Source: Caballeronia concitans (lineage in GTDB: Bacteria > Pseudomonadota > Gammaproteobacteria > Burkholderiales > Burkholderiaceae). From it: DNA of 64,000 bases. Shown piece after piece: positions 1 through 64,000 of the stretch (position 1 is the first letter of the stretch; each line of letters opens with the position of its first letter). Made by a program: the position numbers and the translations under genes. The stretch lies in assembly GCF_001544615.1 (NCBI RefSeq), contig NZ_FCNV02000010.1, positions 124,001-188,000 on the forward strand. Reading direction: 5' to 3'. The notes under the pieces were generated by a model. That model was not told the DNA's origin, did no database searches, and worked only from the letters and a program-made list of their open reading frames with translations.

Positions 1-742
1 CCTGCAACGCGCGTACGACCAGTTGATTCACGATGTCGCGCTGCAGAACCTGCCGGTCGTGTTCGCAATCGACCGCGCGGGTCTCGTCGGCGCGGACGGC
101 GCGACGCACGCGGGCAATTACGACCTCGCGTTCTTGCGCTGCATCCCGAACATGACGGTGATGGCCGCGTCCGACGAAAACGAATGCCGCCAGATGCTTT
201 ACACCGCGCTGCAGCAGCCGAATCCGACGGCCGTGCGTTATCCGCGCGGCGCGGGCACGGGCGTGGCCACGGTCAAGCAGATGACCGCGCTTCCGGTCGG
301 CAAGGGCGAAATTCGCCGGGAATCGTCGCAGAAGCTGGGCTCGGGCAAGCGAATCGCGATTTGCGCGTTCGGCACGATGGTCGCGCCGTCGCTCGCCGCC
401 GCCGACGAGCTCGATCTCACCGTCGCCAACATGCGTTTCGTGAAGCCGATCGACGCCGATCTGCTGCGCGAACTCGCTGCAACGCACGACGCCATCGTGA
501 CCATCGAGGAAGGCTCGATCATGGGCGGCGCGGGTTCGGCCTGCGTCGAGGCGTTGCTGGCGAGCGGCGTCGTCAAGCCGGTGTTGCAACTGGGCTTGCC
601 TGACGTTTTCATCGATCACGGCGATCCCGCCAAGCTGCTCGCGAGCGTCGGCCTCGACGCAGCCGGCATCGCGCGTTCGATCCGCGAGCGTTTCCTCGCC
701 GCCGTCGAAAGCGCGGGCAAGCTGACCAAGCGCGTCGCCTGA
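1..742 (+). CDS. dxs: 1-deoxy-D-xylulose-5-phosphate synthase, C-terminal part
   Basis: The gene enters from the left edge already in frame (first full codon at position 2) and ends with TGA at 740-742, so about 246 of the usual ~620-640 residues are visible. DXS condenses pyruvate and glyceraldehyde-3-phosphate to DXP in the MEP isoprenoid pathway, using thiamine diphosphate. The visible part holds the end of the transketolase pyrimidine-binding domain ([23 protein letters not shown]) and the C-terminal transketolase domain ([15 protein letters not shown]). These stretches are typical of DXS. It reads toward folE2 with a 174-bp gap. Confidence 0.95.
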
Positions 743-916
743 CGCGATTCTCGCTGGGCCGGGCGCGCTCGAGGTAGCCGCGCGCCTGGGCTGGCGTCAC
801 CACGCGGCGCGGGTTTCGACTCGCGCCGCGTGCGTTTCACCGCAGATCACCGCTTACCACCGCAGACCATCGTTAGCGTCGTGCCGTCGCGCGCCCGGCG
901 TACAAGGACATAAGAA

Positions 917-1714
917 ATGAACCAGATGAATCCCGCCTTCGTGATGCCCGATGTTCAGAGCACGCCGGATACGCGCCAGATCGCGATTGCGCGCGTCGGC
1001 GTGAAGGGCGTGCGGCATCCGCTGTCGGTGCGGACGGCGAGCGGCGTGCAGCCGAGCGTCGGCGTGTGGAATCTCGACGTGCATCTGCCGGCCGAGCAGA
1101 AGGGCACGCATATGTCGCGCTTCGTCGCGTTGCTCGAAGAACACCGCGAACCGCTCGATCAGGCCGCGCTGCGCACCATGCTCGCCGCGATGCTGACGAA
1201 GCTCGAAGCGCATTCCGGCCGCATCGAAGTGAGCCTGCCGTACTTCGTCATGAAGACCGCGCCGATCTCGGGCGTGCAGAGCCTGCTCGATTACGAGGCG
1301 ACGTTCATCGCGGAGAAGCGCGACGGCGAAACGCGTCTGTCGCTGAAAGTGCTCGTGCCGGTGACGAGCCTGTGTCCGTGCTCGAAGAAGATTTCGCAGT
1401 ACGGCGCGCACAACCAGCGTTCGCACGTGACGATCACGGCGGAGCTGGCCGGCGATGTCGCGGTGGAAGAGCTGGTGCGGATCGCGGAAGAAGAGGCGTC
1501 GTGCGAGCTGTGGGGCTTGCTGAAGCGCCCGGACGAGAAGTTCGTGACCGAGCGGGCGTATGAAAATCCGAAGTTCGTCGAAGACCTCGTGCGCGATATC
1601 GCGGCGCGGCTGAACGCGGATGATCGCATCGTCGCGTACGTGCTCGAAGCGGAGAACTTCGAGTCGATCCATAATCACAGCGCGTATGCGGTGATCGAGC
1701 GGGACAAGCGCTGA
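917..1714 (+). CDS. folE2: GTP cyclohydrolase I type IB (FolE2)
   Basis: This 265-residue protein matches the zinc-independent FolE2 family, which converts GTP to 7,8-dihydroneopterin triphosphate at the head of folate synthesis. The diagnostic Cys-containing segment [10 protein letters not shown] followed by [10 protein letters not shown] is present, as are the N-terminal VGVKGVRHP and the C-terminal [13 protein letters not shown] stretches. Length is normal. The ATG follows AAGGA with about 8 bases of spacing. An intrinsic terminator lies 28 bp downstream, and the next gene is convergent. Confidence 0.95.
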
Positions 1715-1741
1715 GCTTTTCGCCTTCCGAGCCGAACGAAG

Positions 1742-1766
1742 AACCGGTCCACGCGACCGGTTTTTT
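1742..1766. terminator. Intrinsic terminator between convergent folE2 and lysR
   Basis: The inverted repeat AACCGGTC / GACCGGTT (8 bp, 5-base loop CACGC) is followed by TTTT on the plus strand. It sits between folE2 and the convergent LysR gene. The plus-strand T-run makes it a folE2 terminator, and the AAC start of the stem gives little U-run for the opposite direction. Confidence 0.8.
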
Positions 1767-2662
1767 CATGCGAACGCCGGTTGCGCCGACGCATGCGCTT
1801 CGCGCACCGAATCGATCACGAGCGACGCCAGCCGCTCGACCGGCGCCGAACCGCCCGCCGACGCGCGATGCAGCGCGAGCGGAATCGAAGGCAGCGGTGG
1901 CAAGCCGGATTCGCTTTCGTCGAGCGCGCGCACGGTCGATGGCAAGCCGTAGCACGTACGCACGGTCACGCCGAGTCCGGCCGCAGCGGCGGCCCACAGT
2001 CCCGCGAGACTCGGACTCGTGAACGCGACGCGCCATTTGATGCCCGCCCGGTCGAGCGCCGCCGCAGCCGCGCTGTGAAAGACGCAAGGACGGTCGAATG
2101 CGATCAGCGGCAGCGGTTCGTTCGCGTCGTGTTGGAACGGCATCGTCGACGGTCCGATCCAGCGCATGCGCGGCGCGGCGATTGGTTCGAATTCCTTCGC
2201 ACCGGCCGACCCCCACACGAGCGCGAGATCGAGTTGTCCCGTTTCGATGCGCTCCAGCAGTTCCGTGTTCCGCGCGACCCGCGCTTCGATTCGCACCTTC
2301 GGATGCGCCCGCGCGAAGCGGCCCAGCACGTCCGGCAGCACGGCTTCGCCGAAATCTTCCTGGAGACCGAGCCGGATCCAGCCTTCCAGATCGACGCCGC
2401 GCACCGCGACCGCCGCTTCATCGTTCAGTTCGACCAGCCGCCGCGCATAGCCGAGCATCACTTCGCCCGCGTCGGTCAGCGCGAGGCCGCGCCCCGACTT
2501 GCGGAACAGTTCGATGCCCGCCTGTTCCTCTAGCTTGCGGATTTGCGCGCTGATCGCCGATGTCGAGCGCCCGACGCGATCCGCCGCCTTCGCGAAGCTG
2601 CCCAGGTCCATGCCCGCAACGAAGCTGCGGAGCACGGCGAGGTCGAACGTAGTCTGGCTCAT
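1766..2662 (-). CDS. LysR-family transcriptional regulator
   Basis: About 298 residues with an N-terminal winged helix-turn-helix (FAKAADRVGRSTSAISAQIR, then LEEQAGIELF) and a C-terminal periplasmic-binding-protein-like effector domain (residues ~90-290). I chose the ATG at 2662 because it has AGGA at a sensible distance; a second ATG nine bases upstream overlaps that Shine-Dalgarno. The gene is divergent from an MFS transporter, and a palindrome typical of a LysR operator lies between them, so it probably regulates that transporter. The effector cannot be read from sequence. Confidence 0.9.
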   Translation of the reverse strand: MSQTTFDLAVLRSFVAGMDLGSFAKAADRVGRSTSAISAQIRKLEEQAGIELFRKSGRGLALTDAGEVMLGYARRLVELNDEAAVAVRGVDLEGWIRLGLQEDFGEAVLPDVLGRFARAHPKVRIEARVARNTELLERIETGQLDLALVWGSAGAKEFEPIAAPRMRWIGPSTMPFQHDANEPLPLIAFDRPCVFHSAAAAALDRAGIKWRVAFTSPSLAGLWAAAAAGLGVTVRTCYGLPSTVRALDESESGLPPLPSIPLALHRASAGGSAPVERLASLVIDSVREAHASAQPAFA

Positions 2663-2676
2663 GGTAATCATCCTGT

Positions 2677-2692
2677 CTTATCGAACGATAAG
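2677..2692. promoter_or_regulatory. 16-bp palindrome, probable LysR operator
   Basis: CTTATCGAACGATAAG is a perfect inverted repeat in the 106-bp divergent intergenic region between the LysR gene and the MFS gene. It contains a T-N11-A core, the classic LysR-type recognition pattern, 15 bp upstream of the LysR start codon. Binding by this regulator is inferred from position and symmetry. Confidence 0.6.
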
Positions 2693-2768
2693 TACGAAAG
2701 TTTTTGATTTTCAGGATGATCGTAAGCCGGCACACTGGCTTCCGTCAAATCAGAAAAGGAACGCAGTC

Positions 2769-3998
2769 ATGGCAACGCCTTTCAGCCTGACGACGCCGGC
2801 GCTCGACCGCGCGCATCGATGGAAAGTGCTCGGTGTCGGCGTCGCGGCGAACGCCAGCTTTTCCGCCGCGGTCGCGGGCATCCCGACGACCGCCGTGTGG
2901 CTGCGCAGCGGCTATCACCTCGGCAACGCGGAGCTTGGGCTCGTGCTCGGCGCGCTCGGATTGGGCGCGGCGGTATCGGAATTGCCGTGGGGCGTGCTGA
3001 CCGACCGATGGGGCGATCGTCGCGTGTTGCTGACCGGCCTCGTTTCGACAGCGATCGCGCTCATCGCGATGAGCCTGTTCGTCGTGCCGTCGATGAACGG
3101 CGATGCGCCCGCGCTCGGGTGGCTCCTCACCGGCCTGTGCGCGCTCGGATTGCTCGGCGGTAGTGTCAACGGGGCGAGCGGGCGCGCGGTGATGGCGTGG
3201 TTCGCGGAAGGCGAGCGCGGCCTCGCGATGAGCATCCGCCAGACTGCCGTGCCGCTGGGCGGCGGAATCGGCGCGGCGCTGCTGCCGTGGCTGGCGTCGT
3301 CGATCGGCTTCGCGGCGGTGTTCGGCGCGCTGGCCGCGATGTGCGCAATCTCCGGCGCGTTCACGTGGCGCTGGCTGCACGAACCGCCTCACGCAAAGCA
3401 GCCGCATCAACACACGCGAGCGGCACCGCTCGGCGACGTGCTCGTCTGGCGGATGGTGCTCGGCATCGGCGTCTTGTGCGTGCCGCAATTCGCGGTGCTG
3501 ACCTTCGCGACGGTCTTTCTCCACGATGCCGGGCGCTTCGGCGTGACGGCCATTAGCACGACGATGGGCGCGCTCCAGCTCGGCGCGATGGTCATGCGCG
3601 TCTGGAGCGGCCGATACACCGACCGGCATGGCAACCGCCGCGCGTATCTGCGCGTCTCGACGTGGATCGCCGTGGCGTCGTTCGTCGCGCTCGCGGCGGC
3701 GACCGCATTCGGCGCGGCCCGCACGCCCGCGCTTCTCGCCGCGATGATCGTCCTCGCGGGCGTGTGCATATCGGCGTGGCATGGCGTCGCGTACACCGAA
3801 CTGGCGACGCTCGCCGGCACCGCGCGCGCCGGCACGGCGCTCGGCATGACGAACACCGCCGTCTACGCCGGCCTTTTTCTCACGCCGATCGCGATTCCGC
3901 ATGTGCTCGCCGCCGGCTCGTGGACGGCCGTGTGGCTCGCGGCGGGCGTGTGCGCGTCGCTCGCGCTGCCATGGTTTCCGAAGCCCGGGCGCCCTTAA
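2769..3998 (+). CDS. Major facilitator superfamily transporter
   Basis: About 409 residues with alternating hydrophobic segments consistent with 12 transmembrane helices. The MFS loop 2-3 signature appears as GVLTDRWGDRRVLL, and a related copy (RYTDRHGNRRAYL) lies in the second half, giving the usual pseudo-twofold layout. The ATG at 2769 follows AAAAGGA; longer in-frame extensions upstream overlap the LysR gene. It is divergent from and probably controlled by the LysR regulator. Substrate is not deducible; the closest general resemblance is to drug or small-anion MFS exporters. Confidence 0.88.
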   Translation: MATPFSLTTPALDRAHRWKVLGVGVAANASFSAAVAGIPTTAVWLRSGYHLGNAELGLVLGALGLGAAVSELPWGVLTDRWGDRRVLLTGLVSTAIALIAMSLFVVPSMNGDAPALGWLLTGLCALGLLGGSVNGASGRAVMAWFAEGERGLAMSIRQTAVPLGGGIGAALLPWLASSIGFAAVFGALAAMCAISGAFTWRWLHEPPHAKQPHQHTRAAPLGDVLVWRMVLGIGVLCVPQFAVLTFATVFLHDAGRFGVTAISTTMGALQLGAMVMRVWSGRYTDRHGNRRAYLRVSTWIAVASFVALAAATAFGAARTPALLAAMIVLAGVCISAWHGVAYTELATLAGTARAGTALGMTNTAVYAGLFLTPIAIPHVLAAGSWTAVWLAAGVCASLALPWFPKPGRP

Positions 3999-4033
3999 AC
4001 TGCCCGTCTCGAACAACGACGCGGAGCGCGCGC

Positions 4034-4660
4034 ATGATCCTGATCGGCCAATACGATTCCCCTTTCGTGCGACGCGTGGCCATCGCGTTGAGTCTGTACG
4101 GCATCGCGTTCGAGCATCGTCCGTGGTCCGTTTTCCGCGATGCCGACAAGATCGCGCCGTTCAATCCGCTCATCCGCGTGCCGACGCTCGTGCTCGATTC
4201 CGGCGACGTGCTGATCGAAAGCGCGATGATTCTCGACTATCTCGACGAGCAAGCGGGAGCTGCGCAGGCGCTGATCGCATCGGAAGGAGACGAGCGGCGC
4301 GAAGCGCTGAAAATATGCGCGCTCGCGACCGGTTTCGCCGACAAGGCCGTCGCGCTCGTCTACGAACGCGTGCTGCATAAGGAGACGTCGCAGGCGTGGG
4401 TGAGTCGTTGCACGGGTCAGGTCGAGCGCGTGCTGGATGCGCTCGAAGCCGACCGCGCCGCGCGTCCTTCGCCCTTCTGGTTCGGCGACGCGATCGGTCA
4501 CGCGGACATCGCCGTGGCATGCGCGCTGCGTTTCGCGCGCGAGGCGCATGCGCCGATTTTCGCGGGCGCGCGCTGGCCGGCGCTGATCGCGCATGGCGAC
4601 CGCTGCGAGGCGCTCGACGTGTTTCAGTCGATCGTGCAGCCGTTCAATCCGCCGAAGTGA
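4034..4660 (+). CDS. Glutathione S-transferase family protein
   Basis: A 208-residue protein with the thioredoxin-fold N-terminal GST domain (MILIGQYDSPFVRRVAIAL, then RVPTLVLDSGDVLIESAMIL, the glutathione-contacting cis-Pro and E-S/T motif) and an all-helical C-terminal domain. Length is normal. It starts 35 bp after the MFS stop and ends 6 bp before the convergent tsaD stop. No strong Shine-Dalgarno is seen (GGAGCGCGCGC before ATG). The physiological substrate is unknown. Confidence 0.88.
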   Translation: MILIGQYDSPFVRRVAIALSLYGIAFEHRPWSVFRDADKIAPFNPLIRVPTLVLDSGDVLIESAMILDYLDEQAGAAQALIASEGDERREALKICALATGFADKAVALVYERVLHKETSQAWVSRCTGQVERVLDALEADRAARPSPFWFGDAIGHADIAVACALRFAREAHAPIFAGARWPALIAHGDRCEALDVFQSIVQPFNPPK

Positions 4661-4666
4661 GAGCGA

Positions 4667-5695
4667 TCAGGCGCGCGCGAGTGAGGTCAAATCCCAGCGC
4701 GGCTTCACGGTGAACGCGTAGTCGCGCACGGCCTGCTCGGGCCAGCGCGCGAGCCGCAGCGCGCCCGCGAGCGCGATCATCGCGCCGTTGTCGGTGCAGA
4801 GCGACAAATCGGGATAGTGGACATCGAAGCGCCGCTTCTTCGCCGCCGCCGACAGCGCCTCGCGCAATTGCCGGTTCGCGCCGACGCCGCCCGCGACGAC
4901 CAGCCGCTTCAGCCCCGTCTTCTTGAGCGCCGCGAGCGATTTCGCGACGAGCACGTCCACCGCGGCATCGACGAAACCGCGCGCCAGATCCGCCTTCGCC
5001 TGCTCGCAGACGTTCGCGCCGAGCTTGCGGCTGTGCGTCAGCACGGCGGTTTTCAGGCCGCTGAAGCTGAAATCGAGATCGCCGGAATGGAGCATGGGGC
5101 GCGGCAGCGCGACCGCGCCCGGCGTGCCGAATTCCGCCAGCCGCGAGACTTCCGGCCCGCCCGGATAGCCGAGGCCGAGCAGCTTCGCGGTCTTGTCGAA
5201 GGCTTCGCCGGCGGCGTCGTCGAGCGTTTCGCCGAGCGTCTCGTAGACGCCCACGTCGGTCACGCGCATCAACTGCGTGTGTCCGCCCGACACGAGCAGC
5301 GCGACGAACGGAAACGGCGGCGGCGCGTCGACGAGAAGCGGCGAGAGCAGATGACCTTCGAGATGATGGATGCCGACCGTCGGCTTGTCCCACGCCATCG
5401 CGAGCGCGTTGGCGATACTCGCGCCGACGAGCAGCGCGCCCGCGAGCCCCGGCCCTTGCGTGAACGCGATGGCGTCAATATCGGCGCGCGCCACCTTCGC
5501 TTCGCCCATCACCTGTTCGAGCAGCGGCAGCGCCCGGCGGATGTGGTCGCGCGAAGCGAGTTCCGGCACGACGCCGCCGTACTCGCGATGCATCGCGATC
5601 TGCGAATGCAGCGCATGCGAAAGCAGGCCGCGCCCGGTGTCGTAGAGGGCGAGGCCGGTTTCGTCGCAGGAACTTTCGATGCCGAGAACGAGCAT
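4667..5695 (-). CDS. tsaD: tRNA N6-threonylcarbamoyladenosine transferase
   Basis: The 342-residue TsaD/Gcp/Kae1 protein transfers the threonylcarbamoyl group to A37 of ANN-decoding tRNAs, working with TsaB, TsaC and TsaE. The N-terminus [16 protein letters not shown] is the ASKHA ATPase phosphate-1 motif. The metal-binding motif [16 protein letters not shown] and the later GHTQL and [10 protein letters not shown] segments are all present. Length is normal. It is divergent from the flavoprotein gene at 5758. Confidence 0.96.
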
Positions 5696-5757
5696 GGTGA
5701 AGGGCGTCGGAGGGTAACGGGAAAGTATACCAGCGGGCGCCAGTTACAATGCGCGGC

Positions 5758-6984
5758 ATGGAATCCTTCGATATCGCCGTCATCGGCGCGGGCGCGGCCG
5801 GGATGATGTGCGCGGCCGTCGCGGCACAGGCGGGCCGGCGCGTCGTGCTCATCGACCACGCCGAGCGCCTCGCCGAAAAAATCCGCATCTCCGGCGGCGG
5901 CCGCTGCAACTTCACCAATATCAACGCTCAGCCGGCGAACTTTCTGTCGGCGAATCCGCATTTTTGCCGCTCCGCGCTCGCCCGCTACACGCCGCGCGAT
6001 TTTCTCGCGCTGCTCAAGCAGTACCGCGTGAAATGGCACGAGAAGCACAAGGGCCAGCTCTTTTGCGACGATTCGAGCGACACAGTCATTGACGTGCTGC
6101 GCAGCGAGTGCGATGCCGGCGGCGTCGCGTGGCGCCGTCCGGTGAGCGTGCACGCGATCCGTCACGACGGCGCGCGCTTCACGCTCGATACGACCGCAGG
6201 CGCGATCGGCGCTACGGCGCTGGTGATCGCGACCGGCGGGCTGTCGATCCCGAAGATCGGCGCGACGGACTTCGGCTATCGCGTGGCGAAGCAGTTCGGG
6301 CACAAGCTCGTCGATACGCGGCCCGCGCTCGTGCCGCTGACCTTCACTTCCGCCGACTGGGCGCCGTTCGCCGCGCTTTCCGGGCTTTCGCTGCCGGTTC
6401 GCATCGGCACGGGCAAGGGCAAGACGCGCGGTGAGTTCGATGAAGACTTGCTGCTCACGCATCGCGGGCTGTCGGGGCCGGGCGTGCTGCAGATTTCGAG
6501 CTACTGGAACACGTCCGAGCCGATTCACGTGAATCTGCTGCCCGATCTCGACGCCACCGAACTTCTGCTCGACGCGAAAGCGGGCTCGAAGAAGCAGATC
6601 GGCAATTTTCTGACGGAGCATCTGCCCGCGCGGCTCGCGCACGCGTGGCTCGACGCGCAGCGCGTCCCGGTCGATGCGCGCCTCGCCGATCTTCCGGATC
6701 GCACGCTGAAGGCGATCGGAGCGTCCCTGTCCGGCTGGTCGCTGACGCCGGGCGGCACCGAAGGCTATCGCAAGGCCGAAGTCACGCGCGGTGGCGTCGA
6801 TACGCGCGAACTGTCGTCGGCCACGATGATGAGCGAGCGCGTCGCGGGACTGTATTTCGTCGGCGAAGCGGTGGACGTCACCGGCTGGCTCGGCGGCTAC
6901 AACTTCCAGTGGGCGTGGGCGTCCGGCGTCGCGGCGGGGAAGGCGGCGGCCGAGTACGCACACGGCACCGCGAAAGTGGCCTGA
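5758..6984 (+). CDS. BaiN/HI0933-family NAD(P)/FAD-dependent oxidoreductase
   Basis: About 408 residues beginning with a Rossmann dinucleotide-binding motif (DIAVIGAGAAGMMCA) and carrying the family signatures KIRISGGGRCNFTN, LLLTHRGLSGPGVLQIS and the C-terminal GGVDTRELSS with GLYFVGEAVDVTGWLGGYNFQ. An ATG nine bases upstream (5749) is also in frame; 5758 was chosen because it leaves the usual short N-terminus before the first beta strand. Neither start has a clear Shine-Dalgarno. The physiological reaction is not established for most members. Confidence 0.9.
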   Translation: MESFDIAVIGAGAAGMMCAAVAAQAGRRVVLIDHAERLAEKIRISGGGRCNFTNINAQPANFLSANPHFCRSALARYTPRDFLALLKQYRVKWHEKHKGQLFCDDSSDTVIDVLRSECDAGGVAWRRPVSVHAIRHDGARFTLDTTAGAIGATALVIATGGLSIPKIGATDFGYRVAKQFGHKLVDTRPALVPLTFTSADWAPFAALSGLSLPVRIGTGKGKTRGEFDEDLLLTHRGLSGPGVLQISSYWNTSEPIHVNLLPDLDATELLLDAKAGSKKQIGNFLTEHLPARLAHAWLDAQRVPVDARLADLPDRTLKAIGASLSGWSLTPGGTEGYRKAEVTRGGVDTRELSSATMMSERVAGLYFVGEAVDVTGWLGGYNFQWAWASGVAAGKAAAEYAHGTAKVA

Positions 6985-7241
6985 ATCCGCGCGTTCGCCG
7001 GAATTCCCCGGTCTCGGAACGCGGACCCGTTTGCTATACTCGGACGGTCATCGGAGGAATTCCGTGCGCGTTCAGCGCCGCTCCTTCGCTCTGGCTGGCG
7101 TTACGGCGGCGCGCATCGCTCGGAGTTCACTACGACTCACTACAGTCCCGCTTGAGGAGGCGTTCCCCAAGCGGGTTTTTGCTTTCGCGGCGCGGTCGAA
7201 CGTCGGTCGGATTTCCATTTCGCAATTGCACCGGGTGAACG
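6985..7241 (+). other. Gene-free leader with -10 box, SD-like site and terminator before yqeY
   Basis: No convincing gene is seen. TATACT at 7035-7040 resembles a -10 box. GGAGGA at 7053-7058 precedes GTG at 7064, but that frame runs into yqeY out of phase and has no recognisable protein. An intrinsic terminator follows at 7147-7180. Many proteobacteria have rpsU here (rpsU-dnaG-rpoD operon), but I could not read an S21 protein. The stretch may be a leader or small RNA. Confidence 0.4.
7147..7180 (+). terminator. Intrinsic terminator upstream of yqeY
   Basis: CCCGCTTG pairs with CAAGCGGG across a 13-base loop and is followed by TTTTT. It would end a short transcript starting near the -10-like TATACT at 7035, before the yqeY coding region. 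Confidence 0.75.
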
Positions 7242-7688
7242 ATGAGCCTCAAAGACCAGATCAACGACGACATGAAGACCGCCATGCGCGCGCGCGAAAC
7301 CGAGCGCCTCGGCACCATTCGCCTGCTGCTCGCCGCGATCAAGCAGCGCGAAGTCGACGATCGCGTGACGCTCGACGATGCCGCCGTAACCGCCGTCGTC
7401 GACAAGATGATCAAGCAGCGCAAGGACTCGATTAGCCAGTTCGAGTCCGCGGGCCGCACCGATCTCGCCGACAAGGAAAAGGCGGAGTTGGCCATTCTGT
7501 CCGCGTACATGCCCGAGCAGCTTTCCGCCGACGCCATCGCCGCCGAAGTGCAGGCCGCGATCGCCGCGACGGGTGCCGCCGGTCCGCAGGACATGGGCAA
7601 GGTGATGGGCGTGCTCAAGCCGAAACTCGCGGGCAAGGCGGACATGACCGCCGTGTCGGCGCAGGTGAAGACGGCGCTCGCGAAATAA
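7242..7688 (+). CDS. GatB/YqeY domain-containing protein
   Basis: The 148-residue protein matches stand-alone YqeY along its length (MSLKDQINDDMKTAMRARE, then RLGTIRLLLAAIK, YMPEQLS and DMGKVMGVLKPKL near the C-terminus). The family shares the tail domain of the GatB amidotransferase subunit that contacts tRNA; the function of the free domain is not settled. It sits 19 bp before dnaG, as in many proteobacterial rpsU-yqeY-dnaG-rpoD clusters. Confidence 0.92.
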   Translation: MSLKDQINDDMKTAMRARETERLGTIRLLLAAIKQREVDDRVTLDDAAVTAVVDKMIKQRKDSISQFESAGRTDLADKEKAELAILSAYMPEQLSADAIAAEVQAAIAATGAAGPQDMGKVMGVLKPKLAGKADMTAVSAQVKTALAK

Positions 7689-7707
7689 TCCACGCCGCTG
7701 ACACACG

Positions 7708-9588
7708 GTGATTCCGCACGCATTTCTGCAGGATTTGCTCAACCGCGTCGATATCGTCGACGTGGTGGGCCGCTACGTCCAATTGAAAAAGGGCGGCGCG
7801 AACTTCATGGGCCTGTGCCCGTTCCACAACGAGAAGAGTCCTTCGTTCACGGTCAGCCCGACCAAGCAGTTCTATCACTGCTTCGGCTGCGGCGCGCACG
7901 GCACGGCAATCGGCTTCCTGATGGAACACACGGGGCTGACGTTCCCCGAGGCCGTCAAGGATCTCGCGCAGGGCGCGGGCCTGACCGTGCCGCAGGAGCC
8001 TTCGAATTCGTTCCGGGGCGGCGGAGGCGGCGACAGCGCGCCGAGCAAGGCGGTGAGCACCGCGCTCACGGACGTCATGCAGACCGCCTGCGACTTCTAT
8101 CGCAAGCAGTTGCGCGCCGCGCCCAACGCCATCGCGTATTTGAAGAAGCGCGGGCTGACCGGCGAAATCGCCGCGCGCTTCGGCCTGGGCTACGCGCCCG
8201 ATGGCTGGCAGAACCTCGAAGCCGCGTTCCCCGACTATCGCAACGACAATCTGGTCGAAGCGGGGCTTGTCATCGTCAGCGAGAAGACGGACGCGCAAGG
8301 CCAGGCGCGTCGCTACGACCGCTTCCGCGAACGCGTGATGTTCCCGATTCGCAACGTGAAGGGCAATGTCATCGGTTTCGGCGGACGCGTGCTCGACGGC
8401 GGCGAGCCGAAGTATCTGAATTCGCCCGAGACGCCGCTTTTTAGCAAGGGCAGCGAACTGTACGGCCTGTTCGAAGCGCGCTTGGCCATTCGAGAGCTGG
8501 GCTATGCGCTCGTCGTCGAAGGGTATATGGACGTGGTCGCGCTGGCGCAGCTGGGTTTTGCGAACGCCGTCGCGACGCTCGGCACCGCGTGCACGCCAGT
8601 GCACGTGCAGAAGCTCTTCCGTCAAACAGACACGGTGGTATTCAGCTTCGACGGCGATTCCGCCGGGCGCCGCGCCGCGCGTCGCGCGCTGGAAGCGGCG
8701 CTGCCGCACGCCGCCGACAATCGCACGGTCAAGTTCCTCTTCTTGCCGAAGGAGCACGACCCGGACAGCTACGTCCGCGAGTTCGGCACCGACGGTTTCG
8801 GCGAGCAGGTCGATCGCGCGATGCCCTTGTCGCAATTTCTGCTCAACGAGGTGCTGAACGACAAGGAACTGGAGCAGCCGGAGGGCCGCGCGAAGGCGCT
8901 CTTCGACGCGAAGCCGCTGCTGCAGGCGCTCCCCGCGAACGCGCTGCGGGTGCAAATCCTGCATATGCTCGCGGACCGGCTCGACACACCGTTCACGGAA
9001 ATTGCGGCGCTGTGCGATATCGACTCGCGCGCCGCCGCCGTGGCCCGCGCGTCGGTGCCGAAGAGCGAACGTCGTCGCGTGACGGGCCAGGAGCAGCGCG
9101 CGCTGCGCAATCTGGTGATGTATCCGGGCATCGCGGTATCGCTCGATCAGGAGAGCGAGCGCACGCTCGTGACCATGACCGAGCACGGCGAACTGTTCAG
9201 CGAAGTGATCGGCCACGCGCGCGAACTGGGCGACGCGGCGGAGTTTCAGATGTTGTCCGACGTCTTGAGAAATGCCGCAAATGCGCCCACATACGAGGAT
9301 ATCTTCCAGGAAATTCTCGCCTATGATGAAAACGTGCGCGATCTGCTGCTGCGCGATCCATCCGACGAGGACGCGGCGCAGCGCGTGGAAGAGCAGAAAC
9401 GTCTGCTAGCGGAGGAGTTGCAGGCGACGGTGGTAAAGCTGCGTCACGACACGTATCGGGCGCGGCTGGATCAACTGGCGCGGCAATCGAGCCTGTCGGC
9501 GGAAGAGGTGGCGGAGTTTTCGGATTTGTCGGCGAAAGTCGCGCAGATCAAGGCCGGACGGGCCGCCGGCGCGGATGGCATAAGGTGA
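7708..9588 (+). CDS. dnaG: DNA primase
   Basis: A 626-residue DnaG, which makes RNA primers for replication with the DnaB helicase. The GTG start gives MIPHAFLQDLLNRVDIVDVV. An N-terminal CHC2 zinc finger follows (CPFHNEKSPSF and YHCFGCGAHG), then the catalytic core with the Toprim metal-binding Glu in LVVEGYMDVVAL and the DGD motif FSFDGDSAGRRAARR. The C-terminal DnaB-interacting helical region extends from about residue 450. Length is normal. The rpoD promoter begins two bases after the stop codon. Confidence 0.96.
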   Translation: MIPHAFLQDLLNRVDIVDVVGRYVQLKKGGANFMGLCPFHNEKSPSFTVSPTKQFYHCFGCGAHGTAIGFLMEHTGLTFPEAVKDLAQGAGLTVPQEPSNSFRGGGGGDSAPSKAVSTALTDVMQTACDFYRKQLRAAPNAIAYLKKRGLTGEIAARFGLGYAPDGWQNLEAAFPDYRNDNLVEAGLVIVSEKTDAQGQARRYDRFRERVMFPIRNVKGNVIGFGGRVLDGGEPKYLNSPETPLFSKGSELYGLFEARLAIRELGYALVVEGYMDVVALAQLGFANAVATLGTACTPVHVQKLFRQTDTVVFSFDGDSAGRRAARRALEAALPHAADNRTVKFLFLPKEHDPDSYVREFGTDGFGEQVDRAMPLSQFLLNEVLNDKELEQPEGRAKALFDAKPLLQALPANALRVQILHMLADRLDTPFTEIAALCDIDSRAAAVARASVPKSERRRVTGQEQRALRNLVMYPGIAVSLDQESERTLVTMTEHGELFSEVIGHARELGDAAEFQMLSDVLRNAANAPTYEDIFQEILAYDENVRDLLLRDPSDEDAAQRVEEQKRLLAEELQATVVKLRHDTYRARLDQLARQSSLSAEEVAEFSDLSAKVAQIKAGRAAGADGIR

Positions 9589-9590
9589 AA

Positions 9591-9599
9591 TGCTATAAT
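9591..9599 (+). promoter_or_regulatory. Extended -10 promoter for rpoD
   Basis: TGCTATAAT is a consensus extended -10 element (TGnTATAAT) immediately after the dnaG stop. No good -35 is visible 17 bp upstream, which is normal for extended -10 promoters. Initiation here would give rpoD an untranslated leader of about 420 nt. No gene was recognised in 9600-10024. Confidence 0.6.
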
Positions 9600-10024
9600 C
9601 AATAGTTCTAAAATCGTGGCTTTCTTCAACCGGATGGTCCTGTTTTCGCCGGCGCAAACGTCGAAGGAAATGGAAGCGATGAAGAGTGGCAACGTCGGGC
9701 GGGGAAGAGTTTTCGGAAGGTTGCAGCAAAGCGCTGGCTGAGTGGGCTGTCGAGGCAAGGTTGAAGCCGCGAGCGCAGTGAATGCGTCGTTAAGCGGGCC
9801 GAGACACAAAGAACGGGCGGGTAAGCACGCCGACGAACAGACGGGCGCAAGGTAAGCGGCTGCTATGGCGGGTAGGGCGATTCGCGATCGAGCGCATCGC
9901 GTTCGAACCGCGATAGGGCCCCGGGCAGGGCACGCAGCAGGTCGGCACGAAGCAGCGTGCGCATTGGGTATTCACGGTTCAATCGGTTGCCATCCGGCAG
10001 CCGCGAGTCGAGACTAAAGCCTGT

Positions 10025-12079
10025 ATGGCGAACTCCATGACGAAAAAGCTGAACGATGTACCCGTCGAAGACGACGCAACGCAAAACGCAGAGCCTGCCG
10101 CCGCACCTGCGGCGAAGGTCGAGAAGGCCCGCGCTCGCGATCGTCGCGCGAAGGAGAAGGCGCTGCTGAAAGACGCGTTTGCGTCGAGCGCGCCCGGCAC
10201 GGTCGAGGAACTCGAAGAGCGGCGCTCGAAGCTGCGCGCGCTCATCAAGCTCGGCAAGGAGCGCGGCTTTCTCACGTATGCCGAAATCAACGATCACCTT
10301 CCGGACAACTTCACGGAAACCGAGGCGATCGAAGGCATCATCAGCACGTTCAACGACATGGGCGTGGCGGTGTATGAACAGGCGCCCGATGCCGAGACGC
10401 TGCTGCTGAACGACAACGCGCCGAACGCATCTTCCGACGATGAAGTCGAGGAAGAAGCCGAAGTCGCGCTTTCCACCGTCGATTCCGAATTCGGCCGCAC
10501 GACCGATCCCGTGCGCATGTACATGCGCGAGATGGGCACGGTCGAGTTGCTGACGCGCGAGGGCGAGATCGAGATCGCGAAGCGCATCGAAGACGGCCTC
10601 AAGCACATGGTCATGGCGATTTCCGCCTGCCCGACGACCATCGCCGATATTCTGGCGATGGCCGAGCGCGTGCAGAACGAGGAAACGCGTGTGGACGAAC
10701 TCGTCGACGGCCTGATCGATCCGAACGCGGAAGACACCGACGGCTTCTCCGAGCAGGAAGCCGAGGCGATCGAATCCGAGGAAGAGGAAACGGACGAGGA
10801 AAGCGACGAAGAAGAGGAAGAGGACGACGGCGCCGCCCAGGCGAGCGCGAACGCCGCGCAACTGGAGGCGCTGAAGCGTCAGTCGCTGGAGAAGTTCTCG
10901 CTCATCAGCGAGTGGTTCGACAAGATGCGCCGCGCGTATGAGAAGGAAGGTTATAAGTCGAAGGCCTACCTGAAGGCGCAGGAAGCCATTCAGACCGAGT
11001 TGATGTCCATCCGCTTCACGGCGCGCACCGTCGAGCGCCTGTGCGACACGCTGCGTGCGCAAGTCGACGAAGTGCGTCAGGTCGAGCGACAGATTCTGCA
11101 TACGGTGGTCGACAAGTGCGGTATGCCGCGCGCCGAGTTCATCGCCCGTTTTCCGGGCAACGAGACCGATCTCGACTGGGCGGACAAGGTCGTCGCGGAA
11201 GGGCATGCGTACAGCGCCGTGCTCGAGCGGAATATTCCGGCCATTCGCGAGCAACAGCAGCGTCTGCTGGATCTGCAAGCGCGCGTGGTGCTGCCGCTCA
11301 AGGATTTGAAGGAAACCAACCGTCAGATGGCGGCGGGCGAGTTGAAGGCGCGTCAGGCCAAGCGTGAGATGACCGAGGCGAACTTGCGCCTCGTGATTTC
11401 GATTGCGAAGAAGTACACGAATCGCGGCTTGCAGTTCCTTGACCTGATTCAGGAAGGCAATATCGGCCTGATGAAGGCGGTGGACAAGTTCGAGTATCGT
11501 CGCGGGTACAAGTTTTCGACGTACGCCACGTGGTGGATTCGGCAGGCCATCACGCGTTCGATTGCGGACCAGGCGCGCACCATCCGCATTCCGGTTCACA
11601 TGATCGAAACGATCAACAAGATGAACCGTATTTCGCGGCAGATTCTGCAGGAAACCGGTCTGGAGCCGGATCCGGCGACGCTTGCCGAGAAGATGGAAAT
11701 GCCGGAGGACAAGATCCGCAAGATCATGAAGATCGCGAAGGAGCCGATCTCCATGGAGACGCCGATCGGCGACGACGACGATTCGCATCTCGGCGATTTC
11801 ATCGAGGACAACAACACGGTCGCGCCGGCGGACGCTGCGTTGCACGCGAGCATGCGCGATGTGGTGAAGGACGTGCTCGACTCGCTGACGCCGCGTGAGG
11901 CGAAGGTGTTGCGGATGCGCTTTGGCATCGAGATGAGCACGGATCACACACTCGAGGAAGTCGGCAAGCAGTTCGATGTGACGCGCGAGCGGATTCGCCA
12001 GATCGAGGCGAAGGCGCTGCGCAAGCTGCGTCACCCGAGCCGGTCGGATAAGCTGAAGTCGTTCCTGGAAGGGAGTTGA
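10025..12079 (+). CDS. rpoD: RNA polymerase primary sigma factor
   Basis: A 684-residue sigma-70. Region 1.1 lies near the N-terminus and an acidic spacer at about residues 240-275 (runs of D and E) is typical of the non-conserved region. Region 2 is unmistakable ([59 protein letters not shown]). Regions 3 and 4 follow, ending in the -35-binding helix-turn-helix ([20 protein letters not shown]). The ATG at 10025 gives [10 protein letters not shown]; a second ATG at 10037 is equally possible because neither has a clear Shine-Dalgarno. Confidence 0.97.
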
Positions 12080-12166
12080 TGCGCGCGCCGGGCTTGTATT
12101 GAGAGGCGTTGTAAGGCAAACTCGCAGACCTTCGAGAGTCAGCCTTGCGCATCGTTCTGAAGCATC

Positions 12167-12196
12167 AGAAAGCGCCGCATTGGCGCTTTCTTTTTG
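12167..12196 (+). terminator. Intrinsic terminator of rpoD
   Basis: AGAAAGCGCC pairs with GGCGCTTTCT (10 bp, 5-base loop GCATT), followed by TTTTT. It lies 88 bp after the rpoD stop and 25 bp before the tRNA gene. Confidence 0.85.
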
Positions 12197-12221
12197 CCTT
12201 TTTTGCCCTGCGTTCTGCGAA

Positions 12222-12298
12222 GGGCCGGAAGCTTAACTGGTATAAGCTGTCGACTCATAATCGACCGATAGTGGGTTCGAGTCCCACCCGGCCCACCA
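12222..12298 (+). tRNA. tRNA with CAT anticodon (elongator Met or Ile2)
   Basis: A full 77-nt cloverleaf including CCA. The acceptor stem is GGGCCGG/CCGGCCC, the D stem GCTT/AAGC, the anticodon stem GTCGA/TCGAC around loop CTCATAA (anticodon CAT at 12256-12258), and the T arm GTGGG-TTCGAGT-CCCAC. Met versus lysidine-modified Ile cannot be separated by sequence alone. Position 8, nearly always U, is A here. A tyrosine recombinase lies 1.4 kb downstream on the opposite strand, so this gene is the probable integration target of the following island. No second copy of its 3' end was spotted. Confidence 0.92.
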
Positions 12299-12388
12299 CA
12301 ACTTTCTTCGTTAATTCAAAGACTTAGCGCTATTTTTGTCCCACCAGTTTGCCTTCAGGGACACTCCAGGGACAATTTCGGGGACGAT

Positions 12389-12418
12389 GTGGGTCACGTG
12401 ACCCACTCGGGGCCCCGA
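12389..12418. repeat. Two abutting perfect palindromes
   Basis: GTGGGTCACGTGACCCAC (18 bp, 12389-12406) is directly followed by TCGGGGCCCCGA (12 bp, 12407-12418). Both are perfect inverted repeats with no spacer. They lie 91 bp after the tRNA in a gene-free stretch (12299-12937) where no protein was recognised, next to the expected island end. A protein-binding or recombination site is possible but unproven. Confidence 0.5.
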
Positions 12419-12937
12419 CGCCGGTATTTTCAGAAGGCCGTTCGACCGGGCCCACCCCGCCTGTCCACCGCTGCGCCATCAGTGTTTGGGCACCATGCAC
12501 TGCGTTTCTTGGGGCAGAGTTCGGCGCGGTGATTCTCCGGCCTTCTCGTATTGCCGCTCTACGCATTGGGAATTTTCATTGCGTATAAGCTTCGCCTTCG
12601 AACTTGGGGGCTACTATGCCGCGCTAGGGAGTGCACTGTCTCTCTGGGCGTGGATGCGGCCCTACCTGTATCGAGCCGGCGGAAACGTTCATCACTGGGC
12701 GAAAGCTACGTCTCTCATAAGCAGGGTCGGCTTTTGTAGGGCGGTTGGTGGTGTGGCGTGTTGGGGCTTCCTCTCCTTTACTTCGCCACAATCCACCGCT
12801 TGAGCAACGTTCTGCTTGGCTTGCGAGAATCTGCTGCTCAGAGAGAGTCGGAAACTTTGGCGCTGCTGTTGAGCGGTAGTCATAGCCGCTCCTCGCCTGT
12901 TACCCTTGGAGTCGCTCGCTCGTTTAAGCGTCGCGAA

Positions 12938-13498
12938 TCAAAGTGGACTGCCATCCTCTGACTCTTTAACGACGTAGAAGTGATCCCCCATCGGGCGGAC
13001 TGATTTGTCGGGCCTTTTCTCTAAGTGCGACTCCGCGTCGGTCGGATCGTAGGTTAGTGTGTAAGCGACACCCGGTGACAATGGAGCGGCGTCTAATCCC
13101 CAACTCCAGTTGCGCCGCACGCCCTCACCCGCAGTTGACGAAACTTCGATTTGGTGTGGGTACTTGACCAGCAGAAAATGAATGCGGTCGGGATCCAAGC
13201 CCAACGCCGAAAGCACAACGAACAGAACTCCAGCGAGCGGTGGCCCCAGAAATGCGGAGACCGCACGGCGCCATCTGCCATGAACGACGTTTTTGATCGT
13301 TCCGACTAGCCAAGCGACGACGAGCGGAGGAAACGTGAAAACGGACACAAGTAATATGACAAAGAGTGCTTTATCGACTTCCCAGATAGCGAGGCACAGT
13401 GTTATGTAACTGACCCACCACCAAAAGTGCAACGCGGAAATTCCGTCTGCCGTATTAATGTGCAGGTGGTATGTCGCGGGCGTTGGGTCTGTGATCAT
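12938..13498 (-). CDS. Hypothetical membrane protein
   Basis: An unrecognised ~186-residue protein. It has hydrophobic stretches suggesting three or four membrane helices (around HFWWWVSYITLCLAIW, ALFVILLVSVFTFPPLVV and PLAGVLFVVLSALGL) and then a soluble C-terminal region of about 85 residues. The ATG at 13498 was chosen because upstream in-frame sequence looks non-coding; no clear Shine-Dalgarno supports it. It lies between the tRNA and the integrase, where cargo genes of islands often sit. Function unknown. Confidence 0.5.
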   Translation of the reverse strand: MITDPTPATYHLHINTADGISALHFWWWVSYITLCLAIWEVDKALFVILLVSVFTFPPLVVAWLVGTIKNVVHGRWRRAVSAFLGPPLAGVLFVVLSALGLDPDRIHFLLVKYPHQIEVSSTAGEGVRRNWSWGLDAAPLSPGVAYTLTYDPTDAESHLEKRPDKSVRPMGDHFYVVKESEDGSPL

Positions 13499-13732
13499 GC
13501 GCTTGTAAGGGGACGTGGCTCGACGTTGCCCAGAAGAGATTGATGATCTCCAAAGGACGATTTGTCTCAATGGCGGCTGCCTGTTGATGCAATTGTCGAC
13601 GATCTGACGTTTGGTGTCGAATGCCCGCTATTGGCCGACAGTTGCCCGATGTGGATGGCGTCTGGCCGCCGCGTATGTTGCTCATCGGGCATGAGGACAG
13701 ATGTCTGCGATGCACCTGCGCTGAGAGGGCGG

Positions 13733-14749
13733 CTATTGCTTTGCCGTAAGCGGGGAAGTTAAAGGGTCGGTGAGCGCATTCTCTAGTCGTGCCATTTCCA
13801 GGTCGTTTTGGCTGCCGTCGATCCACTTGGCATAGGTGCGGAGAAACATCTCGACGGTGTGGCCGAGTTGCCGGGCGCAGAAGGCCGGCGTCATGCCGGC
13901 CATCAGCATGCTGGTCGCGTAGCTGTGCCGCATGTTGTATGGGCGGCGATAAAGGATGCCGAGGCGCTTGAGGATGCGCGCCCAATACACGCGCTGGAAC
14001 GCCTCTTCGCTGTGCCACGGCTGGCCTGTGCGCGGATCCTGGAACACGCGTCCGCCCGCAACCTGGGTAAAGGCCCGCTGACGCAGCAGGGCGGCGCGTG
14101 AGCGGCTGTTCAGGCGCACCAGCCGCGCCTCGGCCGTCTTGGTGCGGTTCTTTTCCTCACCGGCGACCAACACGCGCTCGATGGCGATCGTGTTGTCCTT
14201 GAAGTCGACATAGCGCCATTCGAGCCCATTGATCTCCGACGTGCGCAGCCCCGACCAGAACCACAGTTCGATGTAGTTGTGGATCTGCGCATCCATCAGG
14301 GCGGCCTCGGCAATGATCGCCTCGGACTCCTCGCGAGAGAACGGATCGGTCGGCTGACGTTGATGCTTGGCGCGCGTGACGGCTTCGGCGATATTGGTAG
14401 GGATCAACTCATCGGCGACTGCAATGCCGAGCGCCAGGCGCAGCACCGACACATAGTTGTTGATTGTCTTGCCCGAGAGTTCGCGGCGGCTGGCGATGGC
14501 CGTGAGGATGTGCGAGAGCTTCAGGCCACGCAGCAAAAGCGTGCCCATCGGGCGGCCACGGTTGTCGTACGGCGAGCGCGTCCAGAACTTGACGGCGGCA
14601 TCGTAGCCGATGCGCGTGGAAGTTTCGATGCGCGTCATGCCGAGCCATTGCGTGAGCCACGCCTCGACGGTAAGCCCCGCATCCTGCGAAGGCGACGCAT
14701 CAGGTGATCTCTGAACCGCCGATGCCTTCTTCACGCGCGCCTTTGACAT
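13733..14749 (-). CDS. Tyrosine recombinase/integrase, core-binding and catalytic part
   Basis: 338 residues covering the SAM-like core-binding domain and the catalytic domain. Visible catalytic elements are the first Arg in LRTSEINGLEWRYVDF, the box-II region YNMRHSYATSML (usual first His replaced by Tyr, Arg kept), GH in RQLGHTVEMF and the nucleophile Tyr in LRTYAKW. The missing N-terminal arm-binding domain is the separate ORF just upstream, in the same frame and divided from this one by a single TAG at 14753-14755. It points toward the tRNA, as expected of an island integrase. Whether this part alone is functional is doubtful. Confidence 0.85.
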   Translation of the reverse strand: MSKARVKKASAVQRSPDASPSQDAGLTVEAWLTQWLGMTRIETSTRIGYDAAVKFWTRSPYDNRGRPMGTLLLRGLKLSHILTAIASRRELSGKTINNYVSVLRLALGIAVADELIPTNIAEAVTRAKHQRQPTDPFSREESEAIIAEAALMDAQIHNYIELWFWSGLRTSEINGLEWRYVDFKDNTIAIERVLVAGEEKNRTKTAEARLVRLNSRSRAALLRQRAFTQVAGGRVFQDPRTGQPWHSEEAFQRVYWARILKRLGILYRRPYNMRHSYATSMLMAGMTPAFCARQLGHTVEMFLRTYAKWIDGSQNDLEMARLENALTDPLTSPLTAKQ

Positions 14750-14752
14750 CGA

Positions 14753-14995
14753 CTAATCGTCCGTCGGCGCTGGAGTCTCTTCCTCGGGGAAGTAGTAGTC
14801 CATGCTGAATGCGTCCGTCCTGATGCGCTCGCTGATTTCGGCGATGAGGCGGTTCGCGTACTTGATGTTTGCGGGCGTCGGCAGCATCGCCGCGCCGTTG
14901 ACCATGAGCGTGCGCCGGTAACGCACGCCGTTCGCCGTGAAGCTCAGGCGGATCGAGCTGTCTCTGACTTCTACCCCGCCGCTTGTTCTACCCAT
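14753..14995 (-). pseudogene. Arm DNA-binding domain of the split integrase (DUF3596-like)
   Basis: 80 residues resembling the N-terminal arm-binding domain of phage integrases: GVEVRDSSIRLSFTANGVRY, TPANIKYANRLIAEI and DYYFPEEE. In intact relatives this domain continues directly into the core-binding domain. Here TAG at 14753-14755 ends it and the integrase resumes in the same frame at ATG 14749, so a nonsense mutation in the linker is the simplest reading. It overlaps the upstream excisionase gene by 25 bp. Confidence 0.7.
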
Positions 14996-15186
14996 TTCTC
15001 GTAAGCTCTCAAATCAATAAACACACCGCCGTCAGGCGAGCGGCGATATTCACGTCCCTCGCGCCACTTGCCGTCCTCGATCTTGCGGCGAATCGCCTTC
15101 TCGGAAAGCCCCGTGATGACGGCGGCGAGCGAGACGGTGACGTAGTGCGCGGGCACGACGCGTTCGGATAGCTTCGTATCCATCAA
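14971..15186 (-). CDS. Excisionase-like helix-turn-helix protein
   Basis: 71 residues with an AlpA/Xis-type winged helix (VTVSLAAVITGLSEKAIRRKI followed by GREYRRSPDGGVFIDLRAYE). Such proteins direct an integrase toward excision. It lies immediately upstream of, and overlaps by 25 bp, the arm-binding domain of the integrase, the standard xis-int arrangement. The N-terminus (MMDTKLSERVVPA) leaves the choice between two adjacent ATGs open. Confidence 0.75.
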   Translation of the reverse strand: MMDTKLSERVVPAHYVTVSLAAVITGLSEKAIRRKIEDGKWREGREYRRSPDGGVFIDLRAYEKWVEQAAG

Positions 15187-15424
15187 CAGTAGTCCTAATG
15201 GTGGTTAGCGGTGCATGTGCTCGTCATTTCTGTTCTCTTGGTAAGGGTGCGGCTGTCGTGCGTCCCCGTGTGGGTTCAAACGGACGACGACTGTACCGTT
15301 GTGTTCCGCGAACATCCACTCATGAACGGGGCATTGCGCGCGAGTGCGGCGGCTCATCGGCCTCTTTCGTCCTTTCCTTAAGGAACGCGTTGCCGACTGC
15401 TGCATCCCATGTCCGTCTGCAAAG

Positions 15425-15721
15425 CTACTGCGTGAACCCGTCGCGTCGAGCGTGCGCAATGTCGAGCAATTCACCACGGAAGCCAGCTTGCGGTAGGGCA
15501 CGCGCCATATCGATCGCTTCATCCAGGTCCTCGAGCGACCGTGCATGCTCGATGCGGTCTCGCACTTCGGCGTACGTGGATGCTGGCGGCGCTTGCTCTT
15601 TTCCCGAAGGAGTCACCTTTGCAGCGGCAAGTGCGGCCAAATGGGCCGCCGCAGCGCGCACCGGGACCGGGACGTGGAAAAGCGTCGCCGCATGCGACGC
15701 TTTCTGAGATCGGCGTGACAC
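15425..15721 (-). pseudogene. Fragment of a phage protein, possibly RecT-like C-terminus
   Basis: The last ~60 residues (TYAEVRDRIEHARSLEDLDE onward to the stop) look like real coding sequence of the kind found at the C-termini of phage recombination proteins. The first ~35 residues are antisense to the phage gene at 15619 and look spurious. This suggests the 3' end of a minus-strand gene joined to foreign DNA near 15600-15625. The RecT suggestion is weak. Confidence 0.35.
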
Positions 15722-16053
15722 GCGATCAATCGTCGAAGTGGCAGCGACTGGCGCAGATTCCGGAAGCAGAGTTCGAAGCGGCGCTGCGCGATCCCGACAA
15801 GAAGCCGAGCACGGCCGCGCTCATTCGAGAGATTCGTGATCCCGCCGCCTCTACTGTCGCGAGACTTCCGGACGATTCGCTCTGGCTGTGGGGAAGGCTG
15901 CGCGACTTCGAACGTGACGGATACGCCTCGAAGGATCCGGTTGCGGTGTTCAGCGCAATGACCGATACGATGCAAGCTGATGTTCGTCGTATTGCGCCGA
16001 CGGCGATTGCTTTCCTATCCGCGATGATAGAAGGAGCAGACGATGAAGCATGA
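15619..16053 (+). CDS. Phage protein with ParB/replication-protein-like helix-turn-helix, truncated
   Basis: About 144 residues from a TTG start that has AAGGAG six bases upstream. The segment LSEIGVTRDQSSKWQRLAQI followed by EFEAALRDPDKKPSTAALI resembles the helix-turn-helix region of phage or plasmid ParB-like proteins, where it normally follows a longer N-terminal domain. The first ~25 residues are rich in Pro, Arg and Gly and look unrelated, so the 5' part has probably been lost. It overlaps the next gene by 11 bp. Confidence 0.5.
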   Translation: MQRQVRPNGPPQRAPGPGRGKASPHATLSEIGVTRDQSSKWQRLAQIPEAEFEAALRDPDKKPSTAALIREIRDPAASTVARLPDDSLWLWGRLRDFERDGYASKDPVAVFSAMTDTMQADVRRIAPTAIAFLSAMIEGADDEA

Positions 16054-16513
16054 CGCCAAAGCGGCCGGCACGCGCGACGCAATCGTCCGCACGGTACGGA
16101 GCACCATCACCGCCCTTGAGGTCGAAAACCTCGATTGCGTCGAGTGCAACGCGGTCGCCACGCGCGCCCGCGCCGCGCTCGAAAGCGGGCATGAATCCCT
16201 CTGCGCCCGTTACGGCTTCACGCAGTTTCTGCTGGACGTCACGCGGCGAGAATTGGCTCGTCGTTACGGTGCGCAATCCGAGGACACGCGAGCCATACAA
16301 GGCGAGCTGTTCACGGGCGTTCTTCAGCGCCGCTACCCGATCCCGCACGAGCAACGAGAAAATCCGCAGTACGTCCTACTGGAAGTGCTGACCACTCCGC
16401 AGGTGCATTGGAACGCGGCTCAACACCGCAAGGTGGGTCGCGCACATCTCAAGCATGCGGATGCACTTGAGGAATACGCTAATCGGCGAGGCAAGGGCGT
16501 CTCCGCCGCGTGA
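16043..16513 (+). CDS. Hypothetical phage protein
   Basis: 156 residues, starting at an ATG with AGGAG-like sequence (GAAGGAGCAGACG) upstream and overlapping the preceding gene by 11 bp. No domain recognised. It is mainly charged and helical, with a Cys pair (DCVECNAV) near residue 33. It belongs to a same-strand run of small genes (15619-18091) that looks like a phage early region. Confidence 0.6.
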   Translation: MKHDAKAAGTRDAIVRTVRSTITALEVENLDCVECNAVATRARAALESGHESLCARYGFTQFLLDVTRRELARRYGAQSEDTRAIQGELFTGVLQRRYPIPHEQRENPQYVLLEVLTTPQVHWNAAQHRKVGRAHLKHADALEEYANRRGKGVSAA

Positions 16514-16565
16514 GCCAGCTCGCTTCGCCGGAGCGCGCAGCATGCACTTGAATTAGGAGTACGAC

Positions 16566-16841
16566 ATGGTGGTTGATCAAAAACATTGGTCGCAAGATCG
16601 CAATCACGAATGGCGAGCCGTTCGACGCGAACGGCCATCCGTCACGCTGACGCAGGCCGAGCACGCCGCGCGGGTGCCGCTACGCGATGCGGAATCGACG
16701 ATCCATCAGATCATGCGCCGCCTGGCCGAGTTGCGGGAGCGTGACGCGCGGGCTCGTGCCCTCGTGAGCGACACCTCGGACATGCGACCCGGCGACGTGC
16801 TGCTCGACATTCTCGACGGGCTCGCTGCGGAGCCGCACTGA
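16566..16841 (+). CDS. Hypothetical phage protein
   Basis: 91 residues, ATG preceded by TAGGAG. No recognised domain; the middle is predicted helical and heptad-like (IHQIMRRLAELRERDARARA). It ends 16 bp before the RusA-like gene in the same direction. Confidence 0.55.
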   Translation: MVVDQKHWSQDRNHEWRAVRRERPSVTLTQAEHAARVPLRDAESTIHQIMRRLAELRERDARARALVSDTSDMRPGDVLLDILDGLAAEPH

Positions 16842-16857
16842 GATCGCTGAGCGCGAC

Positions 16858-17325
16858 ATGACCGTCATCGCCTTCACGATCCTCGGCGAATGCGCGAGCA
16901 AGGCCAACAGCCGCGCGATCGTCACGCGCCGTTTGCGTACGGCCACTGGCGAAGTGCGGTTACGGCCCGCATCGATCAAGTCGGACAAGGCGCGCGCGTA
17001 CGAACGCTCCGCGTTGCGGCAGATTCCCGTGCAATGCCGGATGCGCCTGGCTGGTCCGTTGCGCATCACGCTGAAGCTGTTCTACGCCAGCGAGCGGCCC
17101 GATCTCGCCGAGGACCTGTTGCTGGACGTGCTGCAGGACCGCTGGGCGTATGTCCAGCGCAATGGCGTGAAGGTGCGCGAGCGCGTGCAGGACGGTGTCT
17201 ACCTCAATGATCGTCAGATTCGGGAGAAGCACGTCTATCACGGCATCGATCGCACGCATCCGCCCGCGGAGATCGTCATCGAGCCGCTCGCTGAGCCAAC
17301 GGCTGATCTGTTCGGAGATCCATGA
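16858..17325 (+). CDS. RusA-family Holliday-junction endonuclease-like protein
   Basis: 155 residues resembling phage RusA resolvases, which cut four-way junctions with metal-coordinating Asp residues. Supporting elements are the N-terminal GECASKANSRAIVTR, the central Asp-rich helix (RPDLAEDLLLDVLQD) and the C-terminal VYLNDRQIREKH with a Lys/His-rich tail. The spacing of Asp residues fits the family, although the canonical D-x-D-N pattern is altered (PDLAED). Adjacent genes are overlapping phage genes of unknown role. Confidence 0.65.
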   Translation: MTVIAFTILGECASKANSRAIVTRRLRTATGEVRLRPASIKSDKARAYERSALRQIPVQCRMRLAGPLRITLKLFYASERPDLAEDLLLDVLQDRWAYVQRNGVKVRERVQDGVYLNDRQIREKHVYHGIDRTHPPAEIVIEPLAEPTADLFGDP

Positions 17326-17552
17326 TGAACCCGCTGTTCCGCGACATGCGCATCGCGCATGGCGAGCACTTGCGCGCACGCGCCGTTCACGATGTGCCGC
17401 GCCTGCGTCGCGCCTTGCACCTGATCAGCCGGATTGCCGAGCAGGAAGGCGGCAAGCCCGCCATGCAGCGCATTGCCAAACTCGCCCGTTCGGCGCTGGT
17501 GGTGTCGACGCCACCGGATGGCGATGCTGGCCCGGACACCGATCACGTGTGA
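17322..17552 (+). CDS. Hypothetical phage protein
   Basis: 76 residues. Its ATG overlaps the stop of the RusA-like gene by four bases (ATGA), implying coupled translation. No domain recognised; helical and Arg-rich (RLRRALHLISRIAEQEGG). Confidence 0.55.
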   Translation: MMNPLFRDMRIAHGEHLRARAVHDVPRLRRALHLISRIAEQEGGKPAMQRIAKLARSALVVSTPPDGDAGPDTDHV

Positions 17553-17564
17553 AGCGAGACGACC

Positions 17565-17771
17565 ATGAAGCTGTTCGATGTGCGATTTGCAGAAGCGCCG
17601 CGGTTGCCCACGCCCGGCGAGCAGGTGCGCGCTGAAGCGCGGCGCCGGGGCGGCCACTACGCGCGCAACGCCAACCACTATGCGGCGGTGGCCGAACGCT
17701 GGTACGGCCGGCGACCGCTGCACGGCGAGGAGCGGCGGGTCATGTTCGACGACGTGTTCAGCAACGGGTGA
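17565..17771 (+). CDS. Hypothetical phage protein
   Basis: 68 residues, starting 12 bp after the previous stop with GAGACGACC before ATG. Unrecognised; basic, with many Arg, Tyr and His residues (RRGGHYARNANHYAAVAERW). It continues the phage early gene run. Confidence 0.5.
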   Translation: MKLFDVRFAEAPRLPTPGEQVRAEARRRGGHYARNANHYAAVAERWYGRRPLHGEERRVMFDDVFSNG

Positions 17772-17777
17772 GCGGCC

Positions 17778-18251
17778 ATGTCCGGCGACCGGCCACGCGC
17801 GCGGACCCGCGCCTCGGTTTCAGCGGCGGCACGCCCCGTCATGATGCTGCTCACGCGCCTCGAAGGCGTGCGTCAGGTTGCGCCCGGCCGCTGGCGGGCA
17901 ATGTGCCCGGCGCACGAAGGGCATCGGCCGGCGCTCGCCATCACCGAGACCGCCGACGGCACCGTGCTGATGCACTGCTTCGCGGGCTGCGGCGTCACCG
18001 AGATCGCGGCGGCACTCGAGCTGAACCTCGCCGATCTGTTTCCGCCGGATTGGCGCGACGGCCCGGGCGGAACGCAGCGCACGCTGACCCCTTGCGTGCT
18101 CATCCAGCTTGACCTCGTGGACGTGACGCTTGAAAGGATCGATGAGATAGGCAGTAACGGACATGGTTGTTTCGGTCGTGCAGTTCAACGTGGTGTTCAT
18201 GCGGCGATAGGAGTCTTGGGATCGAGCCGCTTGGCGATGTGGGCCAAATAG
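17778..18251 (+). pseudogene. Phage primase-like zinc-finger protein, truncated and chimeric
   Basis: The first ~104 residues carry the zinc-binding domain of phage primases: PGRWRAMCPAHEGHRPALAI and VLMHCFAGCGVTEIA supply the CxxH and CxxC metal ligands. Intact relatives continue into a longer protein. Here homology ends near 18091 (after GPGGTQRTLTP), and the rest of the frame reads antisense through the 5' ends of two minus-strand phage genes. A deletion or inversion junction at about 18088-18095 is the likely cause. Confidence 0.65.
18091..18202 (-). pseudogene. 5' fragment of a minus-strand phage gene (MSVTAYLID...)
   Basis: Reading from ATG 18202 (or ATG 18166) gives MNTTLNCTTETT then MSVTAYLIDPFKRHVHEVKL, which looks like the start of a small phage protein. 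After about 37 residues the reading enters the antisense of the primase fragment, so only the 5' end remains. It lies just downstream of the 84-residue gene at 18197-18451, with which it overlaps by six bases. Confidence 0.45.
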
Positions 18252-18451
18252 GCTGTGAGCGCCTCGCCGACGGTGAAGCCTTCGGGAAGCGGTGCGATCT
18301 CGCGCAGCGTGGTGTGGAAGTCGGCCGCGTGTTCGCAGGAAGAAAAGCCGAGCAGCATCGCGATGCACTCGCGTGCGGTGGCGGACAACTGTTCATTGAG
18401 GTTTCGAGGCGCAAGTGCTGCGGCGATTCGATCGTTGGCCATGGTGTTCAT
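18197..18451 (-). CDS. Hypothetical phage protein
   Basis: 84 residues from ATG 18451, which has GGAG eight bases upstream; a longer in-frame start at 18487 lacks support. No known domain; N-terminal MNTMANDRIAAALAPRNLNE, helical throughout with a Cys in the middle (GFSSCEHAADF). It heads a two-gene minus-strand unit whose second member is truncated. Confidence 0.5.
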   Translation of the reverse strand: MNTMANDRIAAALAPRNLNEQLSATARECIAMLLGFSSCEHAADFHTTLREIAPLPEGFTVGEALTAYLAHIAKRLDPKTPIAA

Positions 18452-18616
18452 TTCGGTAGCTCCGTAGATGGTTGTGGTGGGGAGCATTTACGCTCTGCTC
18501 GCCGATGAAAGCCAGTCCATCGCATGGGCATAGGGACACGAAGCAACAGCCCTCTCGCCCGACAGTCTCAATCCCTTGACTGAACAGGAATACGGAGCAT
18601 CAGCACAGGATGAACA

Positions 18617-19018
18617 ATGCCGCGCAGCACCTTCGCACCCGCCGCGGCGCAGCGTCAGCTTGTGCTCAAGCTCGCCGCATGCGGGACATCCGCTTCAGAG
18701 ATCTGTGCGCTGATCACCGGGCCGCGCGGCCGTCCGGTCACCGAGCAGACGCTGCGTCAGCACTTCGCGCAAGAGATGCAGGAGGGCGCGGTGCGCGCCA
18801 ACAGCAATGTCGCGCAGTCGCTCTACAACAAGGCGACGGGCGGCGACACGATCGCGGCGATCTTTTGGCTCAAGTGCCGCGCGCACTGGAAGGAGACCGC
18901 TTAGGCGGTCGAAGTCACCGGCGCAAACGGTGGCCCGCTGCGCGTGCAGTCGATGAGCGATACGGAACTCGAGGCCATTGTTGAGCACGGGCGACAAGGC
19001 CGTCGATCCCGGCGAGGC
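18617..19018 (+). pseudogene. Phage terminase small-subunit-like protein, interrupted by TAG
   Basis: The open part (18617-18904, 95 residues) has a helix-turn-helix-like N-terminus (AACGTSASEICALITGPRGR) and VAQSLYNKATGGDTIAAIFW, typical of small DNA-packaging proteins. TAG at 18902-18904 interrupts it, but the same frame continues sensibly (AVEVTGANGGPLRVQSMSDT, then ELEAIVEHGRQGRR) to a stop about 40 codons later, as in intact relatives. It precedes CRISPR array 1, beyond which a terminase large-subunit fragment lies, so the original order was terS-terL. Confidence 0.6.
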
Positions 19019-19049
19019 TGATCAGGCGGCGGTGGCAAATGCCGCGCTC

Positions 19050-19217
19050 AAGCCGTCAGCGGCGATCTCGGGCAGCGTAGCGCTGAACCCTTTTTTCGGG
19101 TCGGCCTTTGCGTACCTGACAAATCAATGACTTAGGGCCAAGGTCAAATTTTGGGTGCCCGAGCCCAAACAGCGTCATTCTCGTGGAGAATCAAGAGGAT
19201 GGCGTAGAACCCGTCTA
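19050..19217 (+). promoter_or_regulatory. Leader of CRISPR array 1
   Basis: About 165 bp upstream of the first repeat is closely similar to the leaders of arrays 2 and 3. Shared blocks are CAGCGTA-CGCTGAACCCTTTTTT, AAATCAATGACTTAG, AATTTTGGGTG and GAATCAAGAGGATGGCG. The conserved blocks mark transcription start and spacer-integration signals in the usual I-F arrangement, inferred from conservation among the three copies. Confidence 0.75.
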
Positions 19218-20739
19218 GTTCGCTGCCGCGTAGGCAGCTTAGAAACTTTGCTTGGATGTCCTGCTCGATCTGATGCTGTTCGCTGCCGCGTAGGCAGCTT
19301 AGAAAGCCATCGCACTCGAAGTCTGTTCCACGTCCGCCGTTCGCTGCCGCGTAGGCAGCTTAGAAAGCCTCGTGATCGCCAGATAGATAGATAGCGGCGT
19401 TCGCTGCCGCGTAGGCAGCTTAGAAATCGAAGGAAATTCATCGTGCGCGCGTCCGTCGAGTTCGCTGCCGCGTAGGCAGCTTAGAAAATTAGAACGACCG
19501 AAACGCTCGCTCGAGGCACGTTCGCTGCCGCGTAGGCAGCTTAGAAAACTAGCGTCAGACAAATCATGGAAGCGATCGTGTTCGCTGCCGCGTAGGCAGC
19601 TTAGAAAACCTGCGCCAACACAACCACGCCGTCGTGCGCGTTCGCTGCCGCGTAGGCAGCTTAGAAATGCCCGACGGATTTCCTGAAGAACCCGAGCAAG
19701 TTCGCTGCCGCGTAGGCAGCTTAGAAAGTCAGCCCCATCACGTTGCTGAACAGGTGGTCGTTCGCTGCCGCGTAGGCAGCTTAGAAACGCCCGCTGCCGC
19801 ATCATCGCCATGCGTGAGAGTTCGCTGCCGCGTAGGCAGCTTAGAAACATGGAAAACGTCGTGCTGGGACTGGCTAACGGTTCGCTGCCGCGTAGGCAGC
19901 TTAGAAAATCCCGGCAATTTGGATTTTCGCTGCCGCGCTGTTCGCTGCCGCGTAGGCAGCTTAGAAACGCTCTTGCTCCGCGCTCAGTGCGACCGCCTGG
20001 TTCGCTGCCGCGTAGGCAGCTTAGAAATGCAACACATCGGGGCGCGCAAGCCGCAGATAGTTCGCTGCCGCGTAGGCAGCTTAGAAACACACGTGCGGCG
20101 TGCGGCGCCACGCAACGAGGTTCGCTGCCGCGTAGGCAGCTTAGAAAAACTTGCGGTTGGCCTTGTTCCGCGCCGTCTTGTTCGCTGCCGCGTAGGCAGC
20201 TTAGAAAATGAAAGCAGGAAGAACGATCCAAATCAGCGCGTTCGCTGCCGCGTAGGCAGCTTAGAAAGGTCGTCGCCGAGATGCCCGACGACGGTTGCTC
20301 GTTCGCTGCCGCGTAGGCAGCTTAGAAAAATGAGCCAGCAGCAAACCAAGAAGAAGATCCGTTCGCTGCCGCGTAGGCAGCTTAGAAAACAAGGTCGCGA
20401 GCTACGCGAGCGACAACAACGTTCGCTGCCGCGTAGGCAGCTTAGAAATTTCGAGTCGGACGACGACGACCGGCAGCAGGGTTCGCTGCCGCGTAGGCAG
20501 CTTAGAAAGATGCCGATACGTTCGTTGTCGCCGCCGTGAAGTTCGCTGCCGCGTAGGCAGCTTAGAAACTCTGAGGTGATCTGATAGATCGGCTCCGCGC
20601 GTTCGCTGCCGCGTAGGCAGCTTAGAAATGCTGCGCCTCTGGGCGATCAAGACCGGGCGCGTTCGCTGCCGCGTAGGCAGCTTAGAAATTCGAGGCGCAG
20701 CGCGCGCAGTTGCAGCAAGAGTTCGCTGCCGCGTAGGCA
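19218..20739 (+). CRISPR. Type I-F CRISPR array 1 (25 full repeats plus one truncated)
   Basis: 28-bp repeats start at 19218 and recur every 60-61 bp to 20661, with 32-33 bp spacers. Each repeat reads GTTCGCTGCCGCG, then TAGGCAGCTTAGAAA. The stem CTGCC/GGCAG marks type I-F (Cas6f substrate), and the eight bases after it are CTTAGAAA. All 25 complete repeats look identical. A 26th at 20721 stops after 19 bases (…GTAGGCA) and runs straight into a terminase gene fragment. The leader side is 19050-19217, so transcription is on the plus strand. Confidence 0.97.
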
Positions 20740-21401
20740 ACCGCTGTGGCGGGCTGGTCCTCGATGATGTGATGAGAGGACGCGAGCAGGCCGACTCGGA
20801 GGTGATCCGCGACAAGGTGTACGACGCCTATGAGGACGATCTCAAGACGCGGCTCATGCCCGGCGGCTGGATCGTCTACATAGGTACGCGCTGGCACGAG
20901 GATGATCTGGCCGGTCGTATCCTGCCCGAGGGCTGGCACGGCGCGAGCGGTCGCATTGCGTGCCGCGACGGCAACACGTGGGAGGTGCTGTGCCTGCAGG
21001 CGCGGTGCGAGACTGACACCGATCCGTTGGATCGTGAGAAGGGCGAATATCTGTGGCCCGAATGGTTCGACCGGAAACACTGGGCGCAGTACGAATCGAA
21101 CCCGCGCACGTGGGCGTCGCTGTATCAGCAGATGCCAGTGCCGCCCGAGGGCGATCTGTTCAAGCCCGAGCGGATCGGCATCGTGGACATCGTGCCGAGC
21201 ACCTACATCGAATGGGTGCGCGGCTGGGATCTGGCGAGCGTCGAGGGCGACGGCGACTGGACGGCCGGCGCGAAATTGGGGCGGCTCGCAGACGGACGTT
21301 ACGTGATCGGCGACATGACGCGCGGGCGGTGGGGGCCGGACCGGCGCGACGCGATCATCGCGGCCACCGCACAACTTGACGGCGTGGGCACCGTCTCGTG
21401 A
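20740..21401 (+). pseudogene. Phage terminase large subunit, internal fragment
   Basis: The frame reads GGLVLDDVMRGREQADSEVI, then GGWIVYIGTRWHEDDLAGRI, YLWPEWFDRKHWAQYE, TWASLYQQMP and VRGWDLASVEGDGDWTAG. These correspond to the end of the ATPase part and the start of the RNase-H-like nuclease of TerL, including WD in the nuclease. The ATPase N-terminus is missing: the fragment begins inside the truncated CRISPR repeat at 20739/20740. The C-terminus is also lost after DAIIAATAQLDG near 21388, where the neighbouring minus-strand gene remnant begins. Confidence 0.8.
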
Positions 21402-22218
21402 TACTCGTCGAGTAGATACGCATACTCGAACGCGAGTCGGCCGGCATCATCGAACCGTTTTGCTTGGATCAGCCGCGGCGGGTGATACTCGATGACGTCG
21501 TCGCCTCCGGGCCGAAGAGTTCCAGACTATGGCGCGCGTCGGCGCAACGCTCGATGGCGCCGGACAGATCGCCCTTTGCATGACGTGCGCAGGCGTCGAG
21601 CCGGGCGATGCGCATGTCGATTTCGCGTCGGCGCGGCAGAGCCCAGGAAGCAGTCAGGCAACGCCATTGTTCTTCGATGACGGGCAGTTCGTCGGGCAGA
21701 TACTCGATGATCGAATCAGCGAGCCGCAGCGAGTCGTTTTCGTCGATATCCTGGCCCGGTGCGGCATCGCGAAGCATGGACATCGCATGGCTTGCCGCGA
21801 GATGGGCGTCATCGCGACGATCATCGTTCCACAGCGTCCACGCGCGGCAGCGATGGTAGTGCGCCTCGTCCCACGCCCGGTAAGTTTCGCGGCTCGGCGT
21901 GGCAAGGCTCAGGCTGCGCCGCAACGCTGCGGTCGCCAGAGAGACTTTCAGTGAACCGCGCTCGGTGTAGTAGAGAACGTTCCATCGATTGCACGCATGC
22001 GCGTCGGGAAGATTCGATGCCTCGGACACGATGGGCGTCATCTTCCGCAGCGCGTCCAGCATGGCTGTCGTCGCGAGACGTGCATGCGATCTCCAGCCGG
22101 TAGCGTTAGAGACAAAAAGCACGTAGTCCCGCTCGTCGGGCCGCGACGCAGCGAGCACGCTTGCCTCTTCGCGGTCAACGACGGCGCGGGCGCGCTCCGG
22201 AAGTCCCGCGCTCCTCAC
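21394..22218 (-). pseudogene. Unrecognised ~250-residue protein gene, frameshifted near its 3' end
   Basis: The open frame 21469-22218 encodes 249 residues from GTG 22218. It is predominantly helical (WDEAHYHRCRAWTLWNDDR, IARLDACARHAKGDLSGAIE), reminiscent of TPR-like packing, but I do not recognise a family. Near 21495 a shift of one base lets sensible coding continue (GDDVIEYHPPRLIQAKRFDD, AGRLAFEYAYLLDEYH) to about 21394, where the terL remnant abuts. So the gene is both frameshifted and truncated. Its GTG overlaps the TGA of the upstream 61-residue gene (GTGA). Confidence 0.5.
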
Positions 22219-22400
22219 AGTCCCGTTAGCCGGCCGATTGTCTGAAGCGAATCAGCGCGCAATGGCTGGGCTTCGAGCCGGTCTTTGGGCCGAGCGTTGA
22301 CGGGGCCGGTTTCTTCCCTATCGGCTTGTAGCCGGTCCAGAACCGCTTCGAGTTGTATGCCGCTTAGAGGTGCGGTGCTGAGTTGTTCTTCTTTTTGCAT
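22215..22400 (-). CDS. Small hypothetical protein, coupled to the following gene
   Basis: 61 residues from ATG 22400 (MQKEEQLSTAPLSGIQLEAV, then LDRLQADREETGPVN). It is acidic at first and contains an amphipathic helix. Its stop overlaps the GTG start of the 249-residue gene by four bases (GTGA), which argues that both are a genuine two-gene unit. No family recognised. The stretch 22401-22804 beyond it has no convincing gene. Confidence 0.45.
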   Translation of the reverse strand: MQKEEQLSTAPLSGIQLEAVLDRLQADREETGPVNARPKDRLEAQPLRADSLQTIGRLTGL

Positions 22401-22804
22401 GATGTCGATTGCCTTGCTTGTCGATAGGATAGCGAATGGTTCAACGCAAGGAGCGAGTCAGCGCCCGCCGCTTTTCTACGGACGCGAATGGCATAGCGAC
22501 GTTTTTTGGACGATTGTCAAATGTGGTGAAGGCGGGAGCGGGGGGCTTTGTCCGGCAAAGGGGCGTTTGCATAAGGGAAGTTCGGGTAGATCGCCTCTGG
22601 TATCGCGCCAGAAACGTGGCATTAGAGGAGCGGCGCCAAGAAGCTGGCGATGTGGGCAGCATGGTTTGAAGAAGCTCCCGGTGGCATGCGGCACCATCGA
22701 TTCGCAAGGACGACGGCAGGATGCCGGATCGGACTCTTACTCAGGTCCGTCAAGTTTCATCCTGCTGCCCGCGCGGACGACACGAAGTAACCTCTGGGCA
22801 GGCC

Positions 22805-22966
22805 TCGCCAGCGGTTTCGGTCAGCGTACCGCTGAACCCTTTTTTTGAGTGGATCCTTGCGTGGGCGATAAATCAATGACTTAGCGCCTAGGCTAAAATT
22901 TGGGTGTTCGAGCCAAAAACAGCGTCTTCTCGTGAATAATCAATAGGATGGCGTACAATTGCGCTA
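22805..22966 (+). promoter_or_regulatory. Leader of CRISPR array 2
   Basis: Close relative of the array 1 leader: TCAGCGTACCGCTGAACCC with a T-run, AAATCAATGACTTAGCGCC, AAATTTGGGTG and AATCAATAGGATGGCG. CAGCGGT/ACCGCTG just before the T-run could form a terminator for upstream transcription. Confidence 0.75.
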
Positions 22967-25940
22967 GTTCGCTGCCGCGTAGGCAGCTGAGAAAGACAAT
23001 TTACGGCTGCGTCACCGATCCGACGCGTTCGCTGCCGCGTAGGCAGCTGAGAAAAATGGAAGGGATTCGAGCAGCGGCACGGCATCGTTCGCTGCCGCGT
23101 AGGCAGCTGAGAAAAATCAGGCACGCACACGGCCCTTTCACCAGGCGTTCGCTGCCGCGTAGGCAGCTGAGAAAGCTCTGGCGCATGTCGAGCTGCCACC
23201 ACGAACGTTCGCTGCCGCGTAGGCAGCTGAGAAAAGAACTTCGAGCAGAGTTTCCTGACGCACGTAGTTCGCTGCCGCGTAGGCAGCTGAGAAAAGCAGA
23301 TGGCAACCTCCGTTTGAGAAACCAAATGTTCGCTGCCGCGTAGGCAGCTGAGAAAGTGAATCAACTCGATGCCGACTTCCGTGCGAAGTTCGCTGCCGCG
23401 TAGGCAGCTGAGAAAAGTTGAAGCGCTGGTTATCAGCCGGTGAACCGGTTCGCTGCCGCGTAGGCAGCTGAGAAAGCGATGCGGACGCCAAGGTACTCGC
23501 CGCGACGGTTCGCTGCCGCGTAGGCAGCTGAGAAAACGGCCCGCGCTCGATGCAGACGTACGCGCTGGTTCGCTGCCGCGTAGGCAGCTGAGAAAAGCTC
23601 GCGCTGAATCACAAGCTGAAAGGCATGGTTCGCTGCCGCGTAGGCAGCTGAGAAATTGCGCCGCTGCGTGTGGAACGGCCCACACAATGTTCGCTGCCGC
23701 GTAGGCAGCTGAGAAACGGCGCTTTGCGCGCGATAGAACAGCTTCGTCGTTCGCTGCCGCGTAGGCAGCTGAGAAAAATACGGAGGGTCGAGATAAAAGA
23801 ACGTGTGCGTTCGCTGCCGCGTAGGCAGCTGAGAAAGCTGCGCTCGTCGGCGTCCATCTGAATGCGCTGTTCGCTGCCGCGTAGGCAGCTGAGAAAGCCC
23901 AGCGCAGCGCGATCCACGCGAGACCCCGGTTCGCTGCCGCGTAGGCAGCTGAGAAATCGAATCCGAGATCGCGCAGATCAGGGGGAGGCGTTCGCTGCCG
24001 CGTAGGCAGCTGAGAAATCGAATCCGAGATCGCGCAGATCGGGGGGAGGCGTTCGCTGCCGCGTAGGCAGCTGAGAAAGATCAATGGGCGCTCACGAACG
24101 GCTCCGAATAGTTCGCTGCCGCGTAGGCAGCTGAGAAAGTCGCCCCAGAGTGGGTTTCGATGGCGACGCAGTTCGCTGCCGCGTAGGCAGCTGAGAAAAA
24201 TCGAGCAATCCGCGAGCAAGGAGGAGCCGAGTTCGCTGCCGCGTAGGCAGCTGAGAAAGAACACTTGGCAGACTCCACTGGAGTTCAAGAGTTCGCTGCC
24301 GCGTAGGCAGCTGAGAAACGCTCGAGTCCGGTGCTCGCACCGCCGCCACCGTTCGCTGCCGCGTAGGCAGCTGAGAAATGCCGCCCAAGCCTTCCGTGAA
24401 GTCGGCGCACGTTCGCTGCCGCGTAGGCAGCTGAGAAAACCACGTCCCCATGTCGATTCCCATGCCCGCGGTTCGCTGCCGCGTAGGCAGCTGAGAAACT
24501 GCAACGCGCGTTTGATCTTCGCTACTTCTCGGTTCGCTGCCGCGTAGGCAGCTGAGAAAAACGCCTGAATCGAAGCTGCACGAACCGCCTTGTTCGCTGC
24601 CGCGTAGGCCGCTGAGAAAAGCATGAGCGCAGAGCCGGTTTATCTGATTGAGTTCGCTGCCGCGTAGGCAGCTGAGAAAAGTTCCGCAACAGTTTCCGCA
24701 CTCTTGCGAGTGTTCGCTGCCGCGTAGGCAGCTGAGAAAGCAGACGTCGATCATCTTTCAGCGCTTGACCGGTTCGCTGCCGCGTAGGCAGCTGAGAAAA
24801 CATCGCTCAACCGCCATGCGCGAAACCGCGCGTTCGCTGCCGCGTAGGCAGCTGAGAAAAGCATGAGCGCAGAGAATCGCGGCGCGAGTGGGTTCGCTGC
24901 CGCGTAGGCAGCTGAGAAACGAACGCCCTGCCACGATTCAACGGCGAAACCGTTCGCTGCCGCGTAGGCAGCTCAGAAAAATAACCCCTTCGAGCGCAGC
25001 ATCTAGCACAAGTTCGCTGCCGCGTAGGCAGCTGAGAAAGCGTCATCAGATGCACGTGCGCGGGATCGTAAGTTCGCTGCCGCGTAGGCAGCTGAGAAAT
25101 GCTGCGCTGACGTTCGCAGTCGCCGCGCCGGGTTCGCTGCCGCGTAGGCAGCTGAGAAATTCGTGACATAGAGCGCTCGATGCTGCACATGGTTCGCTGC
25201 CGCGTAGGCAGCTGAGAAATGATCCGTGAGCGGGTCCGTCTTGTAGCTGTAGTTCGCTGCCGCGTAGGCAGCTGAGAAAAACATCAAACGGCGGCACGCC
25301 TGTCGAGCCGCGTTCGCTGCCGCGTAGGCAGCTGAGAAAGGCAGATTCACGTTCTCGCAGCCGACTTGATAGTTCGCTGCCGCGTAGGCAGCTGAGAAAA
25401 ATACGAAACCGCGCATATCCACCTCAGCTTTGTTCGCTGCCGCGTAGGCAGCTGAGAAAGCACGTAACCGGAGAACAGTGAAATGAACGAAGTTCGCTGC
25501 CGCGTAGGCAGCTGAGAAATTCGTCTGCTGACATGGACTACGAACTGTTTCGTTCGCTGCCGCGTAGGCAGCCGAGAAAGAGGCAGACGAAACCGCGCTC
25601 GCGTTCGACGATGTTCGCTGCCGCGTAGGCAGCTGAGAAAAGAGGCAATCAGCAATCGAATCCGCCTGCTGTGTTCGCTGCCGCGTAGGCAGCTGAGAAA
25701 GTGCACTCCATCAGCTTCGGCGTCGTGCGCAGGTTCGCTGCCGCGTAGGCAACTGAGAAAGTGATCGATAAGCTCTTCCGCGCCGCGCGCGCGTTCGCTG
25801 CCGCGTAGGCAGCTGAGAAAGATCAACGCGAGCTCGGTTGCGCTGTACGCGGGTTCGCTGCCGCGTAGGCAGCTGAGAAAGGCTCCGCGCTCGCGGATGC
25901 GGCGAGAAGGGCGTTCGCTGCCGCATAGGCAGCTAAGAAC
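22967..25940 (+). CRISPR. Type I-F CRISPR array 2 (50 repeats, 49 spacers)
   Basis: 28-bp repeats start at 22967 and recur every 60-61 bp; the last is at 25913. Repeats have the CTGCC/GGCAG stem and the handle CTGAGAAA, one base different from array 1. Variant repeats occur at 24592 (GGCCGCTGAG), 24952 (GCTCAGAAA), 25552 (GCCGAGAAA), 25733 (GCAACTGAG) and at the end (25913, CATAGG…CTAAGAAC), so variation concentrates in the leader-distal half. Spacers 23957-23989 and 24018-24050 are near-identical. The distal end faces cas1, 164 bp away. Confidence 0.98.
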
Positions 25941-26104
25941 CCATGTCCCCACCAACCACATCCCGCCCGACTTTCGAGATACAGCCGCATCGATCTGAAG
26001 ACGATTTGTTAGTGTAGGCCGCTCAGGTTGGCGCAGCGGCCCGAAGCTGCGCTCTTTAAGAACGCCACACGACGCCAAAACGCAAATCGCGGCAGGAGAA
26101 CCAC
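25941..26104 (+). promoter_or_regulatory. Intergenic region between array 2 and cas1
   Basis: 164 bp with no gene. A hairpin GGCCGCT/AGCGGCC (7 bp, 11-base loop, 26017-26041) lies in its middle, followed about 50 bp later by GGCAGGAG, the Shine-Dalgarno of cas1. The cas1 promoter presumably lies here; no consensus -35/-10 pair was convincing. Confidence 0.4.
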
Positions 26105-27097
26105 ATGGAATCCATACGCTCATCAGATCTAAAAACCATTCTGCATTCCAAACGAGCTAACCTTTACTACCTCGAACACTGCCGCGTTTTAGTAAATGGC
26201 GGCCGCGTCGAATACGTGACCGATGCGGGCAAAAGAAATCTCTACTGGAATATCCCCATCGCTAACACGACGAGCATCCTGCTCGGCACCGGCACATCCG
26301 TGACACAGGCCGCGATGCGCGAACTCGCCAAAGCTGGCGTGCTCGTTGGCTTTTGCGGCGGTGGCGGCACGCCGCTATTCAGCGCCACGGAGATCGATGT
26401 CGACATTGCCTGGATATCGCCGCAAAGCGAATACCGGCCGACGGAGTATCTGCAAGCGTGGGTGCGCTTCTGGTTCGATGATGCGTTGCGCTCTCGCGCG
26501 GCAAGGCATTTGCAAACGAGCCGCCTCGCACGATTGCAGCAGGCCTGGAGCACGCGTGCGATGCGCGAGGCAGGCTTCACCGTGAACGAGGACCGACTGC
26601 ATTCGCTCGTGCAGCAATTTCGCAGCCAGATCGATGCCGCGCCGGACCCTGCAACGCTCTTGCTCACCGAAGCGCGTCTCACCAAAGCCCTGTTCAAACT
26701 CGCGGTGGACACGGTCGGCTACGGTGATTTCACACGCGCGAAGCGCGGTAGCGGAACCGACGCGGCCAACCGCTTTCTGGATCACGGCAATTACCTGGCT
26801 TATGGCCTCGGCGCGACGGCCACGTGGGTGCTGGGTCTGCCGCAAGGGCTGGCCGTCCTCCATGGCAAGACGCGACGCGGCGGCCTGGTGTTCGACGCAG
26901 CCGATCTGATCAAGGACGCAGTGATCCTTCCGCAAGCCTTCCTGTCGGCGATGCGCGGCGACGAGGAGCAGCAGTTCCGGCGTCACTGCATCGAAGCCAT
27001 GACGCGCGATGAATCGCTCGACTTCATGATAGACACGCTCAAGGCGACCGCCGTCGATACCGCGCTTCTCGCGCAAACATCGGACGCACGATCATGA
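26105..27097 (+). CDS. cas1: Type I-F CRISPR integrase Cas1
   Basis: 330 residues, the usual I-F length. Cas1 is the metal-dependent integrase that inserts spacers at the leader end, working with the Cas2 domain of Cas2-3. Likely metal ligands are Glu189 (LLLTEARLTKALFK), His253 (AVLHGKTRRGG) and Asp264/Asp267 (LVFDAADLIKD). The I-F start MESIRSSDLKTILHSKRANL is preceded by GGCAGGAG. The stop overlaps the cas2-3 ATG by four bases (ATGA), so the pair is translationally coupled. Cas1 is intact although its partner is interrupted. Confidence 0.97.
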   Translation: MESIRSSDLKTILHSKRANLYYLEHCRVLVNGGRVEYVTDAGKRNLYWNIPIANTTSILLGTGTSVTQAAMRELAKAGVLVGFCGGGGTPLFSATEIDVDIAWISPQSEYRPTEYLQAWVRFWFDDALRSRAARHLQTSRLARLQQAWSTRAMREAGFTVNEDRLHSLVQQFRSQIDAAPDPATLLLTEARLTKALFKLAVDTVGYGDFTRAKRGSGTDAANRFLDHGNYLAYGLGATATWVLGLPQGLAVLHGKTRRGGLVFDAADLIKDAVILPQAFLSAMRGDEEQQFRRHCIEAMTRDESLDFMIDTLKATAVDTALLAQTSDARS

Positions 27098-30000
27098 AGG
27101 TACTGTTCGTCGCCCAATGCACCAAACGCGCGCTGACCGAAACGCGACGCATCCTCGACCAGTTCGCCGAGCGGCGCGGCGAGCGCACGTGGCAGACACC
27201 CATCACTCAGGCCGGGCTCGATACGGTGCGCAAGTTGTTGCGCCAAAGCGCGAGAAAGAACACTGCCGTCGCCTGTCACTGAATACGCGGACGCGACCAT
27301 AGTGAGTTGTTGTGGCTCGTCGGCGATGGCCGGCAATTCAACGAAGAAGGCGCGGTACCCACGAACACGACGCAGAACGACATGCTGCGCAGCGAAGACG
27401 AAAGCGCGTGGCATCGATTGCAGGAGATATCGGCCCTGACCGCGCTGGCCGCTCTACTGCATGATCTCGGCAAAGCGACACGCGCATTCCAGGAGCGGCT
27501 GCTCGCGCCTCACGCGAAGGAGACCAACCATTATCGCCATGAATGGGTGTCGGTGCGCCTGTTTCAGGCGTTCGTCGGCGACGCGAAGGACGACGCCGAC
27601 TGGCTGACGCGTCTCGCATCGTGCGCGGATGCACAGGTCGATTCGAAGCGATTCGAAGCGCAATGGCTCGATCATCGGTCAGGCCGCTTGTTGCGCGACG
27701 GACTAGATGACGATGCCAAAGCGCACAAGCCTTTCGCGACACTGCCGCCGCTGGCGCAGGCGGTAAGCTGGCTGATATTGACGCATCATCGAATGCCTTG
27801 CAAGCCCGTGAAGCAAGCAGACGGAAGCTCGGATGCCGATATCGAAGAGCCACGACGTATTTGGCGTCGGTTCGGCGCCAGCATGAATGGACTCGACAGA
27901 CATGACCTCGGCAAAATGCTTCAAAAAATCGACGCGGATTGGAACGAGCCTCGCGAGGTTGTCGAGATCGCCAGGGTGAAAACTTACTGGCAATTTAGGT
28001 TTGGTTTGCCCGTCGCCACTGCGTCATGGCGCAAGCAGGCGGCGCGGTATGCGCGCAAGCTACTGGGATCGCCGCGCGCAACGTCCACGAATGCCACGCT
28101 CGACGATCCCTTCGTGATGCACGTGTCCCGTCTATGTTTGATGCTGGCCGACCATCATTACTCCAGCATCGGTGACGAAGCGCGTCGCCGAGCTTACCTC
28201 AATCCCGGCTATCCGTTGTATGCGAATACGCGTCCTGATCGAAGCGACGATGCATCATCGCACGGCGCATCGAAGCGCATTCTGAATCAGACGCTCGACG
28301 AGCATTTGCTTGGCGTGCAAGCGCATGCATCGCTCATTGCGCGTTCGCTACCGACGCTGACGCGCAGCCTTCCTGCGCTGCGGAATCATCGAGGCCTCAA
28401 GAAGCGCAATACCGATTCGCGTTTTCAGTGGCAGGACCGGGCCGCCGATCTGGCGATCGGCATGCGAACACGTGCGGCTGAGCACGGTGCGTTCGTGATC
28501 AACATGGCGTCGACGGGGTGCGGCAAGACACTGGGCAACGCCCGCATCATGAATGCGCTCGCGGACCCCAGGCGAGGCATGCGTTGTGCGTTTGTCATCG
28601 GCCTGCGCACGCTGACCATGCAAAGCGGACGCGTCTTCCAGCATGATCTCGGATTGACCGATGACCAACTCGCTATCAAGGTTGGCGGCACGGCGAGCCG
28701 TGCGCTATTCGAGTACTTCGAGGCTCAGGCAGAAGCCACGGGTTCATCGTCGAGTCAGGCCTTGCTCGACGAAGGAGGGCACGTTACTTTCGAGGGCAAC
28801 GTTCATCATCCGCTTCTGCAGCGATTGACCGATGATTCGCAGGTGCGCTCGCTGATCGCCGCGCCGATCCTTGCTTGTACCGTCGATCATCTGACGCCCG
28901 CGACCGAGAGCCTGCGAGGCGGACGCCAGATCGCACCGATGCTGAGACTCATGACCGGCGATCTCGTGCTGGACGAACCGGATGACTTCGACATGGCCGA
29001 TCTGCCCGCGTTGACGCGACTCGTGCATTGGGCAGGGCTTTTGGGCGCACGCGTATTGTTGTCTTCGGCGACGTTACCGCCGGCGCTCGTGCAGGGGCTG
29101 TTCCTGGCTTATCTGGATGGCCGCAGTCACTATCAGCGCAACCGGGGCGAACGGCCCGATGAATCGCCGCGCGTGGCCTGCATGTGGGTGGATGAATTCG
29201 CGCAATCCCACGCCGATTGCGCGGACGCCGCCAGCTTCGTGAGCGGACATGACGCGTTCGTGCAGAAGCGCGTGGCGCAACTTGCCAATGCCGACGTGCG
29301 ACGACGTGCCGAACTCGTGAAGCTGCCGATCAAAGCCTGGCGGGAGATGTCCAAAGGCGAGCGACGCGGGGCATTCGCTTCGTTGGCGCTGCGGAGCGCG
29401 TGGGCCTTGCATCGGAACGATGGCAACCACGTCGTCGATCCGGTGACTGGCAAGCGCGTGAGCCTTGGCATCATTCGCATGGCGAATATCGGCCCTTTGT
29501 TCGATGTCGCGCGGGCCATGTATCGACAAGGTGCGCCGGCGCCCGGCGTGCGCGTGCATTTGTGCGTGTATCACGCTCAATTTCCGCTTCTCGCGCGCTC
29601 GCACATCGAGCAACAACTCGATGCGGTGTTCGATCGTCGCTCTGCGGGAAGTGGCGGCGATCCGGCGTTGCAACATCCTTCGGTGCGAGCGCTGCTCGAT
29701 CGATATCCCGAGTCCGATCACCTGTTCGTGGTGCTCGCTTCGCCCGTCTGTGAAGTAGGGAGAGACTGGTCCGGTGAGTACGCGATTGCGGAACCGTCAT
29801 CCATGCGTTCGCTGATTCAGCTTGCAGGGCGTGTGCGGCGTCATCGCGGTGGTCCGGTGGCGTGTACCAACATGATGATCTTCGATACGAACCTGCGGTA
29901 TTTCGAGCGCGGTGCATCGACTGCGCCAGTATTTTGCAAGCCCGGCTTTGAAATGCGATACATCCGTCCGAAGCCAGTGGGTTCGCCAGCTTCACTGCAA

Positions 30001-30624
30001 GAATCCGGCATCGATTTTCATCTTGAGTCTCACCGATTGAGCAGGCTGCTGAATCTTCCCGAAGAGCCGGGGCAGTGGCCCATCGATGCGCGGCCGCGCA
30101 TCCGCCAACGTGAGAACCTGGAACCTACAAGTAGCTTGGTTGATCTCGAACATGGTCGCATGCGTGACACGATGCTTCCGCGTGATGAGTCGAGCGACGT
30201 CTTCACACCCGTTTCGCGCGACGCGACGCGGCATTGGCATAGCGAAAGCCCGCTATGGCTGACCGGCGTGCTGCCGCAAGTGCAGCCTTTTCGAAAGGAC
30301 TCGCAGAAACGAGAAGACGTCGTGCTGTTTCCCTCGGAGGACGAGGACGAGATGATTCTTCATCGCGTCATTGATCGGAACGGACGCGAACCGAAGACTT
30401 ACGTGGATCGCCGCGATCTGCTTTTGCAGATACCGGATTCAGAGCTAAATGGGCCGGCTATCGGTCCCTGGTTTCATATCGACCTGATGGAGTTAATTCG
30501 GCAGTGGGCCGGTGCACACGATCAAAGCCTGAATGACAGCGCCCGCAATGTCGCGACTGTCAGTTTGCCTGTTTCGGAGCAAGGGTGGCGGTATCACGCG
30601 TTGCTGGGTTTCAGTAAGGAGTGA
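27094..30624 (+). pseudogene. cas3: Type I-F Cas2-Cas3 fusion gene interrupted by an in-frame TGA
   Basis: Read through, the frame is about 1176 codons. The N-terminal Cas2 part (MKVLFVAQCTKRALTETRRI, onward to KNTAVACH) stops at TGA 27280-27282 after 62 residues. The very next codons continue the family sequence (IRGRDHSELLWLVGDGRQF), where relatives have Trp (TGG) at the stop. The Cas3 part is otherwise open: HD nuclease (ALLHDLGKA, NHYRHEWVS), helicase Walker A (NMASTGCGKTLGNA), DEAD-box-like VLDEPDD and motif VI region (LIQLAGRVRRHRGG). Restart could occur at TTG 27307, but no Shine-Dalgarno is seen. Cas3 normally degrades Cascade-bound DNA, and the Cas2 part is needed for spacer acquisition. 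Confidence 0.92.
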
Positions 30625-30706
30625 GTTCTGGCTGCCTACGCGGCAGCGAAATAACGGAGAGTCATCGAATGACCATTCTTTCTCAGCTACCTATGCGGCG
30701 GCAAAG
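30624..30706 (-). CRISPR. Degenerate two-repeat mini-CRISPR in the cas operon, opposite strand
   Basis: Read on the minus strand: a degenerate repeat at 30706-30679 (ends GTAGCTGAGAAA; five differences from the array 2 consensus), a 27-nt spacer-like segment 30678-30652 beginning GAATGGTC, and a second repeat at 30651-30624 with an intact CTGCC/GGCAG stem but a degraded tail (CCAGAACT, lacking the CTGAGAAA handle). The first repeat keeps the exact handle CTGAGAAA, though its stem is weakened (C-A mismatch and G-U pair). It starts at the cas2-3 stop and is inverted relative to all three arrays. The layout is that of creA/CreR-type RNAs. Confidence 0.7.
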
Positions 30707-30865
30707 CAGAAAAAATAGCTCGTAAGTTGCTCAATTGCTGATTAGATCGATGAGTAATTTCTGATATTTTGTTAATTCACTGAAATTTTCTCATATGAAT
30801 TTTTATTTGGGCGGAATGGCGATGTAGGATAAGGATTCACTTTCACCTGCACGCAAGGAGGCGGC

Positions 30866-30952
30866 GTGTTCAAATTATTAACTCTTGGCAATCGTCGCGC
30901 GCTTGCCCGTCGGTTGCCGAGGATTGAAGGCGGTAAGTCGGCGGACCTTTGA
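30866..30952 (+). CDS. 28-codon micro-ORF with strong SD and tandem rare TTA codons
   Basis: GTG at 30866 lies four bases after AAGGAGG (30855-30861), the strongest Shine-Dalgarno in this gap. The peptide begins MFKLLTLGNRRALARRLPRI and ends at TGA 30950-30952. Codons 4 and 5 are TTA TTA, rare leucine codons in this GC-rich genome. CreT toxins described in other CRISPR loci combine a strong ribosome site with tandem rare codons near the start. The peptide itself is basic and amphipathic. Whether it is expressed is unknown. Confidence 0.3.
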   Translation: MFKLLTLGNRRALARRLPRIEGGKSADL

Positions 30953-31050
30953 GTCAAGTTGACCGTCGCCGTGGCAAACGTGTCGTTCCCGATTGTTCGT
31001 ATCCTTGGGCGTTCGGGGTTCGAGCTAGGTGGCATTTCCCTTAACCTTCC

Positions 31051-31082
31051 GCTCTCTGATGAGGATCAGAGAGCCTCTTTTC
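31051..31082 (+). terminator. Intrinsic terminator between cas2-3 and csy1
   Basis: GCTCTCTGAT pairs perfectly with ATCAGAGAGC (10 bp, loop GAGG), followed by CTCTTTTC. It lies 48 bp before csy1, so csy1-csy4 probably need their own promoter between here and 31130, or are expressed by read-through. Confidence 0.75.
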
Positions 31083-31129
31083 ACTAAATCGATAGGTAAA
31101 CGCTTTTTTCAATAAAGTTAGGATAGCAA

Positions 31130-32521
31130 ATGAGTGGAAAGAATATTATTAAAAATAACTGTAGCTTCAGAGTATTGATCAACGAATTCCTGCGCGACCG
31201 CCTCCAGACCAAGCTCGACAAGCTCGCGCCAGACGATCCGAAACGCGCGGATCTCATCGCGCAACACGAGCGCGTTCCGTGGCTCGAAGATGCGGCGCGG
31301 CGCGTGAAGCAGATCCAGGCTGTGACGCATTCGTTGAAGCCCATTCACCCGGATGCGCGCGGCACCAATCTTTATGTGACGCCCACCGAACTTCCAGTGC
31401 TTGACGTGGTCGGCAGTCACATACTGGGCAATCACTTTTCCACGGACGTAGTCGGTAACGCTGCCGCACTCGACGTACACAGGTTGCTGAAACTGGAGAT
31501 GAACGGACGCACGCTGCTCAAAGCGCTCATCGATAACGATCCGGACGCCGTGCAGTCACTCGATGACGACCCTGCGAAAGCCCAATCATTGCGCGAGGCA
31601 TTCACGAGTCTGACATCGAAACGGGAAGGCGGTGCTGCATCGCACGTTCGCGCGAAGCAGTTGTACTGGCTCGTAGGTGGCGATGCTGAAGACGACGCTC
31701 AGTACCATCTCATCTCGCCGCTTTTCGCTACGTCGCTCATCCATGTGGTGCATGCGGAACAGCAGGACGCACGATTCGGCCAGGCGAACAAGCGGGCGCG
31801 TCATGCACGTCGCGATGGTTTGCCGCATGAGGGCGTCTACCGCGAATACCGCGATCTTGCCGTTCAAAAGCTGGGTGGCACGCAACCACAAAATGTGTCC
31901 CAACTCAATGCTGAACGCGGCGGGATCAACTACCTGTTGTCGTCCTTGCCGCCGACGTGGGAAACCCGGCGCAACGTTCTTCCGGCTAACGTGAGTTCGA
32001 TTTTCGAAAGGGCTTTTGGTGCACGTCCTCTGGTGCGCGTCCTGATACGCCAGATGCAGGATCTTCTACTGAGCGATCGCCCCAATAACCTGCAAGCCAG
32101 GAAGCGCCTTAAAGACCTCGAGAATCGAATAATCGACGAACTCGTCGCGTATGCGGGCGAACTGTTGAAGGAACCTCCGGGTTGGACACGCGACCCACGC
32201 TTCGCCGAACTGGCCGATGAAGAGAAACTATGGCTCGACCCTCTACGGTCCGAGTTGCCGGAAGAAAGTGAGTTCGCCAGCCGCTGGCTCTTCATGGACT
32301 GGCCTGCTCAAATCGGCGAGCGTTTTGGAAAGTGGCTCACGGCGAAGATGGCCAACAAGCTGGATCACAACGTATCGCGCAACTGGAGAGATGCACTTCT
32401 GAGTGACAAGAGCAGCTACATGGAACACCTGCGCATGCTGCGTGAACGGCTTGATGCACCGAAGTACATCCCGGTGCGAAAGACCCATGACGAGCTGATC
32501 TCTCTGCGAGAACGAAAATGA
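31130..32521 (+). CDS. csy1: Type I-F Cascade subunit Csy1 (Cas8f)
   Basis: 463 residues. Csy1 forms with Csy2 the tail of the Csy complex that binds the crRNA 5' handle and recognises the PAM. The family segment AARRVKQIQAVTHSLKPIHP followed by DARGTNLYVTP is present, as is a conserved C-terminal region (WRDALLSDKSSYMEHLRMLR). The ATG at 31130 has TTAGGATAGCAA upstream. Length is slightly above the P. aeruginosa protein. The stop overlaps csy2 by ATGA. Confidence 0.96.
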   Translation: MSGKNIIKNNCSFRVLINEFLRDRLQTKLDKLAPDDPKRADLIAQHERVPWLEDAARRVKQIQAVTHSLKPIHPDARGTNLYVTPTELPVLDVVGSHILGNHFSTDVVGNAAALDVHRLLKLEMNGRTLLKALIDNDPDAVQSLDDDPAKAQSLREAFTSLTSKREGGAASHVRAKQLYWLVGGDAEDDAQYHLISPLFATSLIHVVHAEQQDARFGQANKRARHARRDGLPHEGVYREYRDLAVQKLGGTQPQNVSQLNAERGGINYLLSSLPPTWETRRNVLPANVSSIFERAFGARPLVRVLIRQMQDLLLSDRPNNLQARKRLKDLENRIIDELVAYAGELLKEPPGWTRDPRFAELADEEKLWLDPLRSELPEESEFASRWLFMDWPAQIGERFGKWLTAKMANKLDHNVSRNWRDALLSDKSSYMEHLRMLRERLDAPKYIPVRKTHDELISLRERK

Positions 32522-33660
32522 GTCGGAAACACAAACAGGATCTCACTCCGGCGCTGCTCGTGCTGCCTTACTTGCGTGTGCAGAACGCCAATGCCATATC
32601 CAGCCCGCTCACGCACGGCTTCCCATCCATCACGGCATTCGCCGGTCTGATGTGGGCGCTGCAACGCAAGCTCGCCGCAGCCGGCATTCCGCTGAAACTG
32701 CAGCAGTTCGGCGTTATCTGTCATGACCATCAAGAGCAGGTAACGGATGGGTACGTCAAGACATTCCGCCTGACGCGCAATCCCGTGACGAGTAAAGGTG
32801 AGTCTGCGGCTATCGTGGAAGAAGGCCGGATTCATCTCACTATCACGCTGATCTTCAAGGCAACATACGACACGGCCGACGACGCCGGTGCTCTCGGGGA
32901 GGCCGAACGCGACGCGCAGCTAGCGGGATGGGCTTCGCATATTGGCGACATCGTGGCGAACATGCGCATTGCGGGCGGTACGGTGTTGCCATCCGCGCCG
33001 ATGCCCGGACGACGAACCCGTGCTTGGATTGAATTGCTTCAGGATAGTGATGAGGAACAAGCGGAGTGCTTCGCGCGTTGGGGTCGACAGTGGCTGCCGG
33101 GCTATGCGCTGGTCGGTCGCGACGATCTCCTGAAGGACCGTCATCGTGAATTGTGTGAAAAGCAGCCTGACGCGACCTTGCTCGATGCATGGCTCCACGC
33201 CGCGCGATTCAATTACGAGCCTGTGGTCGAAGAGGCGGCCGATACCGGGCATGCGAGCGCAGACAGGAAGAAAGTTCGCTGGGCCGATCCCGCCAGAAAG
33301 AAAGGAGGCGGCTGGACCGTGCCGATGACGGTCGGCTATGCCGCGCTCACCGGGCCGATGCCAGCGGGTAGTGTCGCGAATGCGCGCGACCCGTCGATTC
33401 CGTTCGTCTTCGTAGAGGCGGTTTATTCATTCGGTGGATGGATTGGCCCGCATCGGTTGCGCACGGTGGATCAGTTGTTGTGGTGGGCCGAGAGTGACTT
33501 GGAGACGGGCCTGTACCGCTGCCGTAGCGGCTACCATCACGATCACGAAGACCCGGATTCTCTTACTGACGATGAAGATGAGTCAGATCGAGTCCGGCCG
33601 GTGCCGGATCAATCATTTCGATTAATTAATTTGGATAACAAAACATGTCTGAAGAACTGA
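32518..33660 (+). CDS. csy2: Type I-F Cascade subunit Csy2 (Cas5f)
   Basis: 380 residues, matching Csy2 at the N-terminus (LLVLPYLRVQNANAISSPLT, GFPSITAFAGLMWALQRKL) and at the late GGWIGPHRLRTVDQLLWWAE. It partners Csy1 on the 5' handle. The ATG overlaps the csy1 stop (ATGA), and its last 16 bases overlap csy3, so csy1-3 are coupled. It is longer than typical by about 40-50 residues, mostly as an acidic C-terminal stretch (HHDHEDPDSLTDDEDESD). Confidence 0.95.
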   Translation: MSRKHKQDLTPALLVLPYLRVQNANAISSPLTHGFPSITAFAGLMWALQRKLAAAGIPLKLQQFGVICHDHQEQVTDGYVKTFRLTRNPVTSKGESAAIVEEGRIHLTITLIFKATYDTADDAGALGEAERDAQLAGWASHIGDIVANMRIAGGTVLPSAPMPGRRTRAWIELLQDSDEEQAECFARWGRQWLPGYALVGRDDLLKDRHRELCEKQPDATLLDAWLHAARFNYEPVVEEAADTGHASADRKKVRWADPARKKGGGWTVPMTVGYAALTGPMPAGSVANARDPSIPFVFVEAVYSFGGWIGPHRLRTVDQLLWWAESDLETGLYRCRSGYHHDHEDPDSLTDDEDESDRVRPVPDQSFRLINLDNKTCLKN

Positions 33661-34688
33661 CTACCGCATCCGTACTCGCCTTCGAACGAAAACTCGATCC
33701 CTCGGATGCGGTCCTGCACGCTGGCCGCTGTCAGGATATCGAAAAGGCATCGGCCTGGTCGCCGATTGCGATCCGCGAGAAATCGGTGCGCGGCACGATT
33801 TCGAATCGCCTGAAGGCGAAGGAGCAGGATCCTGCGAAACTGGACGCAGCCGTCGAGAACGCGAACCTTCAAACGGTGGATTTCGCCGCGTTGCCCGCCG
33901 ATGCCGACACGCTCAAAGTGCAATTCACACTGCGCGTGCTGGCAGGCGCTGGCATGCCGTCGGCTTGCAACAGCGCGCGGTATCGGGTGAAGCTGCAAGG
34001 CGTCGTCGACGCTTACGTCGCTCAGCACGGCTTCACCGAACTGGCCAATCGCTACGCGGGCAATCTGGCGAACGGGCGCTTCTTGTGGCGTAATCGGTTG
34101 GGTGCGGAAACGGTTCGGGTCGACGTGTCCAGGCAACAGGACGGCAAGGCCACCTGGGGCCGGTCGTTCGATGCGTTGTCGCGAGAGTTGCACGCCATCG
34201 ACACGGTCGATTCCGATGTCGCCGAGCTAGGCGGCCTCATCGCCGATGGTCTCACCGGTCGCGCGCACGTTCTACTACACGTGACGGCCTATGTGCGCCT
34301 CGGACTAGGTCAGGAGGTGTTTCCGTCGCAGGAGTTGATTCTCGACAAGGGCGGTAGCAGAAAGAGCAAGACGCTTTATCACGTTGAGAACGTGGCGGCG
34401 ATTCATTCGCAGAAGATCGGCAATGCGGTGCGAACCATCGACACGTGGTACGAAGGTGCAGGCGAGCTTGGGCCTATCGCGGTCGAGCCCTATGGATCGG
34501 TCACGACGCAGGGCAAGGCGTATCGGCCGCCCAGGAAGCAGGACAAGGCTGACCCGGCGTTCCGACCGCAGGACTTCTACACGCTGCTGGACGATTGGTT
34601 GCTCAGGGACAAGACGCCGACGGTGGAGCAACAGCACTTCGTGATGGCCGTCCTGATTCGCGGTGGTGTTTTCGGCGATGGGAGTTGA
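33645..34688 (+). CDS. csy3: Type I-F Cascade backbone subunit Csy3 (Cas7f)
   Basis: 347 residues, the usual length. Csy3 polymerises along the crRNA spacer to make the backbone. Diagnostic parts are the start (TTASVLAFERKLDPSDAVLH), ANRYAGNLANGRFLWRNRLG and ARVLLHVTAYV-like sequence (HVLLHVTAYVRLGLGQEVFP). The ATG lies 16 bases before the csy2 stop. It ends five bases before the csy4 ATG. Confidence 0.96.
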   Translation: MSEELTTASVLAFERKLDPSDAVLHAGRCQDIEKASAWSPIAIREKSVRGTISNRLKAKEQDPAKLDAAVENANLQTVDFAALPADADTLKVQFTLRVLAGAGMPSACNSARYRVKLQGVVDAYVAQHGFTELANRYAGNLANGRFLWRNRLGAETVRVDVSRQQDGKATWGRSFDALSRELHAIDTVDSDVAELGGLIADGLTGRAHVLLHVTAYVRLGLGQEVFPSQELILDKGGSRKSKTLYHVENVAAIHSQKIGNAVRTIDTWYEGAGELGPIAVEPYGSVTTQGKAYRPPRKQDKADPAFRPQDFYTLLDDWLLRDKTPTVEQQHFVMAVLIRGGVFGDGS

Positions 34689-34693
34689 CGGCG

Positions 34694-35260
34694 ATGACGA
34701 CTCACTACATCGATATCGCCTTGCGGCCCGACCCGGAGTTCAGTCATGCGCATTTGCTCGGCGCGCTCATGGCCAAACTTCATCGGGCATTGGTGGAGAT
34801 CGAAGCCGACGGCATCGGAATCAGCTTTCCGCGATATACCCTGCGTCCGCGTTCGTTGGGCAGCGTTGTGCGCCTTCATGGTGGTGAGACTGACCTGCGG
34901 TGTCTGATGGCGCGCGCCTGGCTGCAAGGAATGCGGGATCACGTAAAGCTCACCGAGGCGATGCCGGTTCCCGCCGGGATCACGGCGCATTGCGTCGTGC
35001 AACGGCGTCAGTTCAAGACGAATGTGGATAGGTTGCGTCGACGGCGGATGCGCCGGAAGGGAGAGACTTGGGCAGAGGCGGCAGCGGCGATTCCTGACAG
35101 CGTGGAGCGAAGTCCCGATTTGCCCTATGTGCAACTGCGCAGTGCGAGCACGGGGCAGTTGTTTTGCCTTTTCATCGAGCAAGCGGAGGTATTGGGCGAG
35201 GCGCAGGGCAAGTTCAATCGCTACGGGCTGAGTCAGGGTGTTACGGTGCCGTTGTTTTAA
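34694..35260 (+). CDS. csy4: Type I-F crRNA endonuclease Csy4 (Cas6f)
   Basis: 188 residues, normal length. Csy4 cuts pre-crRNA at the base of the repeat hairpin and remains bound to it. The N-terminus MTTHYIDIALRPDPEFSHAH leads to His30, the equivalent of catalytic His29 in the P. aeruginosa enzyme. The C-terminus carries the RNA-binding region (FNRYGLSQGVTVPLF). An Arg-rich helix (RLRRRRMRRKG) fits the hairpin-groove contact. It is followed directly by the leader of array 3. Confidence 0.96.
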   Translation: MTTHYIDIALRPDPEFSHAHLLGALMAKLHRALVEIEADGIGISFPRYTLRPRSLGSVVRLHGGETDLRCLMARAWLQGMRDHVKLTEAMPVPAGITAHCVVQRRQFKTNVDRLRRRRMRRKGETWAEAAAAIPDSVERSPDLPYVQLRSASTGQLFCLFIEQAEVLGEAQGKFNRYGLSQGVTVPLF

Positions 35261-35391
35261 ACCCTTTTTTCTGGGCTCGCTTTGGGTGCTTGTTGAAACA
35301 AGGACTTAGGGCGAGGCTGGAATTTTGGGTAGGCAAGGGCGAAGAGCGTCATTTCGTTGGGGAATCAAGGGGATGGCGGTTTGAGCGCCTT
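35261..35391 (+). promoter_or_regulatory. Leader of CRISPR array 3
   Basis: It shares with the other two leaders AAACCCTTTTTT, GGACTTAGGGCGAGG, AATTTTGGGT, AGCGTCATTTCGT and GGAATCAAGGGGATGGCG, but lacks the AAATCAATGACTTAG block in its full form and is about 30 bp shorter. It follows csy4 without a gap. Confidence 0.7.
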
Positions 35392-36019
35392 GTTCGCTGC
35401 CGCGTAGGCAGCTGAGAGAAGCTCGTTGAGCGCGGCGCGGGCGCGGCGCAGGTTCGCTGCGGCGTAGACAGCTGAGAAATTTCGATCATCCAAGACGTCT
35501 GTCAGCGGATCGTTCGCTGCCGCGTAGGCAGCTGAGAAAGGCGAGACTTCAATCTCGAAAGTGGACGATATGTTCGCTGCCGCGTAGGCAGCTGAGAAAA
35601 ACGGCACGGTGTACGGCTCTCGCGCTGCACGGTTCGCTGCCGCGTAGGCAGCTGAGAAAGCCGGGGATTTCGTGACGTACAGCATCGAACTGTTCGCTGC
35701 CGCGTAGGCAGCTGAGAAATCAAGACGGCCCGCGCGATCGGCGAGCATCCAGTTCGCTGCCGCGTACGCAGCTGAGAAATGACATGCAAACCGGCCCGTT
35801 TTCCACATACTGTTCGCTGCCGCGTAGGCAGCTGAGAAAAGGTCCAGCACTGATTCACGGCGGATAACCCCGTTCGCTGCCGCGTAGGCAGCTGAGAATA
35901 TTCCCCCCAACACAGTTCATGCTTGCGAATTGTTTGCTGCCGCATAGGCAGTTGAGGAAGACGAGAAGATCGAGGGTTGCATCGGGACAATATTTGTTGC
36001 CGGCTGGGCAACTGAGAAA
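35392..36019 (+). CRISPR. Type I-F CRISPR array 3 (11 repeats, decaying at both ends)
   Basis: Repeats start at 35392, 35452 and every 60 bp to 35992. The first (ends GAGAGA), the second (CTGCGGCGTAGACAG) and the seventh (GTACGCAG) are altered. The last three are progressively worse: 35872 ends GAGAATA, 35932 reads GTTTGCTGCCGCATAGGCAG then TTGAGGAA, and 35992 reads ATTTGTTGCCGGCTGGGCAA. Intact copies share the CTGAGAAA handle with array 2. Mutated leader-proximal repeats suggest no recent spacer acquisition. Confidence 0.95.
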
Positions 36020-36210
36020 GGCGAAACCTCGTCGCGATCATCCTGCCTGAGTGTCTGCCACAGCAGTGGAGAACCAACAAACAACGACACTGGCTACCGG
36101 AAACGTTCCAGTGAACTTCAGCCCATTCACTCAAAGTGTTTCATGAACAGGGCACCAACCCGTCGAATACTGATGCGACGCGTAGAGAGAATACGCACCA
36201 GCAAATACAA

Positions 36211-36242
36211 GAAAAAAAGTCCTTCGTGACGTCACGAAGGAC
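36211..36242 (-). terminator. Perfect 24-bp palindrome with T-run, minus-strand terminator
   Basis: GTCCTTCGTGAC is immediately followed by its reverse complement (36219-36242). On the minus strand the hairpin is followed by TTTTTTTC. It lies downstream of the minus-strand RmlC-like gene, so it probably ends that transcript; it also separates it from array 3. The rest of 36020-36446 shows no gene. Confidence 0.7.
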
Positions 36243-36446
36243 CGAAGCAAGCCGGCCACGCACGGGGATGGATGGCAGCGGCAAGGGCCGTGAAGGGCAG
36301 TTGGACCGAGAGAATCCGACCTTCGACACCGGTAGTGACTCTACTAAGTTTGATTGCGCGATGTCTACCTTCCGGCCGATAGGTCTCTTATTCTGTCGGA
36401 ATCGTGCGAGCACAGCGTTCGATGACAGTTCGCAACGCGTGGCGCG

Positions 36447-36995
36447 TTAGAAAACTTCCGCTACGGGGAAGCCCGTGCAAGTTGCAGACTCCGCTACCGC
36501 AAGCGGCTCCGCTTTCAATTCCCACGCGATATTGATCACGGGATCGTTCCAGCAAACGGTGCGCTCGAAAGCGGCATTGCGTTTGGTTGTCGCTTTCATC
36601 AACACCTCTGCAACCTCTGAGCGAACATGGAAGCCATAGGCGAAGCCGGGTGGAATCCACATCTGCCAGTTGTTTGCCGATGAAATTCGCTCACCAACCC
36701 AACGTCCGAATGTGACTGACCATCGTCTAAGATCCAGCGCAACGCAAAACACTTCGCCGTTCACGACTCGCAGCAGCAGACCGCGAGGGTGCTGTATTTG
36801 GTAATGCAACCCGGTCAGTACGTTTCGCGAAAAGACCATGTGATGCTCCTGAACGAACGCATAGCCACGCGCGACGTTCTGTTCAAACCACTCCTGGTCG
36901 AAGCAATCGAAAATCAACCCGCGCGCATCATGCTCGATGTGTGGTTCGACGATCTTCACGTCGCGGACGTTGGTATGGCGTATGCGAAAAGGCAT
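36447..36995 (-). CDS. dTDP-4-dehydrorhamnose 3,5-epimerase-like protein (RmlC family)
   Basis: About 182 residues from ATG 36995. Family features are VKIVEPHIEHDARGLIFDCF, VLTGLHYQIQHPRGLLLRVV (active-site His in GLHYQ), EVFCVALDLRRWSVTFGRW, WIPPGFAYGF and CWNDPVINIAW. It diverges from standard RmlC (for example RGL-HYQ is TGLHYQ), and no rmlA, rmlB or rmlD lies nearby, so it may act on another NDP-sugar of the adjacent polysaccharide pathway. A longer frame extends to 37136 without support. Codon usage is less GC-rich than the EPS operons. Confidence 0.75.
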   Translation of the reverse strand: MPFRIRHTNVRDVKIVEPHIEHDARGLIFDCFDQEWFEQNVARGYAFVQEHHMVFSRNVLTGLHYQIQHPRGLLLRVVNGEVFCVALDLRRWSVTFGRWVGERISSANNWQMWIPPGFAYGFHVRSEVAEVLMKATTKRNAAFERTVCWNDPVINIAWELKAEPLAVAESATCTGFPVAEVF

Positions 36996-37331
36996 GGATT
37001 CGGAGGCGAAACGGGCAGAAGTGCTCATTCCAAAACTCGGGGCGTAACGAGACAGGCTAGCTTGAGTCCAACAGGTGTTCTGCGCAATGCGCATGGCAGA
37101 CGAACTATTATCCAGATCCGCCATGACACGCTGCACAGTAAGTTTCCATCACGCCACTCGATGAACGCCGCTTCCAACGATTTGCGCTTCACCGCCATTC
37201 TGTTGTTTGTTTATGCCACGTATGTATCGATAAGCGCCATCCGGGATAACATGCGCCGCAACGGAAGAAGAAGTACTAGCAAGTCATAGCGACGGATAGC
37301 GACGGTGAAAGATCGCGCGGTCGAGGCCAAC

Positions 37332-38327
37332 ATGAAGCGAAGCGGTCGGGGAATCGGCGACGATGCGCAAGAGAGTGAGCGGAATATCACCGTCCGCCAG
37401 ATCGGGATACTTGCATTCGACGGGTTCTCACTCCTTGGCACCAGTGCCATCAGCGAGATATTCCAGATTGCGAACGAGATTCAAAACAGTCGAGGTCATT
37501 GCAACAAGCCTTACAACGTGACGTTCTACTCGGGAAAAGGTGCAACGGTTCAGTCTTCATCATTGATCGATGTATGGACTCATGCTTGCGATCCGAGTGA
37601 TGTTCAAGCGTTGGACGCAGTCTTCATCGCAGACGGTCCGGGCGTGCAGGACGCGCTTCAAGATACGCGGGTGATGGATTGGCTATCCGAGTTGTTGTCG
37701 AGACGGAAATTGATCTCACCGATCGGCAACGGTAAGGCATTGCTCGACATAGCTTTGCGAGACATGCAAGTCCATGGCGAATTAATGTCCGCAGCAGCGA
37801 CGGAAAGAAATCGATTCGGTTTGCTTCAAGAAGAAATCGGCAGGGCTAACCCTTCCGATGAAGCGCTCAAGATGGTCGGCAACGACATGGGCGAGGAAGC
37901 GGCTCGTGAGATCGCTGTGCGTATCAGGCCTGTCGGCGGAGACGGCCTCTCACTGATTTTTGTGCCAACGCGCGAGGGTGCCGTAACGGAAAAGATCAGG
38001 GTGGCCGCGCAGTGGATAAGGCAAAACTGCGACCAGGTTACTTCCGTTCGCGAAGCAGTGAGCGTAGCGGCCATGAGCGAGCGGAATTTCCAGCGTCGCT
38101 TTAAAGAGGAATTGGGTGTTACGCCGTTTGAATATTTGACGCAGGCGAGACTTGATGTGACTTCGAGGTTGTTGGTGGAAACGCCGCTATCGATTGAAAG
38201 CATAGCAAGGCAGTGCGGATGGGCAAGCGGTGCGCGTCTATCGCGAGTCTTCAAGCGCTGTCTTGGAGTCACTCCGACTGAATTCCGCGCTCGCGTGGCA
38301 AGCAAGAAAATGCGGGCGCGATCGTGA
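37332..38327 (+). CDS. GlxA-type AraC-family regulator with GATase1-like domain
   Basis: About 331 residues. An N-terminal DJ-1/PfpI-like domain (IGILAFDGFSLLGTSAISEI, FIADGPGVQDAL) is followed by two AraC helix-turn-helix units (VREAVSVAAMSERNFQRRFK; IESIARQCGWASGARLSRVF). ATG 37332 has GAGG six bases upstream; a GTG at 37305 is an alternative. The gene is divergent from the RmlC-like gene. The sensed ligand is unknown, and the nucleophile Cys of true peptidases is not evident (ADGPG), as is common in these regulators. Confidence 0.85.
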   Translation: MKRSGRGIGDDAQESERNITVRQIGILAFDGFSLLGTSAISEIFQIANEIQNSRGHCNKPYNVTFYSGKGATVQSSSLIDVWTHACDPSDVQALDAVFIADGPGVQDALQDTRVMDWLSELLSRRKLISPIGNGKALLDIALRDMQVHGELMSAAATERNRFGLLQEEIGRANPSDEALKMVGNDMGEEAAREIAVRIRPVGGDGLSLIFVPTREGAVTEKIRVAAQWIRQNCDQVTSVREAVSVAAMSERNFQRRFKEELGVTPFEYLTQARLDVTSRLLVETPLSIESIARQCGWASGARLSRVFKRCLGVTPTEFRARVASKKMRARS

Positions 38328-38442
38328 CATCCGTATGTTAAGTGCGGGCGGCCTGGCAAGTGATATCTCCGTGCGGGGTTCGCACGAATATCGAATACCT
38401 TTGTGATCATCATGCGACTCCGCGACGGGTCGAAGAAAGATT

Positions 38443-39168
38443 ATGAGCGAGGTCAATCACTGCAGGCGGGAGAATCGCGTTTCGATCGACATATTGCGGC
38501 GTCAGCGCTTGATGTCGAGTCTTCACGACAGTGTGCTGAGTGGGATCGCCGCTCATGTGCGCACACGTCAGTTCAAACGTCGTGATCTGATAGTCAATCG
38601 CGGTGCGCCCGGCGCGGCGTTGATGTTCCTGTTCTCGGGGCGTCTGCAGCAGATCTCGCTGAATGAAGACGGCCGCGAAGTCGGGCTGGGTTTCATCGAA
38701 CCGGGGGAGCATTTCGGCTTGCTGTCGATTATCGATGGGCATCCGCAAACCGTCTCGATTATCGCAGTGACAGACGCGCTCGTCGGATTTCTCGATCGCG
38801 AGCATGCGGAGCGCTTCCTGCTGCGATCCGCGGAAGTCACTTATTTACTGCTATGCCAGCTATGCGAGTCGATTCGGCAGGGTTTCGACGACCGTTCGAA
38901 GCTGGGCGTAACGAGCGCGCGCGCACGCATTTGCGCGGTGCTGAACAGCATGGTCACTGCGCGCCCCGACGGAATTGCCGAGATCCATAAGCCGCCGAGT
39001 CAGCGCGCCATCGCCATCACGGCGAACGTGAGCCGCGAAACCGTGTCGCGCGCGCTCAACGTGCTGAACGAGAACAAGATCATCCGCAAAGACCGGGATC
39101 GCCTGCTCGTTCTGGACGAACACGCGCTGCGTCGCGCGGCGTGCGGCGAGCTTGTTTTTAGCGACTGA
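38443..39168 (+). CDS. CRP/FNR-family transcriptional regulator
   Basis: 241 residues with a cyclic-nucleotide-binding-fold domain (residues ~25-150: GAALMFLFSGRLQQISLNED, GLGFIEPGEHFGLLSIIDGH) and a C-terminal winged helix (AIAITANVSRETVSRALNVL). No FNR-type Cys cluster is present. It lies next to the exopolysaccharide operons and may regulate them, by position only. Confidence 0.85.
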   Translation: MSEVNHCRRENRVSIDILRRQRLMSSLHDSVLSGIAAHVRTRQFKRRDLIVNRGAPGAALMFLFSGRLQQISLNEDGREVGLGFIEPGEHFGLLSIIDGHPQTVSIIAVTDALVGFLDREHAERFLLRSAEVTYLLLCQLCESIRQGFDDRSKLGVTSARARICAVLNSMVTARPDGIAEIHKPPSQRAIAITANVSRETVSRALNVLNENKIIRKDRDRLLVLDEHALRRAACGELVFSD

Positions 39169-39183
39169 AGCGACGCGTCGAGG

Positions 39184-39762
39184 CTAATTAGCGAAAGGCC
39201 GCAGCAGCGTGAGCGTGCCAGGACGCCGTCCGCCGACTCGGCTACTGTTCGCATCGGGCGCGAGCCGCTCGTCGACGCTGCCGCCACGACCTCGAAGAGT
39301 CGCGTCGCGGCTCGCGGACAGAATGCTGAAGCAACTCGGCATTGACGGACGCGCTGCACTGATTCCAGTCGCCGGGTCGTAACCCACGCCAGCCGCGCTG
39401 CCGAATGGGGCCGCAGGCGCGTATCTACCGCGCGCACCGCGCTTCACGCGTGCGGTTGCGCCCGTCGCGTCGCACGGCACGAGCGGTCGCGCGAGGTCGG
39501 GATCGCTGCCGATATAAGCGTTACTTGTCGAGTCGTCGGACGAAGCACGCGAAGCCATGCCGTCACGCATTGCTCGATGCGTGCCCGTGCGTGAGCCCGC
39601 CGCCGACGCACCGCCTTGCGAATTTTGCGAAGCAGAAGGCGAAGGCGATCGCGTGACGACGTCCGACGTTTGCGCGTCGATGTGAAGCGGGAAGGCCAGC
39701 AGCGCGAGGGCAGCCATCAGCAGCGGCGTTGCAGGTCCGAACCTGCATTCGAATCGATTCAT
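39184..39762 (-). CDS. Hypothetical exported protein
   Basis: 192 residues starting with a signal peptide (LLMAALALLAFPLHIDAQT), then a low-complexity Ser/Ala/Arg/Gly-rich mature region with no recognised domain. Its ATG overlaps the stop of the upstream glycosyltransferase by four bases, so it is the last gene of the minus-strand polysaccharide operon. A structural or accessory envelope role is possible; nothing more can be read. Confidence 0.6.
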   Translation of the reverse strand: MNRFECRFGPATPLLMAALALLAFPLHIDAQTSDVVTRSPSPSASQNSQGGASAAGSRTGTHRAMRDGMASRASSDDSTSNAYIGSDPDLARPLVPCDATGATARVKRGARGRYAPAAPFGSAAGVGYDPATGISAARPSMPSCFSILSASRDATLRGRGGSVDERLAPDANSSRVGGRRPGTLTLLRPFAN

Positions 39763-40991
39763 GATAGCGGTTGCCCAATTCGTTTCGCGATCGCCTGGAT
39801 CATCTTCTGTGCAAGGTGACGCCGGTCGAATTCATCTGCCACGCGTGCCGCGTTCTCGCGAAAGCGAGTGAGTTTCGCGGGATCGGCGGCGAGGCGTGTG
39901 ATCGCGTCGGCGAGCGCCACCGGTTCCTCCGGCGCGACGATTTCACCCGTGCCGAGTGCCTCCAGCAACTCGGTCGCTTCGCCGGGTGGCAGCGCGGCGA
40001 GAATCGGCGTGCGCATCGCCATTGCTTCGAAAATCTTGGAAGGCAGCACGCTGCGGAACAGCGCGAGGTTGCGCAGCGGAACGACACAAAGATCGCACAG
40101 CCCGAGCAGCGCCGGCATGCGTTCTTTCGGCTGCCGCGCGACGAAGGTCAGATTCGTGAGTCTGAGTTCCTCGGCGCGCATTTCCAGCGCGCGCTTTTGC
40201 GCGCCTGCCCCGACCATGATGAACGCGATGTCCGTCCGATGCTTGAGCAGCGCGGCCGCTTCGAGCACCGTGTGGAGACCGTGCGCCATGCCGTGCGTAC
40301 CGAGGTAGCCCACGACGAAGCGCCCGTTCACGCCGAGTTCATGGCCGAGTTGCGAATCGCGCGGGGCGGGTGTGAATCGCGCAAGATCGACACCGTTCTG
40401 CACGACTTCGATCTTGTCGGCATCGATGCCGCGCTCCGCCAGTTCCCGCTTGAACGAATGCGTGACGGATATCACGGCGGCCGCGCTGCGGTAGAGATAA
40501 AGCTCGAGTGCTTCGAGCATCCTGATGGCGAGACTTGAGCGCAGCGCGCCGACTTCGACGATGGATGCCGGCCACAGATCGCGAAGCTCGAACACGAACG
40601 GTCGACGCCGCAGCTTGGCGATGATGCGCGCGCCCAGCGCCGCGAAAAACTGCGGCGACGTGCCGATGACCACGTCGCAGCGCGGCAGCATCGGCGACGC
40701 GAGGACTGCCGCGATCATGAACGACAAGTAATCGAGCGTGCGCTTGACGAAGCCTTCGTTTGCGGTGATATACGTCTTCACGCGCACCACGTCGATGCCC
40801 TCGATGCTTTCCCTTTGCCACCACCGGTTGCGATATCCCGCGAACAGCTTGCCTTCCGGGAAGTTCGGCGCGGTCGTGAGCACGGTCACCGCGTGACCCG
40901 CCTCGACCCAAACGCGCGCGTGTTCGAGCGTGCGGGAGGCGGGCGCGTTGGTCTCGGGATAGAAGTTGTCGGTGACGAAAAGGATCTTCAT
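39759..40991 (-). CDS. Glycosyltransferase family 4, WbuB/WcaI-like
   Basis: 410 residues from ATG 40991, which overlaps the upstream heparinase-like stop by four bases. The N-terminus MKILFVTDNFYPETNAPASR and TTAPNFPEGKLFAGYRNRW are typical of WbuB-like enzymes of polysaccharide loci. The GT-B C-terminal domain carries VVQNGVDLARFTPA and the donor-binding KIFEAMAMRTPI. Donor and acceptor are unknown. It is the fifth enzyme of the wecB operon. Confidence 0.88.
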   Translation of the reverse strand: MKILFVTDNFYPETNAPASRTLEHARVWVEAGHAVTVLTTAPNFPEGKLFAGYRNRWWQRESIEGIDVVRVKTYITANEGFVKRTLDYLSFMIAAVLASPMLPRCDVVIGTSPQFFAALGARIIAKLRRRPFVFELRDLWPASIVEVGALRSSLAIRMLEALELYLYRSAAAVISVTHSFKRELAERGIDADKIEVVQNGVDLARFTPAPRDSQLGHELGVNGRFVVGYLGTHGMAHGLHTVLEAAALLKHRTDIAFIMVGAGAQKRALEMRAEELRLTNLTFVARQPKERMPALLGLCDLCVVPLRNLALFRSVLPSKIFEAMAMRTPILAALPPGEATELLEALGTGEIVAPEEPVALADAITRLAADPAKLTRFRENAARVADEFDRRHLAQKMIQAIAKRIGQPLS

Positions 40992-42724
40992 GCAAGCGTC
41001 CTGAACGAAAGCCGCGTCACGAGCGTCGGATGCAGGAACGGCACGCGCAGCAGCTTGCATGGCAGCTTCATGCCGAAGCATGGATGGTGGAAATCGTCGA
41101 TGATGCGCGCAGCCGCGCCGGTATGCGTGAGCCGGCAACGCACCATGCCGTCGGCGCTGACGATGATCTCCCCGTCCGCGCGCTGCACCACGTCGAAGCC
41201 GGGCGCGAAGCGCAGCGTCGCAAACGTGCGGTCTGCGTCGGTGGCCACGCGGCCGCTCATGCTGTGAAGCTGGTCGACGACCACGAGCGTATCAGCGTCG
41301 CCGTGCCATGTGCGCCGGTGGACGATCTGCCCAGGCAGATGCAAGTAACCGGTGTGCGCGGCGCTCACGTACCAGTCGGCGCCTGCATGAATGGCGCCAT
41401 CCTGTCGCGCACCGGACCGGCCTGGATTCTTTGCAACATGCAGATCGACATCGATCGGATACGCGCGGCGCCCGACACGAAACGCGCTCCACACATCGGA
41501 AGAACTCTGCGCCTCGTACGTCACGGTGTTGTGTGCCGCGGTACCGCGTTCGATCATCCGCTGATCGCCGGCGGCATACGTGCTCGTGCCTGCATCCACG
41601 ATCATGCGGCGGCCTTCCAACGACAGTTCGAAGCTGAGCGTATCCGCGTGGGCGTGACCCGGTAGATAGTCGGGACCGATGCGGCCGATGTCGAGCAGCG
41701 CGACATATTTACCGCATTCGGCGCGCACGTAACCGGAGGCGTCGAGTGACTTCAATGTCTGCGCGCCGGACGGCTCCCGCCATACGATGCCGAGCCTCTG
41801 CGCGTATTGCGCAAGCACCGCATAGGGCCGCGCGATTCCAAAAGCGGCGTCGTTGAACTGCGCGATCTCGCCGTCCGGATGTGTCATCGTGCAGAGCCAG
41901 TCGAGCGTGCGTGGCAAGTGCTCGCGCGCGAGAGCAAGACAGGCCGCCGCGTCGGCGCTGTGCCGGCGCGCGCCGGCGCTGGTCGCCAGATTCACGATAT
42001 CGAGCAGGTCTTCGACGAAGATTGCGTGATACATCGGGCTCAGCTCGAAGTGGCCGCCATCGTCGAGCATCTGTCGCGGCAGCTCCTCACGCAGAATCGC
42101 AAGGCCGGCGGAGAGCCAGTTTGCCGCTTCGGGCGTGTCGAAGAAGAGGCCTGCGCACACCAGCGCCTTCGCATTGGCGAACAGGTGATTGCCGAGCAAG
42201 TGATATTCGAGCCGTTGCGCAAGATAGCGCGCCTGCAAGTACAAGCTCGCTCGCGCGTCGTCAGGCAAGAGTTGGCCTGCGCTCGCCCACTTGATCCAGT
42301 TGACGATGCGTAGCGAGAGCGGGTACGGCTCCCAGCCCGCACCGGCGCCCACCGGATTCGCGGCTATCCAGTCGTCGATCAGCATGCCGAGCGCGGGCGC
42401 ATGCCGTTCGCGCGTGAGCTGGTTCAGGTAGTTGAAGTAGTGCAGGTTATAGCGCCACAAGCGCGAATGGTGCGGCGGGTTCCAGCCATCGGAGAGATCG
42501 CCGTCGCAATTCAGGAAGCGAAAACGCCCGTCGCCGAGATACTCGTCGGGACCCGCAGCGAAAGGCACCGGCTCGGCTTCGCGTTTGCTTGTCCGCACCG
42601 GCCTGTCGATGTGCTCGCTGATGCGCGCCCGTGGCAGAACGCCATATTTCGCGCGATACAACACCTGCACCGGCTTGAGATGCCGAACCGTGTGGAAGAG
42701 CCGCACGGCTTGCGATGGCGTCAT
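40988..42724 (-). CDS. Heparinase II/III-family protein
   Basis: 578 residues. The N-terminal alpha/alpha toroid (RLWRYNLHYFNYLNQL, ANPVGAGAGWEPYPLSLRIV, LLGNHLFANAKALVCAGL) and C-terminal beta-sandwich (GHAHADTLSFELSLEGRRMI, DAGTSTYAAGDQR) match heparinase-like polysaccharide lyases found in capsule operons. Catalytic His and Tyr candidates lie in ELSPMYHAIFVEDL and GHAHADTLSF. Role here is probably turnover or modification of the locus polymer. Both ends overlap neighbours by four bases (ATGA). Confidence 0.85.
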   Translation of the reverse strand: MTPSQAVRLFHTVRHLKPVQVLYRAKYGVLPRARISEHIDRPVRTSKREAEPVPFAAGPDEYLGDGRFRFLNCDGDLSDGWNPPHHSRLWRYNLHYFNYLNQLTRERHAPALGMLIDDWIAANPVGAGAGWEPYPLSLRIVNWIKWASAGQLLPDDARASLYLQARYLAQRLEYHLLGNHLFANAKALVCAGLFFDTPEAANWLSAGLAILREELPRQMLDDGGHFELSPMYHAIFVEDLLDIVNLATSAGARRHSADAAACLALAREHLPRTLDWLCTMTHPDGEIAQFNDAAFGIARPYAVLAQYAQRLGIVWREPSGAQTLKSLDASGYVRAECGKYVALLDIGRIGPDYLPGHAHADTLSFELSLEGRRMIVDAGTSTYAAGDQRMIERGTAAHNTVTYEAQSSSDVWSAFRVGRRAYPIDVDLHVAKNPGRSGARQDGAIHAGADWYVSAAHTGYLHLPGQIVHRRTWHGDADTLVVVDQLHSMSGRVATDADRTFATLRFAPGFDVVQRADGEIIVSADGMVRCRLTHTGAAARIIDDFHHPCFGMKLPCKLLRVPFLHPTLVTRLSFRTLA

Positions 42725-44904
42725 CCCAGCTCCCGTGCAATGTCGATCGTCACGCGGCTCACTTCGAGGAGTTCGTCGATGGGAATCGGCGCGTCTCCCC
42801 GGTTCGCGATCGCGTCGACGAACGCCGCGACGCACGCCTGCTGTCCCTTGTTCTGCCTCCACAGGTTCATCCGCGTGAACTGCGGCCAGCCATAGCCACG
42901 CAGCTTCAGAAAGTTGTCGAGCACGAACGCCTTGCCGCCGCAGAATGCTTCGAGCCGTTCCTTCGGCAGCGAACGGTGACCGTTTGCGAAGTAGTGAATC
43001 GTGCCGACGGAACCCGATTCGAAGCGCAACGTGATGCTGGCCGTATCGCACGAAGCGGGCGACGCCGCCGTGAAGCCCGACGCTTCGAACGACGTAATGG
43101 GGCTGCCGGCGAGATGGCGCAGCAGATCGATGAAGTGGCATGCTTCGCCGATGATCCGGCCACCGCCGCTCTCGCGATCCTGCGTCCAGTGGTCGGCTGG
43201 AATCGAGCCTGCGTTGACCGTCAGAACCAGCGCCTTGGGCGCGGTCAGCGGTGCGAGCAGGCTCTTCATGCGCACCACTTGCGGTGCGAAGCGCCGGTTG
43301 AAGCCGACCATCAGAACGGGTTCGGGCCGCGCTGTTCGCCGGGCCTTTTCGCGCGCCTGCCCGAGCGCGTGCGTGATGCGATGCAATTGCTCGTGCGTGA
43401 GACACAGCGGCTTTTCGACGAACACGTGCTTGCCATGCTCGAGCGCTCGAATCACGTACTCGGCATGCGTGTCGTGACGCGTGGCGACCACGACGGCCTG
43501 CGCGTCGGGCGACGCGCATAGCGCGCCGGCATCGGTCGATGCAAACGCCGCCGCATGCTTGCGCCCGTAATGCGCGGCGCTGATTCCGTTGTTCGATGCA
43601 ATGCCGTTGAGCGCCGCGCCCGCACTCCGAAACGCGGGGATCAGCACGCGCCCGGCGTAGTTGCCGGCGCCGATCACATTCACGCGTATCGCGGATGACG
43701 GCGCGGCCACCGTCTGTCCATCCACCGTGAGCGGCACGATGCGCGCGTGCGCGTCGGCGGTCCCGATCCGGGCGACGCGCGGGCTCGCGTCCTCGATCAC
43801 GCGTCGAGGATAGTCGATGACGATGCCGAGCGACGGCGCCTTGTCGACGAGCAGCGCGTAGGCACGCTCGGCATCGTCGAGGCTGAAGCGGTGCGTGATC
43901 AGCGCCTGCGGCGAGAGGCGGCCATCGGCCATCAACTGCAACGCGGCGGCGATATTGCGGTTCTCGGTCCAGCGCACATGGCCGATCGGATAGTCGAAGC
44001 CTTTGTCTTCGTAACGCGGATCGTAGCGTCCCGGTCCATACGAACACGACACCTGAAAACTCAGTTCCTTCTCGTAGAAGTCCGCACGCGACAGGCTCAA
44101 GCCCGCCACGCCGACGAGCACGATGCGTCCACGCGTGCGCGACATCTTCGCCGCGTGCGCAACCGGTTCGTCGCTGCTCGTCGAGGCGCAGATGAGCACG
44201 CCGTCCGCGCCGATGCCGTTCGTGCGCGCGAGCACGTCGGCGACCACGTCGGCGTTCGCGGGCACGGGCGTCGCGCCGAACGTCGCGGCGAGTGCTGCGC
44301 GGGACGAATCCCGGTCGATGCCGATGACGCGGCAACCGTTGGCGACGAGGATCTGCACCGTCAACAGCCCGATCAGGCCGAGACCGATCACGACGAACGT
44401 CTCGCCGAGCGTCGGCGCCGCGAGCCGCACGCCTTGCAGGCCGATCGCGGCTGGAATGGCGAACGTGGCATCTTCGTCGGGGACGTTATCGGGAATGCGC
44501 GCACACAGGTTCTGGCCGACCGACACGTACTCGGCGTGCTTGCCGTTGGAGACGACGCGGTCGCCGACCCGGATGCCGTCCACATCCGCTCCGGCCGCGG
44601 TGACCACGCCCGCGTTGCAATATCCGAGCGCGAGCGGCTGGTCGAGCTTGTCGGTGATGGCCGACAGTGTCGCAGCGAGACCGTCGGTTCGGACTTTCCG
44701 TAGTGCGTCGCGCACGCGTTCAGGCTGCTGCATCGCCTTGCCGAGGAGGCTTGCGCGACCGAAGTCGACCAGCATGCGTTCGGTACCCGACGACAGGAGC
44801 GTGGTCCTCGTTTCGATCAGGAGGCTGCCGCGCGACATCGCGGGCATCGGCACGTCCCACAGCGCGGTGCTGCCGTCCTTGAGGTTTTGCAATACTTGTT
44901 TCAC
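42721..44904 (-). CDS. Two-domain dehydrogenase: alcohol dehydrogenase-like plus Gfo/Idh/MocA-like
   Basis: 727 residues from GTG 44904 (CAGGA upstream). Residues ~1-350 form a medium-chain (zinc-type) dehydrogenase (GYCNAGVVTAAGADVDGIRV, VVIGLGLIGLLTVQILVANG). Residues ~375-727 form a Gfo/Idh/MocA oxidoreductase (VIGAGNYAGRVLIPAFRSAG, HVFVEKPLCLTHEQL, GGGRIIGEACHFIDLLRHLA). Such fusions are common in surface polysaccharide clusters next to heparinase-like genes, as here. The sugar substrate is unknown. Confidence 0.88.
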   Translation of the reverse strand: MKQVLQNLKDGSTALWDVPMPAMSRGSLLIETRTTLLSSGTERMLVDFGRASLLGKAMQQPERVRDALRKVRTDGLAATLSAITDKLDQPLALGYCNAGVVTAAGADVDGIRVGDRVVSNGKHAEYVSVGQNLCARIPDNVPDEDATFAIPAAIGLQGVRLAAPTLGETFVVIGLGLIGLLTVQILVANGCRVIGIDRDSSRAALAATFGATPVPANADVVADVLARTNGIGADGVLICASTSSDEPVAHAAKMSRTRGRIVLVGVAGLSLSRADFYEKELSFQVSCSYGPGRYDPRYEDKGFDYPIGHVRWTENRNIAAALQLMADGRLSPQALITHRFSLDDAERAYALLVDKAPSLGIVIDYPRRVIEDASPRVARIGTADAHARIVPLTVDGQTVAAPSSAIRVNVIGAGNYAGRVLIPAFRSAGAALNGIASNNGISAAHYGRKHAAAFASTDAGALCASPDAQAVVVATRHDTHAEYVIRALEHGKHVFVEKPLCLTHEQLHRITHALGQAREKARRTARPEPVLMVGFNRRFAPQVVRMKSLLAPLTAPKALVLTVNAGSIPADHWTQDRESGGGRIIGEACHFIDLLRHLAGSPITSFEASGFTAASPASCDTASITLRFESGSVGTIHYFANGHRSLPKERLEAFCGGKAFVLDNFLKLRGYGWPQFTRMNLWRQNKGQQACVAAFVDAIANRGDAPIPIDELLEVSRVTIDIARELG

Positions 44905-46190
44905 AAAATGTCCTGATGGGATTGCTTCGAAACGGCAAGGGGATCGGAAGACGGTGCGCAGGGCACGGGCGCGCCACGCGCACGAAGGACGCATGCAGCC
45001 GCGACGCGCGGCGCGATCGGCGCGCCAAGGGACGCGTAATGCGCCTCATAACGAGCCGCGCAAAGATCGATGGAAAACTCGCGTTCGATATGTTCCGCAG
45101 TACGGACGGCTCGCGATCGGGCGGCGTCCGGATCCTGCAAACAGTCCAGCATGACGGCCGCGAGGCCGTGCGCGTCATCGACGGGCGCCGCCGGATGCGT
45201 GCCTTCACCGAAGACTTCGGCGATTTCCGGCAACGCGGACGTGATGGTTGGCAGGCCGGCGAGACACGCTTCGATAAGCGCGACCGGCAAGCCTTCGTAT
45301 CGCGACGGAAACACGAACGCATCGCAGGCGGCCAGATAGCGCGGGACGTTGTCGAGCACGCCGGCGAACGTCACGTGATCGTGGATGCGCAACGTTCGCG
45401 CGAGTTGCTGCGCCGCATCGCGCAGTTCACCGTCGCCGATCAGCAGCAGATGCGCGCGCGAGGCCCATGCGTGAGCGCGAAGCTGCGCGAAAGCCGTGAG
45501 CAACACGTCATGCGCCTTTGGCGCGCTCGCGAGCGTGCGGCCGTGAAACGACCCCACATGAACGTACATGAACGCATCGGGGGCGATGCCGAGCGATGCG
45601 CGCACATCGATGCGTTGCGCTTCGGCGTCGGCGGGGCCGGTGTGGTCGCTCTTTGCAAGCGCAGGGTCGGTCGCGTGCGCCACGCCGTTGCGCACCGTGA
45701 CGATCGCGGACTTCTGCGCGCCCTGAAAATAGTCGGCATAGGCATCGGCCACGCGCGCGCCGCATGCCACCGAGGTCGCATAGAGCCGGTCGAGCAGCCA
45801 TGTTCCCGCGCGCGACCGCGTCCCCTGGATCGACGTGCTGTGGATCGTGCGGATCAGACGCTGACGGACTGTCAATGCGTTCACGCCTGCGAGCACGACA
45901 TCCGCTGCGTAGAGATGGGAATGCATGACGTCGGGCTTGAACGCGCGGACCGTGCGCGCGAGCGACAGCGCGCCGTGCGGGCGCCGCATCGAAAGCAGGG
46001 CGCGTCCGCTGACCGCGATGCCTGCCTGTTCGAGTCTATCGGCCAGCTCCGCGCCGCGCGGGCCTCGCGCGCCGGCAAGCAGCGCGACCGCGACCTGATG
46101 TCCGCGTCGTTCGAGCGCGAGCGCGAGTTCCGCGGCGAGCGTTTCGGCGCCGCCTGCCGTCAACGTCGGCACGACCTGGAGCACTCTCAT
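44901..46190 (-). CDS. Glycosyltransferase family 4
   Basis: 429 residues. The N-terminus VLQVVPTLTAGGAETLAAEL is typical of GT4; the C-terminal GT-B domain has HVGSFHGRTLASAPKAHDVL and the donor motif FVFPSRYEGLPVALIEACLA. A ~25-residue tail rich in Ala and Pro follows. It overlaps both neighbours by four bases. Acceptor and donor are unknown. Confidence 0.87.
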   Translation of the reverse strand: MRVLQVVPTLTAGGAETLAAELALALERRGHQVAVALLAGARGPRGAELADRLEQAGIAVSGRALLSMRRPHGALSLARTVRAFKPDVMHSHLYAADVVLAGVNALTVRQRLIRTIHSTSIQGTRSRAGTWLLDRLYATSVACGARVADAYADYFQGAQKSAIVTVRNGVAHATDPALAKSDHTGPADAEAQRIDVRASLGIAPDAFMYVHVGSFHGRTLASAPKAHDVLLTAFAQLRAHAWASRAHLLLIGDGELRDAAQQLARTLRIHDHVTFAGVLDNVPRYLAACDAFVFPSRYEGLPVALIEACLAGLPTITSALPEIAEVFGEGTHPAAPVDDAHGLAAVMLDCLQDPDAARSRAVRTAEHIEREFSIDLCAARYEAHYASLGAPIAPRVAAACVLRARGAPVPCAPSSDPLAVSKQSHQDIL

Positions 46191-47452
46191 CGCGAAGCCT
46201 CACGCGCCGCCTGGACCGTGCGCATGTGCGCGAGCCAGGTGTCGAAGCGCTTCTCCCAGCCGCCTTCCTGCTTCAGATAGTGGCAAGCCGCGTGCTCGAC
46301 GAGGCGCGGCGCGGCGCGGCGCTTGCGCACGATCTCCACGACGTCGTGCGCGATGGCCGGCCACGCGTCGATGGCGGGCTTCGCTTCGACCACGAGCGCG
46401 GCGTCGAGTGCGCCGGCTGCTTCCGCCGCGTTGCCGGCGGCGCGATTGCAGATCACATGCAGGCCGGACAACAGGTACTCCCAGATTTTCGTGGGCGATG
46501 CGACGCGATTGATCACGTGATCGTCGCGAAAGATGATGCCGAAGTCGGCAATACGCAGATGCGCGCGAAGTTCCGACGGTTCCACGCTCGCGATGAGCAC
46601 GCGCATTTTCTCGGCAGCCGCGCCGAGTTCCTTGCGCGCGGCATCGGGATCCGCCGTGAAAATGACGAACTTGAGCCGCTCGACGTGCGCGCCGAGCGCG
46701 GCGACGAAGCCCGCTATTTCCGACAGCCGCTGGTACGCCTGAGTGCCGCCCGAATAAACGATGACGACCTCGTCTGCGCGGATGCCATAGTCCTGCCGCG
46801 TGACCTGCGCCGTCGCGCGCATGAAGCGAGGCGAGGACTTGACGTCGAGGAGATAGGCTTTGTCGTGGAAAGCCGCTTGGCCGAGCTTCTCGCGCAGATG
46901 GCCGATCATGCCATTGGACACGACGAGATAAGCATCGCAGACGCGTAACGCGCGCGCTTCATGGCGATGAAACCAGCGCGGCGCGCGGGCCGAGGGTGAG
47001 TGTCGACGCCGCCGATATTCGGTTTCCTCCGGCAACGCGCCGTGCAGATCCGCCACTTGCAGCGCATGTGCGCCGCGCCACAGCGTGACGGCTGCCGCTT
47101 CATGCCCTTCAGCCTGCACGACGGCAGGTCGCAAGCACAGACGAACCGCGAGCGCGAGTGGTCGGCACCACGCGATGGCAAGGCGTCGGCCGAGTTCGTA
47201 GCGGGAGATCGGCGGGGCGATACATTCGAAGACGCGGCGCGCGCCGCGCTCGCGCAGCGCCTCGCGCCAGCTTGGCGAAGCATGCGCCGCCGGTATGAAG
47301 CGCAGGACGTTGACGTCGAAGCCGCGCGCCGTATAACTCTCCACCATCTGCAGCACGCGCGTGGCGTAGCCGGACGTCGGCGCGTCTGCGTTGAAGCAGG
47401 TGATCAGCACGACGGAACGGCCCGGGCGGGAAGAGGGCGGCGTCAGCGTCAT
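46187..47452 (-). CDS. Glycosyltransferase (GT4-like)
   Basis: About 421 residues from ATG 47452, overlapping wecB by four bases. VVLITCFNADAPTSGYATRV at the start suggests a GT-B fold; the second domain has VVIVYSGGTQAYQRLSEIAG and SPTKIWEYLLSGLHVICNRA. Identity is less clear than for its neighbours because the canonical E-x7-E is weak. It is the second gene of the operon. Confidence 0.75.
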   Translation of the reverse strand: MTLTPPSSRPGRSVVLITCFNADAPTSGYATRVLQMVESYTARGFDVNVLRFIPAAHASPSWREALRERGARRVFECIAPPISRYELGRRLAIAWCRPLALAVRLCLRPAVVQAEGHEAAAVTLWRGAHALQVADLHGALPEETEYRRRRHSPSARAPRWFHRHEARALRVCDAYLVVSNGMIGHLREKLGQAAFHDKAYLLDVKSSPRFMRATAQVTRQDYGIRADEVVIVYSGGTQAYQRLSEIAGFVAALGAHVERLKFVIFTADPDAARKELGAAAEKMRVLIASVEPSELRAHLRIADFGIIFRDDHVINRVASPTKIWEYLLSGLHVICNRAAGNAAEAAGALDAALVVEAKPAIDAWPAIAHDVVEIVRKRRAAPRLVEHAACHYLKQEGGWEKRFDTWLAHMRTVQAAREASR

Positions 47453-48621
47453 GACAACTCTGGCGCGAAGAGCGAGGCGGTGTGTTGGTGCGGCGCATAG
47501 TGCTCGCGCAGAAACGACACGATGCGCTCGCTGGCGCGTCCGTCGCCGAACGGATTCGTGCGCGTCGAGCGGTCGCGATAGTACGCATCGTCGGTGAGCA
47601 GCCGCGTGCATTCGCTGACGATACGGTTTTCGTCGGTGCCGACGAGCGTGACCGTACCGGCCTCGAGCGCTTCCGGCCGCTCGGTCACGTCGCGAAGCAC
47701 GAGCACGGGCTTGCCGAGAGACGGCGCTTCTTCCTGGATGCCGCCCGAGTCCGTCAGGATGATGGATGAGCGTTGCATCAGCCAGACGAACTCGGGATAG
47801 TCGAGCGGTGAAATCAGATGAACGTTCTGCACGTCGCCCAGCACCGACGATGCGATCCGCTGCACATTCGGATTCGGATGGACGGGATAGACGACCTGTA
47901 CGCCGGTTTCGCGCGCAATCTGCTTGAGGGCGCGGCAGAGCGACGCGAGACCGTGCTCATGATTCTCGCGGCGATGGCCGGTGACGAGCACGAGCTTGCC
48001 GTCATGACGCAGGAACGGATAGCGCGCATGCAATCCGGCCGCAATGCCGCCTTGCCGGCGCGTATGCGCGACGGTCATCAGCAGCGCATCGATCACGGTG
48101 TTGCCCGTCACGAGAATGGATTCGCCTCGCACGCCTTCGGCGAGAAGATTGTGCTGCGTCCGGTTCGTCGGTGCGAAGTAATGCTTCGCCACCACATCGA
48201 CCACGCGCCGGTTGAACTCTTCCGGCCACGGCTGCGCGAGATCGCCGGTGCGCAGTCCCGCTTCGACGTGTCCGACATCGACGTTCGCATAGAACGCGGC
48301 CAGGGACGCCGCCATCGCCGTCGTGGTATCGCCGTGCACGAGCACGCAGGCCGGTTTGATGTCCGCGAGCACGTCGGCCGTGCGGGTGAGCACGTTCGCC
48401 GTCAGGCCGACGAGATTCTGATTGGCGCGCATCAGATCGAGGTCGATGTCCGCCTTGATTTCGAAATTGGCGAACACCTGATCGAGCATGTCCCGGTGTT
48501 GCGCGGTGGCGCATACCACGGTGCGAAGATGCGGCTCGCGCCGCAGCCGATGGATCACCGGCGCCATCTTGATGGCTTCCGGCCGGGTGCCGACGACAAT
48601 GAGAATGGTGGGCTGGGTCAT
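47449..48621 (-). CDS. wecB: UDP-N-acetylglucosamine 2-epimerase, non-hydrolysing
   Basis: 390 residues matching WecB/MnaA, which interconverts UDP-GlcNAc and UDP-ManNAc. Landmarks: ILIVVGTRPEAIKMAPVIHR, VHGDTTTAMAASLAAFYANV, GHVEAGLRTGD, VTGHRRENHEHGL and LTDSGGIQEEAPSLGKPVLV. It is first in the minus-strand operon. The matching dehydrogenase WecC is encoded at 55522, so together they should supply UDP-ManNAcA. Confidence 0.95.
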   Translation of the reverse strand: MTQPTILIVVGTRPEAIKMAPVIHRLRREPHLRTVVCATAQHRDMLDQVFANFEIKADIDLDLMRANQNLVGLTANVLTRTADVLADIKPACVLVHGDTTTAMAASLAAFYANVDVGHVEAGLRTGDLAQPWPEEFNRRVVDVVAKHYFAPTNRTQHNLLAEGVRGESILVTGNTVIDALLMTVAHTRRQGGIAAGLHARYPFLRHDGKLVLVTGHRRENHEHGLASLCRALKQIARETGVQVVYPVHPNPNVQRIASSVLGDVQNVHLISPLDYPEFVWLMQRSSIILTDSGGIQEEAPSLGKPVLVLRDVTERPEALEAGTVTLVGTDENRIVSECTRLLTDDAYYRDRSTRTNPFGDGRASERIVSFLREHYAPHQHTASLFAPELS

Positions 48622-48712
48622 GACGGCTCAACGGGTGGGGCGACGCAGGCAACGCGCGATGCCCGATTGGCGGAACTTCGATCGATGCAAAATGATCCGG
48701 AACCCGAAATGT

Positions 48713-49429
48713 TCAGGAAACGAGTCCCGACGCGGTGAACGCATAGCCGAAACCGTGTGCGACGCGAATCGGCACCTCCTCCGGATGCCGGCCGAGCTTG
48801 CGGCGCAAACGGCTGACCAGCGCTTCCAGCCTGCGCTCGTCGTAGTGCCGATAGTCGTGTCCCAGTGCCGTGACGATCTCGCGGCGCGACACCGGCTTGC
48901 CTGCATGTGCGAGCAGCAGCGAGAGCAGCGAGCATTCGGTGGCGGTCAACTGCACCTGCTCGCCATCGGGCGATAGAAGCAGCCACTTGCGCGACACGAG
49001 CAGCCACGCATCCGACGGCTTCGCGCTGTCGTCGACCTCGTCTTCGAGACGATGATGTTCTTGCGCATCGCGGATACGGCGCGCGAGGCTTTCGACGCTG
49101 GCCGCAAGCTCGCGCGAATCGTAAGGGCGGGTCACGCAGACATCGGCGCCGCTTTCGAGCGCGGCAATACGCGCCTCGTGCTGCTCTTCGTCCACCAGCG
49201 CCACGATGCCGAGCAGCCGGCGCGCTCGCAGTCTCGCGATCGTCGCATCGCTTTCTTCATGCGGCTCGTGACCGCTGACCACGACGATGTCGCATCGATG
49301 CGCAGCCAGATGGCGAGTAAGCGCAGACGCATGAGGAAGCTCGGTGACGTGATGCCCGGCCTTGCGCAATGGGGCGGCGAGCTGCGCGCGCTCGGCGGCA
49401 TCCCGTTCAAGAACGGCGACGAACATCAC
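48713..49429 (-). CDS. OmpR-type response regulator with degenerate receiver
   Basis: 238 residues. The receiver-like half (FVAVLERDAAERAQLAAPLR, RCDIVVVSGHEPHEE, VCVTRPYDSRELAASVESL) has Ser-Gly where the phosphoacceptor Asp normally sits (IVVVSG), and Arg-Pro-Tyr replaces the usual Lys-Pro-Phe. The C-terminal winged helix is normal (LTATECSLLSLLLAHAGKPV, HYDERRLEALVSRLRRKLGR). It lies between the two polysaccharide operons and probably acts without phosphorylation. No kinase gene is adjacent. Confidence 0.85.
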   Translation of the reverse strand: MMFVAVLERDAAERAQLAAPLRKAGHHVTELPHASALTRHLAAHRCDIVVVSGHEPHEESDATIARLRARRLLGIVALVDEEQHEARIAALESGADVCVTRPYDSRELAASVESLARRIRDAQEHHRLEDEVDDSAKPSDAWLLVSRKWLLLSPDGEQVQLTATECSLLSLLLAHAGKPVSRREIVTALGHDYRHYDERRLEALVSRLRRKLGRHPEEVPIRVAHGFGYAFTASGLVS

Positions 49430-49994
49430 TGCACGCTAATGAGTAAGCAGGCGCGTGAAAGTGCAATGCATGTCGCCGCCTATTCACGCTCGTGTTACGC
49501 CGTTCAGGCGCTCGCTCATTGCTCGTCATTCAATGCCCCGTAATTAGGCTATGACATTTCGTTATCAGGCAGCGCACGCCGGTGCTAAAAATCTGTGATT
49601 GCGTTTGACGTTTGCTTTATCCCGCGTATGACGGCATTCGAATGCCGCGGTGAATTATTCCTCGCGGCAACAAAAAGAGAAGTGACGGCTGTCACACATC
49701 GATGCGGATAAAACTTACTGTTTTCGTGCGTTGCGCCGCGACCGCGATTCAGTCGGTTTAGCCGCCTCGCGCCGCACAGGAGCGAAGTTTCGCAACGGAA
49801 AGTGGTGGCCGGTGAGCCGAAATGGCGAACGGCATTGCGTGCGATTTCTGACAAATTCCGACCATTGATGACGTGTCGAACTGCCCGACAAAATACGCCA
49901 TTACACTGGCGCCGGTCTGACGTAGGTAAGGTTTTTATATCTGTTTTTCTTTATTCGATAAAACGGATTCGCGACGTAGTCAATGAGGTCGAAC
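49430..49994 (+). promoter_or_regulatory. Regulatory region upstream of the plus-strand polysaccharide operon
   Basis: 565 bp without a credible gene and more AT-rich than its surroundings. A sigma-70-like pair TTGACG (49605-49610), 16-bp spacer, TATGAC (49627-49632) is the best promoter candidate, giving a leader of about 350 nt. The first gene's ATG (49995) has GAGG seven bases upstream. No clear operator symmetry was found. Confidence 0.4.
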
Positions 49995-51101
49995 ATGAAA
50001 CCTGTAGCGGTTCTTGCACTGGCCTTCTTATTGACCGCCATGCTGATAAAGACTCGCAGTTGGCATTTGAAGCTGACCGGCGATAGCGACTTAGGCGGCG
50101 TGCAGAAGGTACATGCCGTGTCGGTGCCGCGCATTGGCGGCGTCGCGGTGTTCGGCAGTCTCGTGCTGTTCGTCATGATCGGGTCTTTGATCGGTGAACA
50201 TAACGCCTCGATCGATCTGCTCTCCTTGCTTTTGGTGAGCTCGGTGCCGGCGTTCGGATCGGGACTCGTCGAGGACATGACCAAGGCCGTTTCACCGGCG
50301 ATGCGTCTCGTGATGACGATGGTGTCGGCGCTGCTCGGCTACCTTCTGCTTGCAACGAGCGTGACGCAGACCGGCATTCCGCCGATCGACCAATTCTTGC
50401 AGTTCGCGGAGGTCGCGGTGCCTGTGACGCTGATCGCGGTGGCCGGCGTGTCGAACTCGGTCAACCTGATCGATGGCTATAACGGACTCGCGTCGGGTGT
50501 GTGTTGCGCCGTGCTGCTCGGAATCGGCGCGCTGGGCTTCATCGGGGGCGACGTGGTGATGTTCGAAGTGTCGCTCTTTTGCGTCGCCGCGATCGTCGGC
50601 TTCATGATATGGAACTTTCCGTTCGGAAGAATATTTCTTGGCGACGGCGGCGCGTATTTCGCGGGCTTCCTCGTCGCTGAACTTGCGCTCCTGCTGGTGA
50701 GCCGCCATCACACCGTGAGTCCGTGGTCGATGGTGTTGCTCATGGGTTATCCGGTCACCGAGACACTGTTCTCCATTGCACGCCGCCGTTTCGTGACGCG
50801 CACGCGCGCAGCCGAACCGGATGCACAGCACTTGCATCATCTGGTCTACCGCTGGATTGCGATGCAGCCGTGGTCGACCGACACGCGGCTCGGCGATCTG
50901 CGCAATCCACTGACGACGGTCGCGTTGTGGCTGCTGAATGCGGCCGCCGTTCTGCCGGCGGTGTACCTGCGCGATGACGAAATCGGCACGATGCTGTGGC
51001 TTGGCGGCTTCGTGGTGGTCTATTGCGCGCTCTATGGCTCGCTGTACCGCGCAGGCTCGCTGGGTGCCGGGTTCGTGCAACGTCCGTGGATCGAGTTGTG
51101 A
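49995..51101 (+). CDS. WecA/MraY-family undecaprenyl-phosphate sugar-1-phosphate transferase
   Basis: 368 residues with about ten hydrophobic helices. Family motifs are KVHAVSVPRIGGVAVF, VNLIDGYNGLASG (catalytic Asp region), FGRIFLGDGGAYFAGFL and the His-rich DAQHLHHLVYRW. It should load the first sugar phosphate onto undecaprenyl phosphate, starting the repeat unit; GlcNAc-1-P or a similar HexNAc is likely but unproven. A start at 49983 is possible; 49995 has the better ribosome site. Confidence 0.88.
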   Translation: MKPVAVLALAFLLTAMLIKTRSWHLKLTGDSDLGGVQKVHAVSVPRIGGVAVFGSLVLFVMIGSLIGEHNASIDLLSLLLVSSVPAFGSGLVEDMTKAVSPAMRLVMTMVSALLGYLLLATSVTQTGIPPIDQFLQFAEVAVPVTLIAVAGVSNSVNLIDGYNGLASGVCCAVLLGIGALGFIGGDVVMFEVSLFCVAAIVGFMIWNFPFGRIFLGDGGAYFAGFLVAELALLLVSRHHTVSPWSMVLLMGYPVTETLFSIARRRFVTRTRAAEPDAQHLHHLVYRWIAMQPWSTDTRLGDLRNPLTTVALWLLNAAAVLPAVYLRDDEIGTMLWLGGFVVVYCALYGSLYRAGSLGAGFVQRPWIEL

Positions 51102-52279
51102 TGGCAAGCGCGATCCGCGCAGGCGTCGCGAGACCGGTCACGCCGGGCATCCTGTTCGATTTCTCCGGTATTCGGACGGGCGGCGGCGTGCAACTCGCGC
51201 TGAATTTTCTCGACAGGGTGTTCGCGCGCGAATGGCCGGGCGTTCGCCTGTTCGTGTTGCTGCCCGACTCGGGCGAACTCGCGCGTTATCCGTTGAAGAT
51301 TCCGGCTTCGCATCAGTTGCATTGCCCGTCGCAGGCGCTGAGGCGTTTGTGGTTCGAGCGCACGACGTTGCAGTGGTTCATTCGCGCGAATGACATCGTC
51401 GTCATCAAGACGCTGTTCGGCGCGGGCCTGCCGCATGGTCCGAATGTCACGAGCGTGGTCGGGGTCGCCTATCCGATCATCTGCTACCCGGACTCACCGT
51501 ACTGGCATTATCTGCCGTGGCGCGCTGCCGTGCTTCAGCGGATCAAGAACGCGGCACGCCGACGGCGTCTTCTCGCAGCCGACGAAGTGATCGTCGAAAC
51601 GCTGGTGATGCAACGTCGCATCGCCGCGCATTGCCGGCTCGAGAAGAGCCGGGTCCATGTGCTGCCGCCCGCGCCGTCGGATTACCTGAGTCCGCCGCCG
51701 CGCGAACGTGCCGGCGCTGCGCCGCTCACTTTCCTTTTTCTGAGCGGAACGTCGCCACACAAGAACCTGTGGCGTCTGCCGGCCGTGGCGAATCATCTGC
51801 TAAACGCGGGCATGTCAGGGCGATTCCGCTTTCTGGTTAGCTGCGACGCGCGCGCGTTTGCAACGCAACTCACTGGTCATGCATCGGCGGCTGCGCATTT
51901 CGACTTTCGCGGCGCGGTGGCTTCGCGCGATATCCAGTCGCTGTACGACGAGTCGCATGTGCTCGTGAATCTGAGCGACCTCGAAAGTTTCAGCAACAAC
52001 TATATGGAAGCGTGGAAGGCGAACGTACCGCTTCTCGTCAGCGACCGCGATTTCGCACGCGGGATCTGCGGCGAGAGCGCGATCTACTGCGAACCTCACG
52101 ATGCCGCTCAGATCGCGAAGTGCATGCTCGAATTCATACACGGAAATATCGATACCGCGCGTCTGGTGGCGAACGGCGCAGAGCGTCTGCGTCGCCTGGG
52201 AAGCCAGGACATGCGCATGGACAGGATTCACGCGAAGCTGCTGTCGTATGCCGCAGGCCGCGAGGCATGGTGCTCATGA
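51101..52279 (+). CDS. Glycosyltransferase family 4
   Basis: 392 residues from ATG 51101, which overlaps the previous stop by one base (TGATG). Features: [40 protein letters not shown] and the donor-site region [20 protein letters not shown]. Its donor is unknown. Its stop overlaps the acyltransferase ATG by four bases. Confidence 0.85.
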
Positions 52280-52800
52280 TGCGCGCCTGTCGGTATGCGT
52301 TGGTGGTGAGCGTCGAGACGGTGCTGGTGCTGTTGTTCGCACTGCCGCGCCTGCGTAGCTGCAATGCGTTGAAGGCGCTCGCGTTGCGCGTGCTCGGCGC
52401 GCGCATCGGACGGCGGACGGTGTTTTACCCGGGCGTGTGGATAGCGCCGGGACGCAACCTCACTGTCGGCGACGACGTCGATTTCGCGCTCGGCGTCGTG
52501 GTGACGACAGCCGGCGGTGTGGAGATCGGGGATCGTGTGCTGATCGGGTATCGCACGCAGATCCTGTCGACCAATCACGTAATTCCGCCTCTGCCGGGCA
52601 CGGTGTTTTCGAGCGGACACGTGGGCCGGCGCGTGACGATCGGTGCGGATGCGTGGATCGGTGCGAATTGCATCCTGCTGCCGGGCGTGACGGTCGGTGC
52701 GGGCGCGGTGGTCGCTGCGGGAAGTGTTGTTACTAAGGATGTCGAAGTAAATGCGATCGTCGGCGGAAACCCCGCGCGCGTCATCCGCATGAGGAGCTGA
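52276..52800 (+). CDS. Hexapeptide-repeat acyltransferase (maltose/serine acetyltransferase-like)
   Basis: 174 residues. An N-terminal hydrophobic helix ([20 protein letters not shown]) precedes a left-handed parallel beta-helix of hexapeptide repeats ([40 protein letters not shown]) with the catalytic-type His in STNHVIPP. Probably O-acetylates a sugar of the repeat unit. An ATG three bases downstream (52279) is an alternative start. Confidence 0.87.
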
Positions 52801-52869
52801 TTCGCGCATGGCGGCGCTAGGTCATTCAACGTAAAGCCCGTTGTTGTTCAACCTGTCGGACGAGTATCG

Positions 52870-53325
52870 ATGATCAGGAATATTTTGGTCGTATGCACGG
52901 GCAATCTCTATCGCAGCCCGATTGCCGAGGCGTTGCTGCAAGCGTCATTGCCGGATTGCGAAGTGCGTTCGGCCGGGCTGCACGCCGCGCTCGGCACGCT
53001 CGCGCCGGCCGTTCTCAAGGACATGTTCGCGGCGCAAGGTTTGTCCCGTCCGCATTGGGCGCCGTGGCAGATCGGCGCTGCGGACGTAGCGCGCGCGGAT
53101 CTGCTGCTTGTCATGGAGGCAGCGCAAAAGCGTGAGCTCGAAAAGCGCTTTCCGGCTGCGTCGGGGAAGACGTTCCTTTATGGCGCGTCGGCGGGCGGGG
53201 ATATCGAGGATCCGCACGGCGGCAGTGTCGAGATGCTCCGAAACTGTTTCGAGCAGATCAGGTCGTGTGTGCCCGGCTGGGTGAAGCGCGTCGATGCGCT
53301 CAATGGAGCGCGCCAGCATGACTGA
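52870..53325 (+). CDS. Low-molecular-weight protein tyrosine phosphatase (Wzb-like)
   Basis: 151 residues. The P-loop CX5R is VVCTGNLYRSP near the N-terminus. The general acid lies in IEDPHGGSVE (usual DP[YF], here DPH). Such enzymes dephosphorylate the tyrosine-rich tail of Wzc to cycle polymer export. It lies immediately before wzc and overlaps it by eight bases. Confidence 0.92.
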   Translation: MIRNILVVCTGNLYRSPIAEALLQASLPDCEVRSAGLHAALGTLAPAVLKDMFAAQGLSRPHWAPWQIGAADVARADLLLVMEAAQKRELEKRFPAASGKTFLYGASAGGDIEDPHGGSVEMLRNCFEQIRSCVPGWVKRVDALNGARQHD

Positions 53326-55525
53326 GCCGAAAGTCGAACGCTTTTTCCTGCCGACCGAACAAGGACTCAAGCTCTCCTATTATCTGGACCTCGTGCTGTC
53401 CAACAAGGCGCTGATCCTCGTCACGACGGCGGTGGTCGTGCTGTTCGGCGCCGTCTATCTGCTGATCGCGCCGCCGACCTACGAATCCAACCTCGTGATA
53501 CAGGTGGAAGACAAGTCGGGTGGATCGAGCAACCTGCTCGGCGATTTGTCATCGGCGCTGCAACTGAAGGCGGGCGCGCCGGCCGAAATGGAGATCATCA
53601 AGTCGCGGCTCGTGGTCTCGGCGGCCGTCGATAAGCTGCGGCTCTACATCGACGCGCGCCCGGACATGTTGCCCGTGGTCGGCCGCTGGCTGCAGGCGCG
53701 GCCGGGTGCGAACGCAACGCTGAGCGAGCCGCGTTTCGGTTTGCCGGGCTATGCATGGGGCGGCGAGACGATCGATGTGGACCGCTTCAACGTGCCCGGC
53801 GAACTGGAGGGCAAGCGCTTCACGCTGACGAGTCTCGGCGCGGGACGCTATCGGTTGAGGAGCGAGGGCGGCGACATCGACGCCACGGGCGAGGTCGGCA
53901 CGCCGCTCGTCGTCGCCGGCGATCTCGGCACGGTGGAACTGAGCGTGACGAAGCTCGTTGCCCGCGCCGGCGAGCGATTCGAATTGCATCGCTATTCGCG
54001 GCTCGACGTCATCGACAGGTTGCAGCGCGATCTGACGGTGCAGGAGCTTGGCCGCGAGTCCGACGTGATCGGCGTCACGCTGACTGGACGCGACCGGCGC
54101 AGGACCGCCGAGGTGCTCAACGCCATCGCCGACGAATATCTCGCGCAGAACCTTGCGTACCACGCGCTCGAAACACGCAGGACCATCGACTTCCTGAACG
54201 GACAACTGCCGCGCCTGAAGCAGCAGCTTCAGCATTCCGAAACAGCCTTCAACACGTATCGCAACCGTTACGGCACGATCGACCTGGCCGAGCAGACCAA
54301 GCTGCTGCTCGAGCAATCGGTGGATGCGCAGACCAAGCTGCTCGAATTGAGGCAAAAGCGCAGCGAACTCGATCAGCGCTTCACCGGGCTGAATCCGGCG
54401 ATGGGTGCGCTCGACAAGCAGATTTCCACGCTCGACCGACAACTCGCCGGTTTCCAGCAACGCATTGCCGATCTGCCCGCGCTCGAGCAGCAGCAGGTCA
54501 CGCTGGTGCGCAACCTGCAGGTCGACACGGACCTGTACATGAATCTGCTCAACGCGTCGCAGCAGCTCAACATCGCTCACGCGGGCAAGATCGGCAGTGT
54601 GCGCGTGGTCGATTACGCGGTCGCGGCGGAGCGTCCCGTCAAGCCGAAGAAGATGCTCGTGATGGTATTCGCGGTCATCGGCGGTCTTGGAATCGGCATG
54701 GCGCTGGCCTTCCTCAGATGGGCCGTGTTCGACGGTGTGCGCGATCCCGGCTCGCTCGAAGAATCGGTCGGCCTGCCGGTCATCGCGCAGATTCCGCGCT
54801 CGACGAAACAGCGCGCGCTCGATCGCACGTCGGAGGGCAGTGCGGTTCTGGCCCAGCGCTATCCGAACGAACCGGCCATCGAGAGCGTGCGCAGTCTTCA
54901 GGTCGCGCTTCAGATCATGATGCTCGAACCCGGCAAGGGGCTGATCCTGGTCACGGGACCGAGTCCGGGCGTGGGCAAGTCGTTCGTATCGCTCAATCTG
55001 GCGGCGCTGCTGGCTGCCTCGGGCGAGTCGGTGGCGCTCGTCGATTGCGATCTGCGGCGCGGACGTCTGCACAAGGCGCTCAGTCTGGACAAAGGCCCGG
55101 GCCTTTCCGAACTCTTGCGCGGCAAGGCCGAACTGGATCGCGTCATCCGCAAGGGCGGCACTGTGCTGCCTGACTTCATCGCCTGTGGCGACTATCCGGA
55201 CGGACCGGCCTATCTGCTGATGTCGCCGCGCTTCGCAGAAGTGCTCGCGACTTTGCGCGCGCGCTATCGGTACGTGATCGTCGATACGCCGCCCGTGCTC
55301 GCGGTCGCGGATTCCGCGATCGTCGGCGGCCACGCGGACCTGTCGCTCATGGTGGCGCGCGAAGGCGCAACGTCGTTGAGCGAACTCGAGCATTCGATTG
55401 CTGCCCTGAAGCAAGGCGGCATTACTCCGCACGGCATCGTCTACAACGACATGGACATGCGGCGCGGCCAATACGGCGGCCGGCGACGTTACGTCGGCTA
55501 CTACAACTACGGAGAGCAGAAGTGA
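53318..55525 (+). CDS. Polysaccharide co-polymerase / tyrosine autokinase (Wzc-like)
   Basis: 735 residues: an N-terminal Wzz domain flanked by two membrane helices (ALILVTTAVVVLFGAVYLLI; MLVMVFAVIGGLGIGMALAF), a long periplasmic coiled-coil, and a cytoplasmic BY-kinase. The kinase has Walker A (GPSPGVGKSFVSLNLA), Walker A' (ALVDCDLRRGRLHK) and Walker B (VIVDTPPVLAV). The tail is Tyr-rich (RRYVGYYNYGEQK), the autophosphorylation cluster. It controls polymer length with the Wzb-like phosphatase and Wza. Confidence 0.94.
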   Translation: MTEPKVERFFLPTEQGLKLSYYLDLVLSNKALILVTTAVVVLFGAVYLLIAPPTYESNLVIQVEDKSGGSSNLLGDLSSALQLKAGAPAEMEIIKSRLVVSAAVDKLRLYIDARPDMLPVVGRWLQARPGANATLSEPRFGLPGYAWGGETIDVDRFNVPGELEGKRFTLTSLGAGRYRLRSEGGDIDATGEVGTPLVVAGDLGTVELSVTKLVARAGERFELHRYSRLDVIDRLQRDLTVQELGRESDVIGVTLTGRDRRRTAEVLNAIADEYLAQNLAYHALETRRTIDFLNGQLPRLKQQLQHSETAFNTYRNRYGTIDLAEQTKLLLEQSVDAQTKLLELRQKRSELDQRFTGLNPAMGALDKQISTLDRQLAGFQQRIADLPALEQQQVTLVRNLQVDTDLYMNLLNASQQLNIAHAGKIGSVRVVDYAVAAERPVKPKKMLVMVFAVIGGLGIGMALAFLRWAVFDGVRDPGSLEESVGLPVIAQIPRSTKQRALDRTSEGSAVLAQRYPNEPAIESVRSLQVALQIMMLEPGKGLILVTGPSPGVGKSFVSLNLAALLAASGESVALVDCDLRRGRLHKALSLDKGPGLSELLRGKAELDRVIRKGGTVLPDFIACGDYPDGPAYLLMSPRFAEVLATLRARYRYVIVDTPPVLAVADSAIVGGHADLSLMVAREGATSLSELEHSIAALKQGGITPHGIVYNDMDMRRGQYGGRRRYVGYYNYGEQK

Positions 55526-56841
55526 CTACTCTGGATCTCATTCCTGATGCTTCGGAAGATGCGGTGTCGAGCACCGAAACATCGACTTACGACGCCTGTG
55601 TGATCGGGCTCGGCTATATCGGACTGCCGACGGCGGCCATCGCGGCACAGCGGTCCATCCGCGTGCTCGGTGTCGATATCGATGCCCGCGTGGTCGATGC
55701 GGTGTCGCGCGGGACCATCCACATCGAGGAGCCTGGACTCGCGGAGCAGGTGGCGCGCGCGGTCGAACGCAAGATGCTGGACGTGGCGCGTGCGCCGCAG
55801 CCTGCCTCGGTATTCCTGATCGCGGTGCCCACGCCGTTCAAGGACGACCACTCGCCCGACCTCCGTTACGTAGAGAGCGCCGCGCTGTCCGTCGCGCCCG
55901 TGCTCAAGAAGGGCGATCTCGTGGTGCTCGAATCGACGTGTCCCGTCGGCGCGACCGAGCAGATGTGCGAATCGCTCGCGCGGGCGAGGCCCGATCTCAC
56001 GTTCCCGAAGAAGGGGGACAGTGCGACTCCGGACGTGTTCGTCGCTTACTGCCCCGAGCGCGTGCTGCCGGGCCGGACGTGCATCGAGCTGGTGAAGAAC
56101 GATCGCGTCATCGGCGGCATCACGCCCGCGTGCGCGCATCGCGCGGCGGCTTTCTATCGGCGCTTCGTGGAGGGCGATTGCGCCGTGACGGACGCGCGCA
56201 CGGCCGAACTGTGCAAGCTGTCGGAGAACAGTTTTCGCGACGTCAATATCGCTTTCGCCAACGAGCTTTCGCTGGTCGCGGCACGTTTCGGCGTGGACGT
56301 CTGGTCGCTGATCCGCCTGGCGAACCGGCACCCGCGCGTGAATATTCTCGAACCGGGGCCGGGCGTGGGCGGACACTGCATCGCGGTCGATCCGTGGTTC
56401 ATCGTGAGCGGCGCGCCCGACGAGTCGCGCCTGATTCGCACCGCGCGCGAAGTCAACGACTACAAGCCGCAATGGGTGCTGGAAAAGGTGCGTCGCGCGA
56501 TCTCGGGTCATCGCGTGAAACACGGCGGCGAGACTGCACGCATCGCGGTGCTGGGTCTCACGTTCAAGCCGGATGTCGATGATCTGCGTGAAAGCCCGGC
56601 CGTCGCAATCGCGGACGCGTTGATGCGTGAACCCGGCTGTGAGTTGCTGATTGCCGAGCCGCATATCGAAACGCTGCCCGACGAGTTGCAGGGGCCGAAC
56701 GCATGGCTCGTCCAGCCCGAGGCGGCAATCGCGATGGCGGACGTGTGCGTCGTGCTGGTCAAGCATCGTGCGTTCCAGTCTATCGAGCTTGCTGCGTTGA
56801 CGGGCAAGACGATCGTCGATACCAAAGGCCTGTGGCAATAA
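55522..56841 (+). CDS. wecC: UDP-N-acetyl-D-mannosamine dehydrogenase
   Basis: 439 residues from GTG 55522, overlapping the Wzc stop by GTGA. WecC oxidises UDP-ManNAc to UDP-ManNAcA with NAD+. Seen are VIGLGYIGLPTAAIAAQRSI, VLESTCPVGATEQ, FVAYCPERVLPG, ELCKLSENSFRDVNIAFANE, catalytic Cys in GPGVGGHCIAVDPWFI and LGLTFKPDVDDLRESPAVAI. It is assigned as ManNAc rather than glucose dehydrogenase by motif resemblance and the presence of WecB. The N-terminal ~20 residues before the Rossmann fold are an extension. Confidence 0.9.
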   Translation: MTTLDLIPDASEDAVSSTETSTYDACVIGLGYIGLPTAAIAAQRSIRVLGVDIDARVVDAVSRGTIHIEEPGLAEQVARAVERKMLDVARAPQPASVFLIAVPTPFKDDHSPDLRYVESAALSVAPVLKKGDLVVLESTCPVGATEQMCESLARARPDLTFPKKGDSATPDVFVAYCPERVLPGRTCIELVKNDRVIGGITPACAHRAAAFYRRFVEGDCAVTDARTAELCKLSENSFRDVNIAFANELSLVAARFGVDVWSLIRLANRHPRVNILEPGPGVGGHCIAVDPWFIVSGAPDESRLIRTAREVNDYKPQWVLEKVRRAISGHRVKHGGETARIAVLGLTFKPDVDDLRESPAVAIADALMREPGCELLIAEPHIETLPDELQGPNAWLVQPEAAIAMADVCVVLVKHRAFQSIELAALTGKTIVDTKGLWQ

Positions 56842-56842
56842 C

Positions 56843-58180
56843 GTGCGAAGCATTCGAGTCCCCACTCTCGTGCGTGCGGTGATCGCGCGCGCCGCGCCGC
56901 TCGGGAGGATTGCCGGCTGGAGCGTGGGCGGCGCGCTCGCCAGCCGCGTGGCGGCGCTCGTTTCGGCGGTGCTGCTGGCACGTATCCTGGGGCCGGCGCA
57001 CTACGGCGAATACGCGCTCGTCATCACCACGGTCACGGCGGTGGCGAGTCTCTCGACGAGCGGCCTCGGCGTGGCCGCGAGCAAGTATCTCGGCGACTTT
57101 CATGGTTCGATGGCGAGTCGCCGCGACTGCGGCGTCGCGGTCGTGGCGGTCTATTCATCGGGCTATGCGGTGCTCGCCTGCGCTTTGCTTGCATGGGCCG
57201 CGCCGTGGCTGGCGAGGGAGCATTTTCATCATGAGAGACTGGCCGGCGCGCTTTTGCTCGGCGCATTGGCCGTGGTGCCGGCCATCGTGCAGGGCGCGGT
57301 GCAGGGCACGTTATATGGGCTCGAACGCTTTCGCACGAACGCGTGGATCGCGAGCGCCTGCGCGTTGTCGCTCGCCTGCACGATGCCGTGGTGCGCGTGG
57401 CTCGCGGGCATCCCGGGTGCGCTCGGCGCGCTGGTAGTCGTGACGGCCGCCTGGAGCTGCTACGGCGCACGCGTCGCATGCGCGGGGATCGATTGGCGCG
57501 GCGCATGGCGAGCGGGCTGGCGAAACAGCGAGACGTGCCGTTTTGCGACCGTGAGCACGCCGATCGTGCTGAGCGCGCTGGTGATGGCGCCCGTGAACTG
57601 GCTCGCGCTCTCGCTGCTCGCGCGCACGCCCGCTGGTCTCGCTCAGGTCGGGCAGTTCAATGCGGCGTATCAATGGTATATCGGTCTGACATTCATCCCG
57701 GCGGTGATCTCCGGCACGGTGCTCCCGGCACTCGCTCGCATGCGGGCGTCGGGCGATGGGCACGGTTTTGCGTCACTCACGCGACACAGCATCGTCACGA
57801 ACGGAATCGTCGCGTGTGTGTCGTCCCTCGTTGTCTGGCTCGCCGCTCATCGGCTGATGACAGTGTATGGTCCGGCTTATAGCGAGGCTGCGCCGCTGTT
57901 GCGCTGGCTGGCAGTCGCGGCCGCGGCCAACGGACTGAACGCGGCAGTCGGCCAGATCATGACGGCGAGCAACCGGCTGTGGTTCGGCCTTCTCGTCAAC
58001 CTGCTATGGGCTTGCACCTATCTCGGCTTTGCCTGGTGGCAGGTGCCGCGAACGGGCGCATTGGGACTCGCGCAGGGGCTCGTGGTCGCCTACATATTGC
58101 ACACGCTGATTCATCTCGGCTGCCTGCGCAGGCATCTGCGTGAAGCGGTATCTCCCCGGCACGAAGGACGCCCGGCATGA
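56843..58180 (+). CDS. Polysaccharide flippase (Wzx-like, MATE/MOP superfamily)
   Basis: 445 residues with around 12 hydrophobic segments, starting WSVGGALASRVAALVSAVLL and ARILGPAHYGEYALVITTVT, the typical N-terminus of Wzx-type exporters that flip lipid-linked repeat units. GTG start two bases after the wecC stop; the stop overlaps the next gene by four bases. Confidence 0.88.
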   Translation: MRSIRVPTLVRAVIARAAPLGRIAGWSVGGALASRVAALVSAVLLARILGPAHYGEYALVITTVTAVASLSTSGLGVAASKYLGDFHGSMASRRDCGVAVVAVYSSGYAVLACALLAWAAPWLAREHFHHERLAGALLLGALAVVPAIVQGAVQGTLYGLERFRTNAWIASACALSLACTMPWCAWLAGIPGALGALVVVTAAWSCYGARVACAGIDWRGAWRAGWRNSETCRFATVSTPIVLSALVMAPVNWLALSLLARTPAGLAQVGQFNAAYQWYIGLTFIPAVISGTVLPALARMRASGDGHGFASLTRHSIVTNGIVACVSSLVVWLAAHRLMTVYGPAYSEAAPLLRWLAVAAAANGLNAAVGQIMTASNRLWFGLLVNLLWACTYLGFAWWQVPRTGALGLAQGLVVAYILHTLIHLGCLRRHLREAVSPRHEGRPA

Positions 58181-59370
58181 GCGGCGCTGTTCTTATCGAC
58201 GCAATCAGTCTCGCTTGCACGCTCCCGTGGTCGGTATGGCTCTTCAAGCGCGACCGATTCTGCGGCTTCTTCGCGCTGGTGGCGATCTACTATGCGTTCC
58301 TGATCCTCACGTTCCATCTCGGCGGCGTCTTCATTCATCAGGAAGGCTTCACCGGCAAGATCTATCAGATCGACGAACGCACCTTCGTCCAAGTGAGTCT
58401 GTATGCAGCCGCATTCAACGTCCTATTTCTCGCGGTGCTTTCGGTGCGTGTGCGGCCGTTCGCGATGGCGCGCAGCGACACGGCAATCGATCCGAGCCTG
58501 CTGACCAACATCTATTTCGGCGTCTTCATGCTCGGCGCGGTGGTTTATTTCTTCGAATCGAGTTCATTCGATTACGCGGGCTACGTGTCTTTTCGCGGTG
58601 TCGCTTATGGATGGGTATTGCTGATCGTCGGGACATCGTGTCTCGTCACGGCCTACATGCGCCGCAATTACGTCTATCTGGTGACCGTGCTGCTAATTTA
58701 CGGCTACTTTTGCGTGAAAACCGGCGTGCGCTCGTTCCTGCTCATGCCGCTGATGCCGCTCGCCATCCTTGCGCTCGCCAATTCGGAGCGCAATCTCGGA
58801 AGGAAACTCGCGGTATACGGCGGCGGTCTGCTGGCGGCCGCGCTCGCGCTACTGCTGCTGCGCTCGAGCGGCGAACTCGCGCTGCCCGAGATCTTCCTCG
58901 TACACGGCTTGCACGTGGTGTTTTATTCCTATGCCGGCAATGGCCAGCATACGGTGTCGCCGCTTGTCGGTTTCGCAATGGGATTCATCAATTTCTTCGC
59001 GAAGGCCGATCTCGAATCGTACGATCCCGCGATCCGGTTCGCGCAGGACTTCTTCGGTTTCACGACACCCGACGGTTTCTATCACATGCCGTTCACCTGG
59101 TATGCCGATTCATTCGCCGCGCAAGGCCAAATGGGGGTCCTATACGGCGTCGTATGGGCATTAGTGATTCGTGGGCTCAAATGGATCGTCTCGCGCGATC
59201 CGCTCACGTTGACCGCGTTTCTTCCGCAAGCGTGCTGGGTGGCCTTCTTCGTGATTCGCGGCGCAGCTGCCAATTCGACCAACTCGATCACCACCGCGCT
59301 TTGGCTCTCGATCACACTGTATGGATTTCTAAAGATCGCGTCCGCCGGTGCGATGCAACGCGCGCGTTAG
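58177..59370 (+). CDS. Wzy-like polysaccharide polymerase
   Basis: 397 residues with 10 or more hydrophobic segments and a large loop between them (TVSPLVGFAMGFINFFAKAD to DFFGFTTPDGFYHMPFTWYA). Sequence conservation in Wzy proteins is poor, so the call rests on topology, size and position between wzx and wza. The overlap of four bases with wzx indicates coupling. Confidence 0.65.
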   Translation: MSGAVLIDAISLACTLPWSVWLFKRDRFCGFFALVAIYYAFLILTFHLGGVFIHQEGFTGKIYQIDERTFVQVSLYAAAFNVLFLAVLSVRVRPFAMARSDTAIDPSLLTNIYFGVFMLGAVVYFFESSSFDYAGYVSFRGVAYGWVLLIVGTSCLVTAYMRRNYVYLVTVLLIYGYFCVKTGVRSFLLMPLMPLAILALANSERNLGRKLAVYGGGLLAAALALLLLRSSGELALPEIFLVHGLHVVFYSYAGNGQHTVSPLVGFAMGFINFFAKADLESYDPAIRFAQDFFGFTTPDGFYHMPFTWYADSFAAQGQMGVLYGVVWALVIRGLKWIVSRDPLTLTAFLPQACWVAFFVIRGAAANSTNSITTALWLSITLYGFLKIASAGAMQRAR

Positions 59371-59423
59371 CAAAGCGGTCCCATGACGTCGCTTCCTCTA
59401 TACCCTGAACGGCTCTGGCTTTC

Positions 59424-60605
59424 ATGAAACGAATCGCTGTCATTCTTGCTTCGTCGATCTACCTCGCCCTCGCCGGCTGTGCGCTCGCGCCGGGCATGCG
59501 TTTCGATCCCGATCCGGCTACCGGGACAACGGCGCAAACCAGCGAGGTCGATGTGAACGGACAGCACTACGTGTTGCTGCCGCTCACGGTGGCGGGCGCG
59601 AACGCCGTGATCGCACCGCCACCGCGCCCGGCTGCGAGCGAGTCGGCAGAAGACGTCGCTCAGACGGGCGGCGGATATCAATACCGAGTCGGCGTCGGCG
59701 ATGTGTTGCATGTCGTCGTTTGGGATCATCCCGAGTTGAATAATCCCGGTATCGGCGTGCAGTCCGGGTCCGCGAGTCAGTTCGGGAGCGCGCAATCGCT
59801 CGCCGCGCAGACGGTGGCGACGTCCAATGGCGGCGATGCGCTCGGCCGGGTCGTCCAGGCGGACGGCACGATTTACTACCCGTACATCGGTGCGCTGCAT
59901 GTGGCGGGCAAGTCGGTGCCGGATATTCGCCGCAAGCTGACATCGGGCATTGCGCGGTACGTGCGCTCACCGCAGCTCGATGTGCGCGTAGTGAGTTTTC
60001 GCAGCCAGAAGGTGTACGTGACGGGCGAAGTCAAGCAGCCCGAAGTGGTGCCGCTCACCGATGTGCCCATGAACGTCGCCGATGTGATCGGGCTCGCCGG
60101 AGGCGTGACGCCCGAGGCGGACCTGTCCGGTGCGACGCTCACCCGGGGCCAGCGGCAGATTTCGATCGACCTTTACCGCCTGCTTTATCGCGGCGACATG
60201 CGCAACAACGTTCGGCTCGTCGATGGCGATATCGTCGACGTTCCGAACCGCCGCATCAAGAAGGTGTTCGTCATGGGCGAGGTCGCCAAACCCGCCTCGA
60301 TACCGATGCCCACCGATGGACCCTACACGCTCGCCGAAGCGCTCAACGACGCGGGCGGGATGAACCCGCTGACGTCGAACGCGCGGCAGTTGTATCTCGT
60401 GCGCGCGAGCGGGCCGGGCACGACGACGGTGTTTCATCTCGACTGTTCGTCTCCCGTTGCGGTGGCGCTGGCCGATCAGATCGCGCTCTCGCCGCGCGAC
60501 ATCATCTATGTCGACGCGGCGAGCGTGACGCGCTTCAGTCGCGTGGTGTCGCAGTTGCTGCCGTTCGCAGGCGGTCTCGCCGACATCAAGACGCTCGGCA
60601 TGTAA
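59424..60605 (+). CDS. Outer-membrane polysaccharide export lipoprotein (Wza-like)
   Basis: 393 residues with a lipoprotein signal (IYLALAGCALAPG; Cys19 is the lipidation site) and three export domains: poly-beta-GlcNAc-type (RVGVGDVLHVVVWDHPE) followed by SLBB domains (VYVTGEVKQPEVVPLTDVPM, VFVMGEVAKPASIPMP). It forms the export channel for the polymer made by the Wzx/Wzy route. Confidence 0.92.
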   Translation: MKRIAVILASSIYLALAGCALAPGMRFDPDPATGTTAQTSEVDVNGQHYVLLPLTVAGANAVIAPPPRPAASESAEDVAQTGGGYQYRVGVGDVLHVVVWDHPELNNPGIGVQSGSASQFGSAQSLAAQTVATSNGGDALGRVVQADGTIYYPYIGALHVAGKSVPDIRRKLTSGIARYVRSPQLDVRVVSFRSQKVYVTGEVKQPEVVPLTDVPMNVADVIGLAGGVTPEADLSGATLTRGQRQISIDLYRLLYRGDMRNNVRLVDGDIVDVPNRRIKKVFVMGEVAKPASIPMPTDGPYTLAEALNDAGGMNPLTSNARQLYLVRASGPGTTTVFHLDCSSPVAVALADQIALSPRDIIYVDAASVTRFSRVVSQLLPFAGGLADIKTLGM

Positions 60606-60645
60606 ACCACACGACGTATCGTCGACATTCGCAAGGGAACACGTC

Positions 60646-61872
60646 ATGGGACTCATGCGCCGTCGCTTTCTGTTCGGCTCGCTGGCGGGCGCGGTAAGCG
60701 CATCGGCTGTACCGGCCGTTGCGGATGCGCCGAAGACCGACGCGCTGTCGGGCGATGCGCTGTCGGTGTACCGCTTCGGCGCCGTGGGCGACGGCGTGAC
60801 CGACGATACACAGGCGGTCCAGCGCTGCCTCGCCTATGCGGCGCGCGCACGCTGCCGGCGTGTGATCATCGGCGCGAATCATGTGATTACCGATCTCGAC
60901 CTGACGTGCCTTTATTACGGTGGTCTCATCATCGAAGGAACCAACACCACGCATCAGCCGGGGCCGAACCATGCCAACTTCATCGTTCGGGGCAGCACGT
61001 CGCAGGGACTCGACATCTCCGGCACGTCGGGACTCGTATTGCGCAACCTGACCTTCGCGGGCCTGCGGTCGGACGCACCGCGCTGCGCGATCTTCGCGTC
61101 GCGTGTCGCCGGTTCCAACGAAAGCTATGGGCATTCGTTCGAAAACGTGCGTTGTTATGGCAGCTACACGCGCGCGGCGGTGTACAACTATGCGGGCGAG
61201 GTGTGGAGCTTTCGACAGGGCGACTTCCGCAACGATAAAGGTGCGGCGACCCTGTACTTCACGACAAGCAATTCGCTCGGGCTCGTGTCGAAGTTCCGCG
61301 AGACCGATGCGCGCGTGCGTCCGCTGACGGTGACTTCCATCAGCAACCTGACCGTCTATCACAGCGCGCGCGATGGTTCGGCGATCTGGTTCGAGCAGGA
61401 TCGTGGCACGCCGCCCGATGCCACCGTGCAACAGATTGCGATCGAGCATTGCTACGTCGTCGCGCGCGGACATGCACGTGCCACTTTCAGGTTCTCCGAC
61501 ATCGTGGGTAATGTGCGTATCGTCGCCTGTACCGACGAATCGTTCGCGCGTGCAGACGCGGACGCGGCAGCGACTTGCATATTAATCGACGGCACGCGCA
61601 CGTTACGTGGCATGGCGCTAGAGGACAACGTGTTCTTTCCGCGCATTGCCGTGATCGAGGCGCGCGCGCCGGTGCGAGACTATCGCGCGGCGCAGAACTA
61701 CGTCTGGAACAAGCCGCGCTTCTGGCGTTTTGCGCAACTGTCGAACGCAACGCACGCGACGCTGTTCGGCAATGAGTTATTCATCGTCACCGGCCGCGCA
61801 GAGCGAGTCGTAGTGAGTTCCGCCGATCGCGAAACCGACGCGAACAACGTGCACGTGCAGCGGACGCGTTGA
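60646..61872 (+). CDS. Exported right-handed beta-helix (pectate-lyase-like) protein
   Basis: 408 residues. The twin-arginine signal MRRRFLFGSLAGAVSASAVP suggests Tat export. Residues ~45-330 look like a pectate-lyase-superfamily beta-helix: the N-terminal signature YRFGAVGDGVTDDTQAVQRC, then repeated short strands (GLVLRNLTFAGL, SFENVRCYG). It probably binds or cuts the polysaccharide. AAGGGA precedes the ATG. No family member with known substrate can be named. Confidence 0.8.
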   Translation: MGLMRRRFLFGSLAGAVSASAVPAVADAPKTDALSGDALSVYRFGAVGDGVTDDTQAVQRCLAYAARARCRRVIIGANHVITDLDLTCLYYGGLIIEGTNTTHQPGPNHANFIVRGSTSQGLDISGTSGLVLRNLTFAGLRSDAPRCAIFASRVAGSNESYGHSFENVRCYGSYTRAAVYNYAGEVWSFRQGDFRNDKGAATLYFTTSNSLGLVSKFRETDARVRPLTVTSISNLTVYHSARDGSAIWFEQDRGTPPDATVQQIAIEHCYVVARGHARATFRFSDIVGNVRIVACTDESFARADADAAATCILIDGTRTLRGMALEDNVFFPRIAVIEARAPVRDYRAAQNYVWNKPRFWRFAQLSNATHATLFGNELFIVTGRAERVVVSSADRETDANNVHVQRTR

Positions 61873-62068
61873 ACTGATGCCGCCACGTTTTGCGGAGTGG
61901 GGCGCAATTGGTGTTCAGATATAGCTATTAATTGAGTCAGTTTGTGCTTGTCACTTACTCGGCAGAAACTCACTCTCCTGACGTTTGCTGACCGATTCTG
62001 ACGCGTCACACGGCGTGTCCGAGACCCGCACTTACACTTGCGATGCCCAGTCTGGAGACCATCGCAGC
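61873..62068 (+). other. Intergenic region between the beta-helix and YjbH-type genes
   Basis: 196 bp without a gene. No terminator with a T-run was found. A short AT-rich stretch (ATATAGCTATTAATTGAG, near 61919-61936) may contain a promoter for the downstream gene. Confidence 0.3.
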
Positions 62069-64000
62069 GTGCACGCAAGTTATCGAATATTCCCGGCAAA
62101 CGCGACAGCGCTCGCAGTGGGAGTGATATTCATCAACTCCGCTCAGGCGGCCGCCGGCCCCGCGCTGAGTCCGCTCGGTCAGGCAGGCGGCCTCGTCATT
62201 CCCTATGCGTTCGCGTTGCCCGAAGGAACCGTAGAGGCGCAGTACAACAACTATCTCGATCCTCGTTACGGGAAGCAGGCGACCGGCGCGCAAATGTACT
62301 GGGGGGCAGTCGGCCTGCTGCCTTATGTCGAAGTGTCCGGTGGTCTCGCCAACTATACGGGCAACGAGCCCGCGCCATTTTCCGGCGCCGATCACTTCGT
62401 GTTCCGGCATCTGATGGCGGATATAAAAGTGCAGGTGCCACAGTTCTTTCGTTATCAACCGGCGATCGCATTCGGCATGACGGATGTCGGCGGGCAGACG
62501 CATCATTTTCGTTCGAAGTACGGCGCCGTGTCGCAGAGCTTCGGACCGGCGACGCTCACCATCGGTTACGGGCAGGGCGAGCGACTCAACGGGTTGTTCG
62601 GCGGTGTGCAAGTGGAGCTCGGGCAAACCGGCCTTTCGCTGCTGGCGGAAGATGATTCGAAGACGCCGTATGCGGGACTTCGATATCAGTCTCCGGGTAT
62701 TACGTGGCTCGGCGGCGCGAGCATGGTGGGCACCGTGTTGCGCTCGCTGCGTTCGACGAATGGCGTCGCGCCGCGCACGTCCTTTTCTGTCGGCGTACAG
62801 ATTCCGCTCGGGCATCGTTTCGATCCGACGCCTGCCGCGCAGGGAACGTCGAGCGACGCGCCCATGCCTGAGAACGCGCATGCGTTCGCTGACGTGAGTC
62901 CTTCTGAGGCAGTGACGCAGCCGTTCCATGCAACATCGCGCTCGCGTGTGCGCGGTGAATCGGACGGGCCGTTGAAGACGACCGCCGCGCCATCCAATGA
63001 GTCTCTCGCCGAACCGGCTGCGCTCGATGCGATTGCCGCGCAGTTGTTCGCGAGCGGACTCGAGCGCGTGCGCGTGGGCGTCAGTGGTCAGGATCTGATC
63101 GTCGAATATGAAAATCATCGCTATAACCAGAATGAAGCCGATGCAGTCGGCATCGTTCTCGGCGTGGCGAGCGAGCACGCACCGGCAGGCGTGCAGCGCA
63201 TTCGTGCGGTAATCAAGAAAGGCAACCAGGTCATGGGCGAACTGGCTGTCGATCTCGATGCCTATGCGCGGTTTCTCGCGAGCGGCGCACCCGGTAGCGT
63301 GCCCGCGACCATGACCATGCGAACCCGTCCCGGCTACGACGCGGACGCCATCGCATGGCATGGCGATGAACACCGGCATGGACTGACACGTATAGAAATC
63401 CAGCCGGTCGCGAACTACCTGTATGGCACGGAGTACGGCAACTTCGATGCATCGATCGGGGCGAAGGTTATCGGCTATGTGCCGCTATGGAAGGGCGCGG
63501 AACTCGTCGCCAGCTATCTCGCGCCGCTCTATCACACGGCGAACATGGATAACGGCCGCGCATACGGGGCTTATCGCCTGCGCGGCGGCGTGACCGATGT
63601 GGCGTTAGCTCAAAGCTTCTGGATTGCGCCGCAAGTATTCAATGTGCTTGCTTTGGGTAAGTTCGATCGTCATTACGTGGGCGCGGAAAACGAAACGACC
63701 ATGTTCGTGCCGGGTCGTCCCGACATCGTGCGCTTGCGCCTCGCGTATCTGCATCAGCAGCCGGGTGAAGACCAGTTGGGACGCGCAGTCAACGCTGCGC
63801 TCACGTACCGGTGGATTCAGCCCGCCTGGAAACTGTGGATCGAAGCGGGTGCCGCGCGATACGTCGGCAGTGACAAAGGGCCCCTTATCACGTTCACGCG
63901 ATGGTTCGACGATGTGTCGTTCAGCGTGCATGCCGAGCATAGCGGCAAGGGCAGCTATGCAGGCGCCGCAATCAGTTTCCCGCTCACGCCGCGCCAGGGC
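62069..64000 (+). CDS. YjbH-type outer-membrane beta-barrel protein, incomplete
   Basis: From GTG 62069 the frame stays open to the window edge, about 644 codons. A signal-like N-terminus (ATALAVGVIFINSAQAAA) precedes LSPLGQAGGLVIPYAFALPE. The body has alternating beta-strands (SKYGAVSQSFGPATLTIGYG; AKVIGYVPLWKGAELVASYL), and the C-terminal stretch ends in SYAGAAISFPLTPRQG at the window edge. YjbH is the outer-membrane partner in some exopolysaccharide systems. The start is a guess; GGAG lies 13 bp upstream. Confidence 0.75.
   Translation, partial: MHASYRIFPANATALAVGVIFINSAQAAAGPALSPLGQAGGLVIPYAFALPEGTVEAQYNNYLDPRYGKQATGAQMYWGAVGLLPYVEVSGGLANYTGNEPAPFSGADHFVFRHLMADIKVQVPQFFRYQPAIAFGMTDVGGQTHHFRSKYGAVSQSFGPATLTIGYGQGERLNGLFGGVQVELGQTGLSLLAEDDSKTPYAGLRYQSPGITWLGGASMVGTVLRSLRSTNGVAPRTSFSVGVQIPLGHRFDPTPAAQGTSSDAPMPENAHAFADVSPSEAVTQPFHATSRSRVRGESDGPLKTTAAPSNESLAEPAALDAIAAQLFASGLERVRVGVSGQDLIVEYENHRYNQNEADAVGIVLGVASEHAPAGVQRIRAVIKKGNQVMGELAVDLDAYARFLASGAPGSVPATMTMRTRPGYDADAIAWHGDEHRHGLTRIEIQPVANYLYGTEYGNFDASIGAKVIGYVPLWKGAELVASYLAPLYHTANMDNGRAYGAYRLRGGVTDVALAQSFWIAPQVFNVLALGKFDRHYVGAENETTMFVPGRPDIVRLRLAYLHQQPGEDQLGRAVNAALTYRWIQPAWKLWIEAGAARYVGSDKGPLITFTRWFDDVSFSVHAEHSGKGSYAGAAISFPLTPRQG

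What the first reader, a model, noticed from the sequence alone, without database searches (positions are those of the whole stretch)
30624..30706. Inverted, degenerate mini-CRISPR directly after cas2-3
Two repeat-like units in reverse orientation flank a 27-nt spacer-like segment in the gap before csy1. The first keeps the CTGAGAAA handle and the second keeps the Cas6f hairpin, the minimum for one processed RNA. Degenerate single-spacer mini-arrays inside cas operons are the hallmark of creA and CreR RNAs, which guide Cascade to repress a toxin or the cas promoter. A stray array fragment would more likely keep array orientation. I searched the nearby promoters by eye for a CC-PAM seed match and found none convincing.
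Basis: partly seen in the sequence, partly recalled or inferred. Interest (0 to 1): 0.85.

Follow-up and report, generated by a model that had tools for sequence, protein, structure and literature searches.

The report
Inverted creA-like mini-CRISPR beside toxin-like ORF
A degenerate two-repeat CRISPR between the cas2-3 and csy1 genes is an antitoxin-type RNA gene that also occurs in many related CRISPR systems; in this genome it seems to have lost its target, and a spacer in the ordinary CRISPR array next door may have taken over the job of silencing a small toxin-like RNA.

Summary
The mini-array is real: two degenerate repeats (30679-30706, 30624-30651, minus strand) flank a 27-nt spacer between cas2-3 and csy1. 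It is no stray fragment: at least 26 of 61 type I-F loci examined (window included) have such an inverted mini-array, one repeat keeping the handle, the other the Cas6f hairpin. In 24 of the 26 the spacer significantly matches a CC-flanked site in the same gap, mismatches clustering at positions 6, 12 and 18, as fits a Csy effector. This is the anatomy of published I-F CreTA in Acinetobacter. Twelve loci, window included, also have a creT-like mini-ORF: strong ribosome site plus tandem rare codons, here TTA-TTA.

The window is the outlier: its mini-array spacer has no recognisable target. But one of its 84 array spacers (35900-35931) matches the region upstream of the creT-like ORF at all ten seed positions, with CC, on the expected strand; 0 of 2,306 foreign spacers do. 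Chance is about 0.3%. Best reading: a CreTA-type module whose antitoxin guide moved into the main array. Promoter, toxicity and takeover are inferred. New variant of a known kind.

The parts
30679..30706 (-). psiR2 of the mini-array: degenerate repeat with the 5' handle CTGAGAAA
   Evidence: 23 of 28 to the array repeat; C.A mismatch and G.U in the stem
30652..30678 (-). 27-nt spacer of the mini-array; no recognisable target
30624..30651 (-). psiR1 of the mini-array: degenerate repeat with intact Cas6f hairpin, handle lost
   Evidence: 21 of 28; folds at -12 kcal/mol
30801..30817 (-). predicted protospacer of the array-borne guide; PAM CC on the minus strand = GG at 30818-30819
   Evidence: seed positions 1-5 and 7-11 all match spacer 35900-35931; mismatches at 6 and 12
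30825..30830 (+). possible -10 element TAGGAT of the creT-like gene (weak; -35-like TTTATT at 30802)
   Evidence: no promoter at the 9-of-12 threshold
30855..30861 (+). Shine-Dalgarno sequence AAGGAGG of the creT-like mini-ORF
30866..30952 (+). creT-like ORF: GTG TTC AAA TTA TTA ..., 28 codons; a strong predicted stem-loop begins just after the TTA codons
   Evidence: a pattern of this kind arises in 5 of 2000 shuffles of the gap
31051..31074 (+). terminator-like hairpin before csy1
   Evidence: 1 found, 0.5 expected in shuffles
35872..35899 (+). array-3 repeat giving the handle of the array-borne guide (last base A to T)
35900..35931 (+). spacer 9 of 10 of the array beside cas6f: candidate relocated antitoxin guide
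   Evidence: 10 of 10 seed match with CC to the gap; 0 of 2306 foreign spacers
35932..35959 (+). degenerate trailer-end repeat with intact hairpin downstream of that spacer
   Evidence: 24 of 28
27307..30624 (+). cas2-3 gene (I-F)
   Evidence: Pfam Cas3 domains
31130..32521 (+). csy1 gene, start of the effector operon
   Evidence: Pfam Cas_Csy1

Best explanation
The gap between cas2-3 and csy1 holds an I-F CreTA-type toxin-antitoxin RNA module. On the plus strand a small RNA gene (creT-like) combines a strong ribosome-binding site with two consecutive TTA codons and a following stem-loop; if expressed, it would trap ribosomes and the rare tRNA-Leu(UAA). The inverted mini-array is its creA antitoxin gene by descent: two degenerate repeats that would yield one crRNA-like guide for the Csy complex. 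In this lineage that guide no longer matches the region upstream of the toxin. The match is now supplied by spacer 9 of 10 of the array beside cas6f: partial (seed-only) complementarity would let Csy sit on the promoter region and block transcription without recruiting Cas3. Losing Csy, or that end of the array, would release the toxin. Shown by sequence: the anatomy, its conservation, the guide-target pairing in relatives, the array-spacer match. Inferred: promoter, processing, repression, toxicity, and that the array spacer replaced the mini-array.
For: Inverted mini-arrays in the same gap in at least 26 of 61 I-F loci (window included), with opposite conservation in the two repeats. 24 of 26 spacers have a significant CC-flanked target in the gap; in the 21 strongest, identity is 103/105 at positions 1-5, 4/21 at 6, 100/105 at 7-11, 6/21 at 12, 4/21 at 18. 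creT-like mini-ORFs in 12 loci, each of which has a mini-array; TTA-TTA in four (window, L058, L061, L090). TTA is the rarest sense codon in 28 window ORFs, 36 of 13,276 codons; one tRNA-Leu(UAA) gene seen among the loci run. Array spacer 35900: ten of ten seed positions plus CC; 67 of 20,000 shuffles of the gap and 17 of 20,000 of the part upstream of the ORF do as well; 0 of 2,306 foreign spacers and 0 of 1,689 wrong-register pieces match. Target strand and placement, upstream of the ORF, agree with the relatives. Among the loci scanned, no other array spacer reached 10 of 10 on its own gap.
Against: One locus, no close relative to show conservation: the spacer is in 1 of 58 genomes of the genus and the gap DNA in 1 of 58, in both cases the window's own. 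A 0.3% chance match was found after several other scans. Two other seed-plus-CC matches of window spacers exist elsewhere in the 64 kb. The promoter is weak: no sigma-70 hit. The window's ORF lacks the CAC/CAT codon that 9 of the 11 other mini-ORFs have before the rare pair, and runs to 28 codons, so the toxin may be dead. Beyond position 12 the array spacer hardly matches (11 of 15 scored positions in all).
Confidence: 0.52

Rival explanations
1. Both halves are decaying: the creT-like gene lost its promoter or essential codons, so the mini-array was free to lose its target, and the array-spacer match is chance.
For: Mini-array spacer has no target; C.A mismatch in its stem; weak promoter; the His codon found in 9 of 11 other mini-ORFs is missing; in the published Acinetobacter module a synonymous change of that codon (CAT) abolished toxicity (PMC10097628, section 10).
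Against: Ribosome site, tandem TTA and a strong stem-loop are all still present; the array-spacer match has chance 0.3% and the expected place and strand.
Confidence: 0.28
2. The mini-array is active but retargeted: its guide acts on another gene in trans, or on the same promoter through a non-canonical match.
For: Both processing elements survive. Its seed GAATGG occurs at 30814-30819 next to the predicted promoter with CG instead of CC, within the same 7-bp site (30813-30819) that the start of the array spacer's target and its PAM occupy on the other strand.
Against: That match is not above chance (best any-PAM score in the gap p about 0.6). The genome scan (up to 3 mismatches in 16 fixed bases, 34 sites) listed no CC site with fewer than two seed mismatches; sites with a good seed but a poorer remainder would be missed.
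Confidence: 0.15
3. CreR only: the guide represses the csy operon promoter to tune Cas levels, with no toxin involved.
For: 14 of 26 mini-array loci show no creT-like ORF under the rules used, and in L020, L022 and L024 the target covers a TTGACT box in front of csy1.
Against: The window does have a creT-like ORF and a terminator-like hairpin between target and csy1; no CC site with fewer than two seed mismatches to the mini-array spacer was listed in the window.
Confidence: 0.04
4. A stray array fragment in reverse orientation.
For: It lacks a target in this genome.
Against: Same place, orientation and division of labour between repeats in 26 loci.
Confidence: 0.01

Closest known systems
I-F CreTA of Acinetobacter sp. 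WCHA45, LoGeW2-3, ANC3789 (Wang et al. 2023, PMC10097628; sections 6, 8, 10, 15 read, other passages seen)
   Same: cas3-csy1 gap of about 400 bp; mini-array with two degenerate repeats, divergent from a Shine-Dalgarno-led mini-ORF; CC-flanked partial target upstream of the ORF. LoGeW2-3 was used here as a positive control (L069, 10 of 10 seed).
   Different: In the window the mini-array spacer has no target, a main-array spacer does; the rare pair is TTA-TTA, where L069 has AGA-AGG. The Acinetobacter toxin is reported to depend on its RNA sequence, ribosome site and a hairpin, not on its peptide; no rare-codon effect is described in the sections read.
Haloarchaeal CreTA (H. hispanica AGA-AGA, H. 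hubeiense AUA-AUA; PMC8501985, passages seen)
   Same: Mini-ORF with two consecutive rare codons, efficient translation start, stem-loop; creA genes with degenerate repeats.
   Different: Archaeal; no UUA toxin appears in the passages seen; guide lies in creA, not in an array.
CreR, cas-regulating RNAs (review PMC12737573, passages seen; primary 2023 paper recalled, not seen)
   Same: crRNA-like guide matching a cas promoter, as the toxin-less relatives L019, L020, L024 appear to have.
   Different: The window has a toxin-like ORF and no recognisable cas-promoter match from the mini-array.

Membership tests
creA antitoxin gene (the mini-array itself) | Spacer-like segment between one or two degenerate repeats beside cas genes | tested here: met
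creA antitoxin gene (the mini-array itself) | PAM-flanked partial complementarity to the creT promoter region | tested here: not met
   window p = 0.24; 24 of 26 loci met, window and L026 not
creA antitoxin gene (the mini-array itself) | Processing by Cas6 into a guide | not testable with these tools
   hairpin and handle present; stem weakened
CreTA module (creT-like ORF plus array spacer 35900) | Small RNA gene with strong ribosome site and critical codons near the cas genes | tested here: met
   the His codon of 9 of 11 relatives is missing
CreTA module (creT-like ORF plus array spacer 35900) | Guide with PAM and partial (seed) match upstream of the ORF | tested here: met
CreTA module (creT-like ORF plus array spacer 35900) | Toxicity relieved by the Cascade/Csy-guide complex | not testable with these tools
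   needs bench work
CreR | Mini-CRISPR guide matching the cas promoter, generally without a toxin | tested here: not met
   no CC site with fewer than two seed mismatches listed in the window; toxin-like ORF present

The most novel reading that the evidence does not exclude
The antitoxin of a CRISPR-guarding toxin has migrated from its dedicated mini-array into the ordinary CRISPR array, so that an old trailer-end spacer is kept as an essential antitoxin and the array itself, not only the effector, becomes addictive; and the toxin is of a leucine (UUA-UUA) class found in at least four loci from different genera.
Probability: 0.45. Interest if true: 0.85.

Novelty: new variant of a known kind. 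Interest (0 to 1): 0.68.

Why it matters
It extends the I-F CreTA layout described in Acinetobacter to Burkholderiaceae and other families of the class searched, and shows toxin-bearing and apparently toxin-less versions side by side, so the passage between toxin control and cas self-control can be compared directly. The 6-nt mismatch rhythm gives a simple test for such guides. If the array spacer is the working antitoxin, it would be a reason why old trailer spacers persist, and a case of an immune-memory slot turned into an essential gene.

Tried and rejected
Target search for the mini-array spacer: gap, whole window and own genome gave nothing convincing. The best CC site, 30991 (7 of 10 seed), was rejected: p = 0.085 with plain shuffles, 0.28 and 0.24 with dinucleotide shuffles. 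A gapped resemblance between the spacer and 30814-30824 was seen by eye and not counted.

Phage origin of the two spacers: single viral-contig hits with wildcards at positions 6, 12 and 18 (L081; L082) lack a CC PAM and look like chance, since both unrelated patterns gave one hit each; a third pattern with CC fixed gave L083, not read further; phage and plasmid records gave only weak partial hits. The exact 20-mer of the mini-array spacer gave none in viral contigs.

Counting notes: the first target script crashed after 12 loci; L069 was read in the wrong register and corrected. L023 (handle lost) was dropped from the 26. L070 and L101 are off register in the stem table (L101 was shifted by one base). 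Duplicate loci (L021 = L001, L029 = L004, L030 = L003, L056 = L002) were dropped. The mini-ORF rule was run on 24 gaps and 32, a looser version on 11; L031, L057, L066 and L068 were not scanned for mini-ORFs. L061's mini-ORF was found only. L086 has a similar ORF with TCA-ATA, not counted among the twelve. Loci without a recognised array repeat may hide mini-arrays, so 26 of 61 is a lower bound.

Array spacers against their own gap: 22 loci, and those of the 32 loci in which the script recognised a real repeat. Besides the mini-array units themselves, one search listed two 10-of-10 entries (L098, L114) that are the DNA after psiR1 matching itself, and at least six 9-of-10 array-spacer matches (lists capped at three per locus).

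No claim of absence in print is made. Supplementary Data 2 of PMC10097628 (further I-F CreTA homologs) could not be read, so some relatives here may already be listed there.

Full report
Setting. The window (G000:C27:124001-188000) carries a complete type I-F locus: cas1 26105-27097, cas2-3 27307-30624, csy1 31130-32521, csy2, csy3 and cas6f to 35260, with arrays on the plus strand at 19218-20748, 22967-25940 and 35392-36019. A record of Caballeronia sp. M1242 has the length and match position of a contig of one same-genus genome (G049:C2, 1,320,836 bases), so the genus is taken to be Caballeronia.

Observation. Both repeat-like units and the 27-nt spacer are present as described, in reverse orientation. 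The handle-bearing unit scores 23 of 28 and the hairpin-bearing one 21 of 28 against the array repeat; the next-best minus-strand match in the gap is 14 of 28.

Relatives. Csy1 searches found matches in 9 of 58 genomes of the genus, 14 of 398 of the family, 4 of 144 and 2 of 65 of two further genera, 21 of 399 of the order and 34 of 369 of the class; these sets overlap, and not every match was fetched. One contig scan gave 4 loci and the plasmid collection 17 records, of which 2 further loci were used. After removing duplicates 61 loci were examined (list; some are fragments). At least 26, window included, have an inverted mini-array in the cas3-csy1 gap. The two repeats have opposite conservation: psiR1 keeps the hairpin (pairs 3 to 5 invariant in 26 of 26) and loses the handle; psiR2 keeps the handle while its stem changes by paired substitutions (pair 3: G-C 10, A-T 8, G-T 5, other 3; pair 5: C-G 19, T-A 4, G-C 1, C.A 2). 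That is what a gene for one Cas6f-processed guide should show.

Targets. For each of the 26 the spacer was compared with the CC-flanked sites in the gap (500 dinucleotide shuffles each). Twenty-one have 9 or 10 of 10 seed positions on the minus strand (p 0.004 or less). Three more are weaker or on the other strand (L106 p 0.002, L116 p 0.008, L061 p 0.022). L026 matches 17 of 17 but with CT instead of CC. The window has nothing (p 0.24). Over the 21, identity is 103 of 105 at positions 1-5, 4 of 21 at 6, 100 of 105 at 7-11, 6 of 21 at 12, 76 of 105 at 13-17 and 4 of 21 at 18. That every sixth guide base is flipped out in type I effectors is recalled knowledge; the rhythm fits it. In L020, L022, L024 and L058 the target covers a TTGACT box with the PAM directly beside it; in other loci no clear promoter box was seen at the target.

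Toxin-like ORF. A rule of strong Shine-Dalgarno, start codon and tandem rare codons found 8 of 24 gaps and 3 of 32; a looser look at 11 gaps added L061: twelve in all, each with a mini-array. Rare pairs: AGA-AGA (L001, L004, L062, L070, L087, L089), AGA-AGG (L069, the published Acinetobacter module), ATA-ATA (L028), TTA-TTA (window, L058, L061, L090). Per-gap chance was 1 to 24 of 2000 shuffles for the eight (window 5 of 2000); none was computed for the four found later. A strong hairpin followed by ATTCT recurs in L001, L062, L070, L087, L089 and L090; the window has a 12-pair stem at the same place followed by GATTGA. In 28 window ORFs (some of which overlap arrays and may be spurious) TTA is the rarest sense codon, 36 of 13,276; in the six cas genes it is 4 codons. 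The genome has 55 tRNA matches. ARAGORN was run on 34 loci holding them: 23 of the 30 returned loci and the eleven matches of 82 bases or more without a returned locus; one tRNA-Leu(UAA) gene was seen, and the remaining short matches were not all run. Against function: the window's ORF lacks the CAC/CAT codon that 9 of the 11 other mini-ORFs have before the rare pair, and does not stop for 28 codons (L090 also has no near stop).

The orphan and its replacement. Because the window's mini-array had no target, all 84 array spacers were tried. One, at 35900-35931, spacer 9 of 10 beside cas6f, matches 30801-30817 on the minus strand at all ten seed positions with CC, mismatching at 6 and 12, and hardly beyond. 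In 20,000 shuffles of the gap 67 gave any such match, and 17 when only the part upstream of the ORF is used. Of 2,306 spacers from the other loci none matches this gap, nor do 1,689 wrong-register pieces of the window's own spacers. Among the other loci scanned (22 with the window, and those with a recognised repeat) no array spacer reaches 10 of 10 on its own gap; at least six 9-of-10 matches occur in the set, where gaps are longer. The target has the strand and place seen in relatives. Its flanking repeats are degenerate, as at an array's trailer end, but keep the hairpins; the first two repeats of this array are also degenerate. Two further window spacers have 10-of-10 matches elsewhere in the 64 kb (3552 and 57304), which shows that chance matches of this kind do occur over long stretches.

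Reading. The layout equals that of the Acinetobacter I-F CreTA, where Csy plus CreA represses creT (PMC10097628, sections 6, 8, 10 and 15). The window's mini-array is creA by descent but fails the target test, so it is not filed as a working creA. The module as a whole works, most likely, like CreTA with an array-borne guide. The apparently toxin-less relatives look like CreR-type self-control of csy. None of the steps processing, binding, repression or toxicity was shown here.

Limits. No close relative of the gap or of the spacer exists in the 58 genomes of the genus, so the array-borne guide cannot be tested by covariation.

Noticed in passing
window 19218-20748 versus 22967-25940 and 35392-36019: Array 1 uses a repeat variant ending CTTAGAAA (25 copies) while arrays 2 and 3 mostly use CTGAGAAA.
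   Followed up: no
window 30813-30819: The mini-array seed GAATGG (plus strand, PAM CG) and the start of the array spacer's target with its PAM (minus strand, CC) fall on the same GGAATGG site; also a split 11-base resemblance between the mini-array spacer and this site.
   Followed up: partly
L062, L070, L087, L089, L090, L001 downstream of the mini-ORF: A strong hairpin followed by ATTCT recurs after the mini-ORF, a possible conserved 3' element of creT RNAs.
   Followed up: partly
L026: cas1 and the first part of cas3 (to about residue 688) give no match in the stretch fetched, and the mini-array spacer matches the csy promoter region 17 of 17 but without a CC PAM.
   Followed up: no
L070 (Vitreoscilla filiformis pVF1) 4486-5520: A hypothetical gene, a VapC-family toxin gene and an XRE-family regulator are annotated between cas3 and the creTA-like element.
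   Followed up: no
L086 7541-7587: Mini-ORF with strong ribosome site and TCA-ATA in the place of the tandem rare codons.
   Followed up: no
L003 (L030): The cas3 match ends at residue 297, about 550 bases before csy1, with no further cas3 match between; the mini-array was not found.
   Followed up: no
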